NCBI GenBank assembly: GCA_937894085.1
Contig: CALCSG010000270.1
Location: 1 to 35,198, forward strand
DNA from: an uncultured Gammaproteobacteria bacterium
GTDB lineage: Bacteria; Pseudomonadota; Gammaproteobacteria; GCA-001735895
DNA: 35,198 bases
Direction of reading: 5' to 3'
Below the pieces are notes generated by a model that was not told the origin of the DNA, did not search any database, and was given only the letters and a program-made list of their open reading frames with translations. Made by a program: the position numbers and the translations under genes. Below, in pieces: positions 1 to 35,198 of this stretch. The first letter of the stretch is position 1. Each line of letters opens with the position of its first letter.

Positions 1-51
1 CGTTCGCTAGATCTGGAATTAACTGCGTTGCACTTCAGAGTTGAATCCGCC
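1..51. repeat. Left terminal inverted repeat, probable IS30-family end
   Basis: These 51 bases are an exact reverse complement of the last 51 bases of the window; identity stops at base 52. Read outward, the tip is GGCGGATTCAACTCTGAAG followed by TGCAAC, which resembles the IS30 terminal repeat (GATTCAA...GCAAC). Identity runs well past a usual 25-30 bp terminal repeat, so both window ends are probably the same end of one IS in two inverted copies. The transposase would lie outside the window. The IS30 assignment comes from memory of the family consensus. Confidence 0.6.
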
Positions 52-475
52 TTACATTTATGCCGAGAAATTTATTATTTTCATACAACCCTGTTTATTT
101 TTTTTCGTAATTAAATTCTAAAATCTTTCATTACGCTAAAATCCCTTTTTTTTGTTATATTAATCACGTTACGATTAATAAATCAATTTTCTTTTATGCA
201 CCGTTAAGAAGCATAGCTTTTAGATATTATTAAAAACGTTAACTATTTCAATTTTAGAGTTAAATTACAAATAGATTTTAATGCATTCCAATAATTCTGG
301 ATCATTTTGAGTTAAGTATTTTTAAGTTCCAGATTGTAATTGCAGGCACTTAATGCCAATATAAACCCCGATTTTAATACCAGATATGCATTATCTCAGG
401 TGGAAAACCTAAAAAACAGGTAATGACAATTATTTTAGACTATAACTAACAAAAATCCATAAAAAGGAGATAAAT
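52..475. other. AT-rich intergenic region, no gene
   Basis: No convincing coding frame was found. The stretch is very AT-rich. It contains the inverted repeat TTAATC-7 nt-GATTAA at 160-178, a possible regulator site. The presumed promoter of the downstream lipoprotein gene must lie here, but no good -35/-10 pair was identified. Confidence 0.5.
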
Positions 476-1069
476 ATGAACTCGGCAATAAAAACTAATA
501 TCGTGTTACTTCTATCCGTTCTGGCTCTGGCGGGTTGTGGTGGCAAAAGCACCCCTAAACCACAGGCCGACCTGGCCGAATGCGTCTTCCCGGATGCGCC
601 CAGTACTGAAGCACCTATGTGGGTCTGTGATGCGCCGATTGATGGCGTCGAACTCAGTGCTGTTGGTTATGCCAATAAATCTAAAGCGGGTAATTCATTC
701 ATGAAACAGATGGCAGCGTCAGATGCGCGAGTACAGCTGGCCGCCATATTCAAAACACGCGTACAAAATATGATCAAACAATATGCAGAAACCACCGGGG
801 CTGCAGACGCTGAAACCGTCAATATGGTGAACACCTCAGTTTCCAAATTGATTACCAACGAAACCCTCGTTGGCTCACGTATTTTCAGAACACGGACCAG
901 TCCTACTGGCGGCTTATATGTATTAATAGGACTGGATACAGCAAACGTTCAACAGGCAGCTAAGGAAAGTATTCAAACCAGCATGAACAATGATCAGGCT
1001 CTGTGGCAGGAATTTAAAGCCAAAAAAGCTCAGGATGAACTTGCGCTAGAAATATCCAAGATGCAATAA
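476..1069 (+). CDS. LPP20-family outer membrane lipoprotein
   Basis: This is a 197-residue predicted lipoprotein. The signal peptide (residues 1-20) ends in the lipobox LALAGC, with Cys21 as the lipidated residue. After it come a short Pro-rich linker, a conserved-looking P-x-W-V-C segment near residue 48, and a helical body with 'VGYANKSKAGNSFMKQMAASDAR', as in LPP20/LPP20-like lipoproteins. In that family a conserved helix of alternating Ala, Asp and Arg follows a small G(Y/F)A motif. The start is supported by AAAAAGGAG at 461-469, 6 nt before ATG. The gene stands alone, convergent with the copper operon, with a long hairpin between them. Function is unknown; envelope biogenesis is an inference from the family. 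Confidence 0.7.
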   Translation: MNSAIKTNIVLLLSVLALAGCGGKSTPKPQADLAECVFPDAPSTEAPMWVCDAPIDGVELSAVGYANKSKAGNSFMKQMAASDARVQLAAIFKTRVQNMIKQYAETTGAADAETVNMVNTSVSKLITNETLVGSRIFRTRTSPTGGLYVLIGLDTANVQQAAKESIQTSMNNDQALWQEFKAKKAQDELALEISKMQ

Positions 1070-1080
1070 AGTATTACTGC

Positions 1081-1114
1081 GTATTCACCAACAAAAATAC
1101 TTGTTAGTGAATAC
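1081..1114. terminator. Bidirectional hairpin between convergent genes
   Basis: A 14-bp stem with one mismatch pairs 1081-1094 (GTATTCACCAACAA) with 1101-1114 (TTGTTAGTGAATAC) around a 6-nt loop. It lies 12 bp after the lipoprotein stop and 18 bp beyond the SCO1 stop. Neither side carries a long T tract, so it may be an RNA-stabilising or Rho-dependent end rather than a classical intrinsic terminator. Confidence 0.45.
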
Positions 1115-1132
1115 GTATGCCCAACATTGTTG

Positions 1133-1729
1133 CTAGTCCTTTGACAGCAACTTCAATAAGTCATCTCTTATTTCTTCAGGGGCTGTATTATGCGGTGTGT
1201 AATACTGCAACACCCCTTTTTTATCGATTAGATAAATCACCGAACTATGATCTAAAACATAACCCATAGCAGAATCTTCCAGTGGCACTTTTTCGTAGAT
1301 CACACTGTATTGCCGTGCAACCTTATCAAGCACTTCTTTGCTATCCGTCAAACCTATGTAAGTATCAAAAAATCCTTTGACGAACATGCCCATAGCTTTC
1401 GGTGAATCTCGATCTGGATCAAGAGATACAAATATTCCCTGCACCTGTTCAGCCTGTTCGGCAGTTAGCATCTGCATGGCAGAAGAAAGATTCCATAGTG
1501 ATGTAGGACAGATATCGGGGCATGACATATAACCAAAATAAAGCGCAACAACTTTTCCCTTGAAATCACTGAGCGAAACAGGTCCCTTATCGGACTGCAT
1601 GGTAAAATTTCCACCGGCCCCAGGAATCAGGTCACTGCCCTGCTGTTTGAGATATTGCTGGGCTAATAATATGCCGCCTAAAAAACAAACCAGAATGATC
1701 CAGAAATAAACTGTTTTTCTATTTTTCAT
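1133..1729 (-). CDS. SCO1/SenC-family copper chaperone
   Basis: This is a 198-residue membrane-anchored thioredoxin-fold protein that delivers copper to the CuA site of cytochrome c oxidase. One N-terminal transmembrane helix (about residues 7-24) precedes the soluble domain. The copper ligands are visible: Cys70 and Cys74 in SCPDICP and a distal His161 in VLDHSSVIYL. The DPDRDSP turn at 104-110 is typical of the family. The gene lies 16 bp downstream of the PCuAC gene on the same strand, so the two form an operon. PCuAC family proteins load copper in the periplasm and SCO proteins pass or reduce it at the oxidase, which matches the pairing. The oxidase subunits are not in this window. Confidence 0.92.
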   Translation of the reverse strand: MKNRKTVYFWIILVCFLGGILLAQQYLKQQGSDLIPGAGGNFTMQSDKGPVSLSDFKGKVVALYFGYMSCPDICPTSLWNLSSAMQMLTAEQAEQVQGIFVSLDPDRDSPKAMGMFVKGFFDTYIGLTDSKEVLDKVARQYSVIYEKVPLEDSAMGYVLDHSSVIYLIDKKGVLQYYTPHNTAPEEIRDDLLKLLSKD

Positions 1730-1745
1730 TTCAAAACAACGCTAA

Positions 1746-2237
1746 TTAATGATTCATTAATTTCGGTAGACTACCATCCACTTTATGACCGTCCATATTC
1801 TTTTTCATTTTCATCATCATATTTTGCACAGGTACCTTTAGTGACTTTTCACTGCCATCTGCAAAACCCAGAGTAACGTCTATTTCGTCACCTGGTTTTA
1901 GATCACGGTTAAGACCTAACAGCATGACATGTAAGCCGCCCGGTTTTAATTGCACCATTTTTTTCGCAGGCAAATCTATCTGTTTAATTTTACGCATACG
2001 CATGACACCGTTATCATTAATATGAGTATGCAACTCAACGATATTGGCTACCGGGCTTTTTGCATACACCACAGCAGATTGACTTCCCTTATTTGTGATA
2101 TCCATAAAAGCTGCACTGTTACGCTGCTGCTTGATCGCAGCTCTGGCAAAAGATTTATCAATATCCACACTTTGTGCGACATCCGCCAAAACACTAGAAG
2201 CAAAAAATGCCAGAGACAGAACCAGTAGAGACTTCAT
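1746..2237 (-). CDS. PCuAC periplasmic copper chaperone
   Basis: This 163-residue secreted protein has a signal peptide (MKSLLVLSLAFFASSVLA) and a PCuAC/DUF461 domain. The family's copper motif, H-x10-M-x21-H-x-M, is present as His70, Met81, His103 and Met105; extra ligands His72 and Met79 sit beside it. The start chosen is the ATG at 2235-2237, preceded by TTTGGAG at good spacing. An upstream in-frame TTG at 2249 would overlap that ribosome binding site and is rejected. It is the first gene of a two-gene operon with the SCO1-like chaperone, so a role in copper supply to the respiratory oxidase is very likely. Confidence 0.9.
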   Translation of the reverse strand: MKSLLVLSLAFFASSVLADVAQSVDIDKSFARAAIKQQRNSAAFMDITNKGSQSAVVYAKSPVANIVELHTHINDNGVMRMRKIKQIDLPAKKMVQLKPGGLHVMLLGLNRDLKPGDEIDVTLGFADGSEKSLKVPVQNMMMKMKKNMDGHKVDGSLPKLMNH

Positions 2238-2334
2238 AAAAAACTCCAAATCAAAAAAATATGTGGCGCAAGTGTACTAGTTTAAAGAAATGAAAGAAGA
2301 GGCATATTGTCGCATAAGACCATTAATCGAATAA

Positions 2335-3519
2335 TTAAAAATAACGAGCTAGTTCAAGCAATAAATAATCATCCCTTTTAAAGGCTTGCAGAGGAAGATC
2401 CTCCTCATCAATGTTATTAAATAACTGCAATTCACCGGATAATTTCCAGCTTTCACCCAGACGCCGACTCGCTTCGACTCTGATGCTCTGGCTTTGTTTA
2501 TCAATATCTACAATAAACCCGGCCAGCACTTCAGTACTTTGCACATCATTAAAGGCAAACCTTGCGCCGGCGAATAAGTCATTATCAAAAACACCGGCAT
2601 CTACAGCGCGATCTTCCCAGGAGTATTCAACAAGAGTACCAAGGTCGATTGCCGAACCTGCAATACCATAGAAAGTATATTCAAAACCTCCGGTTGCAGC
2701 GGTAAACGAGTCAGCCTCCGAGTTACGATGAATCATTTCAAGCTTCCAGATCCAGTCACCAATAATTGATTGTAAATCTAACCCAAACTGAGTGATCTGC
2801 TGGTAAAAGGGTATAAGTACTGTTTGCCCATCCTGATCAAAACCGACTGAGAAACTGGCATCCCTATTTGTGCCATCAAACCAGGACAGTGCAAAGTCGG
2901 TATCACCCAAATTGCGTTCAAAACGAAGGGCATAATCAATATGACTTTCCTCATCCGAAGACTCATAAGTGGTTTGACTGGTATCAACCACCAGTGGAAA
3001 TCTCAGGCGTCCTTGTTCTGCATGAAACGTTGCTTCACGAAACCCGGTCAACACGAAAGCATGCAACACTCCCCAGTCCTGAATGGTAGTGTAATGAATC
3101 ATCGGCTGACCCAGCTTATCTTCACCATCTATTCCTTCCACCAGATCAATCTGGTTAATCACATCGACCAGATGCTGAGACTCAGTCACTCCCCAGAATA
3201 CGCTATCGATTCCAACACGCCATTCATCGTTGCCTGATACATGCAACCATTTAAATTCACGTATATCGGCGTGTTGACGTTCATCATCCTGGTTATCGCC
3301 ACGAAAAAATAATTCAACCGACAACTCGTCATTTCCCTCATTCCAGGACTGTCTCAGTTTGGGTTTGAAAGACAACGTCAGGTTATCATCCATTTGCTGA
3401 TCAAACTGTGCAGACTGTGTGAACACAATTAGCTCTGCTGCAACATTTCCCGAATAATCCAGCGCCTGCGCCGATAAACTAGTGACTATCAATAAACAAA
3501 AAAAGAACAATCGTTGCAT
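2335..3519 (-). CDS. Outer-membrane beta-barrel protein of the RND/LolA-like export operon
   Basis: This 394-residue secreted protein has a signal peptide (about residues 1-19, ending SAQA). The rest alternates short amphipathic strands with acidic turns, for example the repeated 'Dxx..W' and 'xLSW..G' stretches. It ends in ARYF, and a C-terminal Phe is the usual BAM recognition signal of outer-membrane barrels. It is the last gene of the TetR-RND-LolA-like operon, starting 5 bp after the LolA-like stop. By position it is the outer-membrane component of that export route. I place it only at the level of porin-like barrel; a DUF1302-type relationship is possible but not demonstrable here. Confidence 0.72.
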   Translation of the reverse strand: MQRLFFFCLLIVTSLSAQALDYSGNVAAELIVFTQSAQFDQQMDDNLTLSFKPKLRQSWNEGNDELSVELFFRGDNQDDERQHADIREFKWLHVSGNDEWRVGIDSVFWGVTESQHLVDVINQIDLVEGIDGEDKLGQPMIHYTTIQDWGVLHAFVLTGFREATFHAEQGRLRFPLVVDTSQTTYESSDEESHIDYALRFERNLGDTDFALSWFDGTNRDASFSVGFDQDGQTVLIPFYQQITQFGLDLQSIIGDWIWKLEMIHRNSEADSFTAATGGFEYTFYGIAGSAIDLGTLVEYSWEDRAVDAGVFDNDLFAGARFAFNDVQSTEVLAGFIVDIDKQSQSIRVEASRRLGESWKLSGELQLFNNIDEEDLPLQAFKRDDYLLLELARYF

Positions 3520-3524
3520 TATTC

Positions 3525-4319
3525 TTATCGCGCTCTTTTCAGGGTTTGTGATTTAAAGTCATTTTCAGACAATCCTGTTTTGAATGCATAATTACTCCAT
3601 ATCAGAGTGGTGGATTTTCCATTTTGATGATTAACCATTTGCATTTTACCCGGGCGCCAGTAATGCCCCAGAGACTGCTGGTAATCCTCAGATGTCAAAG
3701 TCTTTAACATTTCATCTTTACGGTCATAAAAATCTGCCTTGATCAATCGATAAGCCTGTTTATCGATCCACACATGCTGCCGTTTGTAACCAGAATATTG
3801 ATAGGCTGGTACGCGCTCCAGCACATAACACTGCATTTCACCACAGGCTTCTTCGCGTAATAGTTTGTAGCTGTACTTTTCAATTTCCTGCGAACCCAGA
3901 TCTTCAAAGGCAAACTCACTGCCCATAAAGGGGCCGGACTTATTTCGCGAACTGATTCGTTTAACACGCTTGATAGCCGGTAAATACAACCACTGATCAT
4001 CAGGTTCTAACCCGTGCGAATAGGTTAACATAGCAGTACCTTTAACATCTGCTGGCTGATCAAAAATAGACATACTTTTGTCACCATCACCGGTCACTTC
4101 CAGCGTTTTAATTCGAATTTCCCGACTCGACGTATCGCCTTTTTTATTCATTAAAGTCATCAGCATATTGGCAGTAAAATCGACAAATCCGGCATCATAA
4201 GCTTTCGCATCTTTAGCTATTTGCAAACCTTTTTGTTCTGCAGTTTGTGCCATAACAACCAACGGCATACCAAGTAGAATGACCATCAAAACCTTTTTAA
4301 TACTGTATTTACTCAACAT
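3525..4319 (-). CDS. LolA-like outer-membrane lipoprotein-sorting protein
   Basis: This 264-residue periplasmic protein has a signal peptide (residues 1-25, ending VMAQ). The family segment WLYLPAIKRVKRI at about 111-123 is followed by SSRNKSGPFMGSEFAFEDL, typical of the LolA-like family PF17131, which is regularly encoded beside MMPL/RND exporters. The fold is a half-open beta-barrel that carries a hydrophobic ligand. Its ATG overlaps the end of the RND gene by 11 bp, with GGAG inside the upstream gene, so translation is coupled. It probably shuttles a lipid or lipoprotein from the exporter to the outer membrane; the ligand is unknown. Confidence 0.85.
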   Translation of the reverse strand: MLSKYSIKKVLMVILLGMPLVVMAQTAEQKGLQIAKDAKAYDAGFVDFTANMLMTLMNKKGDTSSREIRIKTLEVTGDGDKSMSIFDQPADVKGTAMLTYSHGLEPDDQWLYLPAIKRVKRISSRNKSGPFMGSEFAFEDLGSQEIEKYSYKLLREEACGEMQCYVLERVPAYQYSGYKRQHVWIDKQAYRLIKADFYDRKDEMLKTLTSEDYQQSLGHYWRPGKMQMVNHQNGKSTTLIWSNYAFKTGLSENDFKSQTLKRAR

Positions 4320-6609
4320 TCTTTATCTCCTTTTTATCCAGTGCCATTAATAAAGTTGGTAGTAACATAAAATCAGCAATTAGTGCAAATGTAATAGTAG
4401 CAGCTGTCATTAAACCCATATCGGCATTTAATAAAAATGCCGAGCGGGTCAACACCATAAAACCCAAAGCCAATACGATTGAGGTAGCGACAAGAGCGAG
4501 GCCAACTGTACTGAATGCGTAACGAACCGCATCTTTTGCATCCAGCCCTTTTTCACGCCTGGCGCGTAGATATTTACTCAGAAAGTGTACCGTATCATCA
4601 ACCACTATACCGAGTGTCATACCCGTTACTACCGAAAGCGCCAGTCCTACCTGCCCCACCGTAATCCCCCATAATCCAAAGGCCATACCCGCAGGCACCA
4701 GGTTTGGAACCAGACTGATTAAACCTATTTTAAAAGAACGTAAGGCAAAAATTAAAATAATTGATATAAGTACCAGAGCGACAGAGGTTCCGGTCAACAT
4801 GGCACGAATATTTCGAAACCCGATATGGCTGAACATCAGTGTAGGGCTTGCTCCATCATTTTGCATAGTGGCAGGAGCATTGTCCCGTAACCATTGTTGC
4901 GCCCTGTTTTCCAGCGCAATAACTGCAGAAGTAGACATGTTATACAACATCACAGTCATACGTGTGGATGACTTGTCGACATTTATTTGATTGTTCAAAT
5001 CCAGTCCATAGGGCAATGACATTTCATACAGCAGTAAATACTGCGCAGCGAGATCTCTCTGACCGGGCAGTTTGTACCAGTCAGCATCGTCACCATGTAG
5101 ATTTCTATTTAAACGTTTGAAAATATCGGTAAGTACATTGACGTGAATAACCTCAGGTTGTTCACGGAACCAGTTTGCCAGGCTTTCCACTTTAGTTAAA
5201 AATTCCGGGTTACTCACGCCTCCAGCTTCCCCTGAAGCTAAAGAATAATCGATCAGGTATAACCCACTCAGGTTATCTGAAGCAAAATCAGCATCACGTC
5301 TGAATTCTATTTCAGTACTGAAATACTTGGTGAATTCATCATTCAGTTCATTACTCGGCACAAATGAAATCATCAATACAATAAAAACGCCCATACCAAT
5401 CAGCAAACTCTTGCGACGTGCTATGACAAACTCGGCCAACACCACCATCAGTCGACTGGAGTGGGTATCCATTACCTTTTCCTTAACCGGCAAAACCATC
5501 ATCATGGCAGGTAAGAAGCTAATGCTTAACAGGTAGGCTACTACAACCCCCATCGCCACAATATTACCTAAATCGCGAAAAGGTGGCGCATCAGAAAAAT
5601 TCATGCTGAGGAAACCAATCGCCGTGGTGACGGTGGTTAAAAACACAGGCTGCATATTGATACGTAAGCTGTCCACCATCGCTTCGTGTCGCGACTCCCC
5701 CTGATGTATAGCGATAATAAAATTCATTAGAATATGTACCGAATGAGCGATCGACATGGTAGGTATAATCATGACTGCTGAAAAGGAAGGCGGTGTTAGC
5801 GCGATACCCATCCAACCGGCCAGTCCCATCGCACCGACGATAGAAAACACTATCACAAACAATGTTGTCAGCGTCCCACTAAAACCTTTAACCCAGAAGA
5901 ACAACACGATAATAAAAACCCCAAACATCAACGGTACCAGGTACTTCATATCGTATTGCTGGGCTTCGGGGAAAGCCTGGTTCATCATGATGATTCCAGT
6001 CAGCTTGACATCAATACCCGGGAATTTCTGCATAAACTTCTGCTTCAGGTCTCGAACAAAGTTAACTACTTTTGGATTTTCCGTGGTCGGTTCTTCGCCT
6101 TTTAATTCAATAGTGACATTAACCCCGGTCACATGTGCACTGGGTGAAATTAGTCGGTTTACCAGCAATGGTTCGTTTATAGCAATTTCACGTACCTGCT
6201 GTAACCTTTGTTCAGTTAATTCATCTTCTGCAAACACCAGATCCTGTACGATCAAATCATCACCCTCTGCATAGGTGTGCTGATAATTGGTAATAGAATC
6301 TACGCGGGTAGAAAAAGTGGTTTGCCATGCCTGCTCTGTTAACCAGATGACTGCCTTTAAAGTCTTCCCGGTAAAAACGTTACCATCTTCAGGCACCAGC
6401 ACCATCATCACGTTATCATTTTTGGAATAGGTATCCTGCAAGTTTTCAAATGCCAGTAACTGAGGATTTTCCTTGCTGAAGAAAACCCGATAATCGTTGG
6501 TAAAGGTCAGAAACTGAGCCCCAAAACCCATAGCCATAACCGCCAGCAAACTGAGTACAATCACTAACCATTTGAATCGAATAATCCCTTCTGCATAATT
6601 TTTAGTCAT
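4309..6609 (-). CDS. RND/MMPL superfamily exporter
   Basis: This 766-residue inner-membrane protein has the duplicated RND layout. It has an N-terminal helix (about 13-34), a periplasmic loop to about 215, a block of helices (about 218-370), a second helix and loop (about 400-600), and a second helix block (about 607-760). The GIVVDDTVHFLSKY stretch in the second block is the conserved proton-relay/transport motif region of MMPL-like exporters. Length and layout fit the HpnN/YdgH-type lipid exporters rather than the 1000-residue AcrB drug pumps. It follows the TetR gene by 11 bp and overlaps the LolA-like gene, so all are co-transcribed. The substrate is likely a lipid or hydrophobic compound, by inference. 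Confidence 0.88.
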   Translation of the reverse strand: MTKNYAEGIIRFKWLVIVLSLLAVMAMGFGAQFLTFTNDYRVFFSKENPQLLAFENLQDTYSKNDNVMMVLVPEDGNVFTGKTLKAVIWLTEQAWQTTFSTRVDSITNYQHTYAEGDDLIVQDLVFAEDELTEQRLQQVREIAINEPLLVNRLISPSAHVTGVNVTIELKGEEPTTENPKVVNFVRDLKQKFMQKFPGIDVKLTGIIMMNQAFPEAQQYDMKYLVPLMFGVFIIVLFFWVKGFSGTLTTLFVIVFSIVGAMGLAGWMGIALTPPSFSAVMIIPTMSIAHSVHILMNFIIAIHQGESRHEAMVDSLRINMQPVFLTTVTTAIGFLSMNFSDAPPFRDLGNIVAMGVVVAYLLSISFLPAMMMVLPVKEKVMDTHSSRLMVVLAEFVIARRKSLLIGMGVFIVLMISFVPSNELNDEFTKYFSTEIEFRRDADFASDNLSGLYLIDYSLASGEAGGVSNPEFLTKVESLANWFREQPEVIHVNVLTDIFKRLNRNLHGDDADWYKLPGQRDLAAQYLLLYEMSLPYGLDLNNQINVDKSSTRMTVMLYNMSTSAVIALENRAQQWLRDNAPATMQNDGASPTLMFSHIGFRNIRAMLTGTSVALVLISIILIFALRSFKIGLISLVPNLVPAGMAFGLWGITVGQVGLALSVVTGMTLGIVVDDTVHFLSKYLRARREKGLDAKDAVRYAFSTVGLALVATSIVLALGFMVLTRSAFLLNADMGLMTAATITFALIADFMLLPTLLMALDKKEIKNVE

Positions 6610-6620
6610 AATTATTCCTG

Positions 6621-7271
6621 TTAATTATTTTTATTCTGAATGAGGTTTAAGTACTGAATTAATCCCTCTCCACAAAACATGAGCTTGCTTAAATCCTGCG
6701 AAATCATACCTGCACTTAAACAGCCTTCCATAGTTGCCACCACCATCACCGCGACCTGTTCGGGTTGAACCTGATCAATAAGTTGACCAGATTGCTGAGC
6801 CTTCATCACTGCTTTAACAATAGCTTCATGCCATAATTCATATATGACATTCAGCCGGGTGCGAAATCCCTCATCGATTGGAGCCATTTCCTGTGCCAGG
6901 CTGCTAAGTGGGCAACCTAGCTGAACATCCCTCAGAGAAAAAGCATTACCTGACTGCTGAATTAACTCAATAAGACTATCAATGGGACGACCGGAATCAT
7001 TTAACGGAGCGATAAAGCTTCGATAAATTCGGTCCGCAATAACTTCTTCAATCACCGCATATCCCAGTTCAGTTTTATTGGGGAAGTGATGATACAAAGC
7101 GCCTTTTGTTAGCCCGGTATGAGCCAGAATATTATTCAGGCTTGCCGCCTGAAAACCATTTAAATGAATTTCTTTATACGCTGCAAATAAAATTTTAGTT
7201 CGTGTATTGTGAAAAGGCTCATCGTCTAGCAACCGCCACCAGTAAACTCCAGAATCATCATGATCAGACAT
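6621..7271 (-). CDS. TetR/AcrR-family transcriptional repressor
   Basis: This 216-residue regulator has a typical TetR helix-turn-helix around residues 43-62 (ASLNNILAHTGLTKGALYHHF) after a rather long acidic, Trp-containing N-terminal extension. The C-terminal two thirds is an all-helical ligand domain. The open frame reaches 7328, but the promoter -10 lies at 7300-7305, so the transcript begins near 7293. The ATG at 7269-7271 (MSDHDD) is therefore the supported start. The gene heads the exporter operon and should repress it, because two palindromic operators sit in its own promoter. Its inducer may be the exported compound. Confidence 0.88.
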   Translation of the reverse strand: MSDHDDSGVYWWRLLDDEPFHNTRTKILFAAYKEIHLNGFQAASLNNILAHTGLTKGALYHHFPNKTELGYAVIEEVIADRIYRSFIAPLNDSGRPIDSLIELIQQSGNAFSLRDVQLGCPLSSLAQEMAPIDEGFRTRLNVIYELWHEAIVKAVMKAQQSGQLIDQVQPEQVAVMVVATMEGCLSAGMISQDLSKLMFCGEGLIQYLNLIQNKNN

Positions 7272-7282
7272 ACATAACCTCA

Positions 7283-7328
7283 CATACCAACTGGTATGCT
7301 TTATAATACCGACCGGTATGCATGTCAA
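7283..7328 (-). promoter_or_regulatory. Autoregulated promoter with two TetR operators
   Basis: On the minus strand a perfect -35 TTGACA (7323-7328) and a -10 TATAAA (7300-7305) are separated by exactly 17 bp. The palindrome ATACCGACCGGTAT (7306-7319) occupies the spacer. A second one, CATACCAACTGGTATG (7283-7298), lies across the expected transcription start. Both fit ATACC-RACY-GGTAT. Binding at either would block RNA polymerase, so the promoter is very likely repressed by the TetR protein it transcribes, together with the exporter genes. Confidence 0.85.
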
Positions 7329-7816
7329 TTTATTATTGTCTTCGGCCGGCAGGTAATAAAAATTTCAATATCTCCCTGGTGACCGTAGGACCTGGCATAG
7401 GTCTACCACGGAAAAGGTATTTTGGCCTGGTTTACTGGCAGACAAATTTTCTATAGCAGCACCTTAATTATGATTTTTATACGAATATCACATCAACAAC
7501 ACCTAATATATAATCATGCGTATAAGAATCACCAACACAGTGAACCAACTCAATTATCGTTTTCCATCAAAGTCAATACAGGGAATATTTTTTCCGTCGA
7601 ACTCGATACTCGCAGAATCATTCATCGCAGCAGGCTCATCGTACCCTCTCCTGACCGTCCAAACACCACAAACAAAGAAGTTTTGCTGCCTTAACTCCCT
7701 GATTCCACTAAAAAACCTTCGTGTACTTCGTGCTCTTATTGGTGAAAAATATCAGACGTAGCATCAATACCGATTCTCTACTATATTATCCGATCACGGG
7801 TCCGGTAGGTTCCTGG
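7329..7816. other. Intergenic region with a CACGAAG-type repeat copy
   Basis: No supported gene. The promoter of the TetR operon borders it on the left. On the right it contains one copy (7711-7750) of a CTTCGTG-xx-CTTCGTG repeat that recurs near 10714. Remaining sequence is unremarkable. Confidence 0.5.
7711..7750. repeat. Dispersed CTTCGTG repeat, copy A
   Basis: The core CCTTCGTGTACTTCGTGCTC is followed by TTATTGGTGAAA. A second copy at 10714-10750 aligns over about 33 bases with few mismatches. On the minus strand it reads CACC..GAGCACGAAGTACACGAAGG, a phrase I recall as common between genes in environmental bacteria. Confidence 0.5.
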
Positions 7817-8074
7817 CTATTTACATTTCTTTTCAAGCTCCCTTCGGCGTTTAAGTCCTTTTCTGTGCTCCGCCGAGGCGATTTTAAGTTCAAGCTTTAA
7901 ATGCTTACGTTCACTTTTGTCATCTTCTTCAGCCAGCATTGCCTGTAACTTACGCTCTTTTCTTTTAATTTTTTCCAGTAATTCATCGATCCGTTCACAG
8001 CTAATATTATGTTTACTCTTTTTCCCCTTATGCAGATTTTGCTTAAGTTTTTTTATTAGTTTGTTAAGTCCCAT
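7817..8074 (-). CDS. Small highly charged coiled-coil protein
   Basis: This 85-residue protein is dominated by Lys, Glu and Arg. A basic N-terminus (KKLKQNLHKGKKSKH) is followed by a long heptad-like helix (residues about 28-83). It has no signal peptide or membrane segment. It begins 24 bp after the stop of the Na/Pi cotransporter gene on the same strand, so it is probably the third gene of that operon. The ribosome binding site is weak (GAGAC). I do not recognise the family. It could be a cytoplasmic partner of the PhoU-like tail of the transporter or a nucleic-acid binder; both are guesses. Confidence 0.6.
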   Translation of the reverse strand: MGLNKLIKKLKQNLHKGKKSKHNISCERIDELLEKIKRKERKLQAMLAEEDDKSERKHLKLELKIASAEHRKGLKRRRELEKKCK

Positions 8075-8098
8075 AATATTTGTCTCGGTATCAGTCCG

Positions 8099-9898
8099 TT
8101 ATTTATCGATTAAATCGTCCGCTATTACAGATTTCGCCATACTTTTTGCAAAGGAATAAATCCTTCTCTGTTTTTCTATGATATCAATTTCGATGGTATA
8201 CGCGGCAATCCGGTTGGGTTCTTCGGCGACCAGTCTTTCTGCCTGGTGTTCGGTGGCGGAGTCAACCAGATCTATGATTTCCCGCTTCATATCGATAACT
8301 TGCATAGCGGCAAGTTCGTTGTTTTGTGAGACGGCCTGAATAGCACTACTAACAGATCTGCTCACTACCTTATGGAAATCATTAAGAACCTTCTGGGTAG
8401 CTTTACTAATAGAGAATCCGGCATCGAAACGACTAAATCCGAGGTCTACCATATTGGTTTCGATAGTATCCCCGATATTCTCAAGCTGGTTTACCGCAGA
8501 CATGAGTTGTAGAAAGTCCTGCATTTGATTATTTGATAACGAGCCTTTACTGATCCTGCCCATATACTCGATTATCTGGTCATACAGTAAATCGACTTCC
8601 TCATCCTGTTCTCTGACCGCCTGCAGGGCCTTACTATCACCAGAAATAATGGCAGGCATGATACTTTTAAGCATATTTTCCACTTTTTCTCCCATGTGCA
8701 GAACTTCCAGACGCACCCTGTCCAGTGCCAGAGCGGGAGTAGTCAGCAGTACCTCATCCAGATATTTGGCCCTCACAGTCAACACTTTGGTTTCATCCAG
8801 TGGAGCATCCGGCACCAGCCACTCAACCAGGCGCGCGAACTGGGTTGTAAAACCGATAAAAATAAGTGTATTAGCAATATTAAAAATGGTGTGCGCATTC
8901 GCGATCTGACGCGGGGTTTCTGCTCCCAGTCGATCCACTCCGCTTAGCTCCGGGTGGGAGGGAGAAAATGAAGTAACAAACTGGGCTAAATAGTCAATAA
9001 AAAACACCCAGATGAGCACTCCTGCCACATTAAATCCAATGTGTACTACTGCCGCCCGCACTGCTTCCCTGGGTTTACCTATAGAGGCGAGCAAAGCGGT
9101 AACGCAAGTACCGATATTGGCACCAAAAGCTAATGCTATTCCGGCAGGCAGGGTGATAAACCCCTGACTGGCCATGACAATAACAATACCGGTCGTGGCA
9201 GAGGAAGATTGTATCAGGCCTGTAAAAGCGGCAGCCACCAGTATACCGACCAATGGGCTTTCCATCTGAATCATCAGGTCAAGGAAAGGCTGGTAAGTAC
9301 GTAATGGGCTCATCGCATCACTCATAACACTCATGCCGAAGAAAACCAGCCCGAGTCCCATCAGCATAGTACCGTAATGTTTGATACTTTCTTTTTTGGA
9401 GCCAAACAGCATGGTAAACCCGACTCCTATCATCAGCAGGGCAGCCTTGGTGACCTTGAAAGCCACTATTTGAGCAGTGATGGTAGTACCGATATTGGCA
9501 CCCATGATAATGCCAATTGACTGTGCCATAGACATCAGACCAGCAGATATAAAGCCTACTACGAGTACCGTGGTCACCGAAGAAGACTGGATAATGGCAG
9601 TAACAAATGCACCGGTAATCGCACCCATAAAACGATTAGCCGTGAGCTTTGCCAGGATATCTTTCATACGATCACCGGCAACCGCTTTTAAGGAGTCAGA
9701 CATTTGTTCCATGCCAAATAAAAACAGGGCCAGACCTCCATACAGCTTCATACCCATCAAACCCCATGCCATTTCAGCACCACCTTCTGCTCTTGCGGCA
9801 AGTGCCGGCAGGGCAACCATCAGGAAGAAACCAGCCAGCAGCAGAAACAGCAATTTTCCATTAAAGTGACGGGGGTTAATCAGGTTAGAGAGTGTCAT
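8099..9898 (-). CDS. Na+/phosphate cotransporter with PhoU-like tail
   Basis: This 599-residue inner-membrane protein has an N-terminal hydrophobic segment, then the duplicated transport core with the hallmark QSSS repeats: AIIQSSSVTTVLVVG near residues 103-117 and GLIQSSSATTGIVIV near 226-240. These place it in the NptA/YjbB (SLC34-like, PF02690) family. The last about 220 residues form PhoU-like helical bundles that contact the membrane domain in relatives. The start has GAGGAAG just upstream. It lies between the UspA gene (27 bp upstream) and the small charged protein gene. Import or export of phosphate cannot be told from sequence. Confidence 0.9.
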   Translation of the reverse strand: MTLSNLINPRHFNGKLLFLLLAGFFLMVALPALAARAEGGAEMAWGLMGMKLYGGLALFLFGMEQMSDSLKAVAGDRMKDILAKLTANRFMGAITGAFVTAIIQSSSVTTVLVVGFISAGLMSMAQSIGIIMGANIGTTITAQIVAFKVTKAALLMIGVGFTMLFGSKKESIKHYGTMLMGLGLVFFGMSVMSDAMSPLRTYQPFLDLMIQMESPLVGILVAAAFTGLIQSSSATTGIVIVMASQGFITLPAGIALAFGANIGTCVTALLASIGKPREAVRAAVVHIGFNVAGVLIWVFFIDYLAQFVTSFSPSHPELSGVDRLGAETPRQIANAHTIFNIANTLIFIGFTTQFARLVEWLVPDAPLDETKVLTVRAKYLDEVLLTTPALALDRVRLEVLHMGEKVENMLKSIMPAIISGDSKALQAVREQDEEVDLLYDQIIEYMGRISKGSLSNNQMQDFLQLMSAVNQLENIGDTIETNMVDLGFSRFDAGFSISKATQKVLNDFHKVVSRSVSSAIQAVSQNNELAAMQVIDMKREIIDLVDSATEHQAERLVAEEPNRIAAYTIEIDIIEKQRRIYSFAKSMAKSVIADDLIDK

Positions 9899-9925
9899 AA
9901 ATTCTTCCTCAAATAGCTGAAGCGT

Positions 9926-10411
9926 TTATCTTTGTTTATCAGTTTTCTCAGCTTTAACGATGGTGACAGGAATATGGGACAAATGTACAACCTGTTCAGC
10001 TTTGGATCCCAGTAAGATGTGTTTCAATCCGGTACGTCCCTGACTACCCATAATAATCATGGAGGCACCGACTCGCTCAGCCACTTCAAGAATACGAGTT
10101 ACCGGCAGGCCAGTTACCAGCCTTAATTTCGATTTCGCGAGACAGTGATATTGTGGGTTGGATTTCAATAATTTATCTATAAAATCTTCAAGCATTTCTC
10201 GAGCCACATCTTCAATTCTGACCAGCCGTTTCTTTTTAGTCATCGTGGCATAGTATCCCGGCAGCTCGGCAGGGTCATGAACTACGTGCAGAACTACAAC
10301 AGATGCTTTCATGCATTCAGCCAGTTCGCAGGCTTTCAACAGGGCTGCTTTTGAGTGGAGTGAAAAATCAACTGGAACCAGTAGAATTTGTTTTGACGAT
10401 TTATCGACCAT
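9926..10411 (-). CDS. Universal stress protein, UspA family
   Basis: This 161-residue single-domain Usp protein begins with the strand ILLVPVDFSLHS. Near the end it has the ATP-binding motif GSQGRTGLKHILLGS (G-x2-G-x9-GS), followed by VPVTIVK, the usual terminal strand. It therefore probably binds ATP. The start is preceded by AGGAGA. It is the first gene of the Usp - Na/Pi transporter - charged protein operon, which suggests a link between stress signalling and phosphate movement. Confidence 0.9.
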   Translation of the reverse strand: MVDKSSKQILLVPVDFSLHSKAALLKACELAECMKASVVVLHVVHDPAELPGYYATMTKKKRLVRIEDVAREMLEDFIDKLLKSNPQYHCLAKSKLRLVTGLPVTRILEVAERVGASMIIMGSQGRTGLKHILLGSKAEQVVHLSHIPVTIVKAEKTDKQR

Positions 10412-10680
10412 ACTATTCTCCTGTATTTTTTGTATATCTTATTTTCAACCTTCTGCTGTCTCAACAGGGTCAGATATTGGGGTGTTCTTTTTAGTGTTTA
10501 CTATATTCAGCAAACAGCTGAACACCCTGCCTGATATCGTTATTACCCCGTCAACTTTAAAGCTAAATAAATTCAATTTATAGTAGAGTTTTTACAGATC
10601 ATAGAAGTCCTGTATCCATATTGCAAGCTGCTAAATTGCAGCCGGCACCTGCTCATTTACCCTGTGAACAACTGTAACTA

Positions 10681-10722
10681 CTGATAATTACACACATTCG
10701 TCTGATAATTACACACATTCGT
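10681..10722. repeat. Two-copy 21-bp tandem repeat
   Basis: CTGATAATTACACACATTCGT is present twice without interruption (10681-10701 and 10702-10722). It runs directly into the CTTCGTG repeat copy. The perfect identity suggests a recent slippage event. Confidence 0.8.
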
Positions 10723-10750
10723 CTACTTCGTACTCTTCGTGGTGAGATTA
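10714..10750. repeat. Dispersed CTTCGTG repeat, copy B
   Basis: The sequence CATTCGTCTACTTCGTACTC continues with TTCGTGGTGAGA and matches copy A at 7711-7750. It lies only about 10 bp beyond the stop of the MerB-like gene, as copy A lies beyond the end of the Na/Pi operon. Confidence 0.5.
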
Positions 10751-10759
10751 TGCGTACTA

Positions 10760-11410
10760 TCAACCCTGCTGCATCATCGGCTTAAAAAAACCTGTGGCAA
10801 ATTCAACCGCCTCGGGTAGAGTGAAAATCTCGCGATTATCTGCATCTTCATTTAACCATTTATCAGCTGTTTTAGTATCTTTCAAAAATAACATTTCAGT
10901 ACACAGACTATCCGCACAACTACCACAGGAACTGGCTGCCTGCCAGTTTATGCCAAAATGAACTCCAGCCACTTGAGCCTTGTTTTGGATAGTCTGATTG
11001 TTCAATTTAATATGAACAGGTTCCGCAGTTACTGCACATTCAGATAAAATTTCACTGCTAGTTTCAAACATCGAACTGGGTGCCAGTGCATCCATCGCGC
11101 ACATCGCATGCACTTCATTACCATTGATTTTAATTCGATGCACACGTTGCTCCATAGTAAAAGGATAACACCCCGTCACTTCGCCGTTATCATCAAGGGT
11201 TAACATATCCTGTTTACCGAGTTCCGCCACAATCTGTCGCGCATCACTATGTGTGGTTCCGAGTTCGTTAATGGAAGGAGCTCGACCCAACTCAAAAAAT
11301 CCATTCACCATGGCAAGATAAATCGAAGCAGAGTCGGCATCCATTTCATCCAGCCTGCTTTTTATTGGTAAAATATTTTTTAATCGTTTTATTGCCTTTT
11401 CAACTTTCAT
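10760..11410 (-). CDS. merB: MerB-like alkylmercury lyase
   Basis: This 216-residue cytosolic protein is related to organomercurial lyase, which cleaves the carbon-mercury bond and releases Hg(II). The N-terminal winged-helix-like part (about 20-85) is followed by the catalytic core. The residues equivalent to MerB Cys96, Asp99, Cys117 and Cys159 are present as Cys104 and Asp107 (MCAMD), Cys125 (SECAVT) and Cys170 (SLCTEML). The Cys104-Cys125 spacing equals that of MerB. An extra pair, Cys162 and Cys165 (CGSC), precedes Cys170. No merR, merA, merT or merP is near, so mercury resistance is unproven; the gene may act on another substrate. Confidence 0.8.
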   Translation of the reverse strand: MKVEKAIKRLKNILPIKSRLDEMDADSASIYLAMVNGFFELGRAPSINELGTTHSDARQIVAELGKQDMLTLDDNGEVTGCYPFTMEQRVHRIKINGNEVHAMCAMDALAPSSMFETSSEILSECAVTAEPVHIKLNNQTIQNKAQVAGVHFGINWQAASSCGSCADSLCTEMLFLKDTKTADKWLNEDADNREIFTLPEAVEFATGFFKPMMQQG

Positions 11411-11614
11411 TGTTAAATTCCGTTAGACTAAAGATAAAGTAGTCTACACGTTTAAACCAGGACTAAAAATATCAGAAGTTAATAAAATCGTTGTAACTAA
11501 TTTGGGAGTTCCAAAATTCGATCATTTAATTACAATTCATAGATACATTGTCATGGCATACACCCTGATATTTATCTGGTAGAATTTCATATTTATTGAC
11601 TAACACTACACATC

Positions 11615-11875
11615 ATGTCACGTCTCACCATCTACAGTACCAGCGCCTGCCCAATCTGCGAACAAAGCAAAAAACTACTGCAAAAGTGGAAAATCCCCTA
11701 TTCCGAAATAATGCTGGATAAGGATACCTCTGAACACCGCCGCTTTGCTGAACTTACCGATGGTGCGCGTATGGTGCCGCAATTTCTGATCGATGGGAAA
11801 TGGATCGGCGGTTTTACCGAATTAACCGAGATGCACATGGAAGATGAGCTCGACGAATTAATGGAGAACAGTTAA
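11615..11875 (+). CDS. Glutaredoxin
   Basis: This 86-residue single-domain glutaredoxin has active site Cys12-Pro-Ile-Cys15 after the first strand (LTIYSTSAC). The cis-proline loop is in ARMVPQFLI, and the glycines that bind glutathione are in IGGFTEL. It reduces disulfides or glutathionylated proteins in the cytoplasm. The stop is 2 bp before the GTG of the DUF1820 gene, so the two are co-transcribed, an arrangement I recall from other gammaproteobacteria. The start ATG lies 205 bp from the divergent MerB-like gene. Confidence 0.92.
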   Translation: MSRLTIYSTSACPICEQSKKLLQKWKIPYSEIMLDKDTSEHRRFAELTDGARMVPQFLIDGKWIGGFTELTEMHMEDELDELMENS

Positions 11876-11877
11876 CC

Positions 11878-12213
11878 GTGGCTGAAAAAACTAAAAATAT
11901 TTTCCGGGTTATTTTTCACAACCAGGACAAGGTTTACGAACTGTATGCGCATGAAGTCGGCCAGGCATCTATGATGGGCTTCATCGAAATTGGCGATATC
12001 ATCTTTGGTGAAAGATCCAGATTACTGGTCGACCCGGCAGAAGAAAAGCTTAAATCTATATTCGGCGATGTGAAACACACCTACGTACCGCACCATTCCA
12101 TTATTCGCATCGATGAAGTTAAAAAGGAAGGTCAGAATAAAATTCACGATTCTAACGGATCCAGCGTCAGCGTGTTGCCAGGCTCACAGTTTAACCCGTC
12201 ATCTTCTAAATAA
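11878..12213 (+). CDS. DUF1820 family protein
   Basis: This 111-residue cytoplasmic protein of unknown function begins with GTG at 11878. The family core is visible: IFRVIFHNQDKVYELYAHEV, then MMGFIEIGDIIFGE, then VDPAEEKLKSIFGDVKHTYVPHHSIIRIDEV. The C-terminal 25 residues are Ser- and Asn-rich and probably disordered. It follows glutaredoxin by 2 bp, so it is almost certainly translated from the same mRNA. Confidence 0.88.
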   Translation: MAEKTKNIFRVIFHNQDKVYELYAHEVGQASMMGFIEIGDIIFGERSRLLVDPAEEKLKSIFGDVKHTYVPHHSIIRIDEVKKEGQNKIHDSNGSSVSVLPGSQFNPSSSK

Positions 12214-12233
12214 CTCAGGACACCGCACCAAAC

Positions 12234-13064
12234 TTGGATATCAGCGTCGTCATTCCCAGCTACAACAGGGAAGGCCCCCTCGTCAGGGCGCTCAATTCGG
12301 TAACCAACCAAACATCACAAGTTAATGAAATCATTGTTATCGATGACGGATCCAGTGATAACACGGCAGACATTATCAGACAGCGATTCCCCGACGTAAA
12401 ACTTATTCGACAAACCAACCGGGGGGTTAGTGCAGCCAGAAACAGCGGTATTAAGCTGGCTGAGGCCGAATGGATAGCACTGCTGGATTCTGATGATGAA
12501 TGGTTACCCGAAAAAATAGACACTATTCGCAGGGCACAGAAAAACAATCTTCATGACATTTTATTTCACTCCGATGAAATCTGGATTCGTAATGGTACTC
12601 GTGTTAACCAGATGAACAAACATGCCAAATATGGCGGTGAGATTTTTCAACATTGTTTACCACTTTGTGTCATTTCTCCCTCCGCGGCTGTTATACATCG
12701 ATCGGTATTCGAGCAAACCGGCTTATTTAATGAAAACCTGCCCGCCTGTGAAGACTATGACTTATGGTTGCGCCTGTGTCATCGTTTCGAAGTGTTTTAT
12801 ATCGACCGACCACTGATAAAAAAATACGGCGGACATGAAGATCAACTATCCAGAAAGTACTGGGGCATGGATCGTTTTCGCATTAGAGCCCTGCATGAGT
12901 TAATGACCTTACCAACTTTACAGCAAAAACAAAAACAGCAGACCGTGAACATGTTATTAAAAAAACTACGCATCCTGATCAAGGGAGCGCAGAAACATAA
13001 TAACCACGAAATTCTTGATGAATTCCTTCCACTGCTTGATATTTACGAGAACATATCATGTTAA
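12234..13064 (+). CDS. Family 2 glycosyltransferase
   Basis: This 276-residue GT-A glycosyltransferase starts at TTG 12234, which yields the standard N-terminus MDISVVIPSYNRE. AGGA lies at 12217-12220. The nucleotide-sugar site is in IIVIDDGSSDNT (about 33-44), the metal-binding acidic cluster in ALLDSDDEWLP (about 83-93), and the acceptor-side ED motif in PACEDYDLWLR (about 175-185). It has no membrane helices, so it acts in the cytosol or at the membrane face. The donor and acceptor cannot be deduced. Its end overlaps the next gene by 7 bp. Confidence 0.9.
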   Translation: MDISVVIPSYNREGPLVRALNSVTNQTSQVNEIIVIDDGSSDNTADIIRQRFPDVKLIRQTNRGVSAARNSGIKLAEAEWIALLDSDDEWLPEKIDTIRRAQKNNLHDILFHSDEIWIRNGTRVNQMNKHAKYGGEIFQHCLPLCVISPSAAVIHRSVFEQTGLFNENLPACEDYDLWLRLCHRFEVFYIDRPLIKKYGGHEDQLSRKYWGMDRFRIRALHELMTLPTLQQKQKQQTVNMLLKKLRILIKGAQKHNNHEILDEFLPLLDIYENISC

Positions 13065-13645
13065 TCTGGATGTGTGCCTTACACTGCGAAGCCAAACCCG
13101 TGATAGATTTTTATAAACTAAAAAAATCATCCAATAAAAACGATTTTGATGTTTATAAAAGCAAAGACATAGCCTGCATCGTGAGCGGTATGGGTGCTGA
13201 CAATATGACCCGGGCAGTCAGCTGGGTGAATAGCCAGTTTAATCTTAATAACAATCTTTGCTGGATTAACCTGGGAGTTGCCGGCCAACACAGTATGGCC
13301 ACCGGAACAACTGTTTTAATCAGTCAGGCAAGGCAACACGATAACAACGAATCTATTTTGAAAATAACTGGAATCAAACATGATTTCGAGTCTCTACCGG
13401 TAATCAGCCTTTCCTCAGAAAAAACGGATTATGATGAAAAAGCACTATTCGATATGGAAGCCTATGCCTTTTTTCAGACAACCCGTAAATTCTGTGCTGA
13501 GGAACTGTGTCAGAGTATCAAAGTCATAAGTGATAACAGAGTGACACCACCGACCCGTGACAAGGCTAAAATCAGCGCGCTAATTGCACAAAATATGGTA
13601 TCGATATCAGTATTTGCTCTAAAACTACAGGAGCAAATACACTAA
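13058..13645 (+). CDS. Nucleoside phosphorylase/nucleosidase-like protein
   Basis: This 195-residue protein of the MTA/SAH nucleosidase-phosphorylase fold is shorter than the usual about 230 residues. Family landmarks are the N-terminal ALHCEAKP with Glu11, the glycine loop IVSGMGADNM (41-50), NLGVAGQ (71-77), the ribose-binding region FDMEAYAF with Glu134, and the base-binding Asp159 in VISDN. All three residues are in the positions expected for catalysis. It overlaps the GT2 gene by 7 bp and is 5 bp from the M1 peptidase gene. Hopanoid HpnG belongs to the same fold, but no other hopanoid genes are near. Confidence 0.72.
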   Translation: MLIWMCALHCEAKPVIDFYKLKKSSNKNDFDVYKSKDIACIVSGMGADNMTRAVSWVNSQFNLNNNLCWINLGVAGQHSMATGTTVLISQARQHDNNESILKITGIKHDFESLPVISLSSEKTDYDEKALFDMEAYAFFQTTRKFCAEELCQSIKVISDNRVTPPTRDKAKISALIAQNMVSISVFALKLQEQIH

Positions 13646-13650
13646 ACATT

Positions 13651-15849
13651 ATGAACTACCTTAAATTCACGCTTACAGCGATATTGTTAATTAGCATCCC
13701 GCTTAAACTGCAGGCTGCCGATCAAAATGCCTCACATGCCACCGGGCTAACTTTCGAGACTGATTATGCAGTGGTTGAGCACAACCTGAAGGTGCGTATC
13801 CACCCCACCACTCACCGTCTCCAGGTTGAAGATAAAATCACCCTGCCGGTGACTGCTCCCCGAGAAGTTATTTTTTCACTGCATGCGGGGTTACAACCTG
13901 TAACTCCCACAACCGGTGTAACAGTAACAGCATTAACACAGTCTGCAGATGAACTTCAACAGTCATTTAAAGTAAAGTTTGCAGAGCAATTGAAAACTTT
14001 CACACTCCACTATGAAGGTCAAATAAATCATCCGCTGGAATCTTATGGCAAAGAACAGGCTCGCGGGTTTAGAAGTACGCCGGGACTCATCTCAACAGAA
14101 GGTGTTTTTCTTGCCGGCAGTAGTGTCTGGTTCCCGCAATTCGAAAGCTACCAGTATCTACGCTTCAAAATGCAGGTTGAATCACCCGCCGGCTGGAAAA
14201 CAGTCAGTCAGGGTAAACGGGTATCAGACAGTGAATCAAAGGATTACACAGTCGACAACTGGGACTCTCAGTCACCTCAGGAAGAGATTTACCTGATAGC
14301 TGCACCATTTATAGAATATGACCGCCAGACTGGCAATATCAATGCTCAGGTTTTTCTGCGTCAGCCCGATCAAGCATTAGCTAACAAATATCTGGATGCA
14401 ACCGCTAAATATGTGACACTGTATGAAAAATTAATCGGTGACTATCCTTATTCCAAATTCGCGCTGGTAGAAAATTTCTGGGAAACCGGTTATGGCATGC
14501 CGTCTTTTACCCTGCTCGGTTCCAGGGTCATTCGTTTACCATTCATCATAAACTCATCTTATCCACATGAAATTTTACATAACTGGTGGGGCAACGGTGT
14601 GTATGTCGATTTCCCCAGCGGCAACTGGAGTGAAGGGTTAACCGCTTACCTGGCTGATCACCTGATCAAACAGCAACAGGGACAGTCAGCCAGCTACCGC
14701 TTACAGAGTTTACAGAAATATAATGATTACGCAGCAAACAGTCGTGATTTCCCGTTAACCCAGTTTCGCGGTAGACACAGTAGCGCAACGGAAGCTGTAG
14801 GCTATGGCAAAACGCTGATGCTTTTTCATATGTTAAGAAATAAAACAGGTGACAGCTTATTTATACAATCCCTGCAGCAATTTTACCGGGATTATCAGTT
14901 CAAAATAGCCTCATTTGATGACCTTCGATTAACCTTCGAAACCGTATCGGGCATAAAACTTGACGATTTTTTCAGCCAATGGATAGCAAGAACCGGCGCA
15001 CCGGATTTAAGATTGGGCCATAGCGATGTCATTAAACAGGGCAATCAATATCATCTTAAATTTGAATTAAAGCAGACTCAGCCAGACGAAGTTTATCACC
15101 TTGAAATTCCCGTAGCGGTAACTATCGAAGGACAAAAAAAGGCACAACAGAGCTTCGTTGTCATGACACAAAAAAATCAGCAGTTCGATCTAAGTTTTGC
15201 TGCCAGACCCATTCGTCTTGATATTGACCCAGAGTTTGACCTGTTTCGCCATCTGGCTATGGAAGAAACTCCTGCTGCTTTTACTCAACTATTCGGAGCG
15301 CATGACATGCTGGTAATTTTACCCCGCTCTGCAAATCCACAACTTAAAAAAGCCTGGCAGGTATTTGCTACCGACTTAAGCAGAATGGGGCCGGATTCAG
15401 TCATCATCAAATGGGACGATGAACTGGAATCGCTACCACAAAATATGGCTATTACCGTACTGGGCTGGAACAACCGCTATGCAAATGAGCTCATTAGCAG
15501 CCTGTCAGACTATGACGTCATGGTCAAACCCGATCATTTGCAAATAGATAACAGCGAAGTCCCGCATCAAAACCATTCCATCGCATTGGTCAGCCGTGAT
15601 CAACATAATGGCAATACTCCTGGCGCATTTATCGCCACCGACCTGCCCGCGGCCCTGCCCGGTTTAGGACGTAAATTACCGCATTACCATAAATACAGTT
15701 ACCTGGCCTTTTCCGGTGATGAACCACAGATCAAGCTCAAAGGCCGCTGGCCAGTGAATCACTCCCCCATGACGGCTTTATACGACAATAATACTAAACG
15801 AGGTGAACTGGCAATGCGTCCGTCACTGGCAGAAGTGCAGATTCATTAA
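13651..15849 (+). CDS. Secreted M1-family metallopeptidase
   Basis: This 732-residue protein has a signal peptide (residues 1-22, ending LQA). An N-terminal beta domain is followed by the gluzincin catalytic domain. The zinc motif is His306-Glu-Ile-Leu-His310, with the third ligand Glu328 in NWSEGL, exactly 18 residues beyond the second His. The substrate-side GAMEN motif is altered to YGMPSFTLL (281-289). A C-terminal region of about 230 residues has no recognised domain. It probably acts in the periplasm on peptides. It starts 5 bp after the nucleosidase-like gene; a hairpin follows its stop. Confidence 0.9.
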   Translation: MNYLKFTLTAILLISIPLKLQAADQNASHATGLTFETDYAVVEHNLKVRIHPTTHRLQVEDKITLPVTAPREVIFSLHAGLQPVTPTTGVTVTALTQSADELQQSFKVKFAEQLKTFTLHYEGQINHPLESYGKEQARGFRSTPGLISTEGVFLAGSSVWFPQFESYQYLRFKMQVESPAGWKTVSQGKRVSDSESKDYTVDNWDSQSPQEEIYLIAAPFIEYDRQTGNINAQVFLRQPDQALANKYLDATAKYVTLYEKLIGDYPYSKFALVENFWETGYGMPSFTLLGSRVIRLPFIINSSYPHEILHNWWGNGVYVDFPSGNWSEGLTAYLADHLIKQQQGQSASYRLQSLQKYNDYAANSRDFPLTQFRGRHSSATEAVGYGKTLMLFHMLRNKTGDSLFIQSLQQFYRDYQFKIASFDDLRLTFETVSGIKLDDFFSQWIARTGAPDLRLGHSDVIKQGNQYHLKFELKQTQPDEVYHLEIPVAVTIEGQKKAQQSFVVMTQKNQQFDLSFAARPIRLDIDPEFDLFRHLAMEETPAAFTQLFGAHDMLVILPRSANPQLKKAWQVFATDLSRMGPDSVIIKWDDELESLPQNMAITVLGWNNRYANELISSLSDYDVMVKPDHLQIDNSEVPHQNHSIALVSRDQHNGNTPGAFIATDLPAALPGLGRKLPHYHKYSYLAFSGDEPQIKLKGRWPVNHSPMTALYDNNTKRGELAMRPSLAEVQIH

Positions 15850-15857
15850 AAGATGAT

Positions 15858-15879
15858 ATCATCAATAAAAATTGATGAT
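15858..15879. terminator. Hairpin after the M1 peptidase gene
   Basis: A perfect 9-bp stem, ATCATCAAT / ATTGATGAT, encloses a 4-nt AAAA loop in the 82-bp gap before the ChaN gene. No T tract follows, so it may attenuate or stabilise rather than terminate fully. Confidence 0.4.
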
Positions 15880-15931
15880 TCTGAAATCCATACTCCATGA
15901 AATATTTTAAAACCTTAAAATCAAAATAACT

Positions 15932-16987
15932 ATGCTATCAATCAGACTACATTACTCACTGGTTTTACTTGTAACTGGTTTGTTACTATCAGCCTGTTCC
16001 TCGCTGCCAATCCAGCAAAACCGGGAAATGACAAACCTGTACCAGCATCGGTGGGTCAGTACAAAACAGCCTGATATTGACCTGGATATTAATCAGGTAG
16101 CAAAATTAATGGCCGACTATGACGTGGTTTTCTTTGGGGAATTACATGAACACCCCGCTGTACATCTGGCACAGATGCAACTGCTAGAAGCCATGTTTCA
16201 ACTAAATCCACAGCTAACTCTCAGCATGGAACAATTTGAACGCGATACTCAACACTATGTCGATGATTACCTGGCCGGAAATATTGGCGAAAGATACCTG
16301 ATTAGTAAAACCCGTGCCTGGGAAAATTACCCGACCTCATACCGTCCGCTGGTCGAATTTTCCCGACAGCATCAATTACCGGTAATTGCTGCCAATGCTC
16401 CTAAAGATGATGTCGTTTGTGTCGGTCGAATCGGGTTAGAATACCTGGACTCACTCAGCGCTGAAAAACGCCAGTTTATTGCAAAAGATATCGATGCTTC
16501 AGAAGGCGCATACCGCGATAAATTCATGTCTTTCCTGACAAATAATTCATCTCATGGCAATATTTCTGACGACAGTATGAGCGAGATGATGAAACAGATG
16601 TCGCAACGAAGCTTTGCTGCCCAGGTGATACGAGACGATACCATGGCAGAATCAATCTCCCGTCACCTGGATGACAACCCGCAACGACAGGTATTACACC
16701 TCGGCGGCGTCTTTCATTCCAGTCAATTCCTCGGTACTGTAGAACGCCTTGCAAAAAGAAAAGCTGCATTAAAAATTGCCGTAATCGAAACGGTAACGAC
16801 AGCAAACGACGATAACAGCTGGAAAGAAGACAAACTCGATAGCGGTAATATCCTGTTACTGGTCAATAATTTACCACCCGGATTTATCAAAGAAGAAAAT
16901 GAAATTGAATTTTCAAAAGCCGTACTTAATAAACGCAGGGAAAGCGGTAATAACTGTGGCAGCGAACAACAACCAGCTACTAACTAG
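15932..16987 (+). CDS. ChaN-family lipoprotein
   Basis: This 351-residue lipoprotein has a signal peptide with lipobox LLSAC and Cys22 as the lipidated residue. The family signature VVFFGELHEHPAVH starts near residue 65, followed by SMEQFERD and the later HLGGVFHS. ChaN proteins of this family bind haem, and a role in haem or iron handling at the outer membrane is likely. A His-rich surface, as in GELHEHP, is conserved. It is followed 5 bp later by the SDR gene, so it probably shares their transcript. Confidence 0.88.
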   Translation: MLSIRLHYSLVLLVTGLLLSACSSLPIQQNREMTNLYQHRWVSTKQPDIDLDINQVAKLMADYDVVFFGELHEHPAVHLAQMQLLEAMFQLNPQLTLSMEQFERDTQHYVDDYLAGNIGERYLISKTRAWENYPTSYRPLVEFSRQHQLPVIAANAPKDDVVCVGRIGLEYLDSLSAEKRQFIAKDIDASEGAYRDKFMSFLTNNSSHGNISDDSMSEMMKQMSQRSFAAQVIRDDTMAESISRHLDDNPQRQVLHLGGVFHSSQFLGTVERLAKRKAALKIAVIETVTTANDDNSWKEDKLDSGNILLLVNNLPPGFIKEENEIEFSKAVLNKRRESGNNCGSEQQPATN

Positions 16988-16992
16988 TATTA

Positions 16993-17706
16993 ATGATAAA
17001 TCTATCCACTAAAACCGCTCTGGTCACCGGTGCAAGCTCCGGCATTGGCCTCTCTATTACCCGAACTTTACTGGCACAACAATGCAGGGTCATCGGGATA
17101 GCGCGTGACTTCACAAAAGTTAATATTGACAGCAATCTATTTCAATTTTTCAGTCAGGATCTAACCGATTTAAATGCCACCTCAGAACTGATAAAAAAGC
17201 TTTGTAAAGACAATCAGATCGATTTCTTTATACACAGCGCGGGTTCCGGTTTATTTGGTTCCATCGAACAATTCTCAGTCCGGCAAATCGATAAGTATAT
17301 TAAATCTAACCTGACCTGCGCACTAGTCATTTCACATCATATTGTACCCGCGATGCGCAAACAGAAATCAGGCCGCATTATTTTTATCGGGTCGGAGTCA
17401 GCAATTTCTGCCGGTAAAAAAGGTTCTCTATACAGTAGCGCAAAATTCGGCATGCGTGGGCTGGCACTAGCGTTAAGGGAAGATTGCAGCAAAGATGTCA
17501 TCAATGTCAGCCAGATTAACCCCGGCATGGTAAAAACCCCATTCTTCGACAAACTTAATTTTCGCCCTGGTAGTGACTCCTCTAATTATATTCAGGCTCA
17601 GGATATTGCGGATACAGTTCTACACATCGTTCAGAGTAACCCTGATATTGTTTTTGATGAAATCAACCTGTCGCCTAGAAATAAAACCCTGGATTTCAGC
17701 AAATGA
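16993..17706 (+). CDS. Short-chain dehydrogenase/reductase
   Basis: This 237-residue classical SDR shows the cofactor loop TGASSGIG at residues 12-19, HSAG (the NNAG position) near 81-84, catalytic Ser134 region (GSES) and Tyr147-x3-Lys151 (YSSAK). The terminal INPGMVKTPF is typical. The first residues after the loop (ARDF) leave NADPH versus NADH preference open. Its stop overlaps the next ATG by 4 bp. The substrate is unknown. Confidence 0.92.
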   Translation: MINLSTKTALVTGASSGIGLSITRTLLAQQCRVIGIARDFTKVNIDSNLFQFFSQDLTDLNATSELIKKLCKDNQIDFFIHSAGSGLFGSIEQFSVRQIDKYIKSNLTCALVISHHIVPAMRKQKSGRIIFIGSESAISAGKKGSLYSSAKFGMRGLALALREDCSKDVINVSQINPGMVKTPFFDKLNFRPGSDSSNYIQAQDIADTVLHIVQSNPDIVFDEINLSPRNKTLDFSK

Positions 17707-18356
17707 AAACCTTTGAAGCCATTATTTTTGATATGGACGGCCTGTTACTGGATAGCGAGAGAATGGCCTATAACGCCTTTCAGCAGACCTGTCGACAATT
17801 TGAGTTAGGTGATAGAAACGAATTATATATGCAGTGTATTGGTACTAATGCTGATGCCACCAAAAAGATACTGTCAGAAGGATTAGGCGATGATGTCGAA
17901 TTTGATCATTTCTGGAAAATATGTCGTGCAACCTATCACGAGGCTATCGCGACCAAAGGCATTCCCTTAAAAGAAGGCGTTACCACATTACTCGAGCATA
18001 TCAGCTCACTTAACATTCCCGCTGCTATTGCCACCTCGACGCAGACGGACATTGCACAAACAAAACTACAGAACAGTGGAATTCTCGACTATTTCAGGAT
18101 AATTATCGGTGGCGAACAGGTCAGAAAGAGCAAACCACATCCCGACATTTACCTGAAAGCTGTAACCGAACTAGCAGTCAACGCCAGCAAAAGTCTGGCA
18201 CTGGAAGATTCTGAAAATGGCGTTAAATCAGCTTCATCTGCCGGTTTAACCGTAATTCAGATCCCTGACCTGGTACAACCTTCTGCAGCGTTAAAACAGA
18301 ATGGCCACATCATTCTGGACAGTTTACAGGAAGTGGTATATTTTGATTTCAAATGA
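17703..18356 (+). CDS. HAD-family phosphatase, beta-phosphoglucomutase-like
   Basis: This 217-residue HAD hydrolase has motif I DMDGLLLDSE with nucleophile Asp10 and acid/base Asp12. Motif II is AIATST (about 113-118), the motif III Lys is in RKSKPHPDIY, and motif IV is ALEDSENGV. The helical cap between residues 15 and 80 marks subclass I. Such enzymes dephosphorylate small sugar phosphates or related metabolites. It overlaps the SDR gene by 4 bp, consistent with coupled translation. Confidence 0.9.
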   Translation: MKTFEAIIFDMDGLLLDSERMAYNAFQQTCRQFELGDRNELYMQCIGTNADATKKILSEGLGDDVEFDHFWKICRATYHEAIATKGIPLKEGVTTLLEHISSLNIPAAIATSTQTDIAQTKLQNSGILDYFRIIIGGEQVRKSKPHPDIYLKAVTELAVNASKSLALEDSENGVKSASSAGLTVIQIPDLVQPSAALKQNGHIILDSLQEVVYFDFK

Positions 18357-18375
18357 ACTTGAAATCACTCGATTT

Positions 18376-18927
18376 ATGGCCACTCAATATTCAGAAATCT
18401 CTGACAAAATCAAACTGTTTATCAACCAGCAGAAAATATTTTTTGTGGCGACAGCCGCCAGTGATGGCCGGGTAAACCTGTCCCCAAAGGGCATGAACAG
18501 CCTGCGGGTACTCGATAAAAACAGGGTAATCTGGTTAAACGTAACCGGTAGTGGCAATGAAACATCTGCCCATGTCCAGCAAAACCCGCGTATGACCATA
18601 ATGTTCAACGCATTTGAAGGAGACCCGATGATTCTGCGTTTATACGGTAATGCGCAGGTTATCCATAAAAAAGACCCTCATTGGAATGAGTTATTCCCGT
18701 TGTTCGAGCCTATCCCCGGCGCCCGGCAGATTTTTGACCTGAATGTTGACCTGGTACAAATTTCCTGTGGCATGGCCGTACCGTTCTTCGATTATGTGGA
18801 AGAAAGAGAGCAACTGAATAACCTGACCATTAAGATAGGAGAGGATGCTGTCGAGAAATACTGGCGTGAAAAAAATCAGTTCAGCATTGATGGAAAAGAA
18901 ACCCATATTGTTGAAAAAAACTTATAA
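18376..18927 (+). CDS. Pyridoxamine 5'-phosphate oxidase-like flavoprotein
   Basis: This 183-residue split-barrel protein has the PNPOx-like core: FFVATAASDGRVNLSPKG near the start, VIWLNVTGSGNETSAHVQQNPRM, then MILRLYGNAQVI. The open frame extends upstream into the HAD gene, but the ATG at 18376 gives the family's normal N-terminus (MATQYSEIS). Members bind FMN, F420 or haem. The strong LSPKG and GSGNETSAH phrases fit the FMN-binding branch, but no vitamin B6 function is implied. It begins 19 bp after the HAD stop. Confidence 0.85.
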   Translation: MATQYSEISDKIKLFINQQKIFFVATAASDGRVNLSPKGMNSLRVLDKNRVIWLNVTGSGNETSAHVQQNPRMTIMFNAFEGDPMILRLYGNAQVIHKKDPHWNELFPLFEPIPGARQIFDLNVDLVQISCGMAVPFFDYVEEREQLNNLTIKIGEDAVEKYWREKNQFSIDGKETHIVEKNL

Positions 18928-18949
18928 CGCTGAAAGTTCGCGACTGCAA

Positions 18950-19711
18950 ATGAAGCAGCCAGTTGTGTCCAGCAAAACCATCGTGCTTCAATCTCATCGA
19001 AAACCTTTACCCTATCCCTGGTTAAAGCAATGTTTACAATCGGTAGAATCCTGGTCCAAAAAAAACCACTACGATTATTTTTTTATGGGAGATGAATTAT
19101 TTGATCCCATTGAAGAATCTATTTTAATTAAAACCCGCCAGCAAACAGTCATCGCAACAGATCTGGCCCGTTTACTTGCTCAACAGAAGTATCTACAGCA
19201 GGGTTATCAGACTGTCATCTGGTGTGACGCCGATTTTTTAATTTTTGATCCCGATAGATTTATCATTCCACAAACCAGCTATGCATTAGGCAGAGAAGTC
19301 TGGGTACAACGCGATAAACACAATAAACTCAAAGCTTACTCAAAAGTTCACAATGCTTTCCTGATGTTCCGTCAGGGCAATTCTTTCCTTGATTTTTACA
19401 CCGATACGGCCCGACGATTAGTAGCAATGAACACAGGCTCCATGCCGCCACAATTTATCGGCCCCAAGTTACTGACCGCTCTGCATAATATAGTACAGTG
19501 TCCGGTACTGGAGACTGCAGGTATGTTGTGTCCATTAGTCATTCAGGATTTAATGAATGGAGGTGGTGCGGCTGTCGATCTGTTCAACCAAACCTCTTCC
19601 GAGTCGATTAGAGCAGCGAACCTTTGCAGTTCACTTGTCTCTGAACAACAAAACAGAAAAATGAACACGTTGATTGAGAAATTAACCAGCCAGGATCCTG
19701 CTTTATTTTGA
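18950..19711 (+). CDS. Glycosyltransferase-like protein with DxD motif
   Basis: This is about 253 residues if begun at the ATG 18950; two earlier in-frame ATGs at 18845 and 18890 would overlap the preceding gene. A conserved N-terminal strand (IVLQSHRKPLP) leads to VIWCDADFLIFDP, with the metal-binding Asp93-x-Asp95, as in GT-A enzymes of the capsule and lipopolysaccharide type. Later VHNAFLMFRQGNSFLDFY and FIGPKLLTAL are typical of the same group. The start is not decided by a clear ribosome binding site. Its end overlaps the convergent CcdA-like gene by 9 bp. Confidence 0.72.
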   Translation: MKQPVVSSKTIVLQSHRKPLPYPWLKQCLQSVESWSKKNHYDYFFMGDELFDPIEESILIKTRQQTVIATDLARLLAQQKYLQQGYQTVIWCDADFLIFDPDRFIIPQTSYALGREVWVQRDKHNKLKAYSKVHNAFLMFRQGNSFLDFYTDTARRLVAMNTGSMPPQFIGPKLLTALHNIVQCPVLETAGMLCPLVIQDLMNGGGAAVDLFNQTSSESIRAANLCSSLVSEQQNRKMNTLIEKLTSQDPALF

Positions 19712-20587
19712 AAGTTTATTTTGTGGAAATAATCTTTGCAAAAGCCAGGTCGAAATAACCGATACCAGTAAGATAGTTACTGCCAGCACCAGGTTATTTA
19801 ATAGATCAGGCGCAAGCAGCAGAGTTGAACCCAGTAGCAACATCATCACCCCGGATAATAATTTTAATACCTGACCTTCATGTTGAGTTAATTTTTTCGA
19901 AACTAATTTGATAGTGAACACTAAAACGATAATTAACAGCGGAATAATGTAAATAAAATTATACAACAATAAATACAGATAATATTTTTCAGCCGGTAAC
20001 TCTGCTAATGTCAATATCCGGGTGTAAATCATCGGGAATCCGGCTGTACATAATAACTCATAACTATTAGCCACTATGGCAAGCACCATGGTCGCTATAA
20101 CAACCGAAAACATTGAATCTACTCTTAGCATTTGACGCATACGGTCAAATAATTTTGGTTTAGAGTCATCTGCAATGCTAAGTGACACCCCTTTTTTAAA
20201 ATAGAAATAATCTTTTATATTGATCAGCCCTATTAGCACCGCAAGCAACCCTGCAAAAAACGTAATCAGCTGGATCTCACCCAGGTACATAAATAAATTT
20301 AGCCAGGCCGCCATGAAAATAAAATATATAAACCCTGACATAAATACAAAGGTGCTACCAATAATCAGCATTTTAGTTCTGCTTTGTGCATGCACCATCA
20401 TGCTTAATAAAAATAATAGAACAAAAAAAGCGCAGGGATTGAACGCATCCATACCTGCCAATACGACTGTTAATACCGGTATGGAATAATCATTCAGATC
20501 TATCCTTCCCAGCAATGGAATTTCCACAGCATTAATTTTATCAGGGTCAATGCTAAGACGTGCATTAATACCTGTTTTTTCCTGCAT
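19703..20587 (-). CDS. CcdA/DsbD-like transmembrane electron-transfer domain, 5' damaged
   Basis: The intact part encodes 294 residues with about six to eight membrane helices. The two membrane cysteines of the CcdA/DsbD family are visible in FNPCAFF and ELLCTAGFP. The first 30 residues (SIDPDKINAVEIPLLGRIDLN) read like an interdomain linker, and no ribosome binding site precedes the first ATG at 20587. Upstream, the same frame and an adjacent one contain pieces of a thioredoxin-like domain (see the remnant entry). The gene is therefore probably a decayed longer thiol-disulfide protein. It may still make the membrane part. Confidence 0.6.
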   Translation of the reverse strand: MQEKTGINARLSIDPDKINAVEIPLLGRIDLNDYSIPVLTVVLAGMDAFNPCAFFVLLFLLSMMVHAQSRTKMLIIGSTFVFMSGFIYFIFMAAWLNLFMYLGEIQLITFFAGLLAVLIGLINIKDYFYFKKGVSLSIADDSKPKLFDRMRQMLRVDSMFSVVIATMVLAIVANSYELLCTAGFPMIYTRILTLAELPAEKYYLYLLLYNFIYIIPLLIIVLVFTIKLVSKKLTQHEGQVLKLLSGVMMLLLGSTLLLAPDLLNNLVLAVTILLVSVISTWLLQRLFPQNKLSK

Positions 20588-20854
20588 GGCGAATTGCCGG
20601 CAGGCTTTTAAATTAGTGCGTAACTGCTCTCCTGTTGTCTGCCTGGATTGATATCCATTGAGGACATTTCCACAAAAAATAAATGTAGTACGCTAAGCGC
20701 TTCTTCATTCAAAAATATCATCATGGAAGAAAATTTTTTAACATTTTCAGGATGATCGATTAATTCCAGCGAATGGAGTTTTAACCAGCTAAATTCCTGT
20801 TCAATCTGAAGTACATCAGGACGTGCCTGCAGGCCTATAAAATGGATACCCGCC
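20588..20854 (-). pseudogene. Frameshifted thioredoxin-like remnant upstream of the CcdA-like gene
   Basis: In the membrane-domain frame, codons continue upstream as TTFIFCGNVLNGYQSRQTTG, then EQLRTNLKACRQFAM, until TAG at 20693-20695. In the neighbouring frame, coding-like text continues as LQARPDVLQIEQEFSWLKLH, then SLELIDHPENVKKFSSMMIF, then LNEEALSV; that frame ends at TAA 20608-20610. Joined by one frameshift near 20685-20700, these read as the C-terminal half of a periplasmic thioredoxin-like domain. The remnant runs into a REP-like palindrome at 20835-20871, where homology is lost. Confidence 0.55.
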
Positions 20855-20871
20855 CTACACGGGCATGACGA
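20835..20871. repeat. REP-like palindrome at the pseudogene break
   Basis: The sequence AAATGGATACCCGCCCTACA followed by CGGGCATGACG contains a small GCCC-TACAC-GGGC stem. It has the ATGGAT...GCATGACG frame of a common repetitive extragenic palindrome. It shares ATGGATACC and GCATGACG with the large hairpin at 28026-28084. Confidence 0.5.
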
Positions 20872-20897
20872 TAAAAGACCTTAACTTACCGGCGTTG

Positions 20898-21076
20898 GGG
20901 TCATATGTGAATATCACTTACTTAAGCGCGAAACGGTCATTATTCCGATTTAAAGCCTTAAACCAGATATGGCTGAGAGCTGTGGATTGGTTGACATCCC
21001 GCTCGAGTGAACGAACCTAAAAGCGTTGGTTTCAAAGAATATTTTCGCTTAAGTAAGTGCCATTCGGGTCATATGT
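20898..21076. mobile_element. 145-bp MITE-like element flanked by direct repeats
   Basis: Perfect 14-bp inverted repeats, CACTTACTTAAGCG at 20915-20928 and its complement at 21046-21059, bound a 145-bp non-coding element. On both sides, 6 nt outside the inverted repeats, lies the direct repeat GGGTCATATGT (20898-20908 and 21066-21076). The symmetry suggests a transposition product whose parent IS is elsewhere. The 11-bp repeats are not adjacent to the tips, so they may not be a simple target duplication. Confidence 0.6.
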
Positions 21077-21133
21077 AACTTACTTTGATCTAATCAAGCG
21101 ATTAACCAGAAAATTTCACCTGGTCTTACTTAT

Positions 21134-21463
21134 CTAGTCCTCAAGATTGGTATGACACAGTACTGAGCGCATGTTGGAAATCAGCGACAACAATTGATCA
21201 TTGCTAATACTGTAGTACACCTTGTTAGCATCTTTGCGGGATTTGATGATGTTTTTACTCCTTAGCAGATCCAGATGCTGGGAGGTATTGCTTTGAGATG
21301 AGCCTATCTTCTCCACGATATCGCCCACTGAAAGCTCTTCACTACCCAGGGTACAAATGATCCGCCAGCGTAGCGGGTTGGCCATGGCCTTCAGTGCGTT
21401 CGCTGTGAGAGCAGTCTCTTCTACTGATGGCTCCTCTGGTGACGCAGATTGTTCTTTACTCAT
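21134..21463 (-). CDS. ArsR-family helix-turn-helix repressor
   Basis: This 109-residue winged-helix protein contains the ArsR recognition region: LSVGDIVEKIGSSQSNTSQH (44-63), DLLRSKNIIKSRKDANKVYY and a C-terminal helix. It lacks the ELCVC metal site of ArsR/SmtB, with ELSVGDI in its place. It has only Cys37 and Cys103, so metal sensing is unlikely. Its ATG overlaps the stop of the REC-PAS gene by 4 bp, so it is the third gene of a signalling operon and probably a downstream output or feedback regulator. Confidence 0.88.
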   Translation of the reverse strand: MSKEQSASPEEPSVEETALTANALKAMANPLRWRIICTLGSEELSVGDIVEKIGSSQSNTSQHLDLLRSKNIIKSRKDANKVYYSISNDQLLSLISNMRSVLCHTNLED

Positions 21464-22350
21464 ACAGAATCTCCAAAATCAGACTCGGATAGGTCATCGT
21501 CATCATCATCTATCTTTACATAACCGGTCATATTTTTCGCGATACAGATAATATCCGTGACGACTCCTGTCTCGTCAGCCATCGCGGTGCGTGACAACAG
21601 AATTGGCACAAGGGTACCGCTGCTGGTAATAAATCGTGCTTCAACATTCCTTACCACTCCACTACGAATTATTGCTTCCAACCAGGTTCCCATGAAGGCA
21701 CCGGCCTGCTCGTCCTCGGCTTCTTCAAAAACATCACCGATACTCAGGCCGACCAGCTCATTTTCCCTGTAACCCAGCATATTCTGCGCAGCAGGATTGG
21801 TGGACTTGATCTGCCCTTCAGGAGAGAGCACCAGCAGCGCCTCACCCATGGTATTCAATAAACGTTCCTGATACCGCCTGATCTGCTCCAGCTCAGCCGT
21901 GCGCTGTGCTACTTTCTCCTCCAACAGCAGGTTCAATGCACGCTCTTTTTCAATCAGGCGGAAATATGCCGTCAGTTTGTTCAATAGCAAATTGTCGTCA
22001 ATGGGCTTCATCAGGTAATCAGCGGCACCCACATCGTACCCCTTTTGCTGGAATTCGTCTGTCTTGTAGGCGGCGGTGAGGAATATTACCGGGATCTCGC
22101 GCGTCTTCTTGCGCACCTTGAGCATGGAAGCGGTTTGAAAACCGTCCATCTCTGGCATCTGAACATCAAGGATAATTAAATCAACATCATTCTCGGTGAG
22201 CGCAAGCTTGACCGCCTTTTCTCCGCCATCAGCCTCGATTACCTGTACGTCAGTATACCTCTCGATCAGACTACGCAGGGTGAACAGGTTGTTCGGATTG
22301 TCGTCGACAATCAGCACCTTGAACCCGGCATAACGTTTGTGTTCTGTCAT
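21460..22350 (-). CDS. Response regulator with PAS domain (REC-PAS)
   Basis: This 296-residue protein has a receiver domain (about residues 10-125) with acidic pocket Asp16/Asp17, phosphoacceptor Asp62 (LILDVQMPEMDG) and conserved Lys in YLMKP. A coiled-coil (about 130-160) and a PAS domain (about 160-275) follow. An acidic tail with DDDDD ends the protein. There is no DNA-binding or enzymatic output, so it probably passes signal to a partner such as the hybrid kinase or the ArsR protein. The ATG overlaps the kinase stop by 4 bp. Confidence 0.9.
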   Translation of the reverse strand: MTEHKRYAGFKVLIVDDNPNNLFTLRSLIERYTDVQVIEADGGEKAVKLALTENDVDLIILDVQMPEMDGFQTASMLKVRKKTREIPVIFLTAAYKTDEFQQKGYDVGAADYLMKPIDDNLLLNKLTAYFRLIEKERALNLLLEEKVAQRTAELEQIRRYQERLLNTMGEALLVLSPEGQIKSTNPAAQNMLGYRENELVGLSIGDVFEEAEDEQAGAFMGTWLEAIIRSGVVRNVEARFITSSGTLVPILLSRTAMADETGVVTDIICIAKNMTGYVKIDDDDDDLSESDFGDSV

Positions 22351-24704
22351 AGTTTACCCGTCTCCTCATTTAAGACCTTGCTCAGTACATTGTGTAGCTC
22401 ACGAACATCAACCGGCTTGACCAGATAATCACCGACACCCAGCGCAAGCCAGCGCTCTCGGTCATCGTCGCCCGCTTTGGCAGAAAGACCGATACAGGGT
22501 AGTGTAGCAAACCGGGACTGCTCACGGATAGCGCCAGCCAATGCCAGACCATCCATCCCTGGCATCATAACATCGAGCAAGGCAACCGCTACGTCGGACT
22601 CCTCTGCCAGTGTTTCCAGCGCTTCTTCAGCATCACCCGCGGCGATCACATCCAGCCCCCATCCCTCAAGCACCGGCGTCAGGGCCAGCAAATTGCGCAT
22701 ATCATCATCCACCATAAGGATTCTCGCCCCTTTAAAATCGGCAAACGGAATGGATTCAGTGTCTTCCGCCTGCAAGTCCCCCTGCATGTTACGGGGCCCA
22801 CTCTTAACTGGTTCATCGCAATCATCCGTTACCAGTCGCTCTGGCAGCATGACGGTGAAGGTTGCACCCTGCCCCAACTGACTCTCGACACTGATTCGCC
22901 CGCCCATCAATACCGCGAGCTTACGACTGATTGAAAGCCCCAGCCCGGTGCCACCATATCGACGACTGGTTGATCCATCTGCCTGTTGAAAGGCCTCGAA
23001 GATTAGTTCCTGCTTGTCCTTAGAAATACCAATACCCGTATCGGCGACGCTGATCCTGATCGGCCATCGACTATCCGGCGCAACATTCTCCAGGCGCAAG
23101 GTAATCTGCCCCTTTGCCGTGAATTTTATCGCATTCGCCATAAAATTTTTCACAATCTGCGAGAGTTTATCTGCATCGGTATACAAAGTCTCAGGAGCAG
23201 ACACCTGAATATCCACCACCAGTTCCAGGCCTTTGTCGTCAGTAACGGGCTTGAACAGATCCTGAATGTCATTTAACAGATCTACAATGATCAGCTTGTC
23301 AACTTTCAGATCCAGTCGCCCTGCTTCTATCTTCGATAAGTCGAGAATGTCGTTTATCAGCTGTGACAGATCCTGCCCAGCCTTATTGATCACCCTGGCC
23401 TGCTGTTTCTGTTTATCATCCAGCCCCTGCTGTTCGGATGCCAACAACTTCGACAACAATAAAATCGAATTTAGCGGCGTACGCAGTTCGTGACTGACAT
23501 TGGCTAGAAACTCTGATTTGTACCGGTTGGTCTTCTCAAGCTCTTGCGCGTAATCACGAAGGTCACCACTGTTTTTTGCATGCCTTTCTGACAAGGTAGT
23601 GAGCCTCTCAGCCAGTGCGCGCGCCTCTCGGGGACTAGACCAGTCAAACTTCACTGGCTTGTCCTCATCCAGCATGCGAGCGATACCATTGGTGAAGGAT
23701 GCCTGGAGTTTCACGGCACGATTTGCAAACACCTGAGCCACAATGAATATCATAACAACCATGACCAACATAATGCCAGCTGTGCGTAGCTCCAGGTTTT
23801 TACGAAAAGTATCCAGGGGAGAAGAATCGACAAGGCGCCCCACCCATAGAGGACCTGAATCTGTGGTGGGGAATAGAGGTACCCAGATCGCCTGACGTTC
23901 ATTCTCACCTCTCCACAGGCCCAGATTACCCGCTTCGAACAGACGATTAAGTCCAGGATAATCGGTAAATGCTGTGGACCCGTCTTCGCTAGCACCCTCA
24001 CCTCGAAAATACCTTCCGTTGTGATGTACCCACAGGATATCCTTGAAGACCCGAGCCAGACCGCTAACGTCCAGATTGATCACAACAGCTCCCAAAGGGG
24101 CGCCCGATGGGTCAAACCCTGCTCCTTCAAATTCCTGCTCATACACAGGGGTAATCAACTGCAGATTGATAAAACGAGTTGGATTCAACTGACCAGCCTG
24201 TTCGTCTATGACTATCGGGCCGGTCATCACCCGGCCTCGCGCAGCCTTGATACCACTATCAAGAAATGGCTTGTCTACCTTAACCGTTAGCTGCTCCTCG
24301 ATGTACATCTTACTGGTAGTCGGGTCGCGATGCATCAATAGTCGCTCGTTTCCACCCCGGTCAACGAATAGCACCTGTACAATATCTAGCCGATCAAACA
24401 CCAGGCGGTTCATCCAGTCCGTATAACGTTCCTTCACCACATCTAGTTCCGGTCCAGCCTGCCCGGACATTAACTGTTTCATGTGTGGAAAGCGGGATAT
24501 GATATTCACAGTCTCCCGACGACTTGCAATGTGCTGATCCAGTTCATGGAAGTCTGCACGTAGATTCTGCAGATGGGAATCATTATAGAGCTGGGTCAGT
24601 CTGTCGAACATCAGTGGCTGATTCATCAACTGTTCGGCCACCAGAGGCGCCAGACCAAACAGAAGAAGTATTATCAAGACATAGGTGCGAAGTTTGATGC
24701 TCAT
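22347..24704 (-). CDS. Hybrid sensor histidine kinase with periplasmic sensor
   Basis: This 785-residue protein has a first membrane helix (about 7-24), a periplasmic Cache-like sensor (about 30-305), a second helix (309-326), a linker, a HisKA domain with phosphoacceptor His405 (NVSHELRTPLN), a HATPase domain with NAIKF, DTGIGI and GGTGLGL, and a C-terminal receiver (about 661-780). The receiver has Asp711 in LLDVMMPGMDG and Lys763 in LVKP. It starts the operon kinase - REC-PAS - ArsR. The upstream region has no strong ribosome binding site. The sensed ligand is unknown. Confidence 0.92.
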   Translation of the reverse strand: MSIKLRTYVLIILLLFGLAPLVAEQLMNQPLMFDRLTQLYNDSHLQNLRADFHELDQHIASRRETVNIISRFPHMKQLMSGQAGPELDVVKERYTDWMNRLVFDRLDIVQVLFVDRGGNERLLMHRDPTTSKMYIEEQLTVKVDKPFLDSGIKAARGRVMTGPIVIDEQAGQLNPTRFINLQLITPVYEQEFEGAGFDPSGAPLGAVVINLDVSGLARVFKDILWVHHNGRYFRGEGASEDGSTAFTDYPGLNRLFEAGNLGLWRGENERQAIWVPLFPTTDSGPLWVGRLVDSSPLDTFRKNLELRTAGIMLVMVVMIFIVAQVFANRAVKLQASFTNGIARMLDEDKPVKFDWSSPREARALAERLTTLSERHAKNSGDLRDYAQELEKTNRYKSEFLANVSHELRTPLNSILLLSKLLASEQQGLDDKQKQQARVINKAGQDLSQLINDILDLSKIEAGRLDLKVDKLIIVDLLNDIQDLFKPVTDDKGLELVVDIQVSAPETLYTDADKLSQIVKNFMANAIKFTAKGQITLRLENVAPDSRWPIRISVADTGIGISKDKQELIFEAFQQADGSTSRRYGGTGLGLSISRKLAVLMGGRISVESQLGQGATFTVMLPERLVTDDCDEPVKSGPRNMQGDLQAEDTESIPFADFKGARILMVDDDMRNLLALTPVLEGWGLDVIAAGDAEEALETLAEESDVAVALLDVMMPGMDGLALAGAIREQSRFATLPCIGLSAKAGDDDRERWLALGVGDYLVKPVDVRELHNVLSKVLNEETGKL

Positions 24705-24909
24705 AATTAGCTGGTTAACTTACCGTTAGTAACACACAAACAGTCAGAATCAGATGACGCGATAAAACCCCAATTTTGTTGTAAGAACTCAACTACTTTA
24801 TACCAGTAGTCTGTATTCTCGATATTGATGCCTTGATTCATATTATTGACCGCTAACGGCTAAGCTCAAAGGAGTGCAAACACAGTGAGCGATTCCTTTG
24901 GAGCTTATT
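24705..24909. other. Upstream region of the kinase operon with an inverted repeat
   Basis: This stretch holds the presumed promoter of the kinase operon. An inverted repeat AAGCTC-AAAGGA (24862-24873) and TCCTTTGGAGCTT (24894-24906) with one bulge encloses a 20-nt loop. It abuts the probable group II intron start at 24910. Class C introns are known to insert beside terminator hairpins, so the arrangement fits, but this is an inference. Confidence 0.4.
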
Positions 24910-25072
24910 GTGTACGCCCGACATGGGCATTAACTAATGAGTGAAAGCCTCTGCAGGAGAATCACCGTCGAAAACCATGTTGTGATTAGACGATAACTAC
25001 TAGCGAATGGCAAGGGTTGATCCGTGAGGAAAGGTCAGGAGAAAACCGGCAGCTACGGCCTAAAATGACCGC
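24910..25072 (+). ncRNA. Probable 5' fragment of a group II intron
   Basis: From GTGTACGCCCGACATGGGCA the sequence resembles the 5' end of bacterial group II introns. It continues with ATGAGTGAAAGCCTCT, CTAGCGAATGGCAAGGG and TCCGTGAGG, phrases that recall domain I. No reverse transcriptase ORF, domain V hairpin or 3' splice boundary was found, so only the first about 160 bases appear to remain. The assignment rests on recall of family sequences; a covariance search would settle it. Confidence 0.4.
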
Positions 25073-25174
25073 TTTCTTTAGAACACCACCTGAATAGATA
25101 ATGAGATTATTACTAAGACTTAGCAGTTGAAGCGTTTAGGCTCGTTTTGGTTTTGGCGCATTCCGGGCTAAGGG

Positions 25175-25660
25175 TCAGAAGTCGGAAGGATGCTTTACTG
25201 GTTTGCCGACTTTCTTTTTCGGCGGAATGATTTCCCAGAAGCTGCTTACGCCTATCCTTTGAAGGCCATCGTAATAGCGTTTCATGAACCTTTGGCCCTC
25301 CTTGGACGACAGCGCATTCCATGTTTCAATATGGTAGAGGGTCGTGTGATATGTGCCAATATCCGGCATCAGAAGCTTTTTTCCACGATGGTATGTTACC
25401 CTTGTCCATCCCGCGAGACTGTCCGGCATCCTTGGCTTTTTTCCAATATGGTACAGCTGCCGGTAACGAATCGTATTTCCCGACTTATACCAAACCTTAT
25501 TGCCCAACCATTGGGCATAGGCTCCTCCGCACTCTCTTAGCATCAACCTTACCCCGAAAACAAGTTTTGAACTGAATCCTTGCTTTTGGAGGTAGGCTGC
25601 CGCCGAAGATGACAGGGTCTCAAATTCCGTTGGCAGTGCCGTGTTCCCTGTTTTTCCCAT
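25175..25660 (-). CDS. Orphan 161-residue protein with internal repeats
   Basis: I do not recognise this protein. It is basic, rich in Tyr, Lys and Gly, and has no signal peptide or membrane helix. Its middle holds two related segments, YHIGKKPRMPDSLAGWT and YHRGKKLLMPDIGTYH, encoded by 32-bp DNA repeats at 25422-25453 and 25362-25393 with 26 identical bases and a 60-bp offset. GAGGTA precedes the ATG very closely. TATACT elements lie about 20-40 bp upstream. It sits in a stretch scarred by mobile sequences, so it may be accessory or spurious. Confidence 0.35.
   Translation of the reverse strand: MGKTGNTALPTEFETLSSSAAAYLQKQGFSSKLVFGVRLMLRECGGAYAQWLGNKVWYKSGNTIRYRQLYHIGKKPRMPDSLAGWTRVTYHRGKKLLMPDIGTYHTTLYHIETWNALSSKEGQRFMKRYYDGLQRIGVSSFWEIIPPKKKVGKPVKHPSDF
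25362..25453. repeat. Two imperfect 32-bp repeats, 60-bp period
   Basis: The units start TCCGGCATC and end ATGGTA, at 25362-25393 and 25422-25453. They differ at 6 of 32 positions. A partial third match (TTCAATATGGTA) ends at 25335. The period is a multiple of three and is compatible with the minus-strand frame. Confidence 0.7.
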
Positions 25661-26448
25661 TACCTCAAATCTGTGACTTAAGTATAAAAAGTATAAAATA
25701 CCTGTCTGCCAATATCAATCCGCGAAATCCAGTCCAGAATCTATATTTTTACCCGTTATTTACGGTAATGTCTGAAAAAATCGCCTACCATTCGTTCAAG
25801 CAGTTGAACACTTTTAACTAAAAATCTATCAGAAACCCATAGCGGTGCCCTGCACCTTCTATTGGTGGCAACACCGGAATTCGTGAAACTTTCCACAAGC
25901 TGTCAGCCAAAAAAATCAGCCTGGTGAGTCGCTCTGGTTTAGGGCAGCGCATCGGGAGGTGATGGTAACCTGTCTTTTTTCCTGAGATGAGACAGGATTT
26001 TATAGATCACCAGTTGATCCTCGATACAAGCGATAACCAGAAAGCAATGACAACTTATGTACATACAGCTGAGAATTTGAGTATCACACGCAATTGACTA
26101 TATATGGTTTGCTCCTATTCACTCTGACCCATGCTAACGACTGGTATCGTGAATACCCGCCGTTCCGTTCACCAACCTCAAATCTCAACTGTCGGGCAAG
26201 GCCTGGTGCTTGATCGAAAACTGGCGAATTTCTTTTACCAGTTGTAGTAGTCTTTACAATCCGGCACCGGTTTCAGGGTTTGCGATCAGGTCATCGATTG
26301 CCATATGGCCTGTGGCGGAATGGCAGTAGTAGCCGGGCCTGTAAAAAGGGCTAACAGAAGCAATAAAGCCCGTATATTCAAATTGAGAGTTCCCAATAAT
26401 CGTGACAGGCAGTATTCTGTTACAAACCCGAATCCAGAGAATCAATAA
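25661..26448. other. Gene-poor region with coding-like debris
   Basis: No intact gene was found. On the plus strand near 25858-25960 one frame reads IGGNTGIRETFHKLSAKK, then ISLVSRSG, which looks like the start of an SDR cofactor domain. On the minus strand 26185-26466 one frame reads FIASVSPFYRPGYYCHSATG, then HMAIDDLIANPETGAGL, stop, then RLLQLVKEIRQFSIKHQ in the same frame. Both may be decayed gene pieces; neither is certain. Confidence 0.35.
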
Positions 26449-27594
26449 ATGTTTATATCCAGTCAATTTGACGCCGGTAATATCGAATGCACCGACAGCA
26501 GTGATGTGCGCAATGTGCAGCTACGTATCCGTAGCGATAACGAGTCGGAATTTTATCAATGGTTTTATTTTCGTGCCGCCAACGTCAGAAATATCGATTG
26601 CCGCTATGTGATTACCAATGCCGCCGGTGCTGCCTATACCGGTGGATGGAAGGACTATCGTGCCGTCGCATCGTATGACCGCGAGCACTGGTTCAGGGTT
26701 GATACCGTTTACGATAACGACCAGCCAATCATCGAGCATACTAGCGATTACGATCAAATTTACTTCGCCTATTTTGCACCATATTCGATGGAACGTCATG
26801 CAGACCTGATTGCGTTGGCGCAAGGTAGCGATAATTGCGATGTCGAAACGCTGGGTCATACACTCGACGGACAGGCCATCGATTGTCTACGTTTTGGTGA
26901 TGCCGGTGCCGACAAAAAAATCTGGATGATCGCACGTCAGCACCCCGGTGAATCGATGGCGGAGTGGTGGATGGAAGGTATGGTCAACCGGTTGATCGAC
27001 GATACCGATCCAGTGCTGCGTGAACTGTTACAAAAAGCGGTGATTTATCTGGTGCCGAATATGAATCCGGATGGCAGCCGCCGGGGACATCTGCGCACCA
27101 ATGCAGTCGGCGCCAACCTCAATCGGGAATGGCACGCGCCAACTGTTGAGCGTTGCCCTGAAGTCTATTATGTGCTCGAAAAGATGAAATCGACCGGTCT
27201 GGATTTTTGTCTTGACGTGCATGGCGACGAAACCCTGCCTTACAACTTTATTGCCGGTACCGAAGGTACCCCGAGCTGGAATATCAATCGCCAGAAAAAA
27301 CTCGATTTATACAAACAGACGCTCGCTAAACTGAACCCAGATTTTCAGGTCGCGCATGGTTATCCGGCAAATAGCAAAGGTCAGGCGAATATGAGTTATT
27401 GCTCCAACGCGTTGGCAGAAGGGTTTAAAGCTCCGGCAATGACATTGGAAATGCCGTTTAAAGATACTGCCGATACAGCTGATCAGGAGCAGGGCTGGAG
27501 CCCGGAACGTTGTATGAAACTGGCGAGCAGCTGTCTGGATACGTTGCATCTGTGTTGGGATGAGATGACCACCAGGGATGGGGGAAATGCATAA
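26449..27594 (+). CDS. M14 zinc carboxypeptidase, cytosolic carboxypeptidase-like
   Basis: This 381-residue cytosolic enzyme has an N-terminal beta domain (about 1-125) typical of cytosolic carboxypeptidases, followed by the M14 catalytic domain. Zinc ligands are His165 and Glu168 (RQHPGES) and His258 (DVHGDE). Substrate-side Asn223 and Arg226 lie in GANLNRE, and the catalytic base is Glu334 (LEMPFKD). There is no signal peptide. It stands alone in a gene-poor region. The eukaryotic relatives remove glutamate side chains from tubulin; the bacterial substrate is unknown. Confidence 0.9.
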   Translation: MFISSQFDAGNIECTDSSDVRNVQLRIRSDNESEFYQWFYFRAANVRNIDCRYVITNAAGAAYTGGWKDYRAVASYDREHWFRVDTVYDNDQPIIEHTSDYDQIYFAYFAPYSMERHADLIALAQGSDNCDVETLGHTLDGQAIDCLRFGDAGADKKIWMIARQHPGESMAEWWMEGMVNRLIDDTDPVLRELLQKAVIYLVPNMNPDGSRRGHLRTNAVGANLNREWHAPTVERCPEVYYVLEKMKSTGLDFCLDVHGDETLPYNFIAGTEGTPSWNINRQKKLDLYKQTLAKLNPDFQVAHGYPANSKGQANMSYCSNALAEGFKAPAMTLEMPFKDTADTADQEQGWSPERCMKLASSCLDTLHLCWDEMTTRDGGNA

Positions 27595-28025
27595 AGATTA
27601 CAGCCGTAATCTATGCCCATCACGCCCTGTTTGGCGAAAAAATCAGGTGCGATGAATCACACCCCTACGGGTAAGGTCACGTTTAATTTATTCGCTCAGG
27701 GTTTCAAATCGTCAATACCTGTTGTTCCAGTCACCTGCCTCCAATCTCGGCTGTCAACCCTTAAGAGCCTTTCCTGGCGGGCTGCAGGCATCGCAGGTTT
27801 TCTGCGTAAGCAGGCTTGGGGTTGTTCAAATTAGAACTCTTGCTAGCGGTCAAAGGATGAACGTTGTCAATAGATTTTCAACCAGGCTAAGTTGTGTTAC
27901 TTATTGCCAGGATGTTAGGTGGTTTCATATTCATATGGCAAATGATTTTATGAGCCTGAAACCATATGTCTTTAATTTTTGGGGATACGCTATCTAAATT
28001 TATCCGTGCGCCAACGCTTTATAAT

Positions 28026-28084
28026 GGATACCGGGTCCGTCATGCCGGTACCGGATCAAGTCCGGCATGACGGATCCGGTACCC
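28026..28084. repeat. REP-like palindrome with long hairpin
   Basis: A perfect 12-bp stem CCGTCATGCCGG / CCGGCATGACGG (28037-28048 and 28062-28073) encloses a 13-nt loop. It extends outward about 11 bp with two mismatches. The ATGGATACC...GCATGACGG style matches a common class of repetitive extragenic palindromes. A shorter relative lies at 20835-20871. Confidence 0.75.
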
Positions 28085-28246
28085 GCATGACAATATTCCA
28101 ACTAAATCCGGGGGATTTACTAATTCCCGGTAATTCACTTTATAAATAGAAAACCCCTTATAACAGAACAATTCATTACATATCTCTTGACCTATTTCCT
28201 GTTCTAACAGATTAATAAAGATCAACCAATTAACTGAATATAAGGT

Positions 28247-28257
28247 TTCCCCCTATA
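28247..28257 (-). promoter_or_regulatory. TATAGGGGGAA motif upstream of the DUF2934 gene
   Basis: Plus-strand TTCCCCCTATA reads TATAGGGGGAA on the other strand. It lies about 25 bp upstream of a possible -10 (TATTAT at 28282-28287). A near-identical TATAGGGGAA lies upstream of the STAS gene at 34385-34394. It may be a site for the nearby NarL-type regulator. Confidence 0.35.
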
Positions 28258-28329
28258 TCGGAATTCCAACTTTAAGATTTATATTATCGGCATATTGGAA
28301 AGTTTCAAAATAGTCTCAGGAGAGAAAAA

Positions 28330-28521
28330 ATGGATAGAGTGACAACAAAAAAATTAATCAAATCTAATTTAAAAAATGTTGTAAAACCAGAAGAACTACA
28401 TGAAAAAATTGCCGCTGAAGCTTTTTTAATCGCTGAAAAACATGATTTTCAGGGCGATCCAGTCGCTGACTGGCTTGTTGCAGAGTCTAAATTAGGAGAG
28501 CAACTTACTCTAAATGCATAG
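28330..28521 (+). CDS. DUF2934 family small protein
   Basis: This 63-residue protein is start-supported by CAGGAGAG just upstream. The second half, KIAAEAFLIAEKHDFQGDPVADWL, followed by AESKLGEQL, is the DUF2934 pattern (IA..A..+a..+g...GdP..DWl.AE.ei). The function is unknown; members are often encoded beside stress and signalling genes, as here. It is convergent with the large sensor kinase and has its own terminator. The upstream TATAGGGGGAA motif suggests regulation shared with the STAS gene. Confidence 0.85.
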   Translation: MDRVTTKKLIKSNLKNVVKPEELHEKIAAEAFLIAEKHDFQGDPVADWLVAESKLGEQLTLNA

Positions 28522-28553
28522 CCTCATCCATCTATAATCAGTTAATAGTTTAA

Positions 28554-28585
28554 GGGGCAACAGGGACGTTACCCCGCCATTTTTC
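28554..28585 (+). terminator. Intrinsic terminator after the DUF2934 gene
   Basis: The stem GGGG-c-AAC / GTT-a-CCCC encloses a 6-nt loop and is followed by GCCATTTTTC. It lies 32 bp after the DUF2934 stop and just before the 3' end of the convergent kinase gene. Confidence 0.65.
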
Positions 28586-28592
28586 TAAAAAG

Positions 28593-31500
28593 TCAGCCAC
28601 TAACAGGCTTCAGGGCATCTCCTTTACGTTTAAAATGCAAATCGGGACTATTCGCTTCTCGTTTACATTTAACCAGTGTACCCTCACCCGGTGAGGACTC
28701 AATCGATAACTGGCATCCAATAATGCCGGCCCGATACTGCATAATGCGTAATCCTATTCCATCTTTTGCTTCCTTATCCAGCTGAAAACCGCAACCATTA
28801 TCTTTAATACTTATATCAAACTCATCCTGCCCTGTTTTAAGATTGATATGGATTTCGCTAGCACCAGCGTGCTTTACGGCATTGTTAACAGACTCTAACG
28901 CGATGCGATAAATCTGTGTGGCAACGGTTCGATCCTCGATATTGATTGAGTCACCCGCATCAAAAGTACATTCTATCCCTGTAGCGCTTTTAACACTCTT
29001 TACCAGCAACCTGAGTGCATCTTTTAAGCCTTCCGAGGTAACCGGCACCGGAACCAGGCCATGCGACAGTGCTCGCGCATTTTTAATGGCCAGCTGCAAC
29101 TGCTGATTTAGTTCATTCAATTTTTCGGCTTCTGGTAGTCGGCGATTAGCCAGCTGTCTTTGTACGCTGCTCGCAATCATACTCAAACCGGTTAGTTGCT
29201 GCCCCAGCCCGTCATGAATTTCCTGTCCTATACGCTCCTGTTCCTGTGTGCTTATCTCAGCAATCTGTCTTTCCAGTGCCTTCTGTTCACTCAAATCGCG
29301 TATCAGACCGACATACGCCCCCAGATGATCAACTTCAGTAACGGTTAGTTCCATAGGAAAAATCAAACCATCCTCGCGCATCCCCGACATTTCCCGTGGC
29401 TGGTTAATAATATGGGCTACTCGGTGTTTCTTATAACGTGCCAGGTACCCATCATGCTCTTCGCGATACGGCGAAGGCATCAACAGGCTAACATTTCGAC
29501 CAATGGCTTCATTAGCGGCATAACCAAATATTTTTTGCGCAGTCAGATTAAAATCAGTAATAACGCCATCAAGACCGATAACAACGATTGCTTCGGCTGC
29601 ATTATTCATCACCGCCTGTAACCGTTCTTCGCGATCATGAAGTGCAGACTCAGATAGATGACGCTGGGTAACATCGTACAAAATCCACACTTCTCGATCT
29701 TCATACTTATAACCGGCATACTCTATGTAACGCTGCTCACCATTTTTTCTTGTCAGTAAAGTAGGATCACTCTGTCTTGAAAAACCGGCCTTACGTTCCT
29801 GCTCATAGTAGTGTCGATTTTCAGCTGCCCGTTCACCGTATAAGCGGTTAAACCACTGATCTGGTGTTGTAAGTTCATGACGACTGTAACCGGTAATTTC
29901 CTCCGTTGCCCGGTTAATTCGAAGTCTATCCTTTTCCAGGTATACCGCACCTGCCGGCAGGTGCTCCACCATGTTCAGCAGGCGTTCAGTCTGTACCTTC
30001 AATTCATCAAGCTGTAGACGCTCACTGATATCACGCTCTATTGTAGCAAGTGCAACAGTTTGCCCTGCTTCATTATGCAGAGCAGTCACCGTTATCCACA
30101 CAGTCAACAGCCGTCCATCTTTGGTCAGGCGGTCGCTGTTTAATGAGGTAATGGACTCACCCTGGGTGATGCGTTTTAGGTATTCACGAGTATCATCCTG
30201 TTGTTCTTTCGGTAACAGGTCATAGATAGTCATTTTCTGTGCCTCAGCCTCGGTATAGCCATACAGCTTCTCGGCTCCGCGGTTCCAGGCCGAGATTTTC
30301 CCGTCAAGATCGAGCAGGGTAATGGCGTCATCGGAGTCGTGCAGAATAGTCGCCATACGACGCGACTGCTGCTCACCTTCGACGCGCCTTGTGATATTGA
30401 AAAATGTGATAACAAGCCCCTCAATACGATTATCGGCAGTGCGAAAGGGTTGAATACGTCTCAGGTAATAAGCTCCACTACTGACATGAAACTCATTTTC
30501 CAATGGGGTTAAGTTCTGCAGCACCCTGGCTGCATCCTGTAGCATGTCAGAGCTGCTAAAATCGGTGGCAAAAGTACTGATCGGACGCCCGATATCGCTA
30601 CTCAGCAAACCCAGTAATTTGCCGGTGGCCGAGGTAAACTGGCGGATACATAAGTCGGTATCAAGAAACAGAGTGGCGATTTCTGCACTATTCAGCAGGT
30701 TGGACATATCGTTATGAGCATTATCCAGCTCGTCGACTTTATCCTGTAACTGACTATTAACCGTGCTCAACTCTTCATTCAACGACTGCAATTCTTCTTT
30801 CGATGTTTCCAGCTCTTCGTTTGCTGACTGCAGTTCTTCATTCATCGACATGATTTCTTCATTAGAGGCTTTAAGTTCCTCGTTCGAACTTTCCATGTCT
30901 TCAATAGTGCTTTGCAGGTCATCACGGGTCACTTTCAGTTCATATTCCAGCTGCCTGACCAGTGACGATTCCTCGACAGGGCTAGCCTCTGTTTCAAGCC
31001 CGCTTTCTGCATCTTTAATATCGAGTTTCTGGAATGTGACCAACAATAAACCTTCCGCCTGTTTTGGTTCGATAATCGGCTTAACCGTGATAATGCAGGG
31101 TTGCCAGTGGTTATTATGTTTGACCCGGGCGCTACTATCACTCACCAACTGTTCATTTTGAATGGCCTTGTGACAGGCAGCACGCAATTTAGTTGGTAAA
31201 CCCTGCCTGGACATGGCAATCAGGTCATGGGTTGGTTGCCCGGTCGGCGCCTCCAGGAAATCCCCTGTCGGCCCCTGAAAATATAACACTTCATATTTAC
31301 GACTAATCAACACCGAAGCCGGTGCATAATCATCCAGCAGATGGCGCCTGGTCAGTTCGGCAAAGTTTATGTCAGGCGTGCCTCTTGTATTAACTGGGGA
31401 CGGTGACAATCCGGCAAGTTTAAAGCCGGAAGTAACAGGAAAGTCGACTATATCTCGCCGGGTGGGACCAACCCGACGGAAAACACGCCATTTTTTGGAG

Positions 31501-32951
31501 ACAGTTTCAAATAAATCCACATGTCGCCCGACCGTTTCTGATGAACCGAGAAACAGATGACCGTCTTCGTTAAGTGCAAAATGAAACAAAGAGATAACTT
31601 TTTGCTGGACTTCCGGTTCAAGGTAAATCAGCAGATTTCGACAACTGATCAGGTCCAGTTTTGAAAAAGGTGCATCACTAATCAGGTTCTGCTCTGCGAA
31701 CACAACCAGTTCTCGAATCTGTTTATTAACCTGGTAATGGCTACCGGTCAGGGTAAAGAAACGTCGCAATCGTTCCGGCGGGATGTCGGCTGCCGCACTT
31801 ACCGGGTAAAGCCCATGTCGGGCAAACTCCAGAGCAGTTTCATCGATGTCGCTTGCAAAAATTTGTAGTTTGAGTGGCGTATGCGCCTCGGTATATGCTT
31901 CAACAATCAGCATGGCAAGAGAGTAGGCTTCTTCCCCGGTTGCGCAGCCGGGGATCCAGATGCGTATGTACTGCTCATCATCCTTACGTTTAATCCATTG
32001 CGGAATGACTCGTTGTTGCAATATTCTGTACGCTTCAGGTTCACGAAAAAACCCGGTCACACCGATCAGTAAATCACGCAACAAATTGCTGGCTTCATCC
32101 GGCTTTTTTCGTAGAAATTCACTGTAATTGACAAGCTGATCTATCTGGTTTAGCCCCATACGGCGTTGAACTCGACGCAAGATCATATTCTTTCGATAGT
32201 AACGAAAATCGTATTTAGTATGTGCCTTTAGTAACCCAAGCACACGATCTAGTTGTTCAAGTTCAGTTGGTGCGGGGTCAAGCGGAGCCCATGCCCCGCT
32301 CACATAGGCGTGTTGTACGTATCTGCTCAAAGTGGCAGGCATTTCTGCTGGAGACAGAATGTAATCTACGATTCCGGTTTTAATTGCATTTTGCGGCATG
32401 GCATCGTACTCGGCTGTGTCGGGACGCTGCACCATGACCATTCCACCATTAGCCTTAATTGCCTGCAGACCGACACTTCCGTGTGAACTGGTTCCAGATA
32501 GAATTATGCCGATCGCGCGCTCCTGCTGGTCCTGCGCCAGTGAACGCAGAAAATAATCGATGGCCGTGTCTAACCGGCTCGGCTCAGGAGGTGTTGACAG
32601 TGACAGATGGTCATTCTGCACAGACAGATACTTAGCGGGTGGAATTACATACACATGGTTGCGATCGATAGACATACCATTTTGTATTTCACAAACGGGC
32701 ATAGTGGTCTGCCGCGACAGTAAATCAACCATCAAACTCTGATGCGAAGGATCCAGATGCGGTACCAGCACAAAAGCCATGCCGCTGTCTTCCGGCATAT
32801 TCTTAAAAAATGTTTTAAAGGCTGCCAGCCCACCTGCAGAAGCCCCTATCCCAGCCACAGGGCAGCAGACTGGACGCTTTCTATTGCTATCAGCAGAATC
32901 GTTGCGTCTGGACTTTTTGTGCTTAGAAGTATTGTGGCTGGATGCAGACAT
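28593..32951 (-). CDS. CheB-CheR-coiled coil-PAS sensor histidine kinase
   Basis: This very large 1452-residue cytosolic protein has, in order: a CheB methylesterase domain (about 30-215), a CheR methyltransferase domain (about 240-510; [10 protein letters not shown] and SCRNLLIY), a linker, a Glu-rich coiled coil (about 660-760, NEELQ repeats), about four PAS domains, and a HisKA_3/HATPase kinase with His1246 ([13 protein letters not shown]), NNAVKHA and GIGLRIM. CheB keeps Ser38 (GASAGG) and His65 but has His157 in SGTSSHG, where the catalytic Asp (SGTGSDG) is expected. It probably phosphorylates the NarL-type regulator encoded upstream on the same strand. Confidence 0.9.
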
Positions 32952-33088
32952 TTCAACTCTTGTTAATTTTGGTTAGAGACCTTCATGCCACTGATGACTT
33001 TCAGGATTTACTACCTGTAAATCCATTCGCCTAGCTTAACAATATGTCCAGCAATATAACCGAAATAAATACCTGTAAATCTAAATCA

Positions 33089-33277
33089 TCAATCTGATAA
33101 TAAATCCTTAAATTTCCGGTAATGGTATTTACTGCTAATCTCTCCTTTCTCCACCCTGTCTACAAATTCCTGTATTGCTTCCTGCATCTTCTCAAACTTC
33201 TGATGATTGTATGCAAACGACTGATGGTTATCTTCTTTTTCGGCGTGTTTACGATTTGAAAATAGTGGTAGTACCAT
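33089..33277 (-). CDS. Small unknown protein between kinase and regulator
   Basis: This 62-residue protein is supported by an excellent ribosome binding site (AAGGAGGGATTGATATG). It is charged, with no signal peptide or transmembrane helix, and has a helical middle (FEKMQEAIQEFVDRVEKGEI). I do not recognise a family. It sits 157 bp after the regulator stop and 137 bp before the kinase start on the same strand, so it may be co-transcribed with them and act in that pathway. The second half resembles no known anti-sigma or adaptor that I can name. Confidence 0.72.
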   Translation of the reverse strand: MVLPLFSNRKHAEKEDNHQSFAYNHQKFEKMQEAIQEFVDRVEKGEISSKYHYRKFKDLLSD

Positions 33278-33434
33278 ATCAATCCCTCCTTTTTATAAAC
33301 ATAAATATTTCACTATCAACCTGCATTAACTACCGGTTAATTTTATAAATTAAATAACTCTGTATGAACATCATGCAATGACTGTAGTTTCGATATTGCG
33401 TGGTCTTCATGATTTTTGTAGCTGGCTAATTACA

Positions 33435-34088
33435 TTATTTCATTGAAGCCAGAACCCAGTGTACAGCGCTGATCATCAATTCAGAACCCGAAGTCAGGCC
33501 CAGTTTTAGTTTCATATTGGCACGATGTGATTCGATAGTTTTAATACTGAGATGAAGTTTTTCAGCAATCTCACTGGTTGCAACTCCCCGACCTATCAGC
33601 TCAAATACTTCCAGTTCGCGATCTGATAAATGCTCAACAGAAGAAAGTGCTGAGTCCAGGTAGTTATTGGGTGGTCTTTGCAACAGAGTATCAGTCATCT
33701 CATTGCTTATATAAATCTCTCCTTTTAACACCTGTCTGATAGCAAAAATAACCTGCTCACTGGCCTCCTGTTTATTGATATAGCCTTTTGCTCCTGCGCG
33801 CAAACAGCGTTCTGCATAAAGATTTTCACTATACATCGAAGAAACCAGGATAAGAATATCCGTGTTTTTAGCTCTTAAGCGTTTAATTAAATCAAGTCCA
33901 TTACCATCGGGCAGTGATAGATCAACAATCACTAAATCAGGCGTACACTGTGCAAATTTTTCCATCGCCTCACTGACACTCGCGGCTTCACAACACACAA
34001 CCAGATCGGGTTCTGTTTCAATCAACTGGTGAAACCCGTTGCGCACTAGCGGGTGATCATCAATGACCATTATTTTTACTTTATTCAT
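33435..34088 (-). CDS. NarL/LuxR-type response regulator
   Basis: This 217-residue regulator has an N-terminal receiver with Asp10/Asp11, phosphoacceptor Asp56 (LVIVDLSLPDGNG) and Lys in GYINK. The C-terminal LuxR helix-turn-helix (about 150-215) contains LSDRELEVFELIGRGVATSEIA, then EKLHLSIKTIESHRANM. HisKA_3-type kinases such as the one encoded downstream usually pair with this class. The two genes are on the same strand with the small protein gene between them. It likely binds DNA at promoters of this island when phosphorylated. Confidence 0.93.
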   Translation of the reverse strand: MNKVKIMVIDDHPLVRNGFHQLIETEPDLVVCCEAASVSEAMEKFAQCTPDLVIVDLSLPDGNGLDLIKRLRAKNTDILILVSSMYSENLYAERCLRAGAKGYINKQEASEQVIFAIRQVLKGEIYISNEMTDTLLQRPPNNYLDSALSSVEHLSDRELEVFELIGRGVATSEIAEKLHLSIKTIESHRANMKLKLGLTSGSELMISAVHWVLASMK

Positions 34089-34512
34089 TCACCTTCCATG
34101 TTCTAACAAACAACATTCATATTAAACAGGTTTTAAGTATCACCGGCCAGCAAGGTGAATTAACATGGACTGATGCCTCCTGTCATAAATATAATAAAAT
34201 TATAACCATTCATTCATAACATACACGAGGTGAACACTCCTTACTATCAGGGTTTACACTAACCTGCTGTTTTAATTGCCGAAATATGACAAGCTAACAG
34301 GATAATACAAGCTAACTTCATCAATTAAGCTTCAAATCACGCTCTAAAATAAACATGAAATAGTGGCCGTGAAATATTCGGGGATTCCCCTATAGAATAT
34401 AATATTTTTAAATTCTAAGCTGTATTTCAAATAAAAATAAAACGCATCCGGTTCAGAATACGGTTAGAACAAGCATCTTTATCGGCAGGTAATTCATCAA
34501 GAGGGGCAAAAC
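34089..34512. other. Divergent control region between regulator and STAS gene
   Basis: No gene. The region must hold the regulator promoter and the STAS promoter. Visible signals are the palindrome GGGGATTCCCC (34380-34390), the TTCCCCTATA motif (34385-34394) and a TATAAT box (34398-34403) just beside it. The rest is AT-rich. Confidence 0.5.
34380..34403 (+). promoter_or_regulatory. Candidate regulated promoter of the STAS gene
   Basis: The perfect palindrome GGGGATTCCCC is followed by TATAGAATATAAT, ending in a consensus -10 TATAAT (34398-34403). The TTCCCCTATA part recurs upstream of the DUF2934 gene. The palindrome covers part of the expected -35 to spacer region, so a regulator there would control RNA polymerase directly. 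The transcript leader would be about 100 nt. Confidence 0.4.
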
Positions 34513-34881
34513 ATGCAAATTTATATTGAAAATGGCTACTCACTGGAATTTATAATAATCAGTGCGGATGAAAGCCTGGATTTATCGGCTTATGGTACTT
34601 TTAAGGAAGCCACTTCTATCGCTCAGCATAACCCGCTTTTTATGGCCATCGTGGTGGATTTTAATCAAACTGAGAAACTGTTCGATTCAGGAATGGCGAT
34701 GTTACTCACATTACGTCAGCTATCAGGACGCCTGAAAAACCGAATCTACCTGACTCATGTCAACCCATCACTTTTCAAACAACTCAAACAGTACGGCCTC
34801 AGCAATAAATTTCTTATCAATCAGCAACCAGGGGAATTATTGAAAACAGCAATTCTAATAAATCTTCAGCAAACTGCTTAA
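34513..34881 (+). CDS. STAS-domain protein, anti-sigma factor antagonist-like
   Basis: This 122-residue single STAS domain resembles SpoIIAA-type antagonists. The usual phosphorylation site (DSSG in many) appears as LFDSGMAMLL with Ser59. Strands AIVVDF and IYLTHV and the C-terminal helix complete the fold. GAGGGG lies about 8 nt before the ATG. Such proteins switch partners with an anti-sigma or sensor complex, but no kinase of the anti-sigma type is in this window. It is divergent from the response regulator gene, so it could be a target or partner of the system. Confidence 0.82.
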   Translation: MQIYIENGYSLEFIIISADESLDLSAYGTFKEATSIAQHNPLFMAIVVDFNQTEKLFDSGMAMLLTLRQLSGRLKNRIYLTHVNPSLFKQLKQYGLSNKFLINQQPGELLKTAILINLQQTA

Positions 34882-35147
34882 AATATAAAAATTCTTCACT
34901 TTTAACTATCTTTGTATTTTTTCAAATACTCTGGTTTTATTCAGACACTGAATCCTCTAACTCTTTAAAGCCTATAGTAACTAGCGGTCACTACCTGTGC
35001 CATATAAGGGTTTTTTAGAAAAATCTAAGATATATATGTTTAATTTATGCTCTTAACAACAAACCCGGCTTGACTCTTAATCATCAATAAAAATTATAGA
35101 TTGTTTTAAGCATACAAAAATTTAATTATAACTACACAACTTAATGT

Positions 35148-35198
35148 GGCGGATTCAACTCTGAAGTGCAACGCAGTTAATTCCAGATCTAGCGAACG
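35148..35198. repeat. Right terminal inverted repeat, probable IS30-family end
   Basis: These 51 bases are the exact reverse complement of bases 1-51, with the tip GGCGGATTCAACTCTG at 35148. The inner flank shows TGT before the tip, as in the IS30 terminal TGT, and the left side has a TGTAAG beside its tip. The two copies are in inverted orientation, so the segment could be an assembly unit or a composite structure. Confidence 0.6.

Follow-up and report, generated by a model that had tools for sequence, protein, structure and literature searches.

Solved structures of the methylesterase CheB are available from Salmonella (1A2O/1CHD), T. maritima (3SFT) and P. atrosepticum (6YMZ). The triad of the P. 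atrosepticum enzyme is given as S165-H191-D287 in a figure legend of PMC7698151. D, H, M, S and T are given as CheB catalytic residues in a passage of PMC11796326, and the S164A substitution is described as inactivating the enzyme in one of PMC8609364. CheB and CheR occur in one protein, as here, in the hybrid RC1_3878 of Rhodospirillum centenum (PMC2890560) and in the cheBR fusions counted in Geobacter (PMC8396549); the passages of these two papers that describe them do not mention triad residues. The literature, searched at the level of listings and passages, offered no paper that deals with substitutions in the triad of a CheB-CheR fusion, and no settled role for CheB and CheR when they are joined to cyclic-di-GMP enzymes or PAS kinases.

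A CheB-CheR-PAS histidine kinase is encoded in the window, that is, the whole analysed stretch of 35,198 nt (contig CALCSG010000270.1, uncultured Gammaproteobacteria bacterium assembly GCA_937894085.1). Its features are collected in Table 1. The CheB domain has the fold of the solved CheB proteins, the same Ser and His positions, and the GASxGG and SGx loops. Unlike them, it is fused to CheR and a kinase, it has Asp128 at the equivalent of Arg257, and it has His157 at the position that aligns with D286 of Salmonella CheB in a PDB profile alignment. It also has no receiver in front: the N-terminal receiver domain of classical CheB is absent, as Pfam gives no Response_reg match in this ORF. The sequence-only reading had held that Ser38 and His65 are retained and that His157 (CAC, minus strand) replaces the triad Asp, and the codons and the profile alignment agree with it. 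Beyond what that reading listed, the 151-158 loop carries G155S, and positions 64 and 128 are Pro and Asp. The AlphaFold2 model of the domain is confident (pLDDT 92.3, pTM 0.90), and a Foldseek search with it ranks CheB structures first (3sft, 1chd, 6ymz and 1a2o, TMq 0.84-0.90). The domain is a CheB by profile, fold, Ser and His, and departs from the family in the Asp of the SGxGxDG loop.

The CheR and kinase motifs of the protein are intact. CheR_N (residues 233-284) is followed by CheR (298-489; PF01739, 180.5 bits), and the CheR motifs, earlier described as intact, were all found: FFR, GCATGEE and CRN, which we take to be the SAM-site motifs. At the C-terminus, HisKA_3 (1237-1301) and HATPase_c (1344-1428) retain the kinase His (His1246) together with the N box and the G box. 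HisKA_3 with its His, HATPase_c and a LuxR-type regulator nearby identify a NarL-type histidine kinase. The last PAS domain (1106-1229; 29265-29636 on the minus strand) matches structures of the FixL haem PAS with a best E of 3.6e-27, and retains His1166 of the HDGY motif and Arg1186; these positions presumably correspond to residues with haem roles in FixL-type PAS domains. Because of the FixL match and the two retained residues, a haem-based sensor of oxygen or some other gas is a possible role for the kinase.

Table 1. Features of the kinase gene and its neighbour, in window coordinates
Feature	Position	Strand	Basis and remarks
CheB-CheR-PAS-HisKA_3 histidine kinase, 1452 aa	28593..32951	-	ATG start, open throughout
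CheB domain, residues 34-208	32328..32852	-	Pfam PF01339, 181.7 bits
Ser38, nucleophile position, kept (codon TCT)	32838..32840	-	codon and alignment
His65, triad His position, kept (codon CAT)	32757..32759	-	codon and alignment
Pro64; Gln in 150/221 fusions	32760..32762	-	codon and alignment
Asp128, clade-specific acid, candidate migrated triad acid; usually Arg	32568..32570	-	alignment
His157 in place of the triad Asp (codon CAC)	32481..32483	-	codon and PDB profile alignment
CheR_N and CheR methyltransferase, residues 233-489	31485..32255	-	Pfam; motifs intact
Glu-rich coiled-coil linker, residues 665-758	30678..30959	-	weak PF10473 match below cut-off, and sequence
PAS_10 and further PAS domains, last (1106-1229) FixL-like	29265..30707	-	Pfam, structure-profile match
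HisKA_3 and HATPase_c, residues 1237-1428, His1246	28668..29243	-	Pfam
LuxR/NarL-type response regulator, probable partner of the kinase	33435..34088	-	Pfam Response_reg and GerE

CheB-CheR fusions were gathered from named genomes, from genomes in the class and phylum to which the window belongs, and from plasmids. For the latter, 243 records matched, 14 were taken and 13 counted, one (L266) being excluded as its CheB and CheR lie in separate ORFs. Window copies (L003, L005, L254), rows with identical middle parts, and ORFs with a match shorter than 300 aa (330 in some steps) or starting after residue 60 (70 in later steps) were dropped before counting. The alignment comprises 221 fusions, including that of the window, and at residue 157 these have Asp in 204 cases, Asn in nine, His, Tyr and Glu in two each, and Gln and Gly in one each; the sample was chosen by similarity to the window and leans to its relatives, so these proportions do not describe the family as a whole. 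The single Gln157 belongs to L148, whose CheB is degenerate and aligns poorly. Ser38 and His65 are each present in 219 of the 221 fusions, the other two rows being gaps in both cases. The sequence-only reading had proposed such an alignment as a check, and with Asp in 204 of the 221 sampled fusions it rules out a non-Asp residue at 157 as the family-wide norm.

The window kinase, L035 (a Planctomycetaceae MAG protein with His157) and L141 (from genome G281, with Tyr157) group in a single clade (bootstrap 99, SH-aLRT 94), and the closest other rows are Asp-type. This is the careful tree of 41 rows, in which the columns around the sites were removed, the rows were thinned, and L148, L156 and L163 were left out. 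A quick tree with 91 rows required at least seven changes between Asp and non-Asp, four of them forced by starred branches. The order CheB, CheR, coiled coil, PAS_10 is common to the three proteins and to their Asp-type neighbours L142 and L143. The outputs vary: L035 ends in HisKA_3 and L141 in HisKA, both just below the Pfam cut-off and both followed by HATPase_c, and the two Asp-type neighbours end in GGDEF-EAL. No new clade members were found in 41 genomes of the window's order or in 11 of the order of G281. Most relatives in the former set lack the gene, as matches at 1e-40 occur only in the window genome, G005 and G013; the fusions of G005 and G013 are Asp-type, as is the second fusion of the window genome, L002. 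A horizontal gain of the gene would be plausible.

Three further class-level changes are shared by the trio: Pro64, an aromatic residue at 108 and an acidic residue at 128. They are rare in the 204 Asp-type fusions, which have Pro64 in four cases, aromatic 108 in eight and acidic 128 in none. The usual residue at 128 is basic (Arg, Lys or His in 130/204 Asp-type fusions; Arg in 5/5 solved CheB sequences matched, Arg257 in Salmonella numbering from the alignment). Since the non-Asp state is common to a supported clade that also shares these three changes, it is more than a chance occurrence. Phylogenetically, the altered triad is a clade-level trait and not an accident of one genome, and a single loss of the triad Asp with subsequent divergence explains all three members. 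Over the whole set, position 64 covaries with 157 (non-Gln in 13/15 non-Asp rows versus 56/203 Asp rows; Fisher p 8e-6, 218/221 rows usable), but the rows are not independent and this result is not relied on.

The rest of the CheB core is conserved in the trio. Of 27 CheB positions conserved in at least 90% of Asp-type fusions, 157 is broken in all three proteins, but among the other 78 cells just two are: L035 deviates at 157 alone, the window at 155 and 157, and L141 at 36 and 157. Moreover, pairwise identity within the trio is higher in CheB (0.60-0.62) than in CheR (0.53-0.57). In Asp-type pairs, by contrast, a CheR identity of 0.53-0.60 corresponds to a mean CheB identity of 0.535 (1532 pairs, sd 0.056). 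The domain is therefore kept by selection.

Several explanations of the substitution can be considered. The fragmented state of the window genome (567 contigs) and the single base separating Asp GAC from His CAC would fit a sequencing mistake in the MAG, or a domain on its way to becoming a pseudogene. We regard this as very improbable: the 1452-aa ORF is open, the conserved core of the trio speaks against decay, and so does, against error, the independent His157 of L035, a relative that is 53% identical and comes from a different assembly. It is also improbable, though less so, that the domain is an ordinary if slower methylesterase working on a Ser-His dyad, so that the substitution carries little weight. 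Ser and His are indeed kept, and Asn (nine rows), Glu (two) and Gly (one) replace Asp elsewhere among the 221, hence changes at this site are tolerated in fusions. However, 204 of these fusions conserve Asp, as do the solved CheB sequences, and in the trio its loss is accompanied by the three other class-level changes.

Another possibility is that the triad acid has migrated, with Asp or Glu128 orienting His65 in place of residue 157 and the Ser-His-Asp esterase retained. Positions 128 and 157 are altered in the same three proteins, an acid at 128 occurs in none of the 204 Asp types, Ser38 and His65 are retained, and moved catalytic residues are known in pseudoenzymes, according to a passage of PMC10211241. 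In the predicted secondary structure residue 128 lies just before helix 130-145, which is followed by strand 146-150 and the 151-158 loop; by this inferred geometry 128, like 157, should be at the edge of the sheet carrying the active site. On the other hand, the trio is one clade and the co-occurrence of the two changes is hence a single event, the Asn-type and Glu-type fusions have no acid at 128, and a charge swap from Arg-Asp to Asp-His would equally preserve mere packing. Asp/Glu128 could thus be either the migrated acid or half of such a swap. On balance we consider migration possible but rather unlikely, and we are doubtful of the more specific proposal that the acid shifted from the SGxGxDG loop to the pre-helix Arg site in this one clade, giving a sensor kinase with a re-wired Ser-His-Asp hydrolase site, possibly for a new substrate.

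The explanation we prefer, although its chances seem to us only about even, is that the CheB of this clade is a remodelled, esterase-impaired domain in a docking or regulatory role. It is favoured because Asp is nearly general in the sampled fusions, because the trio is a single clade among Asp-type neighbours with an otherwise intact core, because the CheB-fold model is confident, because other fusions keep CheB without its catalytic residues, and because a LuxR-type regulator lies beside all three clade kinases. Against it, the acid found at 128 in exactly these proteins may rescue catalysis, and the argument rests on three sequences and one evolutionary event. A further point against it is that all three proteins, although long diverged, retain Ser38 and His65, for which a pure scaffold would have no need; a plain dead scaffold is thereby disfavoured. 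The sequence-only reading had suggested a sensor or binding module rather than a methylesterase; this is partly supported: the loss of Asp beside intact CheR motifs is observed, and a role other than that of an esterase is the likeliest reading.

Other fusions have altered triads as well. In L148 (genome G176; ORF 3131-7324 on the minus strand), a CheB-CheR-PAS-GGDEF-EAL protein, the Ser, His and Asp of CheB are all lost. Its CheB still exceeds the Pfam cut-off (33.2 versus 24 bits), but the AlphaFold2 model is of moderate confidence (pLDDT 77.4), which weakens its use as a parallel for an impaired CheB. Like the window kinase it keeps a CheB without the full triad; it differs in lacking all three residues and in its output. 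In L156 (genome G213; ORF 5363-8302 on the plus strand) two residues including the nucleophilic Ser are missing and 157 is Tyr, and the rest is well kept. Asn157 was found in L040, L064, L247, L252, L260, L262, L264, L265 and L269, all but L247 and L252 from named alphaproteobacteria, some of them on plasmids. In these proteins, as in the window, the triad Asp is replaced and Ser and His are kept; however, they have Arg or Gly at 128 and not an acid, and form their own, separate clade (five of the nine rows in the 41-row tree), with the Asp-type L263 inside it. By these alignments, loss or alteration of the triad has occurred several times in fused CheB domains, separately in L148 and L156.

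The window kinase and the adjoining LuxR-type regulator would form a phosphotransfer pair. A STAS-like protein (34513-34881, plus strand; E about 1e-4, just below the Pfam cut-off) is encoded divergently beside the response regulator. The region 21134-24704 on the minus strand encodes a hybrid histidine kinase (HisKA, HATPase, receiver), then a receiver-PAS protein and an ArsR-type regulator. Searching the DNA against E. coli gave no match. The window genome has 12 MCP and seven CheW matches, and therefore possible receptor substrates are present in the cell.

In the preferred explanation, the triad Asp would have been replaced once in a small clade of CheB-CheR-PAS kinases (now His, His and Tyr), with Ser, His and the fold staying under constraint. 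The window CheB, probably with weakened esterase activity, would then be a poor methylesterase that serves as a docking or a ligand- or substrate-binding module. As such it may regulate the CheR and kinase to which it is fused, the output going to the LuxR-type regulator encoded next to them. The Asp-altered clade, its intact relatives and the triad-less relatives would provide a natural series with which to ask if CheB in such fusions acts as an enzyme or as a binding part.
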